From: Prochlorococcus marinus str. MIT 0918
GTDB lineage: Bacteria; Cyanobacteriota; Cyanobacteriia; PCC-6307; Cyanobiaceae
Length of the DNA: 64,000 nucleotides
Assembly: GCF_027359415.1 (NCBI RefSeq)
Contig: NZ_CP114780.1
Span: forward strand, 124,001 to 188,000
Reading direction: 5' to 3'
In this document: positions 1 to 64,000 of the stretch, piece after piece
Position numbering within the stretch: position 1 is the stretch's first letter
How the letters are laid out: the number at the start of each line of letters is the position of its first letter
Notes under the pieces: generated by a model
The model's database searches: none
Told to the model about the DNA's origin: nothing
The model's input: the letters and a program-made list of their open reading frames with translations, nothing else
Made by a program: the position numbers and the translations under genes

Positions 1-108
1 AGAACCATGGCTAATTAATCCTTCCGAAGGTAATTTGTTTACAGATAGGAAAGTCACCCATTCAATATGACCTACTACGGCTAAATTTAAGGAGTTAAAT
101 GGTTTCAA
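1..108 (-). CDS. PfkB-family carbohydrate kinase, N-terminal fragment
   Basis: This is the first 36 codons of a minus-strand gene that runs off the left edge. The translation contains NLAVVGHIEWVTFL and then a short LPSEGLISHGS stretch. This is the first beta strand and sugar-binding loop seen in cyanobacterial PfkB-type sugar or nucleoside kinases. The only usual start codon in frame after the upstream stop is the TTG at 106-108, so I use it. The catalytic GAGD motif would lie outside the window. Family assignment rests on the N-terminus alone and the substrate cannot be told. Confidence 0.6.
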   Translation of the reverse strand, partial: MKPFNSLNLAVVGHIEWVTFLSVNKLPSEGLISHGS

Positions 109-289
109 ATGAGTCGAGGCTCTTTTGTACTCAAATGTAAGTTTAATATTTTTTTTAGTTTTAAATACGATTCTTTAATTTTGATTTTAATTTATTAACC
201 TTGATTTTTAGTTGATTTCAGCAAGTGAGCGATAAATTTGTTCTTATAATTCGTTTCGCTTATAAAATCCAGTAAGTAATTGCTTGCAA

Positions 290-640
290 ATGAAACTTCC
301 TTCTTCAAAAATCGGATACTTGTATTTACTACTATGTATTGCAGGTGCTGTTTTGCCAACACTTTCTAATATTGATTTCGTACGAGCTTATGGACCTGGA
401 TTTGATATTCAATCTTTTATATCTTTAGCAACAAATAATCCAGCAGCAAAATCTTTATCTTTAGATTTATTCATATCTTCTTCATCAATTTTTCTATGGA
501 TGTATATCGAATCGAGGAGGCTTGAAATGAGGAATTTTTGGATTATAGTTTTAACTACATTTACTATTGCAATTGCTTTCTCAACCCCACTCTTTCTGTT
601 TTTACGTGAACTTAGGCTGAGTGAAATAGAAGATAAATAA
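290..640 (+). CDS. DUF2834 family membrane protein
   Basis: A 116-residue protein with three hydrophobic segments: about residues 6-24, 56-73 and 84-106. It resembles the DUF2834 family of small bacterial and cyanobacterial membrane proteins, including an early LCIAGAVLP motif, a central LDLFISS helix and a late ESRRLEMRNFW loop. No function is established for the family. I chose the ATG at 290; an in-frame TTG two codons earlier (284) is possible but less likely. The gene stands alone, with a divergent sugar-kinase fragment on its left and the 3' end of the MFS gene on its right. Confidence 0.75.
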   Translation: MKLPSSKIGYLYLLLCIAGAVLPTLSNIDFVRAYGPGFDIQSFISLATNNPAAKSLSLDLFISSSSIFLWMYIESRRLEMRNFWIIVLTTFTIAIAFSTPLFLFLRELRLSEIEDK

Positions 641-691
641 GATTACTAAGTCTGATTATTGTTAGGGATAGTTAAATAAAATATTTATAGC

Positions 692-1945
692 TTAAATAAT
701 TCTAGTCCTTTCAATATAATTTGTTATAGGATATGCAACTATGCAAGTAAAGCTTATTATTAACCATAGTAACATAGCATTTCCTTGACTATCTATCAAT
801 TTACCAGCTACTAAAGGGAATATTAGAAAACTTATTCCAAAAGTTTGAGAATATAGAGCCATACCTAACCCTTTATATTTGATGGGTGATACCTTAAATA
901 TAGCTTCAGTCCCTGTTGGTAAATAACTTGCAATTCCAATTGATATAGGTATTAAAGCTATAATTAACAAGAAGATTCCATTACTAAATAAACTTGATAA
1001 TGATAGTAATAGGCATCCTAATGAAAAGCTTAAGAGACTTATCTTGAAACCATAGATAAAATTCCTCTTTGTCAACCAATAGCCTATGGGCCATTGTATT
1101 AAGGGGAGTAACGTTAGTTGAAAAGATATTATCCATGTTGTCCATTTCCCATTTATTCCAGGCCTATATATACCCCCATTGGCGATGTCAAGTTGTAGCG
1201 CTATTTGCATTAATGATAATATACCTGTACTCAAAATACTTAAAATAAGTATTGGAGCAATTAATTTAAGTAAATCATTCAATTCTTTTCTTTTGGTATA
1301 TAATCTTTCTTCTTTTCTGTGGTTTTTTTGTTTATTTGAAGATTGGAATAGGCTTTTAAAAGATATCCCTTGAACAATTGATATAAGTATAAGCATGCAT
1401 ATTGCTTCGTTGATGTAAATAAACCTTATATAGTTAAAAGATGCTGCTATAGAACCAATTAATGCACCAGTAGTTATTCCTAGTGCATCAGCACTTCTTG
1501 CTAAAGCAAAACCTTTATTTGAATTATTTTTATCGCAGCATGTTGGAATAGCTAGTTCAACTGATGGCCAGTAAATCCCTGCAGCAGCTCCAAGAAAAAA
1601 TTCGCCTATAAAATAGATTTGTTTTGTAGAAGCAATTAATAAAAACAAGTCAGCCGTAATAGCCAGTATTCCTGCAATTCTTAGAGGCAATGAGAAGCTT
1701 ATACCTTTATCCAAAAAAACACCTGTGGAGAACCTTGTGATTGTTCCAGCGAAAGCTGCTGCAACAAAGCCAATTCCTATCTCTGTAGCGGAAAAAGAAA
1801 GATCGTTGAAAATTAATGGAGTTAAATAAAGAACACCCCCTGCTCCAATAGATGCTAAGAAGCGACAAATTGTTATTATGCGCAAATTAGATGGAAACTG
1901 GTTCCACCACTTTCTGAGCTTTGTCGTTGTTTTTAAGACGGTCAA
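692..1945 (-). CDS. Major facilitator superfamily transporter
   Basis: A 417-residue integral membrane protein with about 12 hydrophobic segments in two halves, joined by a charged central loop (QSSNKQKNHRKEERL, near residue 205). The overall pattern, including FLASIGAGGVLYLTP near the N-terminus and GAAAGIYWPSVELA near residue 120, fits MFS drug or metabolite exporters of picocyanobacteria. The substrate is unknown. The start is the TTG at 1945; the next candidate is a TTG 20 codons later, which would remove the conserved WW-x-Q-FP region. With the TTG at 1945 the gene overlaps the 5' end of the divergent hydrolase by 25 bp, which is unusual. Confidence 0.8.
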   Translation of the reverse strand: MTVLKTTTKLRKWWNQFPSNLRIITICRFLASIGAGGVLYLTPLIFNDLSFSATEIGIGFVAAAFAGTITRFSTGVFLDKGISFSLPLRIAGILAITADLFLLIASTKQIYFIGEFFLGAAAGIYWPSVELAIPTCCDKNNSNKGFALARSADALGITTGALIGSIAASFNYIRFIYINEAICMLILISIVQGISFKSLFQSSNKQKNHRKEERLYTKRKELNDLLKLIAPILILSILSTGILSLMQIALQLDIANGGIYRPGINGKWTTWIISFQLTLLPLIQWPIGYWLTKRNFIYGFKISLLSFSLGCLLLSLSSLFSNGIFLLIIALIPISIGIASYLPTGTEAIFKVSPIKYKGLGMALYSQTFGISFLIFPLVAGKLIDSQGNAMLLWLIISFTCIVAYPITNYIERTRII

Positions 1946-3552
1946 TACGAAGAATACTTCTTACTAGCTTGACTGCCAGTATTGCAGTCAGCAATATTTT
2001 AGGTGTTCAACTAAAAGCAGCTGAAAGAGTTGAATTTCATTTTGAGGGTATGACTATACCCATTCCAATAGATGAATTAAATTTATGGAAAGATGATATA
2101 AACGATAAAAACGTTGATGAGTTATTAGTTGGTTCTGAAGATAATGATTTGTTTTTTTGGCTTAATTTACTTGGCTTTGAAAGCAGAGAAGCTTTATCTA
2201 ATTTTCTTGAAACACCGTTAATTAAAGATAAAAGTATGGCTCGACAACTGATGAGGAGTTGGGCAGGCAAGAAGTTACTTGATGAAATAAGTGATCTAGT
2301 TACTCTTGATCAAGATAGAACAGGAACTAAAGTTTTTAATACTCTAGAAAATCTTCTAGAAAATCAAGAACAAGTTTCTTTAATTGACCTTCTGAAAGAA
2401 TTGCCTGCTGAAGTTATTCATTTTGATTTGGATGGTTGGGTTGAAGTAATTAGTACTTGGAGAGATGAATTAAAAAAACAACAAAAATTATTACTTGATT
2501 TAAGAAGGCTTTCTAATAAAACAAAACTTGTAGAACTAGAAAATTTTTCTAATACAGGACTTAAGGAAACTTTAAAAGAAACTATGAAGGTTACGGTAGA
2601 ACATCGTTATGAACCCCTTTTGATTCAAGTTTGGAAGCCTGTCTCTAGAAGTACTACTAGATCTAATTGGATAGTTTTTATGCCTGGTTTAGGAGGAGAT
2701 CCAAATCATTTTGAATGGCTTGCAAGAAGCCTTAGTCATCAAGGTTGGGAAGTTGTTGTGATTGATCATCCAGGAAGTAATGCCAAGGCAATGTATTCTC
2801 TTGTCTTAGGCAGAGACCCATTGCCAGGTAGTGCAGAAGTTTTCTCATATAGATTATCTGACTTAAAAGCTGTAATAAATGCAAAAGAGAAAGGACTCCT
2901 AAATATAAAAGGTGAAAACATCGTTTTAATGGGACATTCTTTGGGAGCTTTAATTTCTTTTATGGCTTCGGGTGCTTCACCTCAAATAGGATTAGCGGAA
3001 AGATGTGACTATGTACTTAATAATCTTTCTATAACTAATCTTTCAAGGATTTTACAATGTCAAGTATTAAATATTCCATTACCTAATCCACCAAGAATAG
3101 ATAATTTGGATGCAATTGTAGGTATAAATAGTTTTGGAAACTTATTATGGCCAGATTTTTCAAGTTTAAAAATTAATGTTCCTGTTTTTTTAACAGGGGG
3201 TACTTTTGACTTAATTACACCAGCTATCACAGAACAATTAGGACTTTTATTATCAACAAGAAAAAATAACTTTAGTAGAGCTTTAATTATTGAAGGTGCA
3301 AGTCATTTCTCCCCTATAAGAGTCCAAGATAAACTTGAAAAAGCAATAGAAAATGACCTTTATCAGTTAAGTGATGCATTAGTTGGTACTCACCCATTCT
3401 CTGTCCAAAGTCTATTGGCGTCAGAAATAATTAGATTTCTTGATAATCTTGAAAAAGGTAAAGAATTAAATGTTTCAACAAATAATGCCACAACTAAATT
3501 AATCTTTCATGTTCTAGATCAATCAACGACTTCTAAGATATTAAATAACTAA
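1921..3552 (+). CDS. Secreted DUF1400-type alpha/beta hydrolase
   Basis: A 543-residue protein that starts with basic residues and a hydrophobic segment ending near LKAAERVEF, probably a signal peptide. Residues about 36-200 look like the cyanobacterial DUF1400 domain that precedes some alpha/beta hydrolases. The hydrolase domain follows: FMPGLGG (about 253-259) could form the oxyanion region, GHSLG places the nucleophile at Ser340, GTFD offers an Asp and GASHFSP a His. It is probably an esterase or lipase-like enzyme; the substrate is unknown. Only TTG codons (1921, 1927, 1966) are available as starts that keep the signal peptide. Its last 4 bp overlap the convergent ABC permease gene. Confidence 0.8.
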   Translation: MSLFLRRSIRRILLTSLTASIAVSNILGVQLKAAERVEFHFEGMTIPIPIDELNLWKDDINDKNVDELLVGSEDNDLFFWLNLLGFESREALSNFLETPLIKDKSMARQLMRSWAGKKLLDEISDLVTLDQDRTGTKVFNTLENLLENQEQVSLIDLLKELPAEVIHFDLDGWVEVISTWRDELKKQQKLLLDLRRLSNKTKLVELENFSNTGLKETLKETMKVTVEHRYEPLLIQVWKPVSRSTTRSNWIVFMPGLGGDPNHFEWLARSLSHQGWEVVVIDHPGSNAKAMYSLVLGRDPLPGSAEVFSYRLSDLKAVINAKEKGLLNIKGENIVLMGHSLGALISFMASGASPQIGLAERCDYVLNNLSITNLSRILQCQVLNIPLPNPPRIDNLDAIVGINSFGNLLWPDFSSLKINVPVFLTGGTFDLITPAITEQLGLLLSTRKNNFSRALIIEGASHFSPIRVQDKLEKAIENDLYQLSDALVGTHPFSVQSLLASEIIRFLDNLEKGKELNVSTNNATTKLIFHVLDQSTTSKILNN

Positions 3553-4568
3553 TACTTTACTCTTGGGTCTATAAAAGCAATTATGAGGTCTATAGTTAAA
3601 TTAATAACTACTACTAACGTTGAAATTACTACAATAATACCTTGAACTATAGGATAGTCTCTTTGACTTATTGCTTCTTGAAGACTTAGTGCGATCCCAG
3701 GCCAAGAAAAAGTAACTTCTATTAGAAGTGCTCCTCCTATTAATGATGCAATAGTTAATCCTGCAATAGTTAATACAGGGAGTAAAGCATTAGGTAAAGC
3801 ATGTGCAAATAATATTTGATTATCTTTTATTCCTCGGCTTTTTGCGGCCTCTATATAATTAGTTTTAAGGGTTTTATCTAAATTAACTCTTAGGGAACGA
3901 CTAAATATTCCACTTAATAATATTCCTAACGTACTTGATGGAAGTATTAGGTGCCTTATAGATGCATTTAATGAAGATATGTCGCCTAGCCTAATACTAT
4001 CAAATATGAAAAAACCACTTCCTTGAGGTGGTGATAATTGAGGTGGAAAACGACCTCCTACTGGTAACCAACCTAAGATAACTGCGAATAAAAGTTGTAT
4101 GAGCATTGCCGCCCAGAAGGGGGGTAATGCATACGTGCCAATACCAAATAATCTTCCTACTAGATCTGTTTTGCCTTCTGGATTAGCCACACCGGTGAAC
4201 CCAACACTAATACCTATTAATGCGGCAATTATTAATGCTATAACTCCTAATTCAATACTTGCAGGTAATGTCTTTGCGATTATTTCTCTCACTGGTTCTT
4301 GAGTGTTAAGAGATTCCCCTAAGTCTCCATGGATAAGTCTATTTAAGAAATGAAAATATTGATTAATTAATGGCATATTTAATCCAAGCTTTTCTCTCAT
4401 TATTTCTCTGGCATTGTCATCAGCGCGATTGCCAAGGATTGCATCAACAGGGTCGCCTGGTGCAATTCTTAGTAGTAAGAAAACAAAAGTTGAAATTAGC
4501 CATAACATAACAGGTGCTAGAGATAATCTAACCATTGAATAATTTATAAGATATCTGCTTCTATTCAT
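3549..4568 (-). CDS. ABC transporter permease, DppB/OppB type
   Basis: A 339-residue inner-membrane permease. The N-terminal helix (VMLWLISTFVFLLLRIAPGDP) and the following GNRADDNAREIMREKLGL region are characteristic of the DppB/OppB/NikB family. The EAA loop that contacts the ATPase is visible as YIEAAKSRGIKDNQILFAHALPN near residue 240. It would form half of a channel for peptides, nickel or similar solutes. Its ATG lies inside the end of the upstream solute-binding-protein gene (8-bp overlap), so the two are surely translated from one message. No second permease and no ATPase gene is nearby. Confidence 0.88.
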   Translation of the reverse strand: MNRSRYLINYSMVRLSLAPVMLWLISTFVFLLLRIAPGDPVDAILGNRADDNAREIMREKLGLNMPLINQYFHFLNRLIHGDLGESLNTQEPVREIIAKTLPASIELGVIALIIAALIGISVGFTGVANPEGKTDLVGRLFGIGTYALPPFWAAMLIQLLFAVILGWLPVGGRFPPQLSPPQGSGFFIFDSIRLGDISSLNASIRHLILPSSTLGILLSGIFSRSLRVNLDKTLKTNYIEAAKSRGIKDNQILFAHALPNALLPVLTIAGLTIASLIGGALLIEVTFSWPGIALSLQEAISQRDYPIVQGIIVVISTLVVVINLTIDLIIAFIDPRVKY

Positions 4569-6168
4569 GCTCTTGTTTTTTAAGGGTTTTAAGAATTAAT
4601 TTTCCACTTCGATCAAATTTTGGATGAGTAAGATTTATTTGTCCCCATACTTTTGGTTTTACTAGCCAAACAGGCAAAATAGAAGCACCTTCTGCAGCTA
4701 TTTTTTCTATCATAATAAAACTTTCAAGTCTTTTTTTGCCTGTTAGTAATTCACTTTGATCTAAAATATTTTGAAGATTTTCATTTCCCCAAAAAGTTCC
4801 TCCATATACAGCTTCGCCACTTTTACAAATTGTGTTTTCTATTTTTTTGCAATCTAGCAATGGAGATAAATATGCATATGGATCAGGGTAGTCACCTGTC
4901 CATCCAAGTATAACCGCATCGTAAACACCTTCTGATAGTTGTTTATAAATAGTCGTTGATTCAACACCATTTAAGGATAGTTTTAGGCATCTAGAAAGAT
5001 CTCGTTTGATTTGCTCATTCCAAGTTAGTGCTAGTAATTTATCTGCAGGCACATTGGATCGATAGGTAAGAGGTAGTATTAGTTTCTTATTATCACAAAA
5101 ACCAGCTTTTTTAAATAATCTAATTGCTTCATTAGGATTATATCTTGGCCATATAGATGCTTTTTTGATTTGTAAAATAGGTGGAGTTAAAGTTCTTAAA
5201 GGTTCTCTTAGTCCATAACTTACTTTTTTACTAATAAGTTCTCTGTCTATAGAATATGAAAGTGCTTTTCTAATAATTATTTTGTCGAGAAGGTTCGAAT
5301 TTGAATTTAAAGCAATATATCCTATTTGCATTGCTGGACCTTCTCCTTCAAGGAGAAGATTTTTCTTTGATAGTCTATGAAGTGCAAGCCTATGTCCATC
5401 ATCGATAGAATTTGATAAAAGAATATCCACCTGCCCTGTGCGAATAGCACTAAACAATGATGTTGAGGTATTAAAACTTACATAATTTATTCCAGAATTA
5501 GTTGCTTTTTCTCCCCAGTATTTTTCAAAAACTTCAAATGTTTGCCTCTCAGGGGAGTAATTTTTTAATTTATATGGTCCAGTTCCAATAAAATTATCAT
5601 TTAGAAACCTATCTGTATGTTCCGAATATGCCTTTGGTGATATTGGAGTGAGATTTATTGATGTAAGTAATCCTTTTATTGAGCTAGAAGGTCTTGTAAG
5701 TTTTAATTTAAGAAGATAGGGATTAGTTGCATCTATATTTTTTATTCTTCCGTCAACTATATAATTAAGAGTGCCTATTTTTATAAAACGTTTAATACTA
5801 AAAGCCATTGCTTCAGAATTAAAAGGAGTGCCATCATGAAATAGAACATCTTCCCTAAGAGGAATAGAAATTGTTAGTCCATCAGAACTGATTTCAGGTT
5901 TATCTTTTGCAAGAATTGGTTTTAAAGAACCATCACTAGCTATGCTATAAAGTGGGTCACCTAAAAGATTTATTATCTGAATAGCTAATAGTTTATTTAC
6001 TTGTGCTGGATCTAGTGACTCTATTTTCCCTTTGCTTGCAATAGTTATTCTAGAATTATTTGATTTATTTTGTTGGCAAGAAATTTGAGTTATAGCTAAT
6101 AAAAATATAGATATAGATGTTATTAAAGATTGATAATATTTGATTTTGGTTTTAAATAATTTAACCAT
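4561..6168 (-). CDS. ABC transporter solute-binding protein, family 5
   Basis: A 535-residue extracytoplasmic binding protein of the peptide/nickel (SBP_bac_5) family. After a hydrophobic N-terminus comes a Cys at ISCQQ that could be lipidated, although the residue at -3 is Gln rather than the usual Leu or Val, so the lipobox is imperfect. Family landmarks are SLDPAQVN, LREDVLFHDGTPFNSEAMAF, FIGTGPYKL, ALSYSIDRELI and GWTGDYPDPYAYLSPL. It should deliver an oligopeptide-like or metal-chelate ligand to the permease encoded immediately downstream. The ligand cannot be told from sequence. Confidence 0.9.
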   Translation of the reverse strand: MVKLFKTKIKYYQSLITSISIFLLAITQISCQQNKSNNSRITIASKGKIESLDPAQVNKLLAIQIINLLGDPLYSIASDGSLKPILAKDKPEISSDGLTISIPLREDVLFHDGTPFNSEAMAFSIKRFIKIGTLNYIVDGRIKNIDATNPYLLKLKLTRPSSSIKGLLTSINLTPISPKAYSEHTDRFLNDNFIGTGPYKLKNYSPERQTFEVFEKYWGEKATNSGINYVSFNTSTSLFSAIRTGQVDILLSNSIDDGHRLALHRLSKKNLLLEGEGPAMQIGYIALNSNSNLLDKIIIRKALSYSIDRELISKKVSYGLREPLRTLTPPILQIKKASIWPRYNPNEAIRLFKKAGFCDNKKLILPLTYRSNVPADKLLALTWNEQIKRDLSRCLKLSLNGVESTTIYKQLSEGVYDAVILGWTGDYPDPYAYLSPLLDCKKIENTICKSGEAVYGGTFWGNENLQNILDQSELLTGKKRLESFIMIEKIAAEGASILPVWLVKPKVWGQINLTHPKFDRSGKLILKTLKKQEHE

Positions 6169-6183
6169 TAACTAAGAAAGTTC

Positions 6184-6387
6184 TTATTTGATAATTTCCT
6201 TATAAGATTTAGAAGGCATTGAAATTTCTTTGATAGGTATTTCAAAAACAGGACACCCTGTCGGTAGTAATGGCCATTTTCTTACCCAGCATTTCTGATG
6301 CTCATTATCTATCCCAATAATTTGAAAAAAATTTTCATCATTTAATAGTTGTACACAATCACCTTGACTCAGGTTTTCTTTTTTCAT
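6184..6387 (-). CDS. Conserved small protein of unknown function
   Basis: A 67-residue soluble protein with no hydrophobic segment. It contains QGDCVQLL, FFQIIGIDNEHQKCWVRKWPLLPTGCPVFEI, read here as two adjacent motifs around a Cys-Trp and a Trp-Pro-Leu-Leu-Pro core. I recall similar short proteins in marine Synechococcus and Prochlorococcus, but know no function. It sits 15 bp upstream of the solute-binding-protein gene on the same strand and may share its transcript, which would be the only clue to its role. The 138 bp between it and hom show no feature I recognise. Confidence 0.65.
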   Translation of the reverse strand: MKKENLSQGDCVQLLNDENFFQIIGIDNEHQKCWVRKWPLLPTGCPVFEIPIKEISMPSKSYKEIIK

Positions 6388-6525
6388 AGAAGGATTTGAG
6401 TATATTTTCTTACTTTGCTTATTGACTTTTGCCTAAACAAAGGGAAATAAGCTTAGTTTTGGTGGATATTATCCACTTTCTTATAATTAACAATATTCTT
6501 TCTTACTTGCCATATTTAACTTTAT

Positions 6526-7842
6526 TTAAAGACAACTTAAATGTGTTGCTACCTTAGTAACCTCATTAAGTTCTTTTATTTTGTCAAGAGAGTCCCTTAT
6601 TTGCCCCCTAGTTACATTATGAGTAATTATTATTATTTCAGCTTCAGATTCTATGGAATCATATTGGACTATTGATTGAATAGAAACATTTTCCTTGCCG
6701 AATACATTACCAATTTGTCCAATAACCCCTGCAGAATCAACCGTGATTAATCGAACATAATTTTTTTGAGGAATTTGACGAGGATCTGCTAATTCGCAAT
6801 TTCTCCAACGGAAAGCGGATAAAAGAGGGTCTAATGAATTTTTATTTTCTGACATTAGTTTTACACCTGCAATGTTCAAAATATCAGCAACGACTGCTGA
6901 GGCAGTAGGTCCGGACCCTGCTCCAGGGCCATAAAACATAACCTCTCCAATTGGATCTCCCTCAATAAGAATGGCATTGTTTACACCATTTACCCCTGAA
7001 AGAGGATGTTCTATAGGTACAAGAGTTGGTTCTACTCTTAATGCCACAGATAGTGATGAGTCTTTTGCCTGAGAAATATCTAGATTTTCTGCGATAGCCA
7101 ATAGCTTAATTTCGTAACCAAGTTTCTGAGCGTATTCAATATCTAGAATTTTAAGATTACTTATGCCTTTGGTAGGTATTTTTGTCCTTTCAATTGCTCC
7201 TCCAAAAGCAAGACCACTTAGGATTGCAATTTTATCTGCGGCATCATGACCTTCTACATCAGCTGTGGGGTCTGCTTCAGCATATCCAAGTTGTTGAGCT
7301 TCTTTTAAAACATCTTGATAGTTTGCTCCTCCTCGACTCATTTGACTGAGGATGTAATTGGTTGTTCCGTTAATGATTCCAGTTACTTTACTGATGCGGT
7401 TACCTCCAAGCGATTGCTTAAGTGGTTCAATAATTGGAATACCTCCACCAACGGCTGCTTCAATCAAGACATAAACCCCAGCCTTATTTGCTTCTTTTGC
7501 AATCTCTTCACCATGTCTTGCAATGACAGATTTGTTTGCAGTTACTACTGATTTACCTGCTTCTATAGCACGTAATATCAAGCTTCTTGCTGGTTCAATC
7601 CCACCCATTACTTCTACAACCACTTGAACATTGGGATCGTTAATAACCTCTAGTGGGTCATTAGTTAAAATTTTTGAATCTAAAGTGATTGCTCTAGGCT
7701 TCTGAAGGCTTTTAACAGCTATTTTTGCAAGATGAATTGATGAGACTAATGGATGTCTTCCCTCAGGAGAATTAACAATATTTGCAACCCCAGTTCCTAC
7801 AGTTCCAAGTCCAAGAAGTCCTATGCCAATTTTTTTAGTCAT
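6526..7842 (-). CDS. hom: Homoserine dehydrogenase
   Basis: A 438-residue enzyme that reduces aspartate semialdehyde to homoserine with NAD(P)H, on the path to threonine and methionine. The N-terminus carries the Rossmann motif GLLGLGTVGTGVAN. The catalytic domain follows with TANKSVIARHG, AAVGGGIPIIEPL, GIINGTTNYIL and YAEADPTADVEGHDAADK. The last 80 residues (VRLITVDSAGVIGQIGNVF onwards) form an ACT domain, which in this family mediates feedback by threonine. Length and domain order are normal for the monofunctional enzyme. It is the last gene of a minus-strand run chlI-ruvC-cyclo-ligase-sufE-hom. Confidence 0.96.
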   Translation of the reverse strand: MTKKIGIGLLGLGTVGTGVANIVNSPEGRHPLVSSIHLAKIAVKSLQKPRAITLDSKILTNDPLEVINDPNVQVVVEVMGGIEPARSLILRAIEAGKSVVTANKSVIARHGEEIAKEANKAGVYVLIEAAVGGGIPIIEPLKQSLGGNRISKVTGIINGTTNYILSQMSRGGANYQDVLKEAQQLGYAEADPTADVEGHDAADKIAILSGLAFGGAIERTKIPTKGISNLKILDIEYAQKLGYEIKLLAIAENLDISQAKDSSLSVALRVEPTLVPIEHPLSGVNGVNNAILIEGDPIGEVMFYGPGAGSGPTASAVVADILNIAGVKLMSENKNSLDPLLSAFRWRNCELADPRQIPQKNYVRLITVDSAGVIGQIGNVFGKENVSIQSIVQYDSIESEAEIIIITHNVTRGQIRDSLDKIKELNEVTKVATHLSCL

Positions 7843-7893
7843 AACCTACTTATGAAACTTGTTTGATTAATAACTCTATAAAAGTACTAAGTA

Positions 7894-8340
7894 TCATTTG
7901 CAAAAAGTTGCTGCTTGAGTCCTCATTTTAAGAAAGATGTTCATAAAACCATTTGCTCTTGAAGGCGTAAGGCTTTTATTCAGACCTGTTTCTGGAATGA
8001 AACTTGGATTAATCTCCATAACTTCTTTAGGAGTTAGATTATTAAGTCCTTTGATAAGAAGAGCTAACATTCCTTTTGTAATTAAGGCATCTGAATACCC
8101 TTTCCATAATAACTTTCCTTCGATTAGTTCACCAAAAACATATACCTGTGAAATACATCCTTTTACTTTCATAGACTCACATAAAGAATCTACTGGAATA
8201 CAAGTAAAATTTTTGGCTAACGAAAGTAAGTATTCATAGCGTTTTCTTGGTTCAGTACAAGATTTCATTCTCAAAACGACTTTATTTATTTCATCACTTC
8301 CATAATCTTGTGAACGAGATTCGTTTGGTTCTTCTGCCAT
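7894..8340 (-). CDS. sufE: SufE-like sulfur acceptor protein
   Basis: A 148-residue SufE-family protein that accepts persulfide sulfur from a cysteine desulfurase (SufS) and passes it to Fe-S cluster assembly. The active-site Cys is visible as Cys62 in VKGCISQVYV. The following WKGYSDALITKGMLALLI segment and the TPSRANGFMNIFLKM C-terminal helix match the family. It is transcribed with its neighbours on the minus strand; no suf genes are adjacent. Fe-S demand is high in a phototroph (photosystem I, ferredoxin), which fits a core gene. The ATG at 8340 is well placed. Confidence 0.88.
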   Translation of the reverse strand: MAEEPNESRSQDYGSDEINKVVLRMKSCTEPRKRYEYLLSLAKNFTCIPVDSLCESMKVKGCISQVYVFGELIEGKLLWKGYSDALITKGMLALLIKGLNNLTPKEVMEINPSFIPETGLNKSLTPSRANGFMNIFLKMRTQAATFCK

Positions 8341-8374
8341 AGATCTAGGCTATATACATTTTTTAAAAGCCTAA

Positions 8375-8956
8375 CTAGTAATCAGTATGATTTACTTGGA
8401 AAGTGTCTATTTCATTAATCCAACCATCAAAGGGTATATCCCAAGAATCTTTAGGAAGAGGGGTGTTTGAAATACAAGCTTGAGGAATTATTGCTAAGGC
8501 TTGTATTTTTCTCCAATTGGGATTACTCCTTAAACGATCAAAGAAGCCTCCCCCATAACCAATTCTAATCCCATTTTTATCTACAGCTAATGCTGGTACT
8601 AATAATAATTTAAGTTCATTTGGCTTAAGGGGAGGTTCAGTTAATGGTGCAGGAATGCCACATGCATCTTTCAATAAAGTATTTTTTGACCATTTGTGGT
8701 AACTAAGGCCACCATTTTTATTACTAGCTGGTAAGGCTAACGATATTCCTGGCAATTCTTTTAGGGATCTAAGGTCTACTTCACCTTTAAGGGGCCAGTA
8801 AATACCAATAATTATTTTTTCTTTTTCTTTTTTTAAAAGAGTATTTATTGTTTTTTCTACTTGGATATAAATTTGCTCCTGAGCAATAGGAAGCACTTTT
8901 TCTCTTATTGCAAGACATTTAGACCTTATAATCTTTTTTTCTTTTGATCTATTCAT
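8375..8956 (-). CDS. 5-formyltetrahydrofolate cyclo-ligase
   Basis: A 193-residue enzyme of the 5-FTHF cyclo-ligase family, which converts 5-formyl-THF to 5,10-methenyl-THF using ATP. The N-terminal KKIIRSKCLAIREKV region binds ATP in the family. The signature GIRIGYGGGFFDRLRS near residue 135 marks the folate and phosphate site, and GIYWPLKGEVD gives the conserved central strand. Length is typical. It lies between sufE and ruvC with gaps of 34 and 17 bp, which suggests co-transcription. Confidence 0.92.
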   Translation of the reverse strand: MNRSKEKKIIRSKCLAIREKVLPIAQEQIYIQVEKTINTLLKKEKEKIIIGIYWPLKGEVDLRSLKELPGISLALPASNKNGGLSYHKWSKNTLLKDACGIPAPLTEPPLKPNELKLLLVPALAVDKNGIRIGYGGGFFDRLRSNPNWRKIQALAIIPQACISNTPLPKDSWDIPFDGWINEIDTFQVNHTDY

Positions 8957-8973
8957 TTTAAATATTAATAATT

Positions 8974-9438
8974 TTATTGCTGATATAAGCCTGTTAATGC
9001 AATAGCTAAAGCATCTGCAGCATCATCTGGACGAGGAGGTCTTTTAAGATTTAGTTCTCTCATTACAGCGTCTAAAACTTCAGGTTTCTTTGCATGTCCT
9101 GATCCTGTTACAGCAAGCTTTATTTGCATAGGTGGAAACTCAACAATAGGAATTTTAAAACGGGCAAGTGTCATGATTAAAACCCCTCTGGCTTGTAAAA
9201 CACTTATTGTTGTACTTGATTTGTAAAAGAAAAATTTTTCTACTGCGGCTAAATCAGGTTGCCATTTTCTTATTAATTGACGAAGATCTTTGCTTATCTC
9301 TAACATTCTATCCCCTTCACTGTTCTCTTTGTCAGTTTTTATAATTCCACAATCAAGCATTACTGTTTGGTTATCTTTTGTATCTATAAGTCCATATCCA
9401 ACTCTTGCAAGTCCTGGATCTATTCCAAGGATTATCAA
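8974..9438 (-). CDS. ruvC: Holliday junction resolvase RuvC
   Basis: A 154-residue endonuclease that cleaves Holliday junctions with RuvAB. The RNase H-like fold is clear: Asp7 in [14 protein letters not shown], Glu in [12 protein letters not shown], and the acidic pair in [12 protein letters not shown] near the C-terminus. The start must be the TTG at 9436-9438, because the first catalytic Asp is only six residues further on. The GGAG overlapping the chlI stop codon lies just upstream and can act as its ribosome binding site. The gap to chlI is 4 bp, so translation is probably coupled. Confidence 0.95.
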
Positions 9439-9442
9439 TTGT

Positions 9443-10531
9443 TTACTCCGATGTTGCTAATTCAAAATCAGCAAGATTATTTTGATCATTTCTATCAAAG
9501 ATTTTACAAAAAGCTTTGATAACTCGATCACCTGAATCAATTTGTTCTAAAGGATCTTTTCTTAATCTATGTCTCAATGAGCATGAGATTACACGCGCGA
9601 TATCATCTTCCGAAACTTCTGTACGGCCTTCAAAGGCAGCTAATGCTCTTGATGATCTATTTGTGACAATATCTCCTCTTAGACCGTCTACATCTAACTC
9701 TCCACAAATAGCCGAAATGTTTAACCTTAAATCATCATCAATTTGTACATTTGTTAAAAGTTTTTGAGCCGCAACAACTTTTTCCTGTAAAGCATCTTGA
9801 GAAGATTTTATAGAGGAGATAAAAGTTTCTGGATCATTGTCAAAAGAAGTTCTTTGATCAACAACTTTAACTCTTAATTCTGGCTCTCTTACTGTTCGAA
9901 CTTCAACACTCATTCCAAACCTGTCTAGAAGTTGAGGTCTTAGTTCTCCTTCTTCTGGATTGCCTGAGCCAATTAAAACAAATCTTGCTGGGTGTCTTAT
10001 AGAAATACCTTCTCTTTCAACTGTGTTCCAGCCAGAGGCCGCTGAGTCAAGAAGAACATCCACTAGATGATCATCAAGCAAATTAACTTCATCTACATAA
10101 AGCAGCCCTCTATTCGCTTTAGCTAAAAGACCTGGTTCAAAGGCTCTAACTCCTTCGCTAAGTGCTTTTTCAATATCAATTGTTCCACAAAGACGATCTT
10201 CAGTTGCACCAAGTGGTAGGTCTACCATAGGAACTTGTTTTTCCTCTATAAGAGGAGTCTCCCCTGCATCTATTTGTTGGAGGACTTCAGTACTTTGAAG
10301 ATCAGGATCATCTGGCGAACTATTGTAAGGATCTCCTTGTACAACATTAATTCCTGGCAAGAGATCAGCCAATGCTCGGATAGTTGTGGATTTGCCAGTG
10401 CCTCTATCTCCCATAATCATTACCCCGCCAATTCGAGGGTCAATTACGTTAAGCAGAAGAGCTAGTTTCATCTCTTCCTGGCCAATTACTGCTGCAAAAG
10501 GGAACACCCTTCGCTTGCTTGATGAACTCAC
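9443..10531 (-). CDS. chlI: Magnesium chelatase ATPase subunit I
   Basis: A 362-residue AAA+ subunit that powers Mg insertion into protoporphyrin IX, the committed step of chlorophyll synthesis, together with ChlD and ChlH. The Walker A is GDRGTGKST at residues 41-49, Walker B is [11 protein letters not shown], and the ChlI-specific [25 protein letters not shown] insert region follows (given here as a landmark near residue 180). The length matches cyanobacterial ChlI. The start is a GTG at 10529-10531. It heads the minus-strand run with ruvC. A hairpin lies 64-95 bp upstream, between it and the preceding gene. Confidence 0.97.
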
Positions 10532-10594
10532 TGGTTAATTGTTTCTCTTGGAATGGATTGTTTCATAAGGGGGTTACCTAAGACTTGTTTTTTT

Positions 10595-10626
10595 ATTAAA
10601 AAGCTTGATAAAGCAATCTTTTTAAT
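10595..10626 (-). terminator. Possible hairpin terminator after the beta-lactamase-like gene
   Basis: An inverted repeat with arms ATTAAAAAG and CTTTTTAAT (9 bp each), an inner TTG/CAA pairing and a 6-nt loop. It lies 20 bp beyond the stop of the minus-strand beta-lactamase-like gene and upstream of chlI. The stem is AT-rich and the T-run sits within the stem rather than after it, so I hold this only as a candidate terminator. Confidence 0.35.
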
Positions 10627-10645
10627 TCATTCATTATAATTTCAT

Positions 10646-11677
10646 TCAATCTTTTTTGGATAGATTAGTTATTGAGGCAGCTAGTTTCTGGATAATTCTC
10701 GATGCCTTTGGATCATTAACAGGAGTTTGGACAATAAATCCAGCAAATATATTTGAAGCGTTTGGCATCTGTATTATTGCTGCGTCAGCAAATGAAAGTC
10801 CTAGGATCCCTGTTTTGTTAAATACTCGAAAGCCTTTTTTTAAAAGCGTGTAATCAATTTCCCTTTGCTCAAGATTTAATCCTTTAAGCAGGCCTTCAGG
10901 TATAAGACTATTTGTGATTGATGTACTTAAAACTTCCCTGAAAAGATCTCTAGACTTTAGGCTAAGAAAATTTCCATCATTAGCTAATTTCAAAGCTTTT
11001 ACGAGGTTTTGAACTGTTGTTTTGTTAGTACCTTTTGAATCAGGCAAGAGACTGTTTATTTTTGTTTGATTAAGTTTGAGTTTGTCTAGTTTATTCCTTA
11101 ATTTTCTTATTCCTCCTAATCTTTCTATTAGAAGATTAGTTGCTGTATTATCACTAACTCTTATCATCTCTGTTGCAACTTTGAACAATGGAAATTCTTT
11201 TCCTATAGGTTCATATCTCATCCATCCTGAACCTTCAGCAATTATATCTGGTGTAATCGTTAACTTTTCATCCCATTGCAACTTCCCTTTATCTATCATT
11301 TCTAGGCACAATAATAAAATGTATATATTTATAGTACTTCCACTAGGAAGTATTTTATTTGGATTTAAAGTTAAGGACTGACCATTTTCTAGTAAAACAT
11401 AACCACTTATTTCTATATCTCTATTGGCAGAATCTATTTTATCCCACTCTTTTTTAACTTCATCTATATTATAGTATTTTATATTTAAATTCTTAAGAGA
11501 TTTATTACTTATATTTGTTATGGAATCTACCTTTTTAGTTTGTTTATTGATCGGCACATTTTTCAGTGCTGTTCCTACTAAAACTCCTATAGTTATTCCT
11601 GACAAACAAAGTTGGAAGATTATCTTTGGAAGCTTGTTGGATTGTTTTTTATACAAATTGTTGCGATAATTTTTCAA
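10646..11677 (-). CDS. Beta-lactamase-fold protein with altered SxxK motif
   Basis: A 343-residue protein of the class A beta-lactamase/PBP-like serine hydrolase fold. An N-terminal hydrophobic segment (about 18-36) suggests a membrane anchor or signal. The usual motif SxxK reads S-T-I-N: Ser114 is present but the general-base Lys is Asn117 (codon 11327-11329). SDN is intact at 175-177 and KTG at 288-290. Without the lysine, normal acylation chemistry is doubtful, so it may bind peptidoglycan or act weakly. The TTG start at 11677 is supported by an upstream AAAAGGAGGT, among the strongest ribosome binding sites noted here. It follows trmJ by 23 bp. Confidence 0.82.
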   Translation of the reverse strand: MKNYRNNLYKKQSNKLPKIIFQLCLSGITIGVLVGTALKNVPINKQTKKVDSITNISNKSLKNLNIKYYNIDEVKKEWDKIDSANRDIEISGYVLLENGQSLTLNPNKILPSGSTINIYILLLCLEMIDKGKLQWDEKLTITPDIIAEGSGWMRYEPIGKEFPLFKVATEMIRVSDNTATNLLIERLGGIRKLRNKLDKLKLNQTKINSLLPDSKGTNKTTVQNLVKALKLANDGNFLSLKSRDLFREVLSTSITNSLIPEGLLKGLNLEQREIDYTLLKKGFRVFNKTGILGLSFADAAIIQMPNASNIFAGFIVQTPVNDPKASRIIQKLAASITNLSKKD

Positions 11678-11700
11678 ATAACCTCCTTTTGATTAAGGGT

Positions 11701-12441
11701 TTACTTGGTTTTTTTGTGAAACCATCTTAATTGCCTTAAAATTCCTCTGATTAAGGCAATCTCATCTGATCTTACTTCGCCTCTTTGAAGTAACACTTGT
11801 ATCTTTGACATTCTTGATTTAGCAGTATGTTTGTGTAGAAAACCTATTTCTAGTAAGAGTTTTTTTGCATCCTCAATAAAGTTATTTAATTCTATTGCTG
11901 GGGCATATTCAATTAGAGAATCATTTTCTAAGAAAGAAAATTCATTTTTAGAAGTGTATAAATTATTGAGAATAATTGCTACTGCATGTGAGAGGTTAAG
12001 AGATGGATAGTCTTTTGATGTTTGTATTGAAATGACTTTCTGTGCCAATAGAAGTTCAGTATTTGAAAGTCCTCTGTCTTCTCTTCCAAAAACCAAAGCA
12101 ATTGGTTTGTTTGTAGATTTTTTAAGAATCCACTCTAAAACATGTTTGGAAGAATTTAGAGGGATACTTTTCCCATGATCAATACGACCACAAGTAGCAA
12201 TGATGTGACCACAATCTTCTACTGCATCTATTAATTCTTTATATATTTTTGCATTCTCAAGAAATGATTTGCCATGCATGGCCATCTTTAATGAATCGGG
12301 ACTTAATGGATCACAACGTGGAGAAACTAGTCTTAATTCATTAACATCAAAATTCTTACAAAGTCTGGCTATGCTCCCTAAGTTAATTTCTCCTATTGGC
12401 TCTACTAAGATTATTTTGACGTCAATCTTTCTTTTATCCAC
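11701..12441 (-). CDS. trmJ: tRNA/rRNA 2'-O-methyltransferase, SpoU family (TrmJ-like)
   Basis: A 246-residue SPOUT methyltransferase. The N-terminal IILVEPIGEINLGSIARLCKNF and LRLVSPRCDPLSPDSLKMA match TrmJ, which methylates the ribose at position 32 of tRNAs. The AdoMet knot is seen in ALVFGREDRGLSNTEL, and SLNLSHAVAIILNNLY is motif 3. Length agrees with TrmJ rather than TrmH. The start is a GTG, two bases after the cytM stop codon, so the pair is translationally linked. The exact tRNA target is inferred from the family. Confidence 0.87.
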   Translation of the reverse strand: MDKRKIDVKIILVEPIGEINLGSIARLCKNFDVNELRLVSPRCDPLSPDSLKMAMHGKSFLENAKIYKELIDAVEDCGHIIATCGRIDHGKSIPLNSSKHVLEWILKKSTNKPIALVFGREDRGLSNTELLLAQKVISIQTSKDYPSLNLSHAVAIILNNLYTSKNEFSFLENDSLIEYAPAIELNNFIEDAKKLLLEIGFLHKHTAKSRMSKIQVLLQRGEVRSDEIALIRGILRQLRWFHKKTK

Positions 12442-12443
12442 AA

Positions 12444-12836
12444 TTAGTTCTCTAACGAATGGAGATAAGTAAGTAGGTCTGACATGGATTGAGGGTCCAT
12501 TTCAAAACTAGGCATTGGAGGGGTGAGACCTTTTATTACTTGAATAATTATCTTCTTATCATTTAGCTCTTTAGTTACATTATGTAGATCAGGTCCAACA
12601 AGTCCTTGTGCTGAGATCCCATGACAACCTACACAATTCATTCGGAATAAATTGTTTCCTTTATTTATTGAACCGGTGAGACTTAATGCTTTTTCTATAT
12701 ATGGATCTTCAGGTGCACCCCAAACAAGTAGTGAAATTATCATAATGCAGGAAATCACACTGATTATCAAAAGAAATTTGAATCCCTTTTGAGACTTTTC
12801 TTCTTTTACTGCTCCAATTGATGAAGTAATTTTCAC
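12444..12836 (-). CDS. cytM: Cytochrome c, cytochrome cM type
   Basis: A membrane-anchored c-type cytochrome of about 130 residues. One hydrophobic helix (FLLIISVISCIMIISLLVWG) is followed by a lumenal or periplasmic domain with one haem site, CVGCH, in the context NLFRMNCVGCHGISAQGLVGPDL. The distal Met ligand is probably in TPPMPSFEMDPQSM. This organisation matches cyanobacterial CytM, a low-potential cytochrome linked to respiratory and photosynthetic electron transfer. I chose the GTG at 12836; a TTG eight codons upstream (12860) is the alternative. It is divergent from petG. Confidence 0.83.
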   Translation of the reverse strand: MKITSSIGAVKEEKSQKGFKFLLIISVISCIMIISLLVWGAPEDPYIEKALSLTGSINKGNNLFRMNCVGCHGISAQGLVGPDLHNVTKELNDKKIIIQVIKGLTPPMPSFEMDPQSMSDLLTYLHSLEN

Positions 12837-12892
12837 GAAATGATCGCTAACATGAAACAATTGTGATTAATACTCTCACTTTTTGCTAGCAA

Positions 12893-13012
12893 ATGATTGA
12901 ACCGTTGCTTTGTGGCATTGTTTTAGGCTTAGTACCTATTACGATTTTAGGCTTATTTGTGAGTGCTTGGAACCAATATCGTAGAGGTGGTTCTATTCCG
13001 GATTGGGAGTGA
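12893..13012 (+). CDS. petG: Cytochrome b6-f complex subunit PetG
   Basis: A 39-residue single-helix protein, too short for most gene finders. It begins [20 protein letters not shown] and ends with [10 protein letters not shown], which is the PetG signature. PetG is a small subunit needed to assemble and stabilise the cytochrome b6-f complex in the thylakoid membrane. The ATG is certain because the protein starts exactly at the conserved MIEPLL. Its last 20 bp overlap the 3' end of rsmD on the other strand. It is transcribed divergently from cytM across a very short gap, and both products serve electron transport. Confidence 0.96.
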
Positions 13013-13595
13013 GGAAAAATAATTTAATTTCCCCATAATTTTTTTCGGTTTTTAAAGACCATTCAGAGGGGATATGAAATATTGTTTTTTTTGAGGTTTC
13101 ACAAATAGCAATAGCATTTTCTTTTACCCAGTCACCTTTTATAAGATTCTTAAGAACAGAAGAATATAAATTGAGTTTGAAAGGTGGATCTATATAAATT
13201 AGATCAAATTTATTTTGTTTTTGGTAGTTTTGCTTTAATAGATTTATTAAATATTTCTTAAAACCTAGTTTTAATAGTTTGTTTGCCTCTGAGTTGATAA
13301 TATTTACATGCACATTGTGGTTCTCACTATTTGAAATGGATAAGATATTTTCTTTACAGGTTTTATAGTTTGTCTTGTTAAGTTCAACTGCTAGTATAGC
13401 TTTTGCTCCTTTTTGTATGGCTTCACAACTCATAATTCCACTACCACTAAAAAGATCAAGCCAATTAGCATCTTTAAGTTTTTCTTGAAGTATGTTCATT
13501 ACAGCTTCTCTAACAATAGAGGTTGTAGGTCGTACTAATTTACCTGTAGGACTTTTAATTTTCCTGCCATTTATTAGCCTCAGTTGTGATTTCAA
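12993..13595 (-). CDS. rsmD: 16S rRNA (guanine-N2)-methyltransferase RsmD
   Basis: A 200-residue class I AdoMet-dependent methyltransferase. Family marks are [11 protein letters not shown] and TRP-like [12 protein letters not shown] at the N-terminus, the AdoMet loop [21 protein letters not shown], and the catalytic DPPF motif in [13 protein letters not shown]. RsmD modifies G966 of 16S rRNA. The start is a TTG at 13593-13595, six bases after the hisH stop, and no better start exists before the conserved N-terminal strand. The 3' end overlaps petG by 20 bp on the opposite strand. Confidence 0.92.
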
Positions 13596-13601
13596 TGTGA
13601 G

Positions 13602-14237
13602 TTAGTTATTAAGATCAGTTTTCAACCAAGATAGCCATTGTTTTAGCAATAATTCACCTGATTTGCCAGATTTTTCTGGATGAAATTGACATGCGGCTAA
13701 TTTATTTCTCCAAATTATTGCTGTAACTTGTGTGCTTCCAAAATCAATTGTTGCTGCGATATCTTTTTTATTAGATGGCATTACTGCAAATGAATGTACA
13801 AAATACATCCATTGAGGATCGTTGTTTTTTGTAAATAAAGGGCAGTGTTTACTCTGGTTAAGTAAGGCCCATCCAATGTGAGGAATATGTTGATTTTGAT
13901 TGGTGGGCAAATTCGATACCTTGCCTTTTATCAAACCTAATCCTTGAGCATTTCCTTCTTCGCTAAATTCAAATAACAATTGAAGTCCCAAGCATATACC
14001 TAAAAGAGGTTTGTCATTTAAGACCCAGCTTTGTATTTCTGGAATGAGTTTGGTGTCTTCTAGATTCCTCATGGCTGGTCTAAATGAACCAACACCTGGG
14101 AGGATTAATGCATTGCAAAGCTTAATATCACTTGGATCTTTGACTATAGTTATATTTTGTCCGAGCCTATTGAATGACCTTTCTACTGAATGTAGATTTC
14201 CCATCCCATAATCTATAAGTCCAATATTGATTACCAC
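13602..14237 (-). CDS. hisH: Imidazole glycerol phosphate synthase subunit HisH
   Basis: A 211-residue class I glutamine amidotransferase that supplies ammonia to HisF in histidine synthesis. The nucleophile is Cys82 in GICLGLQLLFE, the oxyanion region is ILPGVGSF, and the His-Glu pair is in CQFHPEKSGKSG. The N-terminal IGLIDYGMGNLHSVERSF is diagnostic of HisH. Length is normal. The start is a GTG at 14237. It sits between trxA (29 bp gap) and rsmD (6 bp gap), and hisF is not in the window. Confidence 0.96.
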   Translation of the reverse strand: MVINIGLIDYGMGNLHSVERSFNRLGQNITIVKDPSDIKLCNALILPGVGSFRPAMRNLEDTKLIPEIQSWVLNDKPLLGICLGLQLLFEFSEEGNAQGLGLIKGKVSNLPTNQNQHIPHIGWALLNQSKHCPLFTKNNDPQWMYFVHSFAVMPSNKKDIAATIDFGSTQVTAIIWRNKLAACQFHPEKSGKSGELLLKQWLSWLKTDLNN

Positions 14238-14266
14238 TTGCAGAATGAATTTTTTCTAAGAGATCT

Positions 14267-14590
14267 TTATAGGTGTTTGGAAACAGTTCCTGAAAGGGTT
14301 GCTTTAGGAACTGCTCCAACAACAGTATCAACCTTTTGACCACCTTTGAAAATCATTAATGTTGGAATGCTTCGAATCCCATACTGGCTGGCAACATTGG
14401 GATTTTCATCTGTATTAAGTTTGCATACTTTTATTTTCCCTTCGAAATCTTTTGATATTTCATCAACTATTGGGGAGACCATCCTGCATGGGCCGCACCA
14501 GGGAGCCCAAAAATCAACAAGTACGGGCAAACTACTTTGAAGAACTTCCTGCTCAAAAGAAGAATCAGTAACAGCACTGGCGCTAGACAT
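14267..14590 (-). CDS. trxA: Thioredoxin
   Basis: A 107-residue m-type thioredoxin, a small cytosolic disulfide reductase that regulates photosynthetic and biosynthetic enzymes. The active site WCGPC occupies residues 31-35 in [13 protein letters not shown], and the cis-proline loop is in [14 protein letters not shown]. Length and sequence are those of canonical TrxA. It is followed by hisH and rsmD on the same strand. In many cyanobacteria a guaB-like gene lies upstream, as here, with the small RNA Yfr1 between them; I do not see the Yfr1 core in this gap. Confidence 0.97.
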
Positions 14591-14816
14591 ACAATTAAAA
14601 GTTACTAAAAAGAATCATATGTCATTTATTTTGCCTGAGAAAATGATTCTTGCCATTACTTGTATTTATTTGAACTTTAAAAGGCGACTCTGGATATCTT
14701 CTGGTTACATACTTCCTAAGGAGTTAATACAAACGCAATAGACAACCTAAGTAGAAATTGTTTTTTTTGCTGGGTTATTTTTATTTAATAGACTAGAGCT
14801 GATTATATTTGGCAAG

Positions 14817-15980
14817 TTATTTGCCCATTCCTAGTTGCTGTGCTTTTTGGTATACCTTGCCTTCTGAGAGTAAAGATGGGGCGATTACTACTTCAACTTC
14901 TTGCATTTCTTTAATGCTTTGTGCACCAAGGGTCCCCATTGAAGTTTTTAATGCACCAAGAAGATTGTGTGTTCCATCATCTAAGGTTGCTGGTCCTTTT
15001 AGTATCTTTTCTAATGTTCCTGTTGAACCAACTTTAATTCTGGTCCCTCTTGGCAGTAGAGGACTTGGAGTTGCCATTCCCCAGTGATAACCATTCCCAG
15101 GAGCTTCTTCCGCTCTAGCAATTGGAGAACCAATCATCACCCCATCTGCTCCGCAAGCAATGCATTTGCATATATCACCCCCGGTAATTATTCCGCCATC
15201 GGCAATTATTGGAATATATTTGTTTGATTCTTTTTGGAATTCATCTCTTGCTGACGCACAGTCTGCAATAGCAGTTGCTTGAGGTACTCCAACGCCTAAT
15301 ACTCCTCTAGAAGTACAGGCAGCCCCAGGCCCAATGCCAACAAGAACTCCTGAAGCGCCAGCCCTCATGAGATTTAGAGCTACATCATAAGTAACACAAT
15401 TCCCAACCATGACAGGGATATCAAGACTTTGGCATAGATTTGAAATGTCAAGATTTTGTTGATTCTTTTTGCCAATATGTTCAGTGGATACAACAGTAGC
15501 TTGAAGAAAAAAGATGTCTGCGCCTGCTTCTTCGATTGTTTTTTGAAAATTTATAGCAGCTAAAGGAGTTCCACTAACAGCTGCTATTCCTCCTTTTTCT
15601 TTTATTTCTTTTATTCTTTTTTTTATTAATGCTTCTTTTATTGGTTGACTATAGATTTCTTGCATAAGGGGTACAAACCCATCTTTTCCAATAGAAGTAA
15701 TTCGATTTAATACTTCTTCAGGGTTTTCGTATCTCGTTTGTACTCCTTCTAGGTTTAAAACCCCAAGCGCCCCTAATTTTGAAAGGGAAACTGCCATACT
15801 GACGTCCACAACTCCATCCATTGCACTTGCAATAATCGGGACTTCTAAATTTATCCCTCCAAGACTTAAATTGGTATCAGTATTTTCAGGGTCAACCGTT
15901 TTACCTCCAGGTACAAGAGCTATTTCGTCTATGCCATAGGCTCGACGAACTTGTTTTGAGCGGCCAAGTTGGATATTCAC
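14817..15980 (-). CDS. guaB: GuaB3-type IMP dehydrogenase-related protein
   Basis: A protein of about 387 residues with the TIM-barrel fold of IMP dehydrogenase but no CBS domains, as expected for the GuaB3 subgroup. Visible landmarks are RRAYGIDEIALVPG at the start, PIIASAMDGVVD, VGIGPGAACTSRGVLGVG (the loop with the catalytic Cys), IIADGGIITGGD and GADGVMIGSPIARAEEAPG. IMPDH converts IMP to XMP on the way to GMP; whether this subgroup does so in this organism cannot be judged. I prefer the GTG at 15980; a TTG at 15992 is also possible. The gene precedes trxA on the same strand. Confidence 0.9.
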   Translation of the reverse strand: MNIQLGRSKQVRRAYGIDEIALVPGGKTVDPENTDTNLSLGGINLEVPIIASAMDGVVDVSMAVSLSKLGALGVLNLEGVQTRYENPEEVLNRITSIGKDGFVPLMQEIYSQPIKEALIKKRIKEIKEKGGIAAVSGTPLAAINFQKTIEEAGADIFFLQATVVSTEHIGKKNQQNLDISNLCQSLDIPVMVGNCVTYDVALNLMRAGASGVLVGIGPGAACTSRGVLGVGVPQATAIADCASARDEFQKESNKYIPIIADGGIITGGDICKCIACGADGVMIGSPIARAEEAPGNGYHWGMATPSPLLPRGTRIKVGSTGTLEKILKGPATLDDGTHNLLGALKTSMGTLGAQSIKEMQEVEVVIAPSLLSEGKVYQKAQQLGMGK

Positions 15981-15992
15981 ATTAGGTATCAA

Positions 15993-16650
15993 TAGGTTTT
16001 GTAAAAGCTACCAACTAAAAACATTAGATGGTTGGAAATTGAGGATTGTTATTGGAGATTATCCTTATAGCGTTCGTAAGTGAATGAAAAGTTTCTTAAT
16101 CAGCATCTTTTTTTAATGGCCAGAAGTAATAATTGTCTTATTAAACTGTGAGATCAGTTTCGATTTCTTGAGTTAAGTCCTTTTTGAATTCAATTGTTTA
16201 AAAATCTGTAACCATCAATTTTTATAGCAGGATCAAGGGGGGGCAAGCTTTAAATAATTCTGATGAAATTTATATGTGTGATATCTAACTGTAATTCTTA
16301 TGATGTATTTAGATTTTACTTCTAATTAAAAGATCTTATAGAGATAGTTAAAATATAGAGTTTAAAATATTCTAATAGGTTTAAATTAGTGTGTTAGTTA
16401 GTTTAATTTTAATAAATTCTTCTCTAAGAAGAAGACTATTTCTCAGTAAATAGCAATAGTTTAATGTTTATTTTCTTAATTTATAGTAAAAAGTAATGTG
16501 TTGGATTCTTTAATTTAATTTATATATGCTTTTGTCTTATGGAGTTATGAGTTGTGATGATATCAAATCATGCGAATAAATTTAATTTTTTACTCTAACA
16601 ATTAAGCTTATTTCAAGATAAAATAACTTCAATGGTCAAAATTATTTTGC
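15993..16650. other. 658-bp AT-rich gap without recognisable gene
   Basis: This divergent spacer between the guaB3-type gene and gyrA should hold both promoters. I find no ORF with protein-like composition and no tRNA. Two local features stand out: an isolated G-run (7 G) at about 16237-16243 in very AT-rich surroundings, and a small hairpin TTCTTCT-CTA-AGAAGAA at 16417-16433. Neither matches an RNA family I can name. A small RNA remains possible. Confidence 0.5.
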
Positions 16651-19266
16651 ATGGCTGATCCAACGGAACTCAATAATAGTGTTCCAGATGAATTTGAAGA
16701 TCGGATCATCCAGACAGACCTTCGCAGTGAGATGTCTCGTTCCTATTTGGAATATGCGATGAGTGTGATTGTTGGCAGAGCGTTGCCAGATGCAAGAGAT
16801 GGTTTGAAACCGGTTCATCGCAGAATCCTTTATGCCATGTATGAATTGGGATTGACTAGTGATAGGCCTTATAGGAAATGTGCAAGAGTTGTTGGAGAGG
16901 TTTTAGGTAAATATCATCCGCATGGTGACACTGCTGTTTATGACGCTTTGGTCCGAATGGCTCAAGATTTTTCCATGCAAATGCCTTTGGTAGATGGACA
17001 TGGGAATTTTGGTTCTATAGATAATGATCCTCCTGCAGCAATGAGGTATACAGAATCTCGTCTTAAAGCTCTAACTCAGGATGGTCTATTAGAGGATATA
17101 GAATCTGAAACAGTTGAATTTTTAGATAATTTTGATGGTTCACAACAAGAACCATCTGTATTGCCGGCAAGGATTCCACAGCTTTTACTTAATGGCTCTT
17201 CTGGCATTGCTGTTGGAATGGCTACAAATATTCCTCCACATAATCTTGGAGAAATAATTGATGGATTGATGGCTTTGATATCCAATCAAGAACTTTCTGA
17301 TCAAGAATTAATGAAAATAATTCCAGGCCCAGATTTTCCTACTGGAGGACAGATCCTCGGTAGAAGTGGAATTAGAGAAACATATCTTTCTGGGAGAGGT
17401 TCTGTAACCATGAGAGGGGTCGCGGAAATAGAAACTATTGAAAATAAGGGGAGGCCTGATAGAGATGCAATTGTGATAACCCAATTGCCTTATCAAACAA
17501 ATAAAGCTGCTTTGATAGAACGTATTGCTTATATGGTTAATGATAAAAAGCTTGAAGGCATATCTGATATTAGAGATGAAAGTGATCGTGATGGTATGAG
17601 GATAGTGGTAGAGCTAAGGCGAGATTCTTATCCCCAGGTTGTTTTGAATAACCTATTTAAATTAACTCCTTTGCAGTCAAATTTTAGTGCAAATATGCTT
17701 GCTTTGGTTGATGGTGAGCCTATAACACTATCATTGCTCAAAATGTTACATGTTTTCTTAGATTTTCGAGTAGAGACAATTGAAAAAAGAACTCGTTATC
17801 TATTAAGAAAAGCAGAAGAAAGGAACCATCTTCTTTTAGGACTTTTACTTGCATTAGATCAACTTGATGAGATTATTTCTTTAATACGTTCAGCTCCTGA
17901 TACTTCAGTAGCTAAGAAAAAATTGCAAGAAGTTCATGGATTAACAGATGTTCAAGCAGACGCTATATTGCAAATGCAATTAAGGAGATTAACTGCTTTA
18001 GAGTCTGACAAAATAAGACTTGAACATGAGGATCTTTTAAAAAAGATAGAAGATTTTAATGATATTTTAGCTAATAAGAATAGAGTTTACGAAATCATTA
18101 AATCAGAATTATCTTATATAAGAGATAAGTATTATCTTCCTAGAAGAACAGAGATTTTAGATTTAGGAAGTGGGCTTGAAGATATAGATTTAATTGCAAA
18201 TGAAAGGTCAGTTGTATTGTTAACAGAAACTGGTTATTTCAAAAGAATGCCTGTTAATGAATTTGAGTCTACAAGTCGAGGAACAAGAGGTAAGTCTGGG
18301 ACTAGAAGTCAAGGAGAAGAGGAAGTTAAGTTATTTATTAGTTGTAATGACCATGACAACCTTTTGCTTTTTAGTGATAGAGGAGTTGTCTATTCAGTGC
18401 CAGCTTATAGGGTTCCTCAATGCAGCAGAGCTGCAAAAGGAACTCCAGTTGTTCAGCTTTTGCCAATACCACGAGAAGAAGCAATTACTTCTATAATTTC
18501 AGTGGCTTCATTTGATGACGATAATCATTTATTAATGCTGACTAATGGAGGTTTTATTAAAAGGACATCAGTTTCAGCTTTTAATAAAATCAGAGCAAAT
18601 GGTTTGATTTCTATAAGTCTTGAGGACGGGGATGCACTTAGATGGGTGAGATTGGCTTCTTCAGGCGATAGTGTATTAATTGGATCAAAAAATGGTATGA
18701 CTATCCATTTCCGTATAAATGATGCTGAACTTAGACCCTTGGGAAGAACTGCTAGAGGAGTTAGATCAATGAATTTGCGTCAAGGAGATTCGTTGGTAAG
18801 TATGGATGTACTTTCTCAGGAGCTTGCTGACAAGGTAGCTGATATATCTCAAGAAAATGAACTTTCTACAACCAATGAATATGAAGGCCCTTGGGTTTTG
18901 GTCGCTTCGGCTGATGGATTAGGGAAAAGAGTTCCAATTACTCAATTTAGACTTCAAAAACGATCTGGCATGGGCTTACGTGCTATCAAATTTAGAAATC
19001 AAGATGATGAATTAGTTGGACTAAAAGTTTTAGGAAAAGGAGAAGAGCTTTTACTAGTTAGTGAAAAAGGTGTAATTGTTAGAACAAGTGCTGATCAAAT
19101 CTCACAACAGTCACGAGCTGCTACTGGAGTTAGACTCCAGCGCTTAGATTTAGGAGATCATTTAGCTGAGGTTGTTTTAGTACCACCTCAACAAGTAGAA
19201 CAAGAAAATAATGATGAAGTTACAGGCACTGATCAATCTGTGTTAAAAGATTCTCCTGAAAGTTGA
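16651..19266 (+). CDS. gyrA: DNA gyrase subunit A
   Basis: An 871-residue type II topoisomerase subunit. The catalytic Tyr is Tyr133 in [12 protein letters not shown]. The breakage-reunion domain shows [16 protein letters not shown] and [13 protein letters not shown], where Thr94 occupies the quinolone-resistance position usually called Ser83 in E. coli. The C-terminal half holds the beta-pinwheel repeats; a GyrA-box-like motif appears as [11 protein letters not shown] near residue 545. With GyrB it introduces negative supercoils. A slightly acidic tail follows. The end overlaps the crtL start (TTGA), so the two genes are translated together. Confidence 0.96.
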
Positions 19267-20492
19267 AATTGAAAAAATGTTCAGATGTATTGGTTATGGG
19301 CGCAGGACCTGCTGCTCTTTGCATTGCCTCTGAATTGATTGAACAAGGATTGAATGTAAGTGCGTTAGCCTCACATTCTCCTGAAAAGCCTTGGCCTAAT
19401 ACCTATGGAATCTGGGCTGAAGAGCTTGAATCGCTAGGGATAGCAAGTCTTTTAGGTCATCGGTGGAAAAATACGGTTAGTTATTTTGGGGATGGTCAAA
19501 ATAATGATGGGAATCACCTTGTTACTCATTGTTTTGATTATGGACTTTTTGACCAAGCAGCTTTTCAGAATGAGCTGTTAAAAAAATGCCTTGGTCTTGA
19601 ATGGAGTATAGAAACGGCTAAAAATATTAGATATACAGATGAAATAACCGAAGTGATATGCTCTTCAGGAAATACATATCGAGCTAGAGTAGTTATTGAT
19701 GCTAGTGGACATAGGTCACCGTTTATTCGACGTTCTTATAAAGAGGATGTTGCACAACAATCAGCATATGGAATTGTTGGAAGATTTAGTTGCCCACCTG
19801 TTGATAAAGATCAATTTGTTCTTATGGACTTTCGCCCGGACCATTTGACAAATGAACAATTAAAGGAGCCACCTACGTTTTTGTATGCAATGGATTTTGG
19901 TGAGGGAGTTTTTTTTGTAGAAGAAACCTCTCTTGCTTTTTCACCCCCAGTTTCATGGAATACTTTGAAGGAGAGATTACTTGCAAGACTATCAAGTCGT
20001 GGAATTAAAGTTTTAGAAGTAATGCATGAAGAATATTGTTTGTTTCCAATGAATCTTCCTTTGCCTGATAGGAATCAAGCTTTACTTGCTTTTGGTGGCT
20101 CAGCCAGTATGGTACATCCTGCTTCTGGTTATATGGTAGGAGCACTTTTGAGAAGATCTCCTTCACTGGCTCGACAACTATCAAAATCATTGTCAATAGA
20201 CCCTCCTTTAGATTCAAAGGCCTTGGCTAAAGAAGGTTGGAGAGTTCTATGGTCTAATGAATTAATACAAAGACATAGGTTATATCAATTTGGTTTAAAT
20301 CGTTTGATGAGTTTTGATGAGGCTCTGTTGAGAACTTTTTTTGCTACCTTTTTTAAATTATCTAAGAAAGATTGGTCGAGATTTCTTGCCAATACATTGC
20401 CTCTTCATGAATTGATAATAGTAATGTTGAAGCTTTTTACATTAGCTCCATTAAAGATAAAATTAGGGATGATTGGGATAGTTAAAAATTAA
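19263..20492 (+). CDS. crtL: Lycopene cyclase
   Basis: A 409-residue FAD-dependent lycopene cyclase of the plant/cyanobacterial CrtL family. The dinucleotide-binding motif is [17 protein letters not shown] at residues 9-25. Other marks are [34 protein letters not shown] and [14 protein letters not shown]. It cyclises the ends of lycopene to make beta- or epsilon-rings. I favour the beta-cyclase, but the paralogous epsilon-cyclase cannot be excluded from sequence reading. The start is the TTG at 19263, since the only nearby ATG lies inside the nucleotide-binding motif. Its TTG overlaps the gyrA stop codon. Confidence 0.9.
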
Positions 20493-20502
20493 TGTTTATA
20501 AG

Positions 20503-22065
20503 TTATATTTTGCACCAGTCTTTGGCTTGAATTAATGGAAATATAGAGTCTTCTAATTCAAATTCTTTAAGTTTTAAATCTGAAGGATTATCTTCTCTAT
20601 CTAATGCATTTATCAAGGTCCAAAAACGATCTAAATGTTTATAGATTCTTTTTTTAGCTAAATCAGTAGTAGTTCCAGCTTTTAATATAAAGCTCCAGTC
20701 TGATGATTGAGAAAGTAGTAATTCTCTAGCTGCTTGTTGAAGAATTCTAATTTCGTATTCTTTTTCGACTCCATTACTGCATCTATTTACCATTGCCTTC
20801 CCAGCCTTACTCCATTCAGAAATTAACCAGGAATTACTTTCATTAAGCCAGTATTTGTGAAAACCTCCTTGCCCCCAACTTGACGGGCAAGGCTCACATA
20901 ATTGTAATTTTGAAGTAGACCTTAGAATATCATTCAAATTAGTAAAGAATATATTCTCTTCTTTGGCTTGTTTAAATATCTCGGCTAAAAATATTGGTCC
21001 TTCAAACCACCAATGCCCAAAGAGTTCTGCATCAAATGGGGCTACTAAGATTGGTTCTTGATCAATTTCTTGATTTAATCGTTTAAGTTGTATATGTCTA
21101 TCTTGGAGATAATTCTTTGCATGTTCTTTAGCTTTTTCGGCTGCCAATTTTGGATCGTAAAACTTTTTTTCAGTCAGAGATGTATTTCTTGAAGTGACTT
21201 TATGAAGTTTTAAACCAAGAGGCCTGGAGTCTTTTATCCCAATTTTTTTTAATATTTTTTGAGGTAGATCCCACCCTAAATCGCGATGAAACTCTCTGTA
21301 GTTTTTATCTCCTGGGTATCCTTCTCTCGAAGACCAAACTGGTAGTGTTGAGTCACTATCTCTACCAAAAAAGGCAACACCATTACTAGAACAAATTGGT
21401 GCATATATCCCATACCTAGGCCTAGGATTAGCATGTAATAAGCCATGTCCATCTAAAATTGAATATCTAAGGCCGCATTCCAGCATTAATTTATCTAAGC
21501 CTTCATAATAAGCACATTCTGGTAGCCATATCCCTTTAGGTTTTACTCCGAAAAAACGAAAATGTTCTTTTACAGCAGTTGATAATTGTGCTTTGACACA
21601 CTCTATGTTTTCTCTAAGTAATGGAAGATATCCATGAGTGGCTGCACAAGTAAGTAGATCAACTACATTATATTTTTGTAGTTGCGAAAACCTTTGTATT
21701 AGGTTCCCTTCACATGATTCCCAATCACTTAGTTGGTTATTTATATATTTGTCTAGGTAATCAGATGCAATTTGTCTTTCTTTATCAATATAATTAAGAA
21801 GATTTAATCTATCTTTCAACCAATCAGGAAACCTAGCTTTTAAATCTTTGTCATCTAAAAGAGATAGAAGTGTGGGTGATAGAGAAATGGTGATTTTTGG
21901 CGTTTCATCTTTTTCTTGTAATGATTTCTCAAGTACTTTTAAGATAGGTAGATAACATTCAAAGAGAGCCTGGAAAAACCAGTCCTCTTCAAGAGATCCA
22001 GGGTTTGCAGATCTCACATATGGAAGATGAGCATGCAGAACAAGGGCGAGTTTGCCTGTAAACAA
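20503..22065 (-). CDS. GH57 family glucan enzyme, probably glycogen branching
   Basis: A 520-residue protein of glycoside hydrolase family 57 with the DUF1957-type C-terminal domain. The N-terminus has LALVLHAHLPYVRS. The likely nucleophile Glu is in GIWLPECAYYEGL near residue 184, and the acid Asp is in PFDAELFGHWWFEGP near residue 343. The layout matches the GH57 1,4-alpha-glucan branching enzymes, although amylase-type activity is an alternative. It would act on glycogen in the cytosol. The start is a TTG (22065) immediately before the first conserved strand. It converges on crtL, with a 10-bp gap between stop codons. Confidence 0.86.
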   Translation of the reverse strand: MFTGKLALVLHAHLPYVRSANPGSLEEDWFFQALFECYLPILKVLEKSLQEKDETPKITISLSPTLLSLLDDKDLKARFPDWLKDRLNLLNYIDKERQIASDYLDKYINNQLSDWESCEGNLIQRFSQLQKYNVVDLLTCAATHGYLPLLRENIECVKAQLSTAVKEHFRFFGVKPKGIWLPECAYYEGLDKLMLECGLRYSILDGHGLLHANPRPRYGIYAPICSSNGVAFFGRDSDSTLPVWSSREGYPGDKNYREFHRDLGWDLPQKILKKIGIKDSRPLGLKLHKVTSRNTSLTEKKFYDPKLAAEKAKEHAKNYLQDRHIQLKRLNQEIDQEPILVAPFDAELFGHWWFEGPIFLAEIFKQAKEENIFFTNLNDILRSTSKLQLCEPCPSSWGQGGFHKYWLNESNSWLISEWSKAGKAMVNRCSNGVEKEYEIRILQQAARELLLSQSSDWSFILKAGTTTDLAKKRIYKHLDRFWTLINALDREDNPSDLKLKEFELEDSIFPLIQAKDWCKI

Positions 22066-22151
22066 GTTCTAGTATGAGGTTCTTTAGATTTAATATCTTA
22101 TAGAAATATAGTTAGAATAAAATAAATTGTTTAATTGTATTAGGAAATTAT

Positions 22152-23762
22152 ATGGCTAAGGATCCTGGAAGAGTTTTGATTTTTGATACAACTCTCAGAG
22201 ACGGGGAACAATCTCCTGGTGCAAGTTTAAATTTGGAAGAGAAATTAGCGATAGCACATCAACTTGCAAGATTGGGTGTTGATATTATAGAGGCAGGCTT
22301 CCCTTTTGCTAGTCAAGGAGACTTTAAGGCTGTTCAGAGAATTGCTGATCAAGTCGGAGGGGAGGATGGTCCGATTATTTGTGGTTTAGCAAGAGCTTCT
22401 AAATCAGATATAAAAGCATGTGGAGAAGCTATATCTCCAGCCCCAAGAAAGCGTATTCATACTTTCATTGCAACTAGCGATATTCATTTAAAACACAAAC
22501 TTCGTAAGTCAAGATCTGATGTTCTTCAGATAGTTCCTGAAATGGTTAGTTACGCAAGATCATTTTCAGAAGATGTTGAGTTTTCTTGCGAAGATGCAGC
22601 AAGAAGTGATCCAAATTTCCTATACCAAATAATTCAAAGTGCTATTTCTTCAGGAGCTTCCACCATTAATATTCCTGATACTGTCGGATATACAACACCA
22701 ACAGAATTTGGACAATTGATCGCTGGAATAAACAAGAATGTTCCAAATATTGATGAAGCGGTTTTATCTGTTCATGGTCACAATGATTTAGGACTTGCAG
22801 TGGCTAATTTTCTTGAAGCAGTTAAAAATGGTGCTAGGCAAATGGAATGCACTGTTAATGGCATTGGTGAAAGAGCAGGAAATGCAGCCCTTGAAGAGTT
22901 AGTTATGGCGTTACATGTAAGAAGAAGGTATTTTAATACTTTTTTAGGGAAAGAGATGAATAGTCCAACCCCACTAACTGCTATAAGAACAGAAGAAATT
23001 ACCAAGACATCTCGGCTAGTCTCAAATCTTACTGGAATGGTTGTTCAACCTAATAAAGCAATAGTAGGAGCAAATGCTTTTGCACATGAATCAGGTATTC
23101 ATCAAGATGGTGTTTTAAAAAACAGACTTACTTATGAAATAGTTGATGCAAAAACAGTTGGACTTAGCGATAATAGAATTTCTTTAGGAAAATTAAGTGG
23201 TAGAAGTGCTGTTAGAGCAAGATTAGAAGATCTAGGTTACGACTTAACTAGAGAGGATTTAAATGATGCATTTGCTAGATTTAAGGATTTAGCAGACCGT
23301 AAAAGAGAAATTACAGATAGAGATCTGGAGGCCATAGTTAGTGAACAAGTGATGCAACCTGAAGCACGTTTCCAATTAAAATTAGTGCAAGTAAGTTGTG
23401 GAACAGCTTTAAAACCAACAGCTACAGTGACTATTGAAGATCAGGAAGGACAGGAACAGACAACAGTAGCTTTAGGAACCGGTCCAGTAGATGCAGTATG
23501 CAAAGCCCTTAAATCTTTGACTAATGAACAAAATGAATTAATTGAATTTTCAGTAAAATCAGTCACTGAGGGTATAGATGCACTTGGTGAGGTCACAATT
23601 AGGTTGAGGAGGAATGGACAGATTTTCTCAGGACACTCTTCAGATACTGATGTGGTTGTAGCTTCAGCTCAGGCCTATATAAATGCTTTGAACAGACTTG
23701 TTTCTTCAGATCAGAATTTTGCATTGCATCCCCAATATGATGTTGTAAACGGAAATCTTTAG
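22152..23762 (+). CDS. leuA: 2-isopropylmalate synthase
   Basis: A 536-residue enzyme that condenses acetyl-CoA with 2-oxoisovalerate, the first step of leucine synthesis. The HMGL-like TIM barrel opens with [17 protein letters not shown]. The metal ligands are in [13 protein letters not shown], and [14 protein letters not shown] and [14 protein letters not shown] are also conserved. Residues about 400-515 form the LeuA regulatory dimer domain that senses leucine in this family ([26 protein letters not shown]). Length is normal for the long bacterial type. It has its own ATG and stands alone between the divergent GH57 gene and a small protein. Confidence 0.97.
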
Positions 23763-23844
23763 ATCATATTTTTGTTGTATTGCGTTTTTCTTTCTTATTT
23801 CATATAGAATAGTTAAGTGACAGTTGGTTGAGCGTACATAGGAC

Positions 23845-24060
23845 ATGGCTATGCCTGAAGCTAACAAATTTCGTCTGGTAGGAATGGATGGTCTTCCTCA
23901 TCCAGTACTAGATATGCCTTATGAATCAATAGATGCAGCTAGATTGGCTGCTAAACAATGGACTTCTACTCAAAAGAAAGATCTTTCTGGTAACTATAGT
24001 TCTATTGGAATAGAGATTATGACTGAAAATGGTTGTTGGAGGACGATCCAATATTCATAA
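23845..24060 (+). CDS. Conserved small protein of unknown function
   Basis: A 71-residue soluble protein beginning MAMPEANKFRLVGMDG. It shows a repeated aromatic/acidic pattern, including DMPYESIDAARLAAKQW and GIEIMTENGCWRTIQYS. No domain of known function is visible. I recall similar short proteins beside leuA in marine picocyanobacteria, but without functional data. The gene starts 82 bp after leuA on the same strand and may be on its transcript. The roughly 240 bp that follow it contain only very short ORFs and no structure I can name. Confidence 0.65.
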   Translation: MAMPEANKFRLVGMDGLPHPVLDMPYESIDAARLAAKQWTSTQKKDLSGNYSSIGIEIMTENGCWRTIQYS

Positions 24061-24307
24061 CTTTTATACTTATTTCTATATAATTTGCCATAAAATTAAT
24101 TTCTAAGAGTCAATTAATTCAATGATATTTGAATTTGAGATTTCCCAAGAATATTTATTTTCAATTATCTTTTAAAGGAATAGATTAAGCGTCTAACTAA
24201 CTTTATAAAGCTTATCGTTCATTTATATTTAAAAGATAGTATCATTTCAATAGCTAACTTAATATCAAGAAAATGGGTTAATTAACGTTATTTTAATTTA
24301 AGTGGAT

Positions 24308-24712
24308 ATGGAGTTCTTAATGGTAAAGCCTGTAAAAGGTTACTGGATACTTTCTTGGTTAGGACTTTTTTCGAATCTTCTTGCGCTTCCTTTTATTGCT
24401 TATGTAGTTAGTCTTGGCCCACCAATGCATATTGCAAATATAAGCATTGCAATAAGTTTGGCTTGGCCTGCAGCAATTGTTGGAATTGTAGCTTCTGCTG
24501 GACTTTTAGCTCAAAGGAAGTGGGGGATTATTGTTTCATTAGTTTCACTTTCAATGGTTATAGCTGGATCAATTCCTTATGGGGTTGTTCGATTGATGCG
24601 AGAAGGTGATTTAATAGGTTTAAGTGGTTTATCTTTATTAATAGCTATATTAAATTTGTTTGCATTGATTTATTGGTTATTACCAGTCCATAGGAGAAGA
24701 GTAAGATATTAA
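24308..24712 (+). CDS. Conserved four-helix membrane protein, function unknown
   Basis: A 134-residue integral membrane protein with four hydrophobic segments: about 13-33, 42-64, 70-90 and 105-125. It begins MEFLMVKPVKGYW and ends with a basic tail, PVHRRRVRY, which should face the cytoplasm. I know no characterised homologue. I chose the ATG at 24308; the GTG two codons earlier and the ATG at 24320 are alternatives. It converges on the HD-domain phosphodiesterase gene with a 61-bp gap that lacks a convincing terminator. Confidence 0.65.
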   Translation: MEFLMVKPVKGYWILSWLGLFSNLLALPFIAYVVSLGPPMHIANISIAISLAWPAAIVGIVASAGLLAQRKWGIIVSLVSLSMVIAGSIPYGVVRLMREGDLIGLSGLSLLIAILNLFALIYWLLPVHRRRVRY

Positions 24713-24773
24713 TATAAACCTTAATTAGGTTAACTTATTATTAGATTATAAACTTATTTTTAATTTCATTCTC

Positions 24774-26876
24774 TTAAGAGGTGAATAAAGGTTTTTTAGT
24801 ATAAATAGGATATTTAATCCTTCGATGTCTCATCCTTTTCCATACATTGATGAAAGAATTAATTATTAGTTCAATCTCAGCTTTTGAAAGTCCACTATTA
24901 ATTAATTGCCCATCTGTTTCCCTAGATTCAACAATTTTTCTAATGGTTGCATCTGCTTCTTTTTCATTGCTATTTAAGTTCAAGGCTCTGAGTGAAGCTT
25001 CACAGCCATCTGCAAGCATTAGGATTGCAGTTTCTTGAGTTTGAGGAATGGGACCTTTATAACGAAAGTTTTTTTCTGAAGCAGATGGTTCAACTTCCTT
25101 TGCTTTTTGGAGAAAAAACCCCATTTTTAATGTGCCTTGATGTTCAGGGATGAAATCAGCAATTGCAGTTGGTAATCGATAACGTTTGGCCATTCTTAAC
25201 CCCTCATCTACATGTGCTTGTAATATCTCTGCGCTTTTATAGGGATCATTAAGTTCATCATGAGGGTTTTTGCCCTCTTCTTGATTTTCAATGAACCAAT
25301 TTGGTGCATGTAGTTTGCCTATATCATGGTAAAGCCCCCCGGTCCTTACAAGATCTGTATCAGCTCCAATACTCCTTGCACCTTCTTCAGCCAAGCTGCA
25401 TATCATTAAAGTATGTTCAAAAGTTCCTGGAGCTTCTTTAGATAATTTCCTTAGTAGAGGTCTTTCCTGATCTGCAAGTTCTAATAATCTTGCCCTGGTT
25501 AGTAAACCAAATGTACTTTCAAGAATTGGTAAAAGCAATATAGTAATCATCAACATTGCTCCAAGAACTAAAGCTTCGGTAATTAATGCTTCTGAATTTG
25601 GAGCTAGTCTTCCCCAGGCACTATCTGATGGGGAGATTTTATTTCTTATAAGAATCCATTCTAATAGAAGAGCACTAACTGGAAGTAATACAGCTATTTG
25701 AAGAAGTTGAGCTCTACTTCTCATACGCCCTCCTTGAAAGGCAACTAATGAAGCTGTTAATGCGGCAATAATTAATCTTCCTTCACCAATTCCACTAACT
25801 GGGACAGGCCATAAGAGACTACCTATTGCCAACCAACCTAAGGCTGAAGCAGTACCTATCCCCTGTGAAAGAAGAAGAGTAGGGGGAACTAGGATTTGTA
25901 AAGGACTTATTGCTGCTCCAAACCAATCTTTACTTAATTGTGCAATTAATAATAGTCCTAGTGCTAACAATGCATGTTTAGGCTTAAGAGAAGGTTTGTC
26001 TCTTCTCATAACCATAAGTAATATAAGGCAACTTAAAAATGCTTCAGTAAAACTCCAAAACCACTCAATTGGCTTTGCGCGTCTATTTATTAGACCAAAA
26101 TAATCAAGAACGTCATATCTTTTTTGATTTATAGTTTCGCCTTTTCTTGTGATCAAATCACCTTTCTTAACTTCAATCTTTGGAATGCCTTGTTTTGTAA
26201 TTAGTTCTTCTAGTAGTTGCTGACTTCTATTGGAATCATGACGAAGATTACTCTTGCCATTGAAAGTATTTGCAATTAATTTACTTCCAATAGTTTTTGA
26301 CTCTGATTGGCTTCCTTTTAGTGAAGACAATTGAAGGTAAGCTGAACTTTTGAGTTGATCTTGAGCAAGCGTTTTTATAAGACCTTGGCTAAGCATTTTT
26401 TCAGCAACTTCAATTATTTCTCTGCTCCAAGAAGCTCTTTTTTCTATAGATTGTTTCGCAAGCCATTTTCTCTCTAGCCTTGTAAGATTGACTGGTCCTA
26501 TTCGATCTGCATCATTGGTTGCTAAGAGCTCTAATTCTTTAAGTTGATAAACCAATTCTTTTAAAAGCTTTTGAGACTCTTTTTGGTCAATTACTTGTAC
26601 TGAAGTAAGTGGAATAAGATCAGACCTTTTTTGTTGAAGTGCTGCACTGTCAATTACAAGAGCATCTTTAGCTGCGATTGATTCAAATGGCGCTATATCT
26701 CCAGGTTTTAAGTCAGGAACAGCTAATAATTTGTAGCTAGAAATTATTGCAATTAACAAACAAACCATTAAAAGACCAGCTCTGTCAGCTGCCGACCAAT
26801 TAATGACAGCCCTTCGTGGGGCCTGGCTAATCGACCAGTTTCTCAAGATGCTTTTTAAACTAGGAATTTTTGGCAA
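24774..26876 (-). CDS. Membrane HD-domain phosphodiesterase, PgpH/YqfF type
   Basis: A 700-residue protein with the domain order of PgpH-type c-di-AMP phosphodiesterases. There is an N-terminal helix, an extracytoplasmic region (about 60-270), a block of seven or so transmembrane helices (about 275-450) and a C-terminal cytosolic HD domain. The metal-binding motif is in GGLYHDIGKLHAP, with further ligands in MICSLAEE-type and FIPEHQGTLKM segments. The 7TMR-HDIG architecture is clear; the substrate c-di-AMP is inferred from the family and from a cdaA-type cyclase gene at 55.5 kb. The start is a TTG at 26876, and it is divergent from folD. Confidence 0.85.
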   Translation of the reverse strand: MPKIPSLKSILRNWSISQAPRRAVINWSAADRAGLLMVCLLIAIISSYKLLAVPDLKPGDIAPFESIAAKDALVIDSAALQQKRSDLIPLTSVQVIDQKESQKLLKELVYQLKELELLATNDADRIGPVNLTRLERKWLAKQSIEKRASWSREIIEVAEKMLSQGLIKTLAQDQLKSSAYLQLSSLKGSQSESKTIGSKLIANTFNGKSNLRHDSNRSQQLLEELITKQGIPKIEVKKGDLITRKGETINQKRYDVLDYFGLINRRAKPIEWFWSFTEAFLSCLILLMVMRRDKPSLKPKHALLALGLLLIAQLSKDWFGAAISPLQILVPPTLLLSQGIGTASALGWLAIGSLLWPVPVSGIGEGRLIIAALTASLVAFQGGRMRSRAQLLQIAVLLPVSALLLEWILIRNKISPSDSAWGRLAPNSEALITEALVLGAMLMITILLLPILESTFGLLTRARLLELADQERPLLRKLSKEAPGTFEHTLMICSLAEEGARSIGADTDLVRTGGLYHDIGKLHAPNWFIENQEEGKNPHDELNDPYKSAEILQAHVDEGLRMAKRYRLPTAIADFIPEHQGTLKMGFFLQKAKEVEPSASEKNFRYKGPIPQTQETAILMLADGCEASLRALNLNSNEKEADATIRKIVESRETDGQLINSGLSKAEIELIINSFINVWKRMRHRRIKYPIYTKKPLFTS

Positions 26877-26946
26877 TGCTTTAAGAAGGTCTTTATAAAG
26901 TTAGCTAGCTATTGGCAGCATGGTTCATTCAAATTAATTTGTTCAA

Positions 26947-27855
26947 ATGAAAAACATTCTTGATGGAAAGTTACTCGCAAGAGAGTTGGAATTGAGACTC
27001 ATTGCAGAGATTAACCGATTTGTTGCTCAAGTTGGGAGACCTCCAGGGCTTGGGGTTATAAGGGTTGGGGATGACCCTGCGAGCAAAGTTTATGTATCTA
27101 ATAAGGAAAAGGCATGTAGAAGAGTAGGCCTTAATAGTGTTGTTCTTCATCTTGGTGCAGATAGCTCTCCTGAAGCAATTATTCAAACAATAGAATCATT
27201 AAATAATGATCATAAGATAGATGGAATCCTCTTACAGTTACCTTTACCACAAGGAATTGATGCAGCACCCCTATTACAGGCTATTAGTCCTGATAAGGAT
27301 GTTGATGGACTGCATGCTTTAAATTTAGGTCGATTAATTAAAGGGGAAAAAGGACCAAGATCTTGTACCCCTGCAGGAATAATGGCATTGCTTCGGCGTA
27401 ATAAAGTTACTTTGGAAGGGAAGAATGCTGTAGTAATTGGTAGAAGCATTCTTGTAGGAAAGCCTATGGCTTTAATGCTTCAAGCTGCAGATGCAACAGT
27501 AACTATTGCCCATTCAAAAACAGCAAATCTGCCTGTATTAACTAATCAGGCAGATATTTTAATCGTTGCTGCTGGAAAAGCTCATTTAATTGGGGATGAG
27601 CATGTTCGAGCTAATTCTATAGTTGTTGATGTTGGCATTCATCGAATAAACAAAGAATCTTCTATGCCAGGAAAATTAGGATATAAACTTTGTGGGGATG
27701 TGAGATCAGAAGAAGTTGCTTATAAAGTAAAAGCTATTACTCCTGTCCCAGGTGGAGTAGGGCCTATGACTGTTTCAATGTTGTTAGTTAATACAGTGAA
27801 TTGTTGGCAATTCCATTGCGGTTTGTCATCTACTCTTAGCGATTTGCTTCCATAA
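26947..27855 (+). CDS. folD: Bifunctional methylenetetrahydrofolate dehydrogenase/cyclohydrolase
   Basis: A 302-residue FolD enzyme that interconverts methylene-, methenyl- and 10-formyl-tetrahydrofolate with NADP(H). The catalytic Lys region is [16 protein letters not shown]. Other signatures are [43 protein letters not shown] (the NADP site) and the C-terminal [18 protein letters not shown]. Length is slightly above average because of a short extra C-terminal tail. It uses an ATG and is followed 41 bp later by crtE. It complements the 5-formyl-THF cyclo-ligase encoded earlier in the window. Confidence 0.97.
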
Positions 27856-27896
27856 AGCCTTAATCCTGAGAGAATTTAAGTAATTATTTTTTTTTC

Positions 27897-28799
27897 ATGG
27901 CGGAAGCAGTCATTTCTTCTTTTGACTTCACCGCTTATCTAGCGAAAGCTAGGAATCGAGTGGAAGTAGCTTTAGATGCTTCTTTAGGGCCAGAAAGACC
28001 TGAGCAACTAAGAGAAGCTATGCGATATTCCCTTTTGGCTGGAGGTAAAAGGTTGAGACCTATCTTGTGCTTAGCAGCTTGTGAGTTGACAGGAGAAGAT
28101 TCTGATATGGCAATGTCTGCAGCAGTGGCAATTGAAATGATTCATACCATGTCCTTGATACATGATGATTTGCCTTCAATGGATAATGATGATTTACGAA
28201 GGGGACGTCCTACTAATCACAAGATATATGGCGATGCTTTGGCAATTCTTGCAGGAGATGCTCTTTTGACAAGAGCATTTGAGATGGTTTCTCTTCGAAG
28301 TCCTGGAGTATCTTCAGAAAGATTATTGAAGGTTGTAGGAGAACTTTCATTAGTTGCTGGTGCACCAGGTTTGGTAGGTGGTCAAGTAGAAGATCTTGAG
28401 TGTGAAGGGAAAGAAGTTGATCTGGATACTCTTGAATTTATTCATATTCACAAAACGGGAGCTCTTCTTAGGGCTTCAGTGGTCTGCGGAGCCCTTATAG
28501 GTGGCGCAAGTAATTCCCTTCTTAATGCTTTAAGGGTTTATGCAAATGCTATAGGATTAGCATTTCAAATAATAGATGATATTCTAGATGTGACCTCAAG
28601 TAGTGAAGTTTTAGGCAAGACGGCTGGTAAGGATTTGATAGCAGATAAAACTACATACCCAAAGCTGCTTGGTTTAGATGAATCAAGAGCAAGGGCAAAA
28701 GAACTTATTGAAAATGCTAAAGAAGCTTTAAAACCTTGGGAAAAAAATGCTTTGCCCCTTATAGCTTTAGCTGACTATATAATTAGTAGAGATAGATGA
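27897..28799 (+). CDS. crtE: Geranylgeranyl diphosphate synthase
   Basis: A 300-residue trans-prenyltransferase that builds the C20 precursor of carotenoids and the chlorophyll phytyl tail. The first aspartate-rich motif is in HDDLPSMDNDDLRRGRP near residue 90, and the second is FQIIDDILD near residue 222. LLAGGKRLRP and HIHKTGALL are also typical. Family membership is certain; product length (GGPP rather than FPP) is inferred from the phototroph context. The last codons overlap the next gene (ATGA), so it forms an operon with the PAP2-like and RecD-like genes. Confidence 0.93.
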   Translation: MAEAVISSFDFTAYLAKARNRVEVALDASLGPERPEQLREAMRYSLLAGGKRLRPILCLAACELTGEDSDMAMSAAVAIEMIHTMSLIHDDLPSMDNDDLRRGRPTNHKIYGDALAILAGDALLTRAFEMVSLRSPGVSSERLLKVVGELSLVAGAPGLVGGQVEDLECEGKEVDLDTLEFIHIHKTGALLRASVVCGALIGGASNSLLNALRVYANAIGLAFQIIDDILDVTSSSEVLGKTAGKDLIADKTTYPKLLGLDESRARAKELIENAKEALKPWEKNALPLIALADYIISRDR

Positions 28800-29311
28800 C
28801 TCTTTTTCAAAATAGTCAATTTTTTTCAATTGCAGAATTACTTGACAACTCTGTTTTGTGTTGGGCCTTACTTTCTTGTGGCATAGCGCAATTTTCCAAG
28901 TTGTTTGTTGAATTGATTTTTTTTCAGAAGTGGCGCCCTTCTGTCCTTTTGGAAACAGGTGGAATGCCTTCGAGCCACTCTGCTTTGGTTACAGCAACTG
29001 CTTCTGGAATTGGCCTTGACCTTGGATTTGACCATCCAGCATTTGCTTTAGCGGCAACTTTTGCATTTGTTGTTATGTATGACGCTAGCGGTGTTAGAAG
29101 ATCTGCAGGAATAATTGCTGCTCGAGTTAATGAATTACCGTCAGAACTTTGGCCCTCACAACCAGAATCACCTTTGAAAGAAAGTCTTGGTCATACTAGG
29201 ATTGAAGTTTTAATAGGGTCTTTACTTGGGCCCTTAATTGCTTTGCCAGGAATTGTTTTAATTGGATCTCCTTTACATTTTATACAAAGTTTTGGATTAT
29301 TAGTAGGGTGA
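28796..29311 (+). CDS. Divergent PAP2/DUF212 family membrane protein
   Basis: A 171-residue integral membrane protein of the acid phosphatase/vanadium haloperoxidase-related (DUF212, divergent PAP2) family. Diagnostic marks are GGMPSSHSALVTA near residue 54, MYDASGVRRSAG near residue 98 and the C-terminal LGHTRIEVLIGSLLG. Members are suspected lipid or prenyl phosphatases, but function is not established. It begins at an ATG overlapping the crtE stop and ends overlapping the helicase start. Its position behind a prenyl-diphosphate synthase makes a prenyl-phosphate substrate an attractive guess. Confidence 0.85.
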   Translation: MTLFQNSQFFSIAELLDNSVLCWALLSCGIAQFSKLFVELIFFQKWRPSVLLETGGMPSSHSALVTATASGIGLDLGFDHPAFALAATFAFVVMYDASGVRRSAGIIAARVNELPSELWPSQPESPLKESLGHTRIEVLIGSLLGPLIALPGIVLIGSPLHFIQSFGLLVG

Positions 29312-30756
29312 TCAATAAACAAAAACTAACATTTGATCAGAATAAAGCACTTGAAAAATTTAATATTTGGCTTGATGAAAAACCATCTTCAAATATATTT
29401 ATTTTGAGTGGATATGCGGGAAGTGGCAAGACTTTCTTGGCTAGAAAGTTCCTCAAGATTGTTGAGAGCAGGAAAATTTGTTGGACAGTTGCAGCTCCTA
29501 CGCATAAAGCAGTAGGTGTTTTAAGAAAGGCCTTAGATAAAGAGCAAATAAACCCCACTTGGTATCCCGCTACTATTCATAGGCTTCTTCGGTTAAAGCT
29601 TAAGAGAAAAGGTAACTTAGAGGTTTGTGAAAAAACTGATAAAACTTTAAAGGCTTTAGATCAGTTGGGCATGGTTCTCATAGATGAAGCTTCTATGTTA
29701 GAAAGTAATCTTCTGGAAATAGTTATTTCATGTGCAAAGAGTTTTAATACTAGGTTGGTGTTTGTTGGCGACCCTGCGCAATTGCCACCAATAGGTGAAT
29801 CAGTTAGTCCTGTCTTTTCAATAATAAGAGCAACTAAGAGTCATTTGAATGAGGTGGTAAGGCATCAAGGTTCAGTGCTGAAATTAGCTAATCTTATTAA
29901 AGAAAAAGATTTTCCTTGTAGTGCTCCTCCATGTTTCTCACTTGGGAAGCCTAATTCAGGAGTTATTGGTTCTCTAGATCAAACAACTTGGTTAGAACAA
30001 GCTAAATTAGCTTTAAAGGAATCTACTGCCAAAAATGATCCTGATTCTGTAAGGATACTTTGTTATACGAATAGATACCTTGAGAGGCTTACTCCTCATG
30101 CCCGTAGAGCATTGCACGGAAAATTGGCGGATGAAATGCCTGTTTTGCCTGGAGAAGTGTTGATTAGTAGAAGAGCTGTTATGAGTTTGGCTTCTTTAAA
30201 AAGTAATGAAAAACTGGAAGAACCAGGCATCTTATTGGGATCAAATACAGAGATGATTGTTGAAGACGTAAATAATGAAAAGTTTTATTTACCAGATAAC
30301 GAATTAGGAGGAGACTTAGGATTTGATATTCCAGAAATTAATTCTCTTGTAGCAAAAGTTCGTGTATCCAATAATATTTTCTTGATAAGACTCATGCCTG
30401 AAATTGGATCAAATTCTAGAGTTGTCCTTGATAAATTAATGAACCAATTAAGTAATCTTGCTAAGAAACTATCTAAAAAAGAGTCTCGTCATATATGGAA
30501 AAATTTTTTTTATCTAAGAGATTCATTTGCATTTGTTGGACCAGCATCTGTACTAACAGTTCATAGAAGTCAAGGTAGTACTTTTGAAGAAGTTTATATT
30601 GCCTCAGATGTTTTTTGGGCAAGAGAAGATTCTCTAAGAAAACATTTGTTATATGTAGCTGTATCTAGAGCAAGTAAAGCAGTTTGGCTTGCAGGCGATT
30701 CATCAATAAATCCAATAGATAATATTTGGAATGATAAACTTATTTTTTCAAATTGA
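29308..30756 (+). CDS. RecD-like DNA helicase
   Basis: A 482-residue superfamily 1 helicase of the RecD/exonuclease V alpha-like type. Walker A is SGYAGSGKTFLARKFL near residue 37, Walker B is MVLIDEASMLESN, and FVGDPAQLPPIGE and the C-terminal LTVHRSQGSTFEEV and LYVAVSRASK motifs complete the SF1 set. It is shorter than full RecD and RecD2, lacking long N-terminal domains. No RecB or RecC gene is nearby, so it probably acts alone in repair. The start is a GTG overlapping the previous stop codon (GTGA). Confidence 0.88.
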   Translation: MINKQKLTFDQNKALEKFNIWLDEKPSSNIFILSGYAGSGKTFLARKFLKIVESRKICWTVAAPTHKAVGVLRKALDKEQINPTWYPATIHRLLRLKLKRKGNLEVCEKTDKTLKALDQLGMVLIDEASMLESNLLEIVISCAKSFNTRLVFVGDPAQLPPIGESVSPVFSIIRATKSHLNEVVRHQGSVLKLANLIKEKDFPCSAPPCFSLGKPNSGVIGSLDQTTWLEQAKLALKESTAKNDPDSVRILCYTNRYLERLTPHARRALHGKLADEMPVLPGEVLISRRAVMSLASLKSNEKLEEPGILLGSNTEMIVEDVNNEKFYLPDNELGGDLGFDIPEINSLVAKVRVSNNIFLIRLMPEIGSNSRVVLDKLMNQLSNLAKKLSKKESRHIWKNFFYLRDSFAFVGPASVLTVHRSQGSTFEEVYIASDVFWAREDSLRKHLLYVAVSRASKAVWLAGDSSINPIDNIWNDKLIFSN

Positions 30757-30761
30757 TATTA

Positions 30762-32165
30762 CTAACTCCTTAAGATATCTGACCATCTTTTAAGTATTTT
30801 TGGCGAACTTGCCCAATGAAGATGAATCCAGCTTGCATGAAATAATTGATTCCCCCATCCTTCCTTAAAAGAATCTATTCCCCAACCTTGAACTTCCCAG
30901 ATTTTTGATAGCTCATTCTTATTAAAACTAGGATTATGATTATTACTTAATAGATTCTTTTTTTTATTAATAACTTCTAATTCCCATCTGTGAAATTCAT
31001 GCCCCATAAAAACGTCTCCTTTGTTAGAAATCAGATTTTCACTCATAGAAATTGCTTTTCGATAACCTATGCTTAGTGATCCTTTTTTTGCTTTAAAAGG
31101 TAATAAACCAGCCATAGGGAAATCTTTACCATTAGAATCAGTTAATGATTTTCCTAAGATAAGCATTCCTCCACATTCTGCATATATAGGGTGTTTGCCA
31201 AAGAAGTTTTTAATAGAGTTTAAACTTCTTTTTGATTGACTTATTTCTTCTGTGAATTCTTCAGGAAATCCTCCTGGAATAATTAGTCCTTTTGCTTCTT
31301 TTGGAATTGATTGGTCCTTAATTATTTCCCAATCAATTATTTTAAATCCTAATCTTTCAAGGGATTCTTTAGTTTCTGGATATCTGAAATGGAATGCATT
31401 GTCTCTTGCGATAGCAATTGTTAAATCTTTTTTAAAGTCTTCATCTTTAATGTCAATACTTATACTTTCTATTGCCCCTTTTGAATTCTTTGGTGATTTA
31501 AGAAGCTTTTCTATTGAAGTAATATTTAAAAACTTCTCAGACAAAAAAGACCATTCATCAATCTTTTCTTCTAAATCTGTTATTTCATGAGCTGGTATTA
31601 ACCCAAGAGATTTATTTGGAATATAAAGACTATCGATTTTTGGAATGCAACCTAGAACTTTAATATTAATACTGCTAAGAACTTCAGTTAACAAATTCTT
31701 GTGACGTGTACTATTTACATTGTTTAAAATTACGCCAGCAATATTTAAATCATTATCAAAATCCCTAAATCCTTTTAGAAGAGCAGCAATTGAAGAACCT
31801 TGTCCACTAGCATCAATAATTAATAATATAGGAAGCTTTAATATCTTTGATATATCTGCTGTACTTCCTTTAGAAGAAGAACCAATACCATCATATAAAC
31901 CCATAACCCCTTCAATTAGGGTAAGTTCAGAAGAACTACTGAACTCATTGAAGTTACTCTTTATCCAATCTGTACCACATAAGATTTTGTCTAAATTTCT
32001 ACACGGTTTCTTAGAAATTAGAGTTAGTAATTGAGGGTCAAGGTAATCAGGGCCAATTTTGAATGTTTGAATGCTTTTTTTTCTTTTATGAGCCCAAGCT
32101 GTTAGTAGAATACTAAGAAGTGTTTTGCCACTATTACTTGAAGGAGCTCCTATTACTAATGCCAT
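30762..32165 (-). CDS. cobB: Cobyrinic acid a,c-diamide synthase
   Basis: A 467-residue ATP- and glutamine-dependent amidotransferase that amidates the corrin ring during cobalamin synthesis. The N-terminal dethiobiotin-synthetase-like domain starts with LVIGAPSSNSGKT (P-loop) and has IEGVMGLYDGIGS. The C-terminal CobQ/CobB-type glutaminase domain has the nucleophile Cys in YAECGGMLILGKSL near residue 330 and a GHEFHRWEL region. CbiA/CobB naming varies; prokaryotes with anaerobic-type B12 synthesis usually call it CbiA. It converges on the RecD-like gene with a 5-bp gap. Confidence 0.93.
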   Translation of the reverse strand: MALVIGAPSSNSGKTLLSILLTAWAHKRKKSIQTFKIGPDYLDPQLLTLISKKPCRNLDKILCGTDWIKSNFNEFSSSSELTLIEGVMGLYDGIGSSSKGSTADISKILKLPILLIIDASGQGSSIAALLKGFRDFDNDLNIAGVILNNVNSTRHKNLLTEVLSSINIKVLGCIPKIDSLYIPNKSLGLIPAHEITDLEEKIDEWSFLSEKFLNITSIEKLLKSPKNSKGAIESISIDIKDEDFKKDLTIAIARDNAFHFRYPETKESLERLGFKIIDWEIIKDQSIPKEAKGLIIPGGFPEEFTEEISQSKRSLNSIKNFFGKHPIYAECGGMLILGKSLTDSNGKDFPMAGLLPFKAKKGSLSIGYRKAISMSENLISNKGDVFMGHEFHRWELEVINKKKNLLSNNHNPSFNKNELSKIWEVQGWGIDSFKEGWGNQLFHASWIHLHWASSPKILKRWSDILRS

Positions 32166-32196
32166 TTTGGCTTTTCTTTAAAGGTTTTTAAATTTC

Positions 32197-33504
32197 TTAG
32201 ATTGAGTTAATTAGATTAAGCATTTTTGTAGCTATTGGAGTTGCATTATTAAGTAGTGGACTTGTTGTCCCTCTACTGGTCTCAAGTAGGCGGGCTACAT
32301 CCATTTCCACAGGGTTTTGTTGAATAGGAACTACTTCTTCTAATAGTTCCATATTTGCCATGCCACCTGCTTCAAGACGCATGCATTCGCCTGATTCAGA
32401 GGCTAGTATTACGCATAAAGAATTTTCTTTCCCTTCTTCTATATTCTTACAAATTAGTCTTATTCCTATGATTTGACCAGGATGAATACTTGGTTTACCT
32501 ATTGGCAATGTCATTAATCTCAATTGTACGATCTCTTTATCTGATCGCTGAAACTTTGTGGTTATAGTATTGCCTTCTTTAGAAACTTTGTTGGTTAATT
32601 TCCATTCAAGTTTATCTGCTATCCATGATGCTAAAAGTAATCCTTGAACAAGATGTTTTCCTTCGATATCAATATCCAAATTAATAATTTTTGAAAGAGA
32701 ATCTCTGCGTGTAGGAGGATCAAAAACCATAGCAAGAGTTTCACGCCATGTTCTAAGTCTTAGCCAATTAAGATCATTAACAGCTTGACCGCTTATTATT
32801 CTTTGCTGCAAAACTTCTAAGCATCTTGTAGGTTCACCAAGTGCAGTATCAATAATAATTCGTCTAGTTGGTAAAGCTAAATTATTAAGTAGATGAGTCT
32901 CTTCATCAAGATGACTATTCCACCAAAGCCATGAAGGAAGGTCTTGAGGAATCAATTCTTCAACAATGTCAAGTCCTTCCTTAAGTGAATTTGTATCTCC
33001 TCTTAGAACTATTACATCTCCACAGGCAGAATTACCTCCTCCTTCTTCAGGTAGAGGACAATAAGCTGCAATAAGAGTTTCTAAATCATGTTTTCTTTCA
33101 AGAGTAGGAGCTAGTGTTATTAGACGTCTTGGTTGAAGTTCACTGATGGCTGCATCAATGTGTTGTCCTCTTAAATCATCTTCTGCATAAGATAAAGATA
33201 AAGCATTTAATGATGTAGAAACTTTTTTATCTAAAGGTGGAGTTGAATGAGGCAAATTAGCACTTAAAATTATTTTCCTTGCTGCTTCTATTAGTTCACT
33301 TCTTTGATTCCCTATTATTGGGCCCTTAATTTCTCCCATTCTTACTAGCTTTTGTTCAAGCCATGCTGGTTGCCAAACAAGAAGGCAGAATGTATTAGCA
33401 CCTTTATTATCTGTCTCATCAAGAGCCCAAAGTTTTTTTAAGTAATTTGGTATTTCTTCTGGAGGAAGTTGTATGGGCGTTTGAAGAGTAAGTTGTGGCG
33501 ACAT
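32197..33504 (-). CDS. opcA: Glucose-6-phosphate dehydrogenase assembly protein OpcA
   Basis: A 435-residue OpcA protein, required in cyanobacteria for assembly and redox control of glucose-6-phosphate dehydrogenase. It shows the family features GAPSS-free N-terminal TPIQLPPEEIPNYLKKLW, a mid region RRLITLAPTLERKHDLET, DLPSWLWWNSHLDEE and a C-terminal AGGMANMELLEEVVPIQ segment. The assignment is backed by context: it follows zwf on the same strand with a 45-bp gap, as in many cyanobacteria. It has no recognisable catalytic motif. Confidence 0.93.
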   Translation of the reverse strand: MSPQLTLQTPIQLPPEEIPNYLKKLWALDETDNKGANTFCLLVWQPAWLEQKLVRMGEIKGPIIGNQRSELIEAARKIILSANLPHSTPPLDKKVSTSLNALSLSYAEDDLRGQHIDAAISELQPRRLITLAPTLERKHDLETLIAAYCPLPEEGGGNSACGDVIVLRGDTNSLKEGLDIVEELIPQDLPSWLWWNSHLDEETHLLNNLALPTRRIIIDTALGEPTRCLEVLQQRIISGQAVNDLNWLRLRTWRETLAMVFDPPTRRDSLSKIINLDIDIEGKHLVQGLLLASWIADKLEWKLTNKVSKEGNTITTKFQRSDKEIVQLRLMTLPIGKPSIHPGQIIGIRLICKNIEEGKENSLCVILASESGECMRLEAGGMANMELLEEVVPIQQNPVEMDVARLLETSRGTTSPLLNNATPIATKMLNLINSI

Positions 33505-33549
33505 TTTGCTTTTTTAAAATTGAAATTAAGCTTTGAAAAGAAAATAAGT

Positions 33550-35067
33550 TTAAGGTCTTCGCCAAAGCAGATGATCCTTAGCTAATAAAGCATCAGCTTC
33601 TGAGGGGCCCCAAGTCCTAGCTTCGTATTGATAAGTAGGAAGTTGCCATGGGCTATCTTCTATTATTTCTAGGAGAGGTGTGTAAAGTCTCCAAGCTGCT
33701 TCTACTTCATCGCTTCTAGTAAATAATGTGGGATCTCCTAGCATTGCGTCTGCTAAAAGCCTTACATAGCCTTCGTCAGATGGTTCGCCAAACGATTCAT
33801 CATATGAGAATTCCATCTCAACAGGTCTACTTCTCATCCCTGATCCAGGAGACTTAACTTCAAATTTAAATTCAGCTCCTTCATTAGGTTGGATTCTTAG
33901 AATTAGTTGATTAGAGGTTGGACTTCCTCCTGCTGCGTCAAATAAATGTACAGGAGCTTCACGAAACGTAAGGACTACCTCGCTTGTTCTTTTTGCCAAT
34001 CGTTTACCAGTTCGAATGTAAAAAGGCACACCTTGCCAGCGCCAATTATTAATAAAGAGTTTCATTGCTACATAGGTTTCTGTAGTGCTATTTGGGCTGA
34101 CACCAGGTTCCTCTCGATAGCCCATTAGGGGATTGGATTTAGAACCTCCTTTGGAATATTGACCCCGAACACAACATTTCCAAGGTTCTAATTCATCTGC
34201 CAAATGAGCTGCTTGAAGTACTTTGGCTTTTTCATTTCTTATTGCTTCTGGATCAAAATGACCAGGTGGTTCCATAGCTGTTATTGCAAGCATTTGGGTT
34301 AAATGGTTTTGCACCATATCTCTTAAAGCACCTGAGGTTTCGTAATAAGCAGCTCGATCTTCAACTCCTACAGTCTCTCCCGAAGTTATTTGTACATTCG
34401 AAATAAAATTTCTATTCCATATAGGTTCAAATATTGTATTTGCAAATCTCATTACCAAAATATTTTGTACAGTTTCTTTGCCAAGATAATGATCAATGCG
34501 GAATATTTGACTTTCGAGAGCACAAGTTTGGACCAATTTATTTAGGCTTTGTGCGCTACTGAAATCACGGCCAAAGGGTTTTTCTATAACTATTCTGCTT
34601 CTCTTTGGATCATTTAATAATCCTGCTGAAGCCAATGCTTTGCATCCACTTGAATAGAATTTTGGAGAAACTGAAAGATAAAAAGTTCTATTTGCATGAG
34701 TTGCTTTTAGTTTGTCTATTTCATTTAGTCTTTCTCTTAAAGTCAAAATATCTTGACTATTTTCAAGATTAACTGGTTCATAAAAAAGTGAAGATGAAAA
34801 CTCTTTCCATTCTTTCGGATTTTCTTGGATTTCTTTCGTCAAAGAATGTTCCATTTTATGGCGAAACTCTTCATCACTCCAACGTCGGCGAGCACAACCG
34901 ATGACAGCAAATTCTTGTGGTAATCTTCGTTGTTTGAATAACTCAAATAACGCAGGCACTAATTTTCTATGGGTTAAGTCTCCGCTGGCGCCAAATATAA
35001 TCAAACATTGTGGGGAAATAACTCTTTCTTGTCTAAGACCTACTCTTAATGGATTTGTAATAGGCAT
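33550..35067 (-). CDS. zwf: Glucose-6-phosphate 1-dehydrogenase
   Basis: A 505-residue enzyme that oxidises glucose-6-phosphate and makes NADPH, the entry to the oxidative pentose phosphate pathway used in the dark. The Rossmann motif IIFGASGDLTHRKLVPAL is near residue 24, and the catalytic signature RIDHYLGKETVQN near residue 198. The C-terminal domain has NNWRWQGVPFYIRTGKRL. Length is standard. The 173-bp gap to petH shows no structure I can name and should contain the zwf promoter. opcA follows directly. Confidence 0.97.
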   Translation of the reverse strand: MPITNPLRVGLRQERVISPQCLIIFGASGDLTHRKLVPALFELFKQRRLPQEFAVIGCARRRWSDEEFRHKMEHSLTKEIQENPKEWKEFSSSLFYEPVNLENSQDILTLRERLNEIDKLKATHANRTFYLSVSPKFYSSGCKALASAGLLNDPKRSRIVIEKPFGRDFSSAQSLNKLVQTCALESQIFRIDHYLGKETVQNILVMRFANTIFEPIWNRNFISNVQITSGETVGVEDRAAYYETSGALRDMVQNHLTQMLAITAMEPPGHFDPEAIRNEKAKVLQAAHLADELEPWKCCVRGQYSKGGSKSNPLMGYREEPGVSPNSTTETYVAMKLFINNWRWQGVPFYIRTGKRLAKRTSEVVLTFREAPVHLFDAAGGSPTSNQLILRIQPNEGAEFKFEVKSPGSGMRSRPVEMEFSYDESFGEPSDEGYVRLLADAMLGDPTLFTRSDEVEAAWRLYTPLLEIIEDSPWQLPTYQYEARTWGPSEADALLAKDHLLWRRP

Positions 35068-35240
35068 TTTAATTTGAATCCAATCCCCTGTTGGTATATC
35101 AAATATAATTAATTCAAAATATTTATTTAATACAGGCTATCTTTTGTTCTCAGATCACCAAATTATCTTGAGTAGGAATTTTCAAAAATTAGTTCCAAAA
35201 TATATAAATTGATAATTTTTAGATTTATATGATCAAGTTG

Positions 35241-36380
<1,140 letters not shown>

Positions 36381-36459
36381 TTATTAGGGGATATATCCTT
36401 TTTTAAAGTTTACGTTTTGAGATTGGCACAAGTCTGAACATTCTATTAAAACAACCAAG

Positions 36460-37065
36460 ATGGTTTTTTTTTATGTATTGTTCATTGGATTTTGTTCTTT
36501 TGGTCAATTGGTTTCTAGTAACAAAAACGAACATTCTGGAGACCGATTAGCTTCGCATCGAAGAGTTATCGAAAATAGAACTATTGAACAAACAATGGAG
36601 GTTCTTCCAGGCGGAGCAAGAAGACTAGCGGCACAATTGAGGACTCCCTTAGGATTTGATGCTCTTTGGACAGTATTAACTAATTACAATCAACTCAGTG
36701 AATTAATTCCAAATCTTCGAACTAGTCAAGTCCTTTCAAGAGTTGAAAATGAAGTTTATTTAAAACAAGTCGGTTCTCAGGAATTTTTAGGATTGAATTT
36801 TTCAGCTGAGGTTTGGATAAAGCTTTTAGAGGATAAGAACAATGGATCGCTAACATTCAATTTGGTTAAAGGAGATTTTAGAAGATTTGATGGGTCTTGG
36901 AAAATAGCACCTTTGTTAAGTGATCTAAATAGTTCTTTAACTTATGAACTTACTGTCCAAGGTTGTTTTGGTATGCCTGTAAGTCTTATTGAAAAGCATT
37001 TAAGAAAAAATTTGACAACAAATCTATTAGCAGTTGAGAAAGCTGCCGCTCAAATAGGCTTATGA
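36460..37065 (+). CDS. SRPBCC/cyclase-dehydrase family protein
   Basis: A 201-residue protein with a START/SRPBCC (Coq10-like polyketide cyclase) domain over residues 45-195. The typical strand and helix pattern is seen in RTPLGFDALWTVLTNYNQLSELIPN and FEFR-like KGDFRRFDGSWKI segments. Such domains bind hydrophobic ligands, but the ligand here is unknown. The first 20 residues (MVFFYVLFIGFCSFGQLV) are hydrophobic and may be a signal or a mis-chosen extension; no internal ATG offers a better start before the domain. It is divergent from petH and convergent with tRNA-Glu. Confidence 0.75.
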   Translation: MVFFYVLFIGFCSFGQLVSSNKNEHSGDRLASHRRVIENRTIEQTMEVLPGGARRLAAQLRTPLGFDALWTVLTNYNQLSELIPNLRTSQVLSRVENEVYLKQVGSQEFLGLNFSAEVWIKLLEDKNNGSLTFNLVKGDFRRFDGSWKIAPLLSDLNSSLTYELTVQGCFGMPVSLIEKHLRKNLTTNLLAVEKAAAQIGL

Positions 37066-37077
37066 AAAATTAATGTA

Positions 37078-37150
37078 TAGCCCCAAGGGGATTCGAACCC
37101 CTGTCGCCTCCGTGAAAGGGAGGTGTCCTAGGCCTCTAGACGATGGGGCC
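37078..37150 (-). tRNA. tRNA-Glu (TTC anticodon)
   Basis: A 73-nt tRNA gene on the minus strand with all stems. The acceptor arms are GGCCCCA and TGGGGCT, with a G:U pair at 1-72 and discriminator A. The D arm includes GTCTAGAGGCCTAGGAC, the anticodon loop is CTTTCAC with anticodon TTC, and the T arm is GGGGTTCGAATCCCC. CCA is not encoded. Besides translation, Glu-tRNA is the precursor of 5-aminolevulinate, so it feeds chlorophyll synthesis. A CRP-type palindrome lies just upstream, between this gene and the sasA stop. Confidence 0.97.
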
Positions 37151-37159
37151 TTGCCGGTG

Positions 37160-37165
37160 ATCATA
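37160..37165 (-). promoter_or_regulatory. Likely -10 element of tRNA-Glu
   Basis: On the minus strand TATGAT lies 10 bp upstream of the mature 5' end, which puts the expected start of transcription about 3 nt before the tRNA. A clear -35 hexamer is missing; the matching place reads ATGTGA and falls inside the palindrome at 37168-37191. The call is by spacing and match only. Confidence 0.5.
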
Positions 37166-37167
37166 CA

Positions 37168-37191
37168 CAAATGTGATCACTATCACATTTG
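37168..37191. promoter_or_regulatory. CRP-type palindrome upstream of tRNA-Glu
   Basis: Two perfect 10-bp arms, CAAATGTGAT and ATCACATTTG, are separated by CACT. The core is TGTGA-N6-TCACA, the consensus of CRP-family regulators, and it differs from the ideal E. coli CRP site in only the central bases. Its centre would lie near -26.5 relative to the predicted tRNA-Glu start, over the -35/spacer region. A binding protein there would most likely repress, though the poor -35 could also point to activation. It could instead be a sasA terminator, but no T-run follows the stem. Confidence 0.55.
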
Positions 37192-37201
37192 AAAGCTAAG
37201 T

Positions 37202-38341
37202 TTAAGACTGCTCCTGCGTCAAGACCTCAAGGGACTTGTTTTGTTTATCCCAAACCGGAACTGTGAAATAAAAACAGGCTCCTTTGTTGGGTTCAGAGAC
37301 TACCCATATCTTTCCACCATGGACTTCTACTATTCTTCTGCAGACAGATAGTCCTATTCCAAAGCCAGAAGTTTTGTCAGAAGTTTGAGGTAATCGAACA
37401 CGATCTAGAAATATTCTTTGTTGTTCTTCCTTGGGGATTCCAGGACCATTGTCACAAATGCTTACCTGAACCCATTGATTAGTTCTGTGGAGCATAGTTA
37501 TTTCTATGGAATCTCCTTTAACTGAAAACTTAAGAGCATTTTCAATTAAATTTAATAAGACTTGTCTGATCCTCTTGTGATCTACAAATACAGCTGGTAG
37601 ATCCGAAGGTATATCTGTATTAATTCCAATTCCTCTACTTAACCAAAATTTCTCTAATTCAAGAATTACTTCTGCAGAAATATTTGCAAGGTTTGATTGT
37701 TTAGGTGTGCATAAAGCTTCCCATCTGGTTGAACCAACTTCAAGGAGGTCTTTTGAAAGTGATTCAATTTCCTCTAAACGTCTTTTTATAACCTCTTGCA
37801 ATTTACTTAAATCAATCTGCCCAAGTTGTTGGCTTTGAATAGCTAACTTTGCTGCAGAAAGAGGTGTCCTCAATTCATGAGCGACCATCCTAAGTAGTCT
37901 TTCCTGAGCTTCAATACGGTTCGTGAGGGTTTCGTTTTCTTGTTTTAAGACCAGATTTTCATCTTGTAGATGTAATTCTTGTTTAGTTCTATTGAATTCA
38001 ATTTCTGTTTTTTTGAGATTTAAGTCAAGACCATTTTTAAAGAATTCTTCTTCCCATCTTGGGAGCCAATTCTGAATTTGTTGAAAAATTCTGGTACCTG
38101 CAAAAACCTGTTTAGGAAGTGGATTAATTTTTATTAGTGCTGGTATTGCTACAAGTCTATGAAATTCAAGCAATTCAGGTTCTTGTTTTGGGTCCGAGAA
38201 TTGAAGAGTTACTTCAAATCCAGAAGCCTCTGACTTGAGAAAGTTTATTAGAGATCTTAAATCAGCTCTTGATAACTGTTGCTTACTTGCAACGAGAAGA
38301 AGTGTGAGCTTTTTTAGTTCAGTAGCTGTTTGTTTGATCAC
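37202..38341 (-). CDS. sasA: Circadian clock histidine kinase SasA
   Basis: A 379-residue sensor kinase with the SasA layout. Residues 10-95 form a KaiB-like thioredoxin-fold domain ([17 protein letters not shown] and [18 protein letters not shown]) that binds KaiC. A coiled coil (about 105-150) follows, then the HisKA domain with His155 in [17 protein letters not shown]. The HATPase domain has [10 protein letters not shown] (N box), DNGPGIP (G1) and [18 protein letters not shown] (G2). It relays KaiC state to the response regulator RpaA. No kai genes are in this window. The start codon reads ATG at 38341. Confidence 0.96.
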
Positions 38342-38827
38342 AGCTTAGAACAATTGAAGTAGAGAATAGTTTATACAGCATAGTCGATATAGTGCTTTAT
38401 GAAGAGATTTATGATCACTTTGTTCTGTTATATTTAATAATATTAATGATTAAAGCCTTTTCTTAAGGCTTTAATCATTAATATTAGGCTTTATTTTTGC
38501 AAACAAGTTTGATGTTAATAATGTATGTATATTGTTGTTAAAAGTAAATATAAAATCAAATCAAAATATATTTTACTCTCAGTTTAGGTTATATATATAT
38601 TCATTTATTCCTTTAAAATATTATTTTTTTTAAATGGTTTTTTTTCTAATAGGGTCTAGAGGATATAACTCATAGAAAAACAATTATTTTATCTTTAGTT
38701 AAAAGTGATTTATATTGCTTTTAAAGGATAATTGAATTTTTAAGAAGATAGACTATTATAATTATGTTTAATTTGAAGCTTACTGGACTCTGTGTTTAAT
38801 TGCTTTACTCACTTGAGAAAAATCACT
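38342..38827. other. Divergent AT-rich spacer of about 490 bp
   Basis: This spacer separates the 5' ends of sasA (minus) and a secreted-protein gene (plus). I see no protein-like ORF and no tRNA. It contains a perfect 22-bp inverted repeat (38438-38486). Because no gene is transcribed into the repeat from either side, the spacer may encode a small RNA, possibly on the plus strand from about 38345 to the hairpin. Confidence 0.5.
38438..38486. repeat. Perfect 22-bp inverted repeat with 5-nt loop
   Basis: The left arm spans 38438-38459 and the right arm 38465-38486, with loop TTCTT. The inner part is AAAGCCTT / AAGGCTTT and the outer part is AT-rich (TAATATTAATG). All 22 pairs match. On the plus strand a T-rich stretch (TTTATTTTT) follows 4 nt after the stem, so it could terminate a plus-strand RNA. 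Its position between two divergent genes is unexpected for a terminator. Confidence 0.9.
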
Positions 38828-39247
38828 ATGCGTTTAAGAAAACTCTCTTTGGGATTTCTTCTTTTTCAAGTATTTCTTGGATATTCTTTTTCTCCAGCAT
38901 TAGCGGAAAAGACTCTACAAAAAAAATCAGCCACAGAAGAGGACCTTTTTTTATATAGAGCTATAGGAGCTACTTATATTTGTGTTGCACGCGAGGTAGA
39001 CATTGAATTCTCCAAGGCTTCAGCTATTGCAGCTATTACATATGTTAATTTATTAGAAGGAAAACATGGTGGAAAGATTAAAGTTATAGGCGATAAAGAA
39101 TTATCAAGAAAAGAGTTAATAGTTGGTGCAAATAATCAACTCATCCCAGCAGCAGTTGAATACTGCCCAGATAAAATTCCAAATAAGACAAAGAAAGATG
39201 TAGAAAAATATTTAAAAGAATTGAAGAAAAAAACCAAAAGAAAATGA
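38828..39247 (+). CDS. Conserved secreted protein of unknown function
   Basis: A 139-residue protein with a clear signal peptide: MRLRKLSLGFLLF, a hydrophobic core and a cleavage site after SPALA. The mature part has two Cys residues (ATYICVARE and VEYCPDKIP) that could form a disulfide, a conserved LLEGKHGGKIKVIG motif and a lysine-rich tail, KKKTKRK. I recall similar proteins in marine picocyanobacteria without known function. I chose the ATG at 38828, which gives a normal signal peptide; an in-frame GTG 12 codons earlier is unlikely. Confidence 0.7.
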   Translation: MRLRKLSLGFLLFQVFLGYSFSPALAEKTLQKKSATEEDLFLYRAIGATYICVAREVDIEFSKASAIAAITYVNLLEGKHGGKIKVIGDKELSRKELIVGANNQLIPAAVEYCPDKIPNKTKKDVEKYLKELKKKTKRK

Positions 39248-39255
39248 TCTTAAGT

Positions 39256-40251
39256 TTATCTGAACATAGAACTTATTGAGCTTTCTTCATGTATTCTCCA
39301 TATTGCTTCTCCAAGCATATTTGCAACAGAAAGTACTTTTAATTGACTAAATAATTGATCCCTTGGAACAGGAATACTATTTGTAACTACCACTTCTTCA
39401 AAAAGGTCTTTTGCTGATAAACGTGTATAGGCTGGCGGTGAAAAAACTGCATGTGAGGCACATGCAATTACTCTTTTAGCTCCTTCTTTTCTTAGAAGTT
39501 GTGCGCCTGCACATATAGTTCCACCAGTATCAATCATGTCATCAATTAATATTGCGGTTTTATTTGAGACATCACCAATAACTGTAAGGCTCTCAGCGAT
39601 ATTATGAGCTGATCTCCTTTTATCAATAATAGCAAGCGGTGCACCTTTCATTTGTTTTGCAAATGCTCTTGCTCTAGCAACCCCTCCAACATCAGGAGAA
39701 ACTACCACCACATCACTTAAGTTTTTTGTTGAAAGGTAATCAACTAATACTGGTGATCCATATATGTGATCACAAGGTATATCAAAATAACCTTGGATTT
39801 GGGCTGAATGCAAATCCATAGCTAGGACTCTGTCAACTCCTGAAGATACGAGGAGGTTTGCAGTGAGTTTGGCTGTAATCGATTCTCTTCCGGCTGTTTT
39901 CCTGTCTGCCCTTGCATATCCATAATAAGGAATAACAGCAGTAACTTGTCTAGCTGAGGCTCTTTTACATGCATCTACCATGATCATTAACTCCATAAGG
40001 CTGTCATTTACAGGAGCACATGTTGGTTGTATTAAAAAAACATCACATCCTCTTATTGATTGCTGAATCTGTACATATAGTTCCCCATCGGCAAACCTTT
40101 TAGATACAAGTGGTACATCCTCTATGCCTATATATGATGCTATCTCTTTTGCAAGAGTAGGATTAGAAGTACCGCTTATTAGCTTTAATCTTTGAGTATT
40201 ATGGCTGTTCTTTAGATTTTCAGCCGTAGATGCGGTGATAAAGCTAGTCAC
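39256..40251 (-). CDS. prs: Ribose-phosphate pyrophosphokinase
   Basis: A 331-residue PRPP synthetase that transfers pyrophosphate from ATP to ribose-5-phosphate. Typical segments are LISGTSNPTLAKEIA, KRFADGELYVQIQ, RGCDVFLIQPTCAPVNDSLMEL, RADRKTAGRESITAKL, LAMDLHSAQIQGYFDIPCDH (20-residue core) and the PRPP loop AILIDDMIDTGGTICAG. I prefer the GTG at 40251 (protein starting MTSFITAST); a TTG four codons earlier is possible. It stands alone and is divergent from the conserved gene at 40338. Confidence 0.96.
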   Translation of the reverse strand: MTSFITASTAENLKNSHNTQRLKLISGTSNPTLAKEIASYIGIEDVPLVSKRFADGELYVQIQQSIRGCDVFLIQPTCAPVNDSLMELMIMVDACKRASARQVTAVIPYYGYARADRKTAGRESITAKLTANLLVSSGVDRVLAMDLHSAQIQGYFDIPCDHIYGSPVLVDYLSTKNLSDVVVVSPDVGGVARARAFAKQMKGAPLAIIDKRRSAHNIAESLTVIGDVSNKTAILIDDMIDTGGTICAGAQLLRKEGAKRVIACASHAVFSPPAYTRLSAKDLFEEVVVTNSIPVPRDQLFSQLKVLSVANMLGEAIWRIHEESSISSMFR

Positions 40252-40337
40252 AATTCGCCGCAATCAATAACCCTTATATTGATGCTAATGCTGATAGCTC
40301 TCTATTCCAAATTTTTTTTAACTCTTGTAGGCGATCG

Positions 40338-40880
40338 ATGATTTCTCATAACCCTATTCTTTATTCGATTGGTGATTTGTCTAAGGAGTTAGAGATTGCA
40401 GGATCCATTGCTATTTCTAAGTTTACAGGTACAAGAGTTTTAAATATTGCATGTGAAGAAGATCCAAATGTTGTTCTTGAATTATTTGTAAAAAGAAATG
40501 ATATTGGGAAAATTTGTGGAGATCCAGCCATGTTAAGACCATCTGGAGATAGCTGGTTAGGAGCAATTGGAGCATGGAAAATACCATTCATTTTATTAAT
40601 ACCACCACTCACTTCAGGCAATATTCCTGGCATCGCGGCTGCTTATGTAAGTTTATGCAAGGATTTAAGGGTTCCTTTAGTTGGATTAATTCAGTTAGGC
40701 GGTATTTGGAACTCTTTAGATAGAAAATTAGATGGGTTGCCGTGGTGTGGTCTCATGCCGGATGAAGTTTTAAGAGCTGATTTCCAAATTAATAAAATCA
40801 GCTCTTTATCTCTTCAGCAAATGGAAGAAAGTATGTTCAATATAAGAAAGCGTATATCGCTGCTAATTGAAAAAAAATGA
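40338..40880 (+). CDS. Conserved protein of unknown function
   Basis: A 180-residue protein with a mostly soluble, mixed composition. Recognisable stretches are CEEDPNVVLELFVKRNDIG, DPAMLRPSGDSWLGAIGAW and PPLTSGNIPGIAAAYVSLCKDLRVPLVGLIQLGG, read as separate motifs. The hydrophobic middle looks like buried beta strands rather than membrane helices. I know no characterised family. It is divergent from prs (86-bp gap), which is the only contextual hint. The ATG at 40338 is the obvious start. Confidence 0.65.
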   Translation: MISHNPILYSIGDLSKELEIAGSIAISKFTGTRVLNIACEEDPNVVLELFVKRNDIGKICGDPAMLRPSGDSWLGAIGAWKIPFILLIPPLTSGNIPGIAAAYVSLCKDLRVPLVGLIQLGGIWNSLDRKLDGLPWCGLMPDEVLRADFQINKISSLSLQQMEESMFNIRKRISLLIEKK

Positions 40881-40970
40881 TTAAGGTTATCTTAAAAAAA
40901 CTTAGTATTATCTATATCTCTAAAATTAATTTATTAAAATAAAAATATAGAAATTAGATATGTGTATTTC

Positions 40971-41117
40971 CTATCTAGGTTTAGAAATAATTTTAATATC
41001 TTCTCTAATATTATTGAATTCCAGTGTTATATTATTGGAAATCAAATTCGAACACCAAATTCCAAGCAAAGTAATTGCAATACAATGAACCACTCTACCT
41101 GGATATATTCTTATCAC
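40971..41117 (-). CDS. Possible 48-residue single-helix membrane protein
   Basis: A short minus-strand ORF starting with GTG, just after an in-frame stop. It encodes a basic N-terminus (IRIYPGRVVH), one hydrophobic segment (CIAITLLGIWCSNLI) and a polar tail ending SKPR. This positive-inside, single-helix pattern is protein-like, and the rest of the 320-bp gap is otherwise empty. A clear ribosome binding site is missing. The remainder of the gap (40881-40970 and 41118-41200) shows nothing I recognise. Confidence 0.45.
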   Translation of the reverse strand: MIRIYPGRVVHCIAITLLGIWCSNLISNNITLEFNNIREDIKIISKPR

Positions 41118-41200
41118 TTGTTACATTGAATAAGTCTTCTTCATTATTCAACGTTTTCTAGAAAAGAAAAAGATTTTATGTTTTTTGAAACTTTCCTCTA

Positions 41201-42748
41201 ATGGTGCTTGATTCTATATCAAAGCCAAGATTTACTGGGATTTTAATTCACCCATCTTCTTTGCCAAGCAAAGATATTTGTGGGACTTTTGGAGAATCTG
41301 CTAGGACTTTTATTAAGTTGCTTGCTGAGAATCATATAAGTGTTTGGCAATTCTTACCTCTTACTCCAACTGATTCAACTGGTTCCCCTTATAGTTCTCC
41401 TTCTTGTTTTGCTTTAAATCCTTGGTTAATTGATTTAGATGATCTCATAGAAGATGGTTTTTTGCCTTCTTCAATTATTAATGAATTCTCAAATATAACT
41501 ACTGAAAATAATATTGATAAGATTGATTTTGGTAAAGCACAAATAAAAAGTTATAAAATTGGTCAAGCTTTGGTTAGATCATGGAAAGGTCAAAATATAA
41601 AACATCATAATGAATTTCTGGAATGGTCCTCCAATCAATTTTGGCTGGAGAATCATTCTTGTTTTATGGAATTAAGGCGTCAATTTAAGGGAATTCCATG
41701 GTGGGAGTGGCCAGAACCTTTTTCTTCTTTTAGAAGTAATGAATTAAGTCTTTGGAAACTTAAGTATAAAGATAATTTGTTAGAGCATTCTTTATTGCAA
41801 TGGCATTTAAATCGCCAATGGAATAAATTAAGGTCTTTATCAAAGGATCTGGGAGTTCTGCTTTTTGGAGACCTGCCTTTTTATGTTTCAAGAGATAGTG
41901 CAGATGTATGGGCAAATCGATCACTTTTTTCAGTACTTGCTAAAGGTAATTTAGATAAACAAAGTGGTGTTCCACCAGATTACTTTTCTGAAACAGGCCA
42001 ACTTTGGGGAACCCCTGTATACCGTTGGAGTAAACATAAGAGAACAAATTTTAGTTGGTGGAGAAGTCGATTTAAAAGGCAATGGTCACAAGTTGATTTG
42101 TTGCGTTTAGATCATTTTAGGGCTCTTGATTCATATTGGTCTGTCCCAGGGGATCATAAAACTGCAAAAAATGGATGTTGGATTCCATCACCTGGATTGG
42201 AATTAATTTCCCATTTGAAAAAAGATTTTGGTGCCAATCTTCCATTGGTGGCAGAAGATCTTGGCGTAATAACTTCCAATGTTAAGAAGCTACGTGATTA
42301 CTTTGGTTTCCCAGGTATGAAAATTCTTCAATTTGCATTTGATGGAAATTTAGATAACCCTTATTTGCCAGAAAACATTAAAGGTTATAAGTGGATTGTA
42401 TATTCTGGAACTCATGATAATGCGACTACTAATGGTTGGTGGGAAGAGTCTGATAATGAAGTTAGGGAAATGGTAAACAATAGAGATAAAGGAACTTATA
42501 ATTCTCCGGCTTGGAAATTAATAGAGATTGGAATGAACACAAAAACCTTTCTGTTTGTTTGTCCTGTGCAAGATGTTCTTTCTTTAGGAAATGAGGCAAG
42601 ACTAAATAAGCCAGGTACAATTGGTTTTAATTGGTCTTGGAGATTAAAAGATTTTAATGATGATTTTAGAATGTCGATAAAGAAATATGGAGAACTTTCT
42701 GATAAATGTGGACGTTCTTTTAAGAATATTCATTCTTTATTGATTTAA
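41201..42748 (+). CDS. malQ: 4-alpha-glucanotransferase
   Basis: A 515-residue GH77 enzyme (amylomaltase, D-enzyme) that moves maltosyl or longer glucan segments and helps degrade or remodel glycogen. Early marks are GILIHPSSLPSKDICGTFG and WQFLPLTPTDSTGSPYSSPS. The nucleophile Asp is in LLRLDHFRALDSYW, the acid/base Glu in PLVAEDLGVI, and the second Asp in VYSGTHDNATTNGWW. Length is typical. It works with the GH57 enzyme encoded at 20.5 kb. It converges on the RodZ-like gene with a 26-bp gap. Confidence 0.96.
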   Translation: MVLDSISKPRFTGILIHPSSLPSKDICGTFGESARTFIKLLAENHISVWQFLPLTPTDSTGSPYSSPSCFALNPWLIDLDDLIEDGFLPSSIINEFSNITTENNIDKIDFGKAQIKSYKIGQALVRSWKGQNIKHHNEFLEWSSNQFWLENHSCFMELRRQFKGIPWWEWPEPFSSFRSNELSLWKLKYKDNLLEHSLLQWHLNRQWNKLRSLSKDLGVLLFGDLPFYVSRDSADVWANRSLFSVLAKGNLDKQSGVPPDYFSETGQLWGTPVYRWSKHKRTNFSWWRSRFKRQWSQVDLLRLDHFRALDSYWSVPGDHKTAKNGCWIPSPGLELISHLKKDFGANLPLVAEDLGVITSNVKKLRDYFGFPGMKILQFAFDGNLDNPYLPENIKGYKWIVYSGTHDNATTNGWWEESDNEVREMVNNRDKGTYNSPAWKLIEIGMNTKTFLFVCPVQDVLSLGNEARLNKPGTIGFNWSWRLKDFNDDFRMSIKKYGELSDKCGRSFKNIHSLLI

Positions 42749-42774
42749 TATATATCATATCAATTTTCATTTCA

Positions 42775-43317
42775 TTATTCTTCTATTTCTTTCATTAGTA
42801 TAGATGGATTTTCTTCATTGATATTATTAAAATATAATGGATTGGTTGTAAGAACATTTTTCTTTGCTAAATAAATTTGGTAAACATTTAGAAAAAAGAT
42901 TGAGATTAATATGCAGAAAAAATAATACAAGTTATATCTTGAATAATATATTGATTGATTTTCTTTCATCTTAAAATGATTCACATTTAAACCTTTATTG
43001 GCTTTTATATCTGCAAAGAGTAATTTTTCCAGTATAGTTTCCTCAATATTTAGTTCTTTTTCAAGTATCTTTAACATAGATATTAGATATGTTCTTTCTG
43101 GTAGATTTTCTATCCAGCCATTTTCTATTGATTCAATGACCGTGACTGATATCTTTGTTCTTTGAGAAAGTGTTATTATATTAATTCCATTTTGCTCTCT
43201 TTGTTCTCTGAGCAATAGGCCTGCTTTTTGAATAGACTCTTTATCTGGATATTTATTTTTTTGAATTACTAGTTTAATTTTTGAATCATTCTTGATCCAT
43301 CTAAACATATTTAACAT
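42775..43317 (-). CDS. RodZ-like HTH membrane protein
   Basis: A 180-residue protein with a Cro/RodZ-type helix-turn-helix domain at about 28-95 (LREQREQNGINIITLSQRTKI and SIENGWIENLPERTYLISM). A transmembrane helix follows (about 130-150, YYFFCILISIFFLNVYQIYL), with a short acidic tail of about 30 residues. The order matches RodZ, which links MreB to the cell wall, but the outer domain is nearly absent, so the protein is about half the usual length. It lies 24 bp after the pseudouridine synthase gene. Confidence 0.7.
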   Translation of the reverse strand: MLNMFRWIKNDSKIKLVIQKNKYPDKESIQKAGLLLREQREQNGINIITLSQRTKISVTVIESIENGWIENLPERTYLISMLKILEKELNIEETILEKLLFADIKANKGLNVNHFKMKENQSIYYSRYNLYYFFCILISIFFLNVYQIYLAKKNVLTTNPLYFNNINEENPSILMKEIEE

Positions 43318-43341
43318 CAGAAGAGTATTTTACTGATATTT

Positions 43342-44052
43342 TTATTTTAGCAACATTTCCCATTCTTGATTATCTAGACATCTCCAACTACCTTCATTTA
43401 GGTTACCTAGTTTGATATTTGATATTGATACCCTCTTAAGGTCGATTACTGCATGTTTTAACTGTTGCCCTATGCGTCTGATTTGCTTATTCCTGCCTTC
43501 AAATAAAGTTATTTCTAGAAGACTTTTATATTTACTTTGTTTTTTTAATTTCACAAGAGCCTTTTTTGTCTTTTTACCATCAATATATATACCTTCCCTC
43601 CATAGATTTAAAGTCTCTTCGTTAGGTAAACCTTTTACCCAGACTTGATATATTTTACTATGATTATATTTCGGATGAGTTAGTTGATATGTTAATAAAC
43701 CATTATTGGATATTAAAAGAGCACCTCTACTATTTAAATCCAGTCTCCCTACAGGATACATACCTGGTCTTAATTCTTTAGGGAGTAGATCTATTACAGT
43801 TTTTCTATTATGAGTATCATTACATGTACAAATTATACCTTGTGGCTTATTGATAAGAATTACTTTGCTTTTTATATTTTTTGGAATAATAAAATTATCT
43901 ATCCTAATTATATCTACTAATGGATTGGCTTTCTCACCAATCTCTGCTTGTTTATTATTTACATAGACCCTTTTTGAATAAATTAACATCTCAGCTTTTC
44001 GTCTAGAACATATACCTGAGCCCCCAATAATCTTTTGTATTCTTTCTTCCAT
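43342..44052 (-). CDS. Pseudouridine synthase, RsuA/RluB family
   Basis: A 236-residue enzyme that converts uridine to pseudouridine in rRNA. An S4 RNA-binding domain (about 1-60, IQKIIGGSGICSRRKAEMLI) precedes the catalytic domain. The catalytic Asp lies in YPVGRLDLNSRGALLISN near residue 102, and EGRNKQIRRIGQQL near 185 is the C-terminal family motif. RluB, RluE/F and RsuA are hard to tell apart here. It is followed closely by the RodZ-like gene, so the two may be co-transcribed. Confidence 0.92.
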   Translation of the reverse strand: MEERIQKIIGGSGICSRRKAEMLIYSKRVYVNNKQAEIGEKANPLVDIIRIDNFIIPKNIKSKVILINKPQGIICTCNDTHNRKTVIDLLPKELRPGMYPVGRLDLNSRGALLISNNGLLTYQLTHPKYNHSKIYQVWVKGLPNEETLNLWREGIYIDGKKTKKALVKLKKQSKYKSLLEITLFEGRNKQIRRIGQQLKHAVIDLKRVSISNIKLGNLNEGSWRCLDNQEWEMLLK

Positions 44053-44109
44053 CGTAAATATATTTTAATAGGAATTTATCTTTAAGGAATTATGTAGATA
44101 TATTTTTAT

Positions 44110-45804
44110 TTATTTAATAATAGAATTCATACGAGCCATCAAATTATTTACTATTTGTTCTGGCATGAATTTCTTTAGCAACACATTGCCTAATTGTTTC
44201 ACATCTGTTGCATTGAACTCATCATTTTTTATAAGAGACATTAGAAATTTTTTTCTTATTTTAACACCCTTAGAACTAACAAGTAATTTTATTCCATTTT
44301 TTGCTACTGGAATTAATTCAGTACTGCCAGAAGATGAGTTGACTTCTATAACATCTAAAAGAGCTTCTATTCTATCTACTCTAATTTGATTTTCTTTATC
44401 AAAAATGATGTCCATTAGAATAGAAACCATTTCTTCGTTCTGTTCTGTTAAAAGCCTTTTTGCTACATATGGGTATGCAAATCTAATTATTTTAAACTCT
44501 GGGTCTAATTTCAATGCTAGGCCTTCTTGGCTTACTACTGCTCTAATTATAAGTGCAAATCTAGCTGGTACTCTAAAAGGATAGTCAAACATTAATTCTG
44601 AAAACTTATCGGTTATTGTTTTTATATTAAATGAATTAACTTCTTTATTAATAACACCCCCTAAAATCTCTTCTAATACTGGCGCTAACTTATTTATATC
44701 TTCTCTTTCAGAGAGAAATCCTAATTTTTTAAAATCATTTGCTAAGGATATGAAATCTTGGTTAACTAAATGAACAATTGCACCAGTTAATATTATTCGA
44801 TCGTTATCATTAATAGAATCCATCATTCCAAAGTCTACGTAACCTATTTTCCCTTCAGAATTCTTTTCCCCTTGTAGAGCAAAAAGATTTCCTGGATGTG
44901 GGTCTGCATGAAAATAACCAAATTCAAGTAATTGTTGAATTCCGCTTATTACAGCAGTTCGAATAATTGATGTGGGATTAATTCCCTTTGATAAAAGTGC
45001 TTCTCTATCTTGAATTTTTGTACCTTCAATCCAACTTGTTGTTATAACTTTCTTAGAAGAAATGATTTTTTCTACTATAGGAACTTTTATTAGCTTATTA
45101 TTCTTAAAAATCTCTGCAAACCTTTCTGCATTTTCAGCTTCTTGTTCATAATCAATTTCTTTATATAGACTTAAGCCAAATTCATCAACTATTTCATCTA
45201 GGCCGAATCCAAGGTTAAGAGGAAGAAATGGAGAAGCAAATATACTTAATAGTCTTATTAATACTAAATCTCTTCTAATAATAAATTCTAAATTTGGTCT
45301 TTGTATTTTGACAGCAACCCAGTAATTAGAATTCAATTTTGCCTTGTATACTTGACCAAGACTTGCTGAAGCTACAGATTTCAAAGGGAAGAAATCAAAT
45401 ATTTCTTCAGTTGGTTTTCCAATTTCCTTTTCAAAAATTTTTTTTGCTTCTATATGATTAAAAGCTGGTAGGTCATCTTGAAGTTTTGTAAGTTCATCTA
45501 ACCAGATCTTATTTACTAAGTCAGGCCTTGTTGATAATGCTTGTCCTAATTTTATAAAACAAGGACCTAATTCTATAATTGTTTTTAATAGGTTTTTGGC
45601 CAGACTTTTTTGAATCTTTTCATCTTGATTCCTAGAATTTACTATAAGTTGTATTGAGAATAATATTATTGAGCTGAAAATTTGTATTAGTCTAGGTATC
45701 CATATCCATGGTCTGAAAAATAACCAAATGAAATCACCTTGAGGGTCATAGATCATTTTTAATGATTTTCTCTGTTTTGAAGATGACTTATGAGACTTAT
45801 TCAC
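44110..45804 (-). CDS. ABC1/AarF/UbiB family kinase-like protein
   Basis: A 564-residue member of the atypical ABC1 kinase family. The KxGQ-type motif is FIKLGQALSTRPDL near residue 100, the nucleotide-binding Lys is in YWVAVKIQRPN, and the catalytic loop is FGYFHADPHPGNLFAL, followed by GYVDFGMMD. C-terminal helices may sit on or in the membrane. In plants and cyanobacteria such proteins regulate prenyl-quinone and tocopherol metabolism; the exact role here is unknown. The start is a GTG at 45804, and the gene is divergent from the decarboxylase gene with only about 50 bp between starts. Confidence 0.9.
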   Translation of the reverse strand: MNKSHKSSSKQRKSLKMIYDPQGDFIWLFFRPWIWIPRLIQIFSSIILFSIQLIVNSRNQDEKIQKSLAKNLLKTIIELGPCFIKLGQALSTRPDLVNKIWLDELTKLQDDLPAFNHIEAKKIFEKEIGKPTEEIFDFFPLKSVASASLGQVYKAKLNSNYWVAVKIQRPNLEFIIRRDLVLIRLLSIFASPFLPLNLGFGLDEIVDEFGLSLYKEIDYEQEAENAERFAEIFKNNKLIKVPIVEKIISSKKVITTSWIEGTKIQDREALLSKGINPTSIIRTAVISGIQQLLEFGYFHADPHPGNLFALQGEKNSEGKIGYVDFGMMDSINDNDRIILTGAIVHLVNQDFISLANDFKKLGFLSEREDINKLAPVLEEILGGVINKEVNSFNIKTITDKFSELMFDYPFRVPARFALIIRAVVSQEGLALKLDPEFKIIRFAYPYVAKRLLTEQNEEMVSILMDIIFDKENQIRVDRIEALLDVIEVNSSSGSTELIPVAKNGIKLLVSSKGVKIRKKFLMSLIKNDEFNATDVKQLGNVLLKKFMPEQIVNNLMARMNSIIK

Positions 45805-45856
45805 AGTTTAATTTTCATATGTATGTAATTTTCTTGAAAAAGTGCAAAGAGGTTTC

Positions 45857-47254
45857 ATGAGGCTTTCTGCCTTATTAAATTTAAAGCGCGGTAAGAATTT
45901 ATTTTTACCTGCACATGGTAGAGGAAATGCTTTGCCTCGAGATATAAAGAAGTTATTAAAAAGCAAGCCAGGAAGTTGGGACTTGCCTGAACTCCCTGAT
46001 ATTGGGGGGCCAACTTGTTTAGGTGGAGCAGTTTCTCTAAGCCAGAAGGAGAGTGCATTGGCTATTGGAGCAGATAGAGGTTGGTATGGAGTCAATGGTG
46101 CTACTGGTCTTTTGCAGTCGGCTCTTTTAGCCATGTCTAAGCCTAAACAATCAATTTTAATGCCTCGCAATGTTCATAAATCCATTATTCAGGCATGTAT
46201 TCTTGGTGATATTAGACCAGTACTCTTTGACCTTCCTTATTTGGAGGATAGAGGTCATTTTTTGCCTACAGATATCTTTTGGTTCAAGAAGATCTTTGAA
46301 TGTATTTCTAATGAGTCTATTGAATTATCAGCTGTTGTATTAACAAACCCAACTTATCAAGGTTATTCAGCTGATTTGCATCCTCTGGTCCAATTAATTC
46401 ATAAAAAAGGATTACCTGTTTTAGTAGATGAAGCGCATGGGACTCATTTCTCAACCTCAGTTGATCTTCTTTTACCTAAATCTTCCTTAAGAGCTGGGGC
46501 TGATCTTGTAGTGCATTCATTACATAAGTCGGCTTTAGGTCTTGGACAAACTGCTGCATTATGGCTTCAAGGAGATTTGGTAGACCCTGAAATTTTAGAA
46601 AAAAATATAGCTTGTTTGCAAACTACAAGCCCTAGTGCATTGTTACTTGCATCTTGTGAGGCAGCTTTAAATCAATGGCAAACCCCTTCAGGATTAAATA
46701 AACTGGCTAATACTTTAACTAGTGCAAGGGAAATTTCATTAAAACTAAGAGACCTAGGATTGCCTTTACTTGAGAATCAAGACCCTTTAAGAATTATTTT
46801 GCATACGGCTTCAAGAGGAATCAGTGGTTTAGACGCAGACAGTTGGTTTTTAAACAGAGGTTTAATAGGAGAGTTGCCTGAGCCAGGAACTATTACTTTT
46901 TGCCTTGGATTTTCAAAACATAGAGGATTGAGCCAAGTTATTAAGAGGAATTGGGATCGGCTTCTTTCTTCAAATATTCCAAAAAATTGTTTTCCTCCTT
47001 TTAAAAAACCAAAATTTCCTTTGATAACAAGTCCTCAAATTTCTTGTTTATCGGCTTTTAAAGCTGATTCGGAAATGGTTCCTCTTTCAGAGGCTGTTGG
47101 TAGAATTTCCTCTAATTTAATTTCTCCTTATCCTCCTGGTGTTCCAATACTTGTACCTGGTGAGTTATTGGACCAAAATCGTGTTAACTGGATGATGGAA
47201 CATAGGTTTTTTTGGCCTGATCAGATCCCATCTAAAATCATGGTAATTAAATAA
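45857..47254 (+). CDS. Orn/Lys/Arg decarboxylase family PLP enzyme
   Basis: A protein of about 465 residues in the fold-type I group of ornithine, lysine and arginine decarboxylases. The start has FLPAHGRGNALP, then NVHKSIIQACIL, LTNPTYQGYSADL and VDEAHGTHF. The PLP lysine is in VVHSLHKSALGLGQTA near residue 224. The C-terminal domain is short, ending in GVPILVPGELL. It lacks the long N-terminal domain of the inducible E. coli enzymes, as cyanobacterial members do. Substrate (arginine or lysine) cannot be read off. I chose the ATG at 45857; a GTG five codons earlier is possible. It overlaps cdsA by one base. Confidence 0.88.
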   Translation: MRLSALLNLKRGKNLFLPAHGRGNALPRDIKKLLKSKPGSWDLPELPDIGGPTCLGGAVSLSQKESALAIGADRGWYGVNGATGLLQSALLAMSKPKQSILMPRNVHKSIIQACILGDIRPVLFDLPYLEDRGHFLPTDIFWFKKIFECISNESIELSAVVLTNPTYQGYSADLHPLVQLIHKKGLPVLVDEAHGTHFSTSVDLLLPKSSLRAGADLVVHSLHKSALGLGQTAALWLQGDLVDPEILEKNIACLQTTSPSALLLASCEAALNQWQTPSGLNKLANTLTSAREISLKLRDLGLPLLENQDPLRIILHTASRGISGLDADSWFLNRGLIGELPEPGTITFCLGFSKHRGLSQVIKRNWDRLLSSNIPKNCFPPFKKPKFPLITSPQISCLSAFKADSEMVPLSEAVGRISSNLISPYPPGVPILVPGELLDQNRVNWMMEHRFFWPDQIPSKIMVIK

Positions 47255-48138
47255 TGACTTCAGGTTCATATAGCAAAAGAGTTCTAAGTGGTGTTTTAGT
47301 TGGTATGTTTGGGTTGATTGTTGTAGGTCTTGGAGGAATTTGGTTTACGTTTGCTTTAGGGCTGATAGTACATCTTGCTCTTATTGAGTATTTTCGAATG
47401 ACTGAATTTACAGGCATTAAGCCTGCAACAAAGACAACACTTTTGACTTGTCAGATTTTATTAATAACAACATATTTAGGAATAAATGGTTATATTCCAG
47501 AGGAACTTGCAAACGCTGTTTTACCACTTTCTGGAGCTGCAATATGTGGATGGTTGCTTTTGCAACCAATAGCAGGTTCTATTGCTGATATAGCAGCCTC
47601 AATCTTTGGACTTTTTTATTTAGGATTTCTACCAAGTTATTGGATTAGATTAAGAAACTTACCCGATATTGATTTGATTTTATCTAAAGAATTTGTTTCT
47701 TCTAATATTTCTTTAATAGAGAATTTTGGCATGATTATTACTTTGATATCTTGTTTAATGATAGTTGCATCAGATATTGGATCTTATTTTTTTGGAGGAT
47801 TCTTTGGTAAACACCCTTTGTCTTCCATATCACCGTCGAAGACAATAGAAGGAGCAATATTTGGGGTTATTTGTGCTATTGCAGTAGGGCTAATATCAGC
47901 TTTTATAATTCAAATTAATCATGGATTAGTTATGGGGATAATATTAGGTCTTTTTGTAGGTTTGTTTGCAATTGTAGGGGATCTAATAGAATCAATGATG
48001 AAACGTGATGCAGGATTAAAAGATTCTGGAGATGCTTTACCAGGTCATGGTGGTATTCTTGATAGGATAGATAGTTATCTTTTTACACCAGCTATAGTTT
48101 ATTATTTAATTAAAATGATTGCAGAATTTTATAATTAG
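47254..48138 (+). CDS. cdsA: Phosphatidate cytidylyltransferase
   Basis: A 294-residue membrane enzyme that makes CDP-diacylglycerol from phosphatidate and CTP, the branch point of phospholipid synthesis. It has about eight transmembrane helices. The CDS signature is in SPSKTIEGAIFG and MMKRDAGLKDSGDALPGHGG, with DRIDS immediately after. Length is typical. The ATG overlaps the last base of the decarboxylase stop codon, so both are translated from one message. It converges on the DUF2993 gene with a 2-bp gap. Confidence 0.95.
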   Translation: MTSGSYSKRVLSGVLVGMFGLIVVGLGGIWFTFALGLIVHLALIEYFRMTEFTGIKPATKTTLLTCQILLITTYLGINGYIPEELANAVLPLSGAAICGWLLLQPIAGSIADIAASIFGLFYLGFLPSYWIRLRNLPDIDLILSKEFVSSNISLIENFGMIITLISCLMIVASDIGSYFFGGFFGKHPLSSISPSKTIEGAIFGVICAIAVGLISAFIIQINHGLVMGIILGLFVGLFAIVGDLIESMMKRDAGLKDSGDALPGHGGILDRIDSYLFTPAIVYYLIKMIAEFYN

Positions 48139-48140
48139 TT

Positions 48141-48776
48141 TTATGGCTTAACAGTTGATGAAATTTTAACAGTTAGTAACTGGTTTTTTAGAAAAACTTT
48201 ATTAAAGAAAATCGACTTATCCATAGGTAGGTATTCTTCTCTAGAGCTTTTAATTTCTTTGATTATCAATTTTCCTTGTTTTGTTTTTAAGTCAAATAGA
48301 TTTTCTTGCGAGTTAGTTTCAGGTTTAGACTCTGATTGTATTTTTATTAGGTTATTGCAAATATTTATTGAAGTGAGTTTAGGTAGGAGTAAGAATTTAC
48401 TTTTCATCCAAGTTTGTAACCAAGAAAACTCATTTTTTAGAATTATTTTTTGCAAATGGTTGCTAGCCAGAACTATTTCACTGGTTATGTTGAACTCTTT
48501 TTTGATTTTGATTTTATTATTATTAACTGCCATCAAATTAAGTTTTAAACTAACATCTTCAGCTATTAATTTTATTGATTTAAAGTCTAAATTCTTGAAA
48601 ATAATATTCTCTGCATTTAAATCTATAGAAGAGAATTGATAGTTAAATAGTGATAAGGAGATTCCAGCTAGGTTTACTTTTAGGTTTTGAATAGATTTAC
48701 ATTTACTTTTAATCCAATAAGTAATTGCTATTTCCAGAAGATTTGATTTAGTTTTTAGATTAGTTATTTTGTTCAC
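48141..48776 (-). CDS. DUF2993-like lipid-binding protein
   Basis: A 211-residue protein with a repeating beta pattern, including LEIAITYWIKSKCKSIQNLKV, ISLSLFNYQFSSIDL and LKLNLMAVNN stretches. This resembles the DUF2993 family, whose members such as LmeA bind phospholipids; assignment is by pattern and is moderate. Lys and Asn are very frequent, as expected at low GC. I chose the GTG at 48776, two bases after the hydrolase stop codon; a longer reading frame upstream would overlap that gene by 70 bp. It is the last gene of the clpC cluster. Confidence 0.6.
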   Translation of the reverse strand: MNKITNLKTKSNLLEIAITYWIKSKCKSIQNLKVNLAGISLSLFNYQFSSIDLNAENIIFKNLDFKSIKLIAEDVSLKLNLMAVNNNKIKIKKEFNITSEIVLASNHLQKIILKNEFSWLQTWMKSKFLLLPKLTSINICNNLIKIQSESKPETNSQENLFDLKTKQGKLIIKEIKSSREEYLPMDKSIFFNKVFLKNQLLTVKISSTVKP

Positions 48777-48778
48777 TA

Positions 48779-49684
48779 TTAACCAAACTCTTCTAAGCAG
48801 TATTTGGCGACAAGATAAGGAGAATCGATATGCGGTAGATGGCCACATTGAGGAATGGACTCATGTGAGCAATTTAAAAGTTTTATGCATTTATCTCTGG
48901 AACTTTTAGTAAGTATTCTGTCTTCTTCACCCCATATTATTTTTGTTGATTGTTTTGGTAATGGTAAGCCACAATTAGAAATCCCACCTTTTCTCGCAAA
49001 AGCAGCTAATGATTCTTTCCATCCAGGCATATTAGTGTGTATAGAGGCAATTTGTAATTCTGGAGCGCTTACGTCTTTTGGATTAGCAAAAGCCTGCTTA
49101 CATAATTGCTTTCTTACAAAAGCTTGCTTTAAAAAACATGCCCCTAATAAATCAAATGGTGGGTATATAGGGCTGGGAGGGTCTGTTAAACCTGCAGGTG
49201 AAAGTAGCAATAACTTATTGATCGTTTTAGGAATTTCTCGGGCAAGTTTAATAGCGATTCCTCCACCCATGGAGGCTCCGACGAGACTAACATTTGAATT
49301 TATATTTAATACTTCTAATATTTTTTTTAAATGAGTAATGATTGAGTCAATTCCATATTCAGTATGCTTAGGCCGAGGACAAAACCCAAAACCAAATAAA
49401 TCAGGAATTATTAGCATGAATTTGTCTTTGAGTAATGGAGTTAATCTTCTAAACTCTAAGAAACAGCTATCAAATCCATGAAGAAGTAATAGTGGCTTCC
49501 CTTCCCCAACTACTGCTATTGGATAAAGTTCACTTTTGCTATCTGATAACCCATCAAGATAGGCCCATTTGACACACTTAGTTAAGTTGACCGCAAGAGG
49601 ATCTAATAATTCTTTTTCAATTTTATTTAGTTCATTCTTAGACGTTGTTAACTCTTTATTGAAGAAGATATCTTTAAGTTCCAT
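48779..49684 (-). CDS. Alpha/beta hydrolase
   Basis: A 301-residue alpha/beta hydrolase. The oxyanion loop is LLLHGFDSCFLEF near residue 70, and the nucleophile Ser is in SLVGASMGGGIAIKLA near residue 142 (motif G-x-S-x-G). An Asp lies in WGEEDRILT and the final His in PQCGHLPHID. It has no signal peptide and should act in the cytosol. The substrate is unknown. Its ATG overlaps by one base with the stop of the upstream dehydrogenase gene. Confidence 0.87.
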   Translation of the reverse strand: MELKDIFFNKELTTSKNELNKIEKELLDPLAVNLTKCVKWAYLDGLSDSKSELYPIAVVGEGKPLLLLHGFDSCFLEFRRLTPLLKDKFMLIIPDLFGFGFCPRPKHTEYGIDSIITHLKKILEVLNINSNVSLVGASMGGGIAIKLAREIPKTINKLLLLSPAGLTDPPSPIYPPFDLLGACFLKQAFVRKQLCKQAFANPKDVSAPELQIASIHTNMPGWKESLAAFARKGGISNCGLPLPKQSTKIIWGEEDRILTKSSRDKCIKLLNCSHESIPQCGHLPHIDSPYLVAKYCLEEFG

Positions 49685-50799
49685 TACTTAGTCTTTACTA
49701 CATCTATTGTTGTTTTATTTATATCGAGTATTGCTTTCTTGAGAATTTCCTTATCAATTTTAAAAGGCATATTATGTATATCAGAGTTTTTATTACAAGA
49801 AAAAGAACAAGCATTGTCAAGCTCTCTGAGGCTATAATTTTCTAGTCCTAATGATGTTAGATTGGTTGGCAAATCTAGCTCTTTAAGTAATTTTGTGATT
49901 TGTTTTTTTGATTGATAAGCTAATTGGTTATTTGAAAAGAGTTCTTCTAGTCTAAGTTGAACTAATATTCCAAACCCAACTATTTCTCCATGAAGAGGTT
50001 TTTTTGAAAAACTTAATTGAGTGAGCCCATTGTGTACAGCATGAGCAGCAGATGTTCTACATTTAGGCCCGCCTATACCACCAATAAGCCCAGCAGTAAG
50101 TGAACACCCCTCGGCTACTTTCTCCCATGATTTACTATAAGGATTCTTTAGTGCTTCATAGCCATCAAGTAATAATTGATCTCTCAAAACCCTTGCCATT
50201 TGTACAGCTTGTTGAACTAGACCATCATCTGACTTGCCACTGCTAATTGAAGATTCATACCACTTTGCAAGGGCATCTGCTATACCACTTGCAAGTAATC
50301 TTTTTGGTGCTTTTCTTACTAATTGATGATCGAAGATTATAAGCTTGGGACATGTATTCAGGCTTTGATCTTTAATGAATGCTCCCTTTGAAGAATAAAT
50401 ATTAGATAAAGCAGTCCAACCAGCACAAGTTGAAGCACTAAGAGGAATTGTTATACAAGGTAAATTCAGTCTATAAGCTAATAACTTTCCAGCATCTAAT
50501 ACTTTCCCTCCTCCTGATGCAATGATTGCATCACAATTATTTTCATTTGCGATTTCATATATACGTTTTAGATCTATTTCACAACAATCAAATTTGAGTT
50601 GGGCGTTAATAGAAACTACATGACAATTTCTCAGTTGATCAGTTAAAAGTTTACGAATGCCTAATGTATCTTTACTTCTACCTAGAAATAGAGGCTTTTT
50701 ACAAATCTGAGGGATAATTGTTTTTGCTTGTTCCCAAGCATTTTCGCCACGTATAACATTTTCAGGAGCTATCTTATGCAAAATATTTTTGATTTGCAT
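49684..50799 (-). CDS. Iron-containing alcohol/glycerol dehydrogenase family protein
   Basis: A 371-residue protein of the glycerol dehydrogenase group of metal-dependent dehydrogenases. The dinucleotide motif is AIIASGGGKVLDAGKLLAY near residue 95. Likely metal ligands are the Asp in SGIADALAKWYE and the His residues in AAHAVHNGLTQL and PLHGEIVGFG. TIPLSASTCAGWTALS is the usual cofactor loop. Glycerol is a guess; other polyols, sugar phosphates or glycerol-1-phosphate are possible. It lies 20 bp after clpC on the same strand. Confidence 0.88.
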   Translation of the reverse strand: MQIKNILHKIAPENVIRGENAWEQAKTIIPQICKKPLFLGRSKDTLGIRKLLTDQLRNCHVVSINAQLKFDCCEIDLKRIYEIANENNCDAIIASGGGKVLDAGKLLAYRLNLPCITIPLSASTCAGWTALSNIYSSKGAFIKDQSLNTCPKLIIFDHQLVRKAPKRLLASGIADALAKWYESSISSGKSDDGLVQQAVQMARVLRDQLLLDGYEALKNPYSKSWEKVAEGCSLTAGLIGGIGGPKCRTSAAHAVHNGLTQLSFSKKPLHGEIVGFGILVQLRLEELFSNNQLAYQSKKQITKLLKELDLPTNLTSLGLENYSLRELDNACSFSCNKNSDIHNMPFKIDKEILKKAILDINKTTIDVVKTK

Positions 50800-50819
50800 A
50801 TTATATTACTTCTATTTAA

Positions 50820-53393
50820 TTAAACACTTGCAGTAGCAAGCTCATTTTTGTTTTGACCTTTTTTAAGTAACTTAACAATGACTTTTTTATTTTCATCAAT
50901 ATCGACTTCAGCTTCATCGCCATCTTTAATTCTTCCAGATAAAAATTCTTCTGCAAGACTATCTTCCAAAAGTCTCATTACAGCTCTTCTCAGAGGCCTA
51001 GCACCATATGATGGGTTGTATCCTTCTTCTACCAACCTTTCTTTAAAAGATTCTGATACATTTAAACAAATTCCTTTGCTTTGAATTCTAGAGAATACTT
51101 CTTTTAACATTATTTCTGCGATATCTTTAACTTCATTTCTAGTAAGTTGTCTAAATACTATTATTTCATCTAATCTATTTAGAAATTCTGGCCTAAAGTA
51201 TTGTTTTAGCTCTTCATTTACAAGGGATTTAATTCTATTATATTGGCTTTCTTCTGCACTATCCCCTTCTAGTTCAAACCCCAATCCTCCACCGCCTTTT
51301 TCAATAACTTTAGAGCCTATATTCGAGGTCATTATTATAAGTGTATTTTTAAAATCAACAGTTCTTCCTTTTGAATCTGTCAGTCTACCTTCTTCTAATA
51401 ATTGTAGAAGAAGGTTAAATACATCTGGATGAGCTTTTTCAATCTCATCAAATAAAACAACAGTGTATGGCCTTCTCCTAACAGCTTCTGTAAGTTGACC
51501 ACCTTCATTGAACCCTACATATCCAGGGGGGGATCCTATTAACTTACTTACAGTATGTCTTTCCATAAATTCAGACATATCTAAACGAATCATTGCTTCT
51601 TCACTGCCAAAGAAATATGCTGCAAGTGCTTTTGTTAGTTCTGTTTTTCCTACTCCAGTAGGACCTGAAAAAATAAAGCTTGCTATAGGTCTATTTGGAT
51701 TTTTAAGGCCAACTCTTGCTCTTCTTATTGCTTTGGAAACTGATTTAACGGCTTCATCTTGACCAATCAATCTTTGATGAAGAGTATCTTCCATATTTAA
51801 CAGTTTTACTGATTCACTTTCTGTAAGTTTTTGTACAGGTACACCAGTCCATGATGCAACTATATGAGCAATATCTTCTTCATTTACTAATGGCATGTTT
51901 TGATTGTTATCATCAATATCTTTTTCTATTGTTTGATTTTTATCTTTATCTACATTTAAATTATTTATTTGAGCTTTGTTTGTAGTTGGCTGTTGCTTTG
52001 CATTATCTAAAATGGATCTAATTTGATTTCTTAAATCAACTTCCTTTTCTCTTAGCTCACCTGCTTGTGTGAAATTTTGCTCTCTTACAGCTTCTTCTTT
52101 TTCTTTTTGTACTTTTCTTAATTCCTTATCAACTTGCTTTGCTTCTGGAGGTAGCTTCGAGTTTAAAAGTCTAACTCTGCTTCCTGCTTCATCTATTAAA
52201 TCTATAGCTTTGTCAGGTAAGAATCGATCTGAAATATATCTATCACCTAAGTTCGCTGCGGCATCTAATGCTTCATCAGTAATTTTTAATCTGTGATGTT
52301 GTTCATATCGTTCTCTAAGTCCACGAAGTATTTCTACAGTATCTTCTATAGAGGGTTCACCAATCATTACTGGTTGAAACCTTCTTTCTAAGGCAGCATC
52401 TCTTTCTATATGTTTACGATATTCATCTAAAGTTGTGGCTCCAATGCATTGGAGTTCACCTCTGGCTAAAGCAGGTTTGAGTATATTTGCAGCATCAATT
52501 GCTCCCTCTGCTGCACCAGCTCCAATTAAGGTATGTACTTCATCTATAACAAGAATAACGTTTCCAGCTGATTTTATTTCTTCCATAATTTTTTTTAGTC
52601 TTTCTTCAAATTCACCTCTGTATTTTGTTCCTGCAACCAATAAACCAATATCAAGAGTTAATACTCTTTTCTCTTCAAGTATATCTGGGGTGTCTCCTTG
52701 TTGAATTCTTTGAGCTAGACCTTCTGCAATAGCAGTTTTGCCTACGCCTGGTTCACCTATTAATACAGGATTGTTTTTAGTTCTCCTTCCTAATATTTGG
52801 ATGACCCTGTCTATTTCATCATGACGTCCAACTACTGGATCAAGTTTAGATTCACTTGCGAGTTTAGTTAGGTTTGTTCCAAATTCATCAAGGGTTGCTG
52901 TTTTTAAGGAACCTTTAGTGGAGCCACCACCACCACCACCACCTGTCGATACATCTGCTGTCTCACCAAGCATGCGAATTACTTGAGTCCTTACTTTTGT
53001 TAGGTCAACACCAAGATTTTCTAAGACTCTTGCGGCTACGCCTTCTCCTTCACGAATTAGGCCAAGTAAGAGATGTTCTGTCCCTATATAATTGTGTCCT
53101 AATTGCCTTGCTTCTTCTAAAGAAAGTTCAAGAACTCTTTTTGCTCTAGGAGTAAATGGAATTTCTACAGCTACAAAACCTGAACCCCGGCCAATAATTT
53201 TTTCAACTTCTACTCTTGAATCTTTAAGGTTTACACCCATGGATTTTAAAACTTTTGCAGCAACACCAGTTCCTTCTCCAATAAGGCCAAGAAGGATTTG
53301 TTCAGTGCCTACAAAATTATGACCAAGTCTTCTGGCCTCTTCTTGGGCCAACATGATCACTTTGATGGCTTTTTCGGTAAACCTTTCGAACAT
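50820..53393 (-). CDS. clpC: Clp protease ATPase subunit ClpC
   Basis: An 857-residue HSP100 chaperone that unfolds proteins for the ClpP/ClpR protease. Two Clp_N repeats cover 1-145, followed by a glycine-rich linker (seven Gly at about 151-157). AAA-1 has Walker A GEPGVGKT at 213-220 and [19 protein letters not shown]-type middle region lies near 430-465, and AAA-2 has [20 protein letters not shown]. The ClpP-contact loop appears as part of the C-terminal domain. Length and order are those of cyanobacterial ClpC, an essential protein. It heads a four-gene minus-strand cluster. Confidence 0.97.
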
Positions 53394-53575
53394 GGTCTAC
53401 GCATTTATGCATATATATCTAATTTATCAGGATTAAGCTAAGAATGTGTTTGAGGTTAGCTTTCGTATATACCGTAATTTTTTAGAATCTAAATGTTTTA
53501 TGCCTTGAAAAAGCTTTTCCAGAAGTAAAAAACATATCAAATATTACTCGAGTATGTATTTTATTAATTTTGATT

Positions 53576-54013
53576 TTATAGAACACGCTTATATATAAAT
53601 GCATTTTTATGGTCTTTATAGTATTTTTCTCTGCAACTTATTTTTGTAAAGTCAAGACTTTTATAAAGTAATATTGCCGCAGAGTTGTCTTCCTTAACTT
53701 CTAAAAATGCTGTTTTAGCTCCATTAATAGTTGCTCTATCCAATAAAGAAGAAATAAGTCTCTTCCCTTCTCCTTGTTTCCTATATAAGGGGTGAACTGC
53801 TACAAAAGTGATATCTAACTCATCTAAAACTAGGTAACCGCATGATATGCCAATTAACTTTTCATGTTTTATTATTCCAAGGCAAATCCTAGAAGGATCA
53901 GTTAATGCACTACGCCACTGATTCTTGTTCCAGATGCCATGAAGGGTAATAAGATCTAGACAAACACATAAATCTAAATGTTTTATTTTTAATTGAAGTA
54001 CTTGTGTTTGCAT
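53576..54013 (-). CDS. rimI: GNAT acetyltransferase, RimI type
   Basis: A 145-residue GNAT-fold acetyltransferase. The acetyl-CoA loop is VHPLYRKQGEGKRLISSLL near residue 80, preceded by LVLDELDITFVAV. The C-terminal AAILLYKSLDFTKISCREKYY strand pattern is typical of RimI, the N-terminal acetylase of ribosomal protein S18. The first 40 residues have the usual low conservation. RimI identity is probable; another GNAT target is possible. It is divergent from lysA (91-bp gap). Confidence 0.82.
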   Translation of the reverse strand: MQTQVLQLKIKHLDLCVCLDLITLHGIWNKNQWRSALTDPSRICLGIIKHEKLIGISCGYLVLDELDITFVAVHPLYRKQGEGKRLISSLLDRATINGAKTAFLEVKEDNSAAILLYKSLDFTKISCREKYYKDHKNAFIYKRVL

Positions 54014-54104
54014 ATATATATAGTTTTTTGTTTGATATGTTTTTTTTAATAGAATTCAAAATGAGAGAAACAATGCTCAAAACTTTAGTCTATTAAAAAA
54101 ATTC

Positions 54105-55475
54105 ATGTCTACCTCAATACCTTTTGAAGAGTGTCAGGATAAAGCAAGTCCTAATAAAAATATTGCTCCACTCACAGCCGAACTTGATGATGCGAAAAGA
54201 TTAGTAGTTGGTGGATGTAGGTTGAGTCATTTGGCTGAGGAATATGGGACACCCCTTTATGTACTTGATGAATTAACGATAAGGAAATCATGTAGAGCTT
54301 ATAAAGAAGCAATGGATAAACATTATAAAGGTGAATCACTTCCATTGTATGCTTCAAAGGCAAATAGTTCTTTGGCTTTAAGCAGCATTATTTCATCAGA
54401 GGGAATGGGTATTGATGTTGTTTCTGAAGGGGAATTGATTACTGCAATAAGAGGGGGTGTGCCTAGTCAGAATATTGTTTTTCATGGTAACAATAAGTCA
54501 AAATGTGAGTTAAATCTCGCATATCAAAATGGTTCGATTATTGTTATTGATAATCAGAATGATATTGAACTTTTAAAAGATATAGCTAGTCAAAATATTA
54601 AGAAAGCAAGACTTATGTTGAGGTTTACTCCAGGAATAGAATGCCATACTCATGAATACATTAAGACTGGACGTATAGATAGTAAATTTGGTTTTGATCC
54701 TGATGAATTAGAAGATATTTTTGTTCAATTTAAAGAAATAAAGTGGGGCGAATTAATTGGCTTACATGCTCATATAGGTTCGCAAATTTTTGAATTGCAA
54801 CCTCATATTGATCTTGTTGAAGTTATGGTGAACGCATTGGAGCTAGGTAAATCCTACGGGCACTCGTTAGAAAAACTTAATATTGGAGGTGGGCTTGGAG
54901 TTAAATATGTTTCTTCAGATGACCCACCTTCGATTGCGAACTGGATTGAAGTTATCTCAAAAGAAGTATGTGTGGCTTGTGAAAAAAGGTCGCTTAAGCT
55001 GCCTTTATTAATGTGTGAACCTGGAAGATCTATTGTTGCTACAGCAGGATTAACTCTTTACAGAATAGGTGCAAAAAAGAATATCCCTGGAATCAAGACA
55101 TATGTATCTGTTGATGGTGGAATGAGTGATAACCCTCGACCAATAACATATGAATCTTTGTATTCAGCTTGTCTTGTCGATAGACCATTAGCTCAGTCTG
55201 AAGGAAAAGTTACTGTTGCTGGTAAACATTGTGAATCAGGCGATGTGTTGTTGAAAGACTTTTCTTTGCCAAATTGTAAAACTGGAGAAGTTTTGAGTGT
55301 TTTTGGTACTGGTGCATATAATTTTTCAATGAGTTCTAATTACAATCGAATACCCAAACCAGCAGCCATAATTGTTGCAAACGGGAAGTCTGAATTAATT
55401 CAACGTAGAGAATTACCTGAAGATCTATTGCGATATGACATTCTTCCGGATCGCTTTATTCAAAATATTAGTTAA
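54105..55475 (+). CDS. lysA: Diaminopimelate decarboxylase
   Basis: A 456-residue PLP enzyme that converts meso-diaminopimelate to lysine, the last step of lysine synthesis. The PLP lysine is in LYASKANSSLAL near residue 84. HGNNKSKCEL, LHAHIGSQI, LNIGGGLGVKY and CEPGRSIV (phosphate binding) follow, and the dimer-interface GKHCESGDVLLKD and GAYNFSMSSNYN complete the family set. It has a clear ATG. It is the first gene of a run lysA-cdaA-uppS-bioB-trhO-unknown, all with gaps of 24 bp or less or with overlaps. Confidence 0.96.
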   Translation: MSTSIPFEECQDKASPNKNIAPLTAELDDAKRLVVGGCRLSHLAEEYGTPLYVLDELTIRKSCRAYKEAMDKHYKGESLPLYASKANSSLALSSIISSEGMGIDVVSEGELITAIRGGVPSQNIVFHGNNKSKCELNLAYQNGSIIVIDNQNDIELLKDIASQNIKKARLMLRFTPGIECHTHEYIKTGRIDSKFGFDPDELEDIFVQFKEIKWGELIGLHAHIGSQIFELQPHIDLVEVMVNALELGKSYGHSLEKLNIGGGLGVKYVSSDDPPSIANWIEVISKEVCVACEKRSLKLPLLMCEPGRSIVATAGLTLYRIGAKKNIPGIKTYVSVDGGMSDNPRPITYESLYSACLVDRPLAQSEGKVTVAGKHCESGDVLLKDFSLPNCKTGEVLSVFGTGAYNFSMSSNYNRIPKPAAIIVANGKSELIQRRELPEDLLRYDILPDRFIQNIS

Positions 55476-55499
55476 GTTAGGGGAAATTGGGCCTATGGA

Positions 55500-56390
55500 T
55501 TGAACATTTGGTGGTTAATAAATCTGCGCTTTTTGCTAGATGCTGTTTTTGCTTCAGCATTAGCAATTGTACTTTTTTCTAGAGTTAAGGAGCCAAGAAC
55601 CCTTTGGCTTCTTAGAGGTTACTTATTTCTTGCATCATTAGCTTGGTGTGTTCAAAGATATGCGAATCTTCCAATTACTTCAAAATTGGTTGATGCACTT
55701 CTCCTTGCGTGTTCACTTTCATTAGCAATTTTATGGCAGGGAGAACTTAGGCGATTAATGGAATTGCTTGGAACAGGTCGATTGGCTGTTCTTTTAGGTA
55801 ATACTCAAAAAGGTTTTCAATCTAATACAAGTACAGTTACACAATTAGCTGAAGCAGCAGGAAGACTTTCTCAAAACAGAAGAGGAGCTTTAATTGTATT
55901 AGATATGGGAAGTGATTTGAGACCAGAGGACTTTCTGTATTCTGGAGTACCAATAGATGCTGAAGTGTCTACAGAATTATTATTAAATTTATTTGCTGCA
56001 GAAACCCCTTTGCATGATGGAGCTGTTTTGCTTAAAGGAAATAGGATTATTTCTGCAGGGGTTATTCTTCCTTTATCTAGGCAAAGTATTAGTCGATATG
56101 GGACTAGACATCTTGCAGCGCTGGGGATTACAGAAAGATTTGATAGATGTATTTGTGTAGTGGTTTCAGAAGAAACAGGTACACTGTCATTGGCAAATCA
56201 GGGAAGATTAGAAAGACCTATTACAAGCAGTAGGCTTTTAGATCTTCTTAAGGAGTTTATGAGCGCTTCGAGTGTCTCAGTAGTTTCCAAAGCGACACAA
56301 GCTTCTAGTAATTCTTCTAAGCCTTTGCCTTATAGTTCGGATGCCCCCTCTATAAATAAAAAGTCTGATTTATCTTCTGACCAAACATAA
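55500..56390 (+). CDS. cdaA: Diadenylate cyclase, CdaA type
   Basis: A 296-residue protein with three N-terminal transmembrane segments (about 8-27, 37-55 and 63-80) and a cytosolic DisA_N domain, the CdaA arrangement. It makes c-di-AMP from two ATP. The DGA motif is Asp173-Gly174-Ala175 in PLHDGAVLLKGNRI. The second motif, usually GTRHRAA, reads GTRHLAA: Leu205 stands where the second Arg is expected (codon 56112-56114). I do not know how common this is in cyanobacteria. The start is a TTG at 55500, 24 bp after lysA. A Ser-rich tail of 40 residues follows the domain. Confidence 0.88.
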   Translation: MNIWWLINLRFLLDAVFASALAIVLFSRVKEPRTLWLLRGYLFLASLAWCVQRYANLPITSKLVDALLLACSLSLAILWQGELRRLMELLGTGRLAVLLGNTQKGFQSNTSTVTQLAEAAGRLSQNRRGALIVLDMGSDLRPEDFLYSGVPIDAEVSTELLLNLFAAETPLHDGAVLLKGNRIISAGVILPLSRQSISRYGTRHLAALGITERFDRCICVVVSEETGTLSLANQGRLERPITSSRLLDLLKEFMSASSVSVVSKATQASSNSSKPLPYSSDAPSINKKSDLSSDQT

Positions 56391-56402
56391 GGATACTTTC
56401 AA

Positions 56403-57197
56403 ATGACAAGATCTTCTGCAATTGGTGCTGATAATGAAGTTGTTATATCACCTTTGCCAAGGGTTTTAGATCCTCATCGATTGCCAAATCATATTGCCAT
56501 AATTATGGATGGTAATGGTCGATGGGCTAATGAAAGGAGGTTGCCTAGGGCTATGGGGCATAGCGCTGGAGTTGATGCATTAAAAAGAACTTTACGTTTA
56601 TGTAGTGATTGGGGAATAAATGTTTTAACTGTATATGCTTTTTCTACCGAGAATTGGTCTAGGCCAAGAGAGGAAGTTAATTTTCTAATGTCTCTTTTCG
56701 AGAGAGTTCTTAAGAAAGAGTTGCAATCTTTAAATTTAAAGAAAGTTCGTATTGATTTTCTTGGAGATTTGGATCAACTTCCAAGTCGTTTGCAAGATCT
56801 TATTAATGAGGCTACTGAAGTTACTGCAAAAAATAATGGGATTTGCTTTAATGTATGCACTAATTATGGCGGCAGACGTGAATTGGTTTTAGCAGCACAA
56901 AGATTAGCTCTTAAAGCTGTTGAAGGAGATTTAGATCCTAATTTGATAGATGAGAACATTTTTGCTTCTGAACTTTTAACAGCTAACTCAGGAGACCCTG
57001 ATTTACTTATTCGTACAAGTGGAGAGCGAAGGTTAAGTAACTTTTTGTTATGGCAATTAGCATATTCAGAAATACATGTTACAGATATATATTGGCCTGA
57101 TTTTGATGTTAAGGATTTAACTAGTGCGCTTCTTGATTATCAATCAAGAACGAGAAGATTTGGTGGGGTGGAACCTATGCCCCCTAATGATATATAG
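56403..57197 (+). CDS. uppS: Isoprenyl transferase (undecaprenyl diphosphate synthase)
   Basis: A 264-residue cis-prenyltransferase that makes the lipid carrier for cell-wall synthesis. The catalytic Asp lies in [18 protein letters not shown] near residue 35. [42 protein letters not shown] and WPDFDVKDL are the conserved family regions. Product length is not readable, but UPP is expected for the single cis-prenyltransferase of a Gram-negative. It starts 12 bp after cdaA. Confidence 0.95.
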
Positions 57198-57214
57198 CCT
57201 TAGCTTTATATATT

Positions 57215-58216
57215 ATGACTTTAATTAATTCAACTAATCAAATATCTCAAGACATTAAACTTCGTTTTGATTGGACTTTAGTAGAGATACAAGAGCTTTT
57301 GGAAAAGCCCTTATTTAACTTGCTTTGGGAAGCTCAGGTTATACATAGAAAAGTAAATCCAGAGTACAATGTTCAACTTGCATCTCTTTTAAGCGTAAAG
57401 ACAGGTGGCTGTGAAGAGGATTGTGCTTATTGTTCCCAGTCTATTCATAACAGTAGTGATGTAACTAACCAGATTGATTACGATGTTAAAGGTGTTTTGA
57501 ATAGAGCTAAAGCTGCTAAACAAGCTGGAGCCGATAGATTTTGCATGGGATGGGCTTGGCGTGAAATACGCGATGGAAAGCCTTTTGATTCAATGCTTGA
57601 AATGGTTAGAGGTGTTAGATCTTTGGGATTAGAAGCTTGTGTTACCGGCGGAATGCTTACTGATAAACAAGCTTTACGTCTTGCTGAGGCTGGGTTGAAT
57701 GCTTATAATCACAACCTTGATACAAGTCCCGAATATTATGAAAATATTATTTCTACACGTACATATCAAGAACGTTTAGAAACATTGAACAAAGTTCGAA
57801 ATGCTGGGATAACAGTTTGTTGTGGAGGAATTATTGGTATGGGGGAAACAATTAAAGATAGAGCTTCTTTGCTTAAAGTACTTGCTACTATGAATCCTCA
57901 TCCGGAAAGTGTTCCTATTAATGCTTTAGTGCCTGTTGAAGGAACTCCTTTGGAAAATATTCAAGAAGTAGATTCATTAGAGATGGTTCGAATGGTTGCT
58001 ACTGCAAGAATACTTATGCCAAAAAGTCGCGTGAGACTTAGTGCTGGCCGTGAGCAACTTGGTAAAGAATCACAGATTCTTTGTTTGCTTGCTGGAGCTG
58101 ATTCTATTTTCTATGGAGACTCTTTACTGACAACAAGCAATCCATCCGTTCAGTCTGATAGAGATTTATTGTCTTCGGCAGGAGTATCAGTTAACTGGGA
58201 TTTATATGATTCATAA
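57215..58216 (+). CDS. bioB: Biotin synthase
   Basis: A 333-residue radical SAM enzyme that inserts sulfur into dethiobiotin. The [4Fe-4S] cluster Cys residues are Cys66, Cys70 and Cys73 in [14 protein letters not shown]. Ligands of the second cluster fall in ACVTGGML and [16 protein letters not shown], and the C-terminal [15 protein letters not shown] is typical. Length is normal. It lies 17 bp after uppS and its end overlaps the trhO start by 11 bp. Confidence 0.97.
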
Positions 58217-59171
58217 TATAAAAGAAGAAGAGATAGACAATAAGTACAAGGTAGCAGCCTTTTATAGTTTCTCACCTATTAATGAAGAGTTAATACCTTC
58301 ATTATTGTCTCAAATAAGAAGTCTAGCCCAGGAACATGATTTACGAGGAACTATTATTATTGCCTTAGAAGGAATAAATGGAACGATTTGTGGCTCGAAT
58401 AATGGAATTACAGCTATGCATAAGCAATTGAATTCTTTAATGCTTGCTCCTCCCTTAGATATCAAGTTCAGCTTTACTTCAAAGCAAGCATTTCGACGCT
58501 TTAAAGCTCGCCGAAAGAATGAAATTGTGACTATGGGTATGGATGGAATAAATCCTAATAAGTTTTCTGGAAAGTATGTTGAACCAAAAGATTGGAATGC
58601 TTTTATTGATGACCCTCAAACTCTTGTAATTGATACTAGAAATGAATATGAAGTGGGGATAGGAAGTTTTCAGGGTGCAATAAACCCTCATACTCAGTCT
58701 TTTAGTGAATTTCCTAGATGGGTTGAAAAAAAATTACGACCTCTTCTCAACCAAAAACATCCACAGAAAATTGCTATGTTCTGCACAGGAGGTATTCGTT
58801 GCGAGAAAGCAACTTCCCTGTTGATAAAGGAAGGATTTGAAGAGATTTATCATCTCCATGGTGGTATTCTTAATTATTTAGCTGAAGTCCCAATTGACAA
58901 GAGTCGTTGGCATGGAGAATGTTTCGTTTTTGACCATAGAGTTGCTTTGGATCATTCATTGAGCCCAGGAGTTCATCGGCTGTGTTTTGCATGTGGGATG
59001 CCTCTCTCCCCAGAAGATATTCAAAAAACAAATTACTTACCAGGTATTCAATGTCACTATTGTAAAGAACTTTTTAGTGATGATGATCGTGATCGCTTTC
59101 GAGAAAGACAAAAATATATTACTGAAATTAAAAATCGTCAACCTAGTAATAATAATTGGCCTAGTGCATGA
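58206..59171 (+). CDS. trhO: tRNA uridine(34) hydroxylase, TrhO/YceA type
   Basis: A 321-residue rhodanese-domain protein of the TrhO family, which makes 5-hydroxyuridine at tRNA position 34 using oxygen. The N-terminal domain (about 1-110) has [17 protein letters not shown]. The rhodanese domain (about 125-225) has the catalytic Cys in [18 protein letters not shown] Cys-rich region follows: [14 protein letters not shown] and CHYCKELF, a possible zinc site. Its start overlaps bioB and its stop overlaps the next start (ATGA). Confidence 0.92.
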
Positions 59172-59674
59172 CTTCTGCACTTTTAAACCTCGAGAAAGAA
59201 GCCTCTTTATCAGGTCTTATTCTGAGGATTCAAGTTGGCCGTCCACTTAACTTATGGACTATGAGATTAGTAGTTGGTAAGTATTTAAACCCTCAAAAGG
59301 TACAACTTTTGGGTGAGATGAAAGGTTGGGCTTATCAACATTTTAGTGGATTGCAACTTGATACTATGTTGGTGAAAGATAGTGCTCCGGCAGCAGTTGG
59401 GCATTTAATATGGGCTGCAACAATGGCTTGGGCCCTTGAAGAAACACCTTGTAAAAAAGCAAGATTATTAGCTATTCATGATGATGATCAGCAGCATAAG
59501 ATTTTAATTCGTTATTTTCAAAGAAGAAAATTTAGAATAGTTAAAGAGGTTGGAGCCTCTTTTTTTGATTTGCCATATAGATTAGTTTGGGGGGGAGCAG
59601 GCAGCCTTATGGTTGGAGATTGCAATGAGGTTTATGAATACAGTAAACATCTTTGGCAAGTTCATAATGGATAA
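59168..59674 (+). CDS. Conserved protein of unknown function, possible GNAT fold
   Basis: A 168-residue cytosolic protein. The section ARLLAIHDDDQQHKILIRYFQRRKFRIVKEVG resembles the C-terminal strand-helix-strand part of GNAT acetyltransferases, in two pieces of which the first is acidic. The rest (WTMRLVVGKYLNPQKVQLLG) does not match a family I know. The function is therefore unassigned. It ends the lysA-cdaA operon, overlapping trhO by four bases, and converges on lipA with a 7-bp gap. Confidence 0.6.
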   Translation: MTSALLNLEKEASLSGLILRIQVGRPLNLWTMRLVVGKYLNPQKVQLLGEMKGWAYQHFSGLQLDTMLVKDSAPAAVGHLIWAATMAWALEETPCKKARLLAIHDDDQQHKILIRYFQRRKFRIVKEVGASFFDLPYRLVWGGAGSLMVGDCNEVYEYSKHLWQVHNG

Positions 59675-59681
59675 ATTTTTA

Positions 59682-60605
59682 TTATTTTTGCTCTGAAGCA
59701 TGATAACTACTTCTTACTAGAGGTCCACTATTTATTTTTTTGAATCCTAAGCTATTAGCTATTTTAGCTAAATGTTCAAATTCATTTGGATGCCAATACC
59801 TTTGAACTGGTATATGTGTAAGTGAAGGCCGTAAATATTGGCCAATAGTAATTTGTTGACAATTTACTGATCGAAGATCTTGCAGTACTTGAACAACTTC
59901 GCGCTCGTTTTCTCCCAGACCAACCATTAACCCTGACTTTGTTGGAATACTATTGTCAAGTTCACTGGCGGCTTGTAATAGATCAAGAGATCTTTTGTAG
60001 GTTGCACCTCTGCGGACAGATTTCTGTAGACGTTCAACTGTTTCAATGTTGTGATTGAAGCAAATAGGCTTTGCATCAAGGACTGTTTTTAACCTTTCTT
60101 TTTGAGCTTTAACTCCTTCGGAGTTTTTAACATGGCCACCCCAGAAATCAGGGGTTAACACTTCAATGTCTATATGTTGATTAATCTTTCTGATTTCAAA
60201 GATTGTTTTTGTAAATAGAGAAGCCCCATGGTCAGGGAGATCATCTCTAGCGACAGAGGTTAATACTACATATTTAAGCTTTAATTGATTAACTGCATCT
60301 GCTACTCGTCTTGCTTCATTAGGATCAAGTCTTAATGGAGTCATTCCTTTTTCTACTTGGCAAAAAGCACAGCTTCTAGTGCATATAGATCCTCCCAAAA
60401 GAAATGTTGCTGTTCCAGAGGCATAGCATTCTCCACGATTCGGACAACGAGCTTCCTCACATATGGTATTTAATTGGTTTTCTTTAATTAATTTTTGCAT
60501 CCTTTCTAATTGAGACGCTGTTCCAATAGAAGGTTTTATCCAATTTGGAAGCCTTTGAGTGGGAAGAATTTCAGTGAATTTATTTGGTTTAGTTTTTTGA
60601 GACAT
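59682..60605 (-). CDS. lipA: Lipoyl synthase
   Basis: A 307-residue radical SAM enzyme that inserts two sulfurs into protein-bound octanoyl groups. The auxiliary cluster Cys residues are in [12 protein letters not shown] and the radical SAM Cys residues in [13 protein letters not shown]. Later marks are [28 protein letters not shown]-like and [18 protein letters not shown] chose the ATG at 60605, which lies after the recR stop codon; an earlier in-frame start at 60650 would overlap recR. It forms a pair with recR (about 19-bp gap). Confidence 0.95.
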
Positions 60606-60624
60606 AGCTGTTTTATTTTTGTAG

Positions 60625-61224
60625 TTATTCAATTTCCCTGCGCCCTTCAATTGCTCGCGTTAAAGTTACTTCATCAGCATATTCAAGTTCGCTACCTACA
60701 GGTAAACCATATGCAATTCTCGTTACCTTAACAAAAGGCTTTAATAGCCTTGCAAGATAAAGACTTGTGGTGTCCCCTTCAACACTTGGTGTAAGAGCTA
60801 GTATTACTTCTGATGAATTTTCGCTACTTACTCTTTTAACCAATGCAGTTATGTTTAATAATTCTGGTCCAATCCCATCCATAGGGGAAATAAGGCCTCC
60901 AAGTACGTGATATACCCCTTGGTATTCACGAGTTCTTTCTAGAGCAATTAAGTCTCTTGAGTCAGCGATAACACAAATTAAAGATGAGTTTCTTTTCGAA
61001 TTCAGACATATTTCACATACAGTTTGTGCTGTGAGATGAAAACATTTTTCACATTGCCCTACTTTGTTTCTGGCATTGAGAAGTGCAGAAGAAAAAGTTT
61101 TGATTTTTTCTTCTGGCTGTTTTAATAAATGTAGCGCTAGTCTTTGTGCTGTCCTTGGACCAATCCCAGGCAGTTGTTCGAATTGATCTATAAGGTGGGC
61201 TAATGGGCGTGTAAAGCTGCTCAG
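60625..61224 (-). CDS. recR: Recombination protein RecR with CTG start
   Basis: A 199-residue RecR protein, part of the RecFOR pathway that loads RecA. The N-terminal helix-hairpin-helix is [20 protein letters not shown], followed by a zinc finger with Cys residues in [10 protein letters not shown] and TVCEICLNS. The Toprim domain has [16 protein letters not shown] and [16 protein letters not shown], and the C-terminus [12 protein letters not shown]. The frame is open without a break from the stop at about 61231 to 60625. It has no ATG, GTG or TTG before the Met at 60882, inside the Toprim domain. CTG at 61222-61224 is where the usual start should lie, so I infer a rare CTG start. Confidence 0.85.
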
Positions 61225-61341
61225 GGTTCTTTAGGCAGATATAATAAGAATTTAATCTCTCTTGGAACTTAAAGTGGAATTTACTAATTCTTCTATAAGT
61301 AAGTAAATTGTTGTTATTGATAGTTTTTATACATAAATCCT

Positions 61342-61899
61342 ATGAGAAATCTTATGAAGTCTTCACTGAGGTTTGTTGTATTGCTTGTGATTGCTTTATT
61401 CATTGGGGCCTGCAGCTCAGGGGTTACAGCAGGCTTGGAAGCCTTTCAAAGCAATGATGGACGTTATGGTTTCTTTTATCCTACAGGCTGGACACGCATA
61501 AACATTCAAGATGGGCCTGAAGTAGTCTTTCACGATCTAATAAATAGTGATGAGACTTTAAGTCTTGTTGTATCTGATCTTTCTAATGATATTGAGCTTA
61601 AGAACATTGGAAGTCCAGAAGAGGTGGGGGAAAAAATGATAAATGACTTATTGGCACCTTCTGGAGGTGACAGACAAGCAGAATTAATAGATACTTCTTC
61701 TCGAGAAGTTGATGGGCATATTTTTTATGATATTGAATATTTGATTCATCTCCCAGAGAAAGATCGTCATGAATTAGCAACTGTTGTAGTTGATAGAGGT
61801 TCATTATTTAGTTTTGCTGCTGGCACCAATGAAATTAGATGGAACAAAGTTGAGAATATCTTTAAACGTGTTATAAGTTCGTTTAGTTTCTTTATATAA
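61342..61899 (+). CDS. PsbP-like thylakoid lipoprotein (CyanoP)
   Basis: A 185-residue PsbP-family protein linked to assembly of photosystem II. It begins with a lipoprotein signal and lipobox ending IGACSS, so Cys24 should be lipidated. The PsbP domain shows FQSNDGRYGFFYPTGW near residue 35, GPEVVFHDLI, LSLVVSDLSN and FYDIEYLIHLPEKDRHELATVV. Length is typical of cyanobacterial CyanoP. The ATG at 61342 or the one at 61354 could start it; both keep the signal. It stands alone, divergent from recR. Confidence 0.92.
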   Translation: MRNLMKSSLRFVVLLVIALFIGACSSGVTAGLEAFQSNDGRYGFFYPTGWTRINIQDGPEVVFHDLINSDETLSLVVSDLSNDIELKNIGSPEEVGEKMINDLLAPSGGDRQAELIDTSSREVDGHIFYDIEYLIHLPEKDRHELATVVVDRGSLFSFAAGTNEIRWNKVENIFKRVISSFSFFI

Positions 61900-61945
61900 A
61901 TATTTTCTTACTTATGAAGTAGTTCTAGGAAAAATTAAGTTTCAG

Positions 61946-63730
61946 TTATATTATCTCACCAGCCTGAACTTTCCAAAGTTGAGAATAAATACCTTTAAGT
62001 TTTAATAAGTCAAAATGATTGCCTACTTCAATAATAGATCCTTTATCTAAAACTACAATTTTATCTGCATTTTTTATAGTACTAAGCCTGTGAGCAATGA
62101 CTATAGTGGTTCTATTCGATGTTATTTTGGATAGTGATCTTTGAATCGCTGCTTCTGTTTCATTGTCAACAGATGCAGTTGCTTCATCAAGTATCAAAAT
62201 AGGAGCATTTTTAAGAATTGCCCTTGCCAGGGCTATTCGTTGACATTGTCCACCAGATAATTTTTGCCCTCTTTCTCCAACAAGAGTTTTATACTCTTGT
62301 GGTAAATTCTCAATAAATTCTGCAGCTTCTGATAGTTTTGCAGCATGTTTAATTTGATTGAAAGATGCTTGAGTACTACCATAAGCAATGTTTTCTTCTA
62401 TTGTTCCATGAAACAAATATATTTCTTGGCTTACCAGAGCTATAGATCTTCTTAAGTCAGAAAGATTATATTTATTTATAGCGATATTATCTAATTTTAT
62501 TTCACCTGAGTCAATATCATAAAGTCTTAGGATTAATTTAACTAAACTACTTTTACCAGATCCTGTAGATCCTACAATTCCTACAGTTGTTCCAGCTTCT
62601 ATATTTAAATTGAAATTATTAAGCAGATCAGACCTGTCGTTATATTTAAAATATACATTTTTAAAACTTATATTTCCTTTGATATTATTTGGGCTAATTC
62701 TCATTGATCCTCCAGAAATTCTTATTGGCTTATCTATAAGATTTAGAACTCTATTTGCTGAGGCCATAGATCTTTGATATTCGTCAAGAACGTGCCCAAG
62801 TGTTGTTAATGGCCATAGTAATCTTTGTGTGATGAATACAAGAAAACTATAAATTCCAACTTCTAAACTTCCTCTCCAGGCTTGAAACCCACCAACTAAT
62901 AATATTGCAAGAAAAGCAAACAAAATTGCAAATCTAATTAAAGGTATAAATGCAGCAGATAATCTAATTGCTTGTTTATTGCTTTTTTGATATGCATGGC
63001 TATCTATACTGAGCCTTTGAAGTTCCCATGATTCAGTGGCAAAACTTTTAATTGTTAACATTCCTCCGAGGTTATTGCTTAAGCGGGCAGCTAAATCACC
63101 CGCTTTTTCTCTTACATCTTTATATTTAGGAGCGAGTCTTTTTTGAAATATTATTGATCCCCATAGAATTATTGGAATAGGTAAAAATGCAAGTAAGGCA
63201 ACACCTGGTGCTAAGAATGCCATTGCACTTCCAACTAATATAACAGTGACAAATAGTTGAAGTAATTGATTTGCTCCTTGATCAAAAAATCTTTCTAGTT
63301 GATTAATATCATCATTTAAAATAGCTAATAAACGCCCAGAGCTATCACTTTCAAAAAAAGACATTTCAAGATCTTGCAAATGATTATAAGCTTTGATTCT
63401 CAAATTGTGTTGCGTTGTTTGTGCCAAATTTCTCCATAATATGCCATATAGATATTCAAAAAATGATTCAGCTGTCCAAATAATAAAAGAAGCAATAGCA
63501 AGTGTAAATAATTGAGATGGAACTCCTTTAACCCCAATACTTGCAAGCCATGATGATTCTTCTCTTACTACTACATCAATTGATATACCTATTAGTACAG
63601 GTGGTGCTAGATCAAAAAGTTTATTAAATATTGAACAAGCTATTGCTAAATAGATAGTTGATTTTTGCTCAGACTGGCTTTTTAAAAGTCTAAGTAGTGA
63701 TTCACTTATCAAGTTGGTTTTTAAGATCAT
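61946..63730 (-). CDS. ABC transporter, fused permease and ATPase
   Basis: A 594-residue half-transporter of the ABCB/MsbA-like exporter type. The N-terminal membrane domain (about 20-310) has six helices and a coupling-helix region, followed by the ATPase with Walker A GSTGSGKSSLVKLILRLYD near residue 380. The signature is LSGGQCQRIALARAIL and Walker B is ILILDEATASVDNETE, with the switch His in VIAHRLSTI. It should act as a homodimer to export a lipid or drug; the substrate is unknown. It lies downstream of a small secreted-protein gene on the same strand. Confidence 0.93.
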   Translation of the reverse strand: MILKTNLISESLLRLLKSQSEQKSTIYLAIACSIFNKLFDLAPPVLIGISIDVVVREESSWLASIGVKGVPSQLFTLAIASFIIWTAESFFEYLYGILWRNLAQTTQHNLRIKAYNHLQDLEMSFFESDSSGRLLAILNDDINQLERFFDQGANQLLQLFVTVILVGSAMAFLAPGVALLAFLPIPIILWGSIIFQKRLAPKYKDVREKAGDLAARLSNNLGGMLTIKSFATESWELQRLSIDSHAYQKSNKQAIRLSAAFIPLIRFAILFAFLAILLVGGFQAWRGSLEVGIYSFLVFITQRLLWPLTTLGHVLDEYQRSMASANRVLNLIDKPIRISGGSMRISPNNIKGNISFKNVYFKYNDRSDLLNNFNLNIEAGTTVGIVGSTGSGKSSLVKLILRLYDIDSGEIKLDNIAINKYNLSDLRRSIALVSQEIYLFHGTIEENIAYGSTQASFNQIKHAAKLSEAAEFIENLPQEYKTLVGERGQKLSGGQCQRIALARAILKNAPILILDEATASVDNETEAAIQRSLSKITSNRTTIVIAHRLSTIKNADKIVVLDKGSIIEVGNHFDLLKLKGIYSQLWKVQAGEII

Positions 63731-63755
63731 ATTATTTGAAGATTTATGATTTTTC

Positions 63756-64000
63756 TTAAAGGTTATATTTTCTTGTAGCTTCGTCTTTACATATTACTTT
63801 CGCTTTATCTAATTTCTTACCGTTATTTATTCTATTAATAAAGCAATCACAAGTAAATTCTGCTGACCCTTTAGGAATATTTTTTTTGGCGTTCAATAAT
63901 TCTTGGTTGAATTCATATAAACATATACTTTTAATTAGCTTATTTATTTCTTGGCTAGAAGCTTGACTATAAAAGATATTTAGAAACATATTAGTGAGAA
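63756..64000 (-). CDS. Small secreted protein, start outside window
   Basis: A minus-strand gene that reaches the right edge. The visible part (about 80 codons) has three Cys-containing motifs (ICLYEF, FTCDCFINRI and VICKDEATRKY) that could form disulfides. The frame stays open up to the edge, so the Met at 63987-63989 may be internal and the signal peptide may begin outside. The stretch TNMFLNIFYSQASS looks like the end of a signal peptide. I recall similar short secreted proteins in picocyanobacteria, but no function. Confidence 0.55.
   Translation of the reverse strand, partial: LTNMFLNIFYSQASSQEINKLIKSICLYEFNQELLNAKKNIPKGSAEFTCDCFINRINNGKKLDKAKVICKDEATRKYNL

Follow-up and report, generated by a model that had tools for sequence, protein, structure and literature searches.

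The window, i.e., the whole stretch of 64,000 nucleotides that was analysed, carries on its minus strand an ORF of 343 amino acids with a TTG start (10646..11677). From the ORF itself, its PF13354 domain and its match to Tll2115, the gene was assigned to a PBP-A orthologue with a defective active site. PF13354 (Beta-lactamase2) was the single significant family in a Pfam search of the ORF (E-value 1.6e-43, residues 96–307). A Shine-Dalgarno-like sequence, AAAAGGAGG, can be read immediately 5′ of the start codon (11682..11690, minus strand). The upstream neighbour encodes a SpoU-type RNA methyltransferase, designated trmH here (11701..12441; PF00588), and the downstream neighbour is chlI, for the Mg-chelatase ATPase subunit (9443..10531; PF01078); both genes lie on the minus strand, and their synteny with the PBP-A gene is conserved. 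Residues from about 18 to 39 (11561..11626, minus strand) are predicted to form a hydrophobic N-terminal membrane anchor, as suggested by the sequence, by a low-confidence model helix at residues 15–39, and by the similar anchors encoded in the same gene slot of sister genomes. The AlphaFold model, made from 4 sequences, has a mean pLDDT of 58.4, and residues 252–307 are below 50.

The catalytic motifs were located by alignment and by reading of the minus strand. Ser114 (AGT, 11336..11338), which corresponds to the SxxK nucleophile Ser61 of Tll2115, is kept. It is followed by Thr115 (ACT), Ile116 (ATA) and, where the SxxK Lys is expected (Lys64 of Tll2115), by Asn117 (AAT, 11327..11329). The S-T-I-N motif given in the preliminary description of this DNA was thus borne out. 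The same description regarded the SDN and KTG motifs as intact. Both are indeed present, at residues 175–177 (11147..11155, minus strand) and 288–290 (10808..10816, minus strand), but the residue directly after KTG had been missed: Ile291 (ATC, 10805..10807, minus strand) occupies the place where the alignment predicts an active-site Asp (Asp222 of Tll2115).

The closest PDB match of the ORF was Tll2115, the PBP-A of Thermosynechococcus elongatus (E-value 4e-43, residues 95–335), and the next protein was a beta-lactamase (5.5e-11). Neither the omega-loop Glu166 nor a score above the NCBIfam cut-off, as expected for a class A beta-lactamase, was found. Leu is present at the Glu166-aligned place (in LPD; Leu158 of Tll2115), and the bla_class_A score was 77.6 bits against a cut-off of 200. 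The beta-lactamase identity was ruled out by the missing Glu166, by the scores far under the NCBIfam cut-offs, and by PBP-A being the closest solved relative. The earlier name, beta-lactamase-like, therefore holds for the fold family and not for the function, which in the closest protein is that of a DD-peptidase. A published study describes PBP-A as an enzyme with both DD-carboxypeptidase and DD-endopeptidase activity and with specificity for amidated muropeptides, confined to cyanobacteria and without the class A glutamate, and lists its active site as Ser61-Lys64, Ser122-Asn124, Leu158 and Lys219-Asp222 (PMC11189452). From this list, Lys64 and Asp222 are absent in the window protein and the rest is kept. 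Of the features of an active PBP-A, the domain homology, SDN, KTG and the trmH-pbpA-chlI position were found, and the SxxK Lys and the post-KTG Asp were lacking. As judged from sequence comparison, the protein is by descent and position an orthologue of the cyanobacterial PBP-A, a DD-carboxypeptidase/endopeptidase family closely related to the class A beta-lactamases. It should not be labelled either a functional PBP-A or a beta-lactamase; two of the active-enzyme features that were tested are lacking.

The preliminary description had proposed comparing position 117 across Prochlorococcus strains. PBP-A matches were obtained in 288 of 400 sampled genomes of the wider family and in 7 of 14 genomes of the window's genus (g1), the window genome included. 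Loci were read from 140 of these 288 genomes, one genome per species, with position 117 unread in the other 148. Among the 142 loci with E-values of 1e-10 or lower, position 114 is Ser and position 117 is Lys in 135; six are partial and do not cover the site, and the remaining one, that of the window, pairs Ser with Asn. Lys was thus found in all of the other readable loci (135/135) and Asn in the window alone, in one strain of the species. A chance misalignment of SxxK was ruled out, because the alignment is ungapped around the Ser in phmmer, BLAST and MAFFT.

The departures are not limited to the Lys. At 77 near-invariant positions (conserved in at least 97% of 131 other full-length homologues), the window protein departs at 16, the PBP-A of genome G016 (L037) at 24, and each of the remaining 130 homologues at five or fewer; this count excludes partial loci, paralogues (L046-L048) and duplicates (L031-L033, L049-L055, L181). 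The departures include A112S, A113G, K117N, L214S, D291I, I292L, Y296F, G318T, F320V and R324K, and PAAS around the nucleophile Ser has become PSGS. Asp directly follows KTG in 130 of the 131 other full-length homologues, where the window protein has Ile. The stretches EMIRVSDNTATNLLI and ADAAIIQMP are identical to those of the g1 sisters. Two other copies were observed in this survey: L010 (G089) has KAG-D for KTG-D with SxxK and SDN intact, and L112 (G240:C17:12489-13623), from another genus, has two in-frame stops (TAG and TAA) and is a possible pseudogene or an assembly error.

A second full-length copy with a broken active site was found in G016 (L037:1513-2547, plus strand), and it evolves faster than any other copy that was examined. 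Like the window copy, it is syntenic and has a whole frame. Unlike the window copy, it keeps SxxK (as STIK); its SDN is changed to KND and its KTG-D to HSG-E.

The gene slot was then compared among the genomes. The order rsmD, cytochrome c gene, SpoU methylase gene, PBP-A gene and chlI is found in G001, G007, G008, G013, G016, G072 and G099, and in G010 the slot region is split over two contigs. In g17, which is without PBP-A, the slot is closed in 3/3 genomes (L195-L197: G078, G029, G105), with about 148 bp separating the SpoU methylase gene from chlI. The slot is readable in five of the seven g1 genomes without PBP-A, and an ORF of 223–241 amino acids lies there in 5/5 (L183:2247-2918 and L189:2251-2961, plus strand; L188:734-1459, L190:735-1460 and L191:736-1461, minus strand). 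The product shares the gene slot and a similar N-terminal anchor with PBP-A; the PBP-A domain is gone, and an ARC6-like IMS domain (PF13355, above the cut-off in 5/5) is in its place as the C-terminal part. The G012 slot copy has 46–52% identity to the C-terminal domain of proteins of roughly 680–690 amino acids, encoded elsewhere in 11 g1 genomes, which from their domain and their length we take to be ZipN-like. The N-terminal 40 amino acids resemble the PBP-A anchor (L183 versus L032, 68% identity over 40 amino acids, E-value 2e-13; L188 versus L031, 34% over 80 amino acids, E-value 8e-07), and in each of the 45 pairings of anchors the score exceeded that of 300 shuffles by 5.5 to 18.9 standard deviations. 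The link to the window's own PBP-A is weaker: it is strong in the case of G002 but less so elsewhere, and the G011 anchor scored only 45 against it, compared with 39 for the best of the unrelated ORFs of the window. No small IMS protein was found in 19 genomes outside g1 (12 without PBP-A), where the slot protein matched only long ZipN-like proteins or PBP-A anchors. In the g1 genomes without PBP-A, one domain thus appears to have been replaced by another in a syntenic position.

The species tree was made from six genes, i.e., trmH, cytochrome c, rsmD and part of chlI, which were supported by Pfam, together with a putative gyrA and a putative HD-domain protein gene. On this tree the window lineage branches off first within the sampled genus (aLRT 99.2, UFBoot 98). 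The five genomes with the IMS protein, together with G003, in which the slot is unreadable, group in a single nested clade (aLRT 97.4, UFBoot 90), and a single replacement event is therefore the simplest reading, with the five slot domains grouped weakly in the IMS-domain tree (82.5/47). The idea that the window protein is a direct precursor of the replacement is unsupported, because the IMS genomes are nested elsewhere. From the gene contents and motifs compared here, PBP-A catalysis is lost repeatedly, by the deletion in g17, by the broken SDN and KTG in G016 and by the IMS replacement, and the window lineage is one of several.

The window's genome encodes other proteins of this type. An S13 DD-peptidase (PBP4/DacB type, 432 amino acids) has SNTK, SHN and KTG as read by eye, with S13 matches in 11 of the 14 g1 genomes, and an additional transpeptidase-like protein has STFK. 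A second PF13354 protein of 298 amino acids (L179:725-1621, minus strand; G000:C1 around 1039805-1040356) has SIVK, SSND and KAG by eye. Its divergent neighbour resembles an NlpC/P60 endopeptidase, also by eye, and proteins of about 300 amino acids similar to the second PF13354 protein recur across g1. With the S13, second PF13354 and transpeptidase-like proteins at hand, PBP-A catalysis may be dispensable, and the reaction that was lost is probably taken care of by the S13 DD-peptidase.

To consider whether the gene is retained or decaying, its evolutionary rate was compared with those of its relatives. For the window, the ratio of the PBP-A terminal branch to that of the species genes was 2.71; G016 had a ratio of 4.30, nine others with intact SxxK gave 0.74–2.19, and the window PBP-A evolves about 1.7 times faster than the sisters' median. 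The raised rates show that constraint has been relaxed in both decayed copies. Nevertheless, the frames are whole in both, the codon-position GC of the window gene is like that of the sisters, and the strong Shine-Dalgarno sequence is kept. Neutral drift was simulated from 3 starting genes under 2 base compositions, with 400 runs each; stops were counted and indels ignored. The sequence reached 16 changed invariant positions free of stops in 0.75–1.75% of the runs (probability 0.0075–0.0175), and 8 changed positions in 6–13%. Indels lie outside the simulation, and it was the open frame that drew attention to the gene; within these limits the result favours retention but does not prove it, and we infer continued selection on the window gene. 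The raised rate is also compatible with a simple relaxation of constraint before the gene is lost. The gene could be a pseudogene in waiting, in which a dispensable PBP-A decays neutrally at its active site while the frame is still unbroken; this would agree with the raised rate, the 16 lost positions, the deletion in all three g17 genomes examined, the in-frame stops in the G240 relative and the S13 DD-peptidase in the same genome. On the other hand, the rarity of stop-free neutral runs, the retained Shine-Dalgarno sequence and the unaltered EMIRVSDNTATNLLI and ADAAIIQMP stretches speak against it, and we regard it as a possible but clearly less probable explanation. A membrane-anchored periplasmic PBP-A with a decayed active site, still kept as a pseudoenzyme, is the reading that we moderately favour over a gene on its way out.

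The preliminary description expected the protein, without the lysine, to be inactive or much slower. This is likely from the sequence, with the Lys being one of several active-site losses, and the window PBP-A probably has little or no catalytic activity left. According to a review (PMC6723624), the activation of the serine in class A enzymes can be argued for either Lys73 or Glu166, and class A beta-lactamases with Lys73Ala are trapped as non-covalent Michaelis complexes. Because PBP-A has Leu at the Glu166 place, no backup base would remain once the Lys is gone. A slow enzyme, in which water or a residue other than the Lys takes over the activation of Ser114, or acylation of a changed substrate is substrate-assisted, so that the site is remodelled and not lost, would be consistent with the presence of Ser, SDN and KTG and with the debate on the acylation base. 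However, the alternative base is missing, the post-KTG Asp is also lost, the Lys73Ala mutants stop at the Michaelis complex, and no candidate replacement base was found among the changed conserved positions: no His, Glu or Asp is gained at any of the 16 departures, and the one Lys that is gained (324) replaces Arg. This explanation is accordingly improbable.

A sequencing or assembly error at the lysine codon, which the preliminary description had named as a possible refutation, is very hard to credit: one base separates AAT from AAA or AAG, but the genome is a single contig of 99.99% completeness, fifteen further near-invariant positions differ, and D291I takes at least two base changes, so that a single error is ruled out as the whole explanation.

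Returning to the pseudoenzyme, the following course may be proposed. In the window lineage, Asn has replaced the SxxK Lys and Ile the post-KTG Asp, with several nearby invariant residues changed. Ser114 would then no longer be activated, and acylation would be absent or very slow. Non-covalent holding of muropeptide stems may persist, because Ser, SDN and KTG remain. The pseudoenzyme would then persist as an inner-membrane-anchored protein that is wall-binding or division-associated. The putative scaffold role suggested in the preliminary description agrees with the unbroken frame and with what has become of this gene slot in the sister genomes. A broader proposal, which we consider doubtful, is that the genus is turning PBP-A into a non-catalytic anchored wall/divisome adaptor by two independent routes, i.e., the point changes in the window (SxxN) and the IMS swap with a kept anchor in a sister clade, the window protein being a muropeptide-binding pseudo-PBP held at the Michaelis-complex stage. 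ZipN is described as a membrane tether of FtsZ that interacts with FtsQ, FtsI and FtsW in Anabaena, with an inconsistent predicted topology (PMC6391411).

In the titles and abstract openings of the literature matches listed, no naturally SxxK-less PBP-A was found, nor was an SxxK pseudoenzyme or inactive beta-lactamase-like protein of this kind among them, and the match obtained for PBP-A in Prochlorococcus was unrelated. No relative was found in viral contigs. Should the window protein be retained, nature would have produced a wall-binding pseudo-PBP comparable with the Lys73Ala mutants made in the laboratory. The repeated deletion, decay or domain replacement in one slot offers a clean comparative system for separating catalysis from anchored presence of a low-molecular-weight PBP in streamlined cyanobacteria.

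Compared with known proteins, the window PBP-A is nearest to Tll2115 (PDB 2j7v, 2j8y, 2j9o, 2jbf), with which it shares the Ser, SDN, KTG and the Leu at the Glu166 place; it differs in having Asn for Lys64, Ile for Asp222 and about 16 extra residues before KTG. The class A serine beta-lactamases (TEM, KPC, CTX-M) have PF13354 and the same motif order as the window protein, whereas the latter is without both the Glu166 equivalent and the SxxK Lys.

Follow-up and report, generated by a model that had tools for sequence, protein, structure and literature searches.

The tRNA-Glu gene in the window (the whole 64-kb stretch of DNA analysed) probably carries three linked elements (our rough probability, 0.6): a promoter embedded in the upstream sasA gene, a hairpin in the pre-tRNA leader, and an overlapping dyad at the predicted start of the tRNA-Glu transcript (Table 1). 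The sasA-type gene and tRNA-Glu lie on the same (minus) strand, and between the end of sasA at 37202 and tRNA-Glu a first-pass annotation had noted a CRP-type palindrome. This observation was confirmed: the arms and the enclosed CACT are found exactly at 37168-37191, with a core of TGTGA-N6-TCACA bordered by AAA/TTT flanks.

In the window, this core is the only TGTGA-N6-TCACA with zero mismatches, and shuffled sequences yield 0.05 per 64 kb. Generic 10-bp inverted repeats with loops of 3 to 8 nt are common enough that about 1 is expected per 64 kb, and the palindrome by itself is therefore weak evidence. The weight rests instead on its place and its conservation, and conservation is the real test. 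Among 11 readable tRNA-Glu loci of the genus, the dyad was perfect in 4, had one mismatch in 5 and two mismatches in 1, and was broken in 1. The palindrome sought upstream of tRNA-Glu in relatives is thus largely kept within the genus (10/11 loci with at most two mismatches). In a second family genome (G158), the dyad at tRNA-Glu was partial. Within the window genome, 30 tRNA leaders were read (of 39 tRNA matches), and only that of tRNA-Glu contained a perfect TGTGA-N6-TCACA. A genome scan for the longer form TGTGATN4ATCACA returned one other perfect site (G000:C1:1121006-1121021; L171), within a fabF-like coding sequence; we rejected it as a regulatory site, as the encoded protein sequence TTCDAHHIT accounts for the motif there.

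Table 1. Features at the tRNA-Glu locus (window coordinates)
Feature	Position	Strand	Remarks
tRNA-Glu (UUC; TTC)	37078-37150	-	Sole genomic hit when this tRNA was used as a DNA query
Linker CGGCAA, 6 nt	37151-37156	-	Conserved 3′ arm to mature tRNA; family linker count
Leader hairpin 3′ arm TGATCAC	37157-37163	-	GATCAC kept in 11/11 genus loci
TATGAT box	37160-37165	-	Genus-specific; overlaps hairpin 3′ arm; possible secondary -10
Palindrome	37168-37191	.	Arms CAAATGTGAT / ATCACATTTG enclosing CACT, exact in sequence
TGTGA-N6-TCACA dyad (palindrome core)	37172-37187	.	Second half-site, +11 to +15, spacing-conserved in many genera
Leader hairpin 5′ arm GTGATCA	37174-37180	-	RNAfold of leader plus tRNA; predicted for RNAs that begin at 37189 or further downstream
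Predicted transcription start +1, G of GTGAT	37186	-	Placed by -10 spacing; coincides with 5′ limit of conserved stem
-10 element TAGCTT, 18-nt spacer	37193-37198	-	Aligns with family TA(A/G)(C/T)TT
sasA-type sensor histidine kinase gene	37202-38341	-	ORF; best NCBIfam match PRK09303 histidine kinase, 525 bits
-35 element TTGACG of tRNA-Glu promoter	37217-37222	-	In last sasA codons; family-wide parse

The comparison across genomes points to a conserved tRNA-Glu promoter, TTGACG-N18-TAGCTT, in the 3′ end of sasA (37222-37193), with a predicted start near 37186. A match to tRNA-Glu and its leader was found in 91/99 relatives; the upstream sequences compared came from those relatives and from additional family genomes. 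TTGAC-N18(19)-TANNNT was parsed upstream of tRNA-Glu in 115/117 family loci, and TTGACA-N17/18-TANNNT was present in 9/9 class outgroups. The parse demanded TTGAC, the spacer and TANNNT, so the -10 pattern was built in; what is informative, therefore, is that it succeeded in nearly every locus, that the spacer was almost always 18 nt, and that the -10 element took the form TA(A/G)(C/T)TT. This family promoter overlaps the end of sasA, and TTGACG is also found at loci whose sasA stops before it. Among the same 30 tRNA leaders of the window genome, tRNA-Glu alone had TTGAC-N18-TANNNT. With a start near 37186, the palindrome would lie at the transcript start and not over the -35; its earlier placement over a -35/spacer region was not supported, because the conserved promoter is further upstream.

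The best-supported element at this spot is one that the first-pass annotation overlooked. Comparison of leaders across the family shows a predicted stem, coevolving in its two halves, upstream of the RNase P site of pre-tRNA-Glu. In the proposed structure, RNA positions +1 to +6 (GUGAUC in most relatives) would pair with the hexamer that ends six nt before the mature tRNA. These hexamers formed a mean of 5.05 of 6 pairs, with at least 5/6 in 80% (genus-weighted), in a count that, like the dyad counts, took in only loci with GTG near +1 (82/115). A later pair table used a hand-set anchor for genera g86 and g1 (7 nt, or GATCAC itself); the count of 5.05 of 6 was made without this adjustment. The linker to the tRNA was exactly 6 nt in 25/30 genera, the leader and the tRNA folded independently in 27/30, and the distance between the paired hexamers ranged from 8 to 23 nt across genera.

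Pair-by-pair covariation at stem positions 4 to 6, with one sequence per genus, was modest (matched by 73/5000 shuffles), because the inner pairs slip out of register, and an alignment-free chimera test was used instead. Across 30 genera, native leaders had a mean minimum free energy of about -9.7, compared to -6.7 for permuted leaders, and 0 permutations fell below -8.1; swapping the 5′ and 3′ leader halves between genera thus cost about 3 kcal/mol. The mean fold z score was -2.1 for 106 distinct leaders, versus -0.8 and -0.9 for the tRNA leaders of two genomes, these controls being of a fixed 40-nt length. Within the genus, the chimera test detected no extra coevolution of the two stem halves, and the window genome's own leader fold was unexceptional (z of -0.67). 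For an RNA that starts at 37190 or earlier, or that reads through from sasA, RNAfold predicted that the palindrome itself folds in place of the leader hairpin. At the Rfam gathering score, the tRNA itself alone passed and nothing matched over the leader.

The hairpin most likely folds the distal leader on itself, which would leave RNase P a single-stranded proximal leader of constant length, and it may also shield the 5′ end of the transcript. Since RNase P cleavage is impeded when the leader is structured near the cut site (PMC10731613), a role in tRNA-Glu maturation is the function that we favor. The stem-loops in the 5′ leaders of Escherichia coli pre-tRNAs are similar in that structure lies upstream of the RNase P cleavage site, and one located 2 nt away slowed cleavage ~10-fold (PMC10731613); the tRNA-Glu leader hairpin differs in being family-wide and coevolving and in keeping, in most genera, a distance of exactly 6 nt to the tRNA.

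A dyad with fixed spacing overlaps this stem. Across the family it takes the form TGTRM-N6-KYACA, centered near +7.5, and its conservation is evident from the alignment: information at +11 to +15 was 0.28 to 0.73 bit, and at +16 to +26 it was mostly <0.1. A KYACW-like pentamer, a motif worded after the columns were inspected, occurred at +11 in 13.7/30 genera and at any other offset in no more than 2. A complementarity scan that was not worded from the columns also peaked at +11 (2.42 of 5, versus 0.6 to 1.8 elsewhere). Conservation of the 5′ half-site is in part a product of data selection, because only the loci with GTG near +1 entered the counts. The CRP-superfamily-like dyad is present here, its place is kept in relatives, and the spacing of its second half-site is fixed across many genera. 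Its location over the start is a repressor position, and a dimer bound near +7.5 would block initiation; both protein binding and repression at the dyad are predictions. Within the genus, the predicted hairpin and the dyad overlap enough to yield the near-perfect E. coli-like palindrome. Genus g17, which we take to be high-light-type Prochlorococcus, kept the promoter and lost both hairpin and dyad, and neither element is therefore essential everywhere. Among the g17 loci, L111, L115, L122, and others have a TTGACG-N18-TAATTT promoter and a short leader that lacks both hairpin and dyad.

We considered whether the conserved letters might instead reflect a second promoter or the end of the neighboring transcript. 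The TATGAT box recorded by the first-pass annotation is indeed present, 9 nt before tRNA-Glu, and is kept in 11/11 genus loci, and TATGCT, TATACT, or TATAAT occurs near the same place in some g17 loci. If TATGAT were a real -10 element, the palindrome would cover the -35/spacer region of this promoter (P2). However, the box is not kept in most other genera and is not the conserved promoter, its -35 would be ATGTGA (3 of 6), TTGACG-N18-TA(A/G)(C/T)TT is nearly universal, and the conserved GATCAC is accounted for by the hairpin; we regard P2 as improbable. It is harder still to credit the palindrome with ending or protecting the 3′ end of sasA mRNA. The stem does lie in the gap separating sasA from tRNA-Glu, two genes of the same strand, and read-through from sasA would form a 10-bp stem. 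A U-run, as expected of an intrinsic terminator of sasA, was sought after the stem and was not found, the minus-strand sequence that follows the palindrome being TGTATGATC; moreover, the stem of most relatives is a different one, set by its distance to the tRNA and beginning at the predicted start of the tRNA transcript.

The two other alternatives treat the palindrome as a binding site for a CRP-superfamily protein. Control of tRNA-Glu by cAMP-CRP, the earlier suggestion, draws on the exact TGTGA-N6-TCACA core and AAA/TTT flanks, but it was contradicted by the gene content of the window genome and is very improbable. The recognition helix of CRP presents Arg180, Glu181, and Arg185, and this is the basis of the helix comparison. 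A PF00325 search of the window genome found two proteins, NtcA (STRVTITR) and a 197-aa CRP-like protein (STRVTSTR), and thus STRVTxTR helices in both and no CRP with an RExxxR (SRETxSR-type) helix; a search with the adenylate cyclase domain PF00211 likewise gave no match. With neither component found, cAMP-CRP is ruled out as the reader in this genome. A cAMP-CRP system does occur elsewhere in the genus: congeners G010 (L414, 3609-4292) and G009 (L415, 978-1715) encode a CRP with an LSRETTSR helix together with a cyclase domain that matches PF00211. Perfect TGTGA-N6-TCACA sites number 5 in G009 and 10 in G010, yet the dyad at tRNA-Glu is broken in G010 despite its CRP system (this is one genome, as the tRNA-Glu of G009 was not found). 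In addition, the predicted position of +7.5 is not an activator position. The site resembles CRP sites of E. coli and of cyanobacteria (SyCRP1 type; PMC2633013) in its core and AT-rich flanks; it differs in that no cognate CRP or cyclase was found, in its predicted position downstream of +1, and in its tie to a leader hairpin. Among the proteins encoded, the likeliest candidate reader of the dyad is of the NtcA type, judging from sequence: ntcA is present (TIGR03697, 361 bits versus a cut-off of 245), NtcA and the 197-aa protein are the only CRP-type helix-turn-helix proteins found in the genome, and the second half-site has fixed spacing in many genera. Some promoters are repressed by NtcA bound over the start or downstream of the -35, and the ChIP sites of NtcA in Anabaena include GTG-N8-TAC (PMC3898017). 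The dyad is like these NtcA sites in its CRP-family form, its TGT/ACA outer bases, and a position as in NtcA-repressed promoters, in a genome that encodes NtcA; it is unlike them in its putative status and in having a tRNA gene as target, and GTA-N8-TAC itself was not found, as the window has GTG-N8-CAC, which departs from it at two positions, and the sites of other genera are GTG-N8-TAC or GTG-N8-CAC. Our literature search returned no paper joining NtcA with tRNA-Glu in cyanobacteria. It is possible, although on balance doubtful, that the palindrome serves mainly as a DNA operator, through which an NtcA-type protein of the CRP/FNR superfamily represses tRNA-Glu from the start, with the RNA hairpin secondary and the start-site operator doubling as its 5′ arm. 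Such a DNA site leaves the distal GATCAC arm and the variable distance between the hexamers unexplained, since a range of 8 to 23 nt is more than one DNA-binding dimer would be expected to accommodate.

The combined reading of promoter, leader hairpin, and dyad bears on a transcript with two uses, as glutamyl-tRNA is drawn on by translation and also by the step that opens chlorophyll and heme synthesis. With a conserved leader hairpin held 6 nt from the tRNA and a possible start-point operator, picocyanobacteria would have a place at which to regulate this shared pool. If repression by an NtcA-type regulator is true, nitrogen/carbon status (2-oxoglutarate) would be tied to the supply of glutamyl-tRNA for translation and for chlorophyll/heme synthesis. 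CRP-like sites have been reported in 13/17 cyanobacterial genomes without a CRP orthologue, their reader not being known, and the tRNA-Glu palindrome is a concrete case of these unexplained sites (PMC2633013).

The searches were also extended to further sequences. A scan of named genomes gave chance matches along with Prochlorococcus/Synechococcus loci, many of them from genomes already sampled. The promoter-plus-TGTGA pattern was present in 20 viral contigs, and in 0/20 did tRNA-Glu follow. The same dyad was not found upstream of the window genome's own CRP-like gene. At that locus (L161), a 15-bp inverted repeat (CTTGCTATTGAGAAT ... ATTCTCAATAGCAAG) lies upstream of the gene for the 197-aa protein, which starts at 428, and a ferritin-like ORF is located nearby on the opposite strand. 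In the window, two further 10-bp perfect inverted repeats were observed at 38449-38475 and 51388-51414 (ATTAAAGCCTTTTCTTAAGGCTTTAAT and CCTTCTTCTAATAATTGTAGAAGAAGG), and that at 38449-38475 has a terminator-like look.
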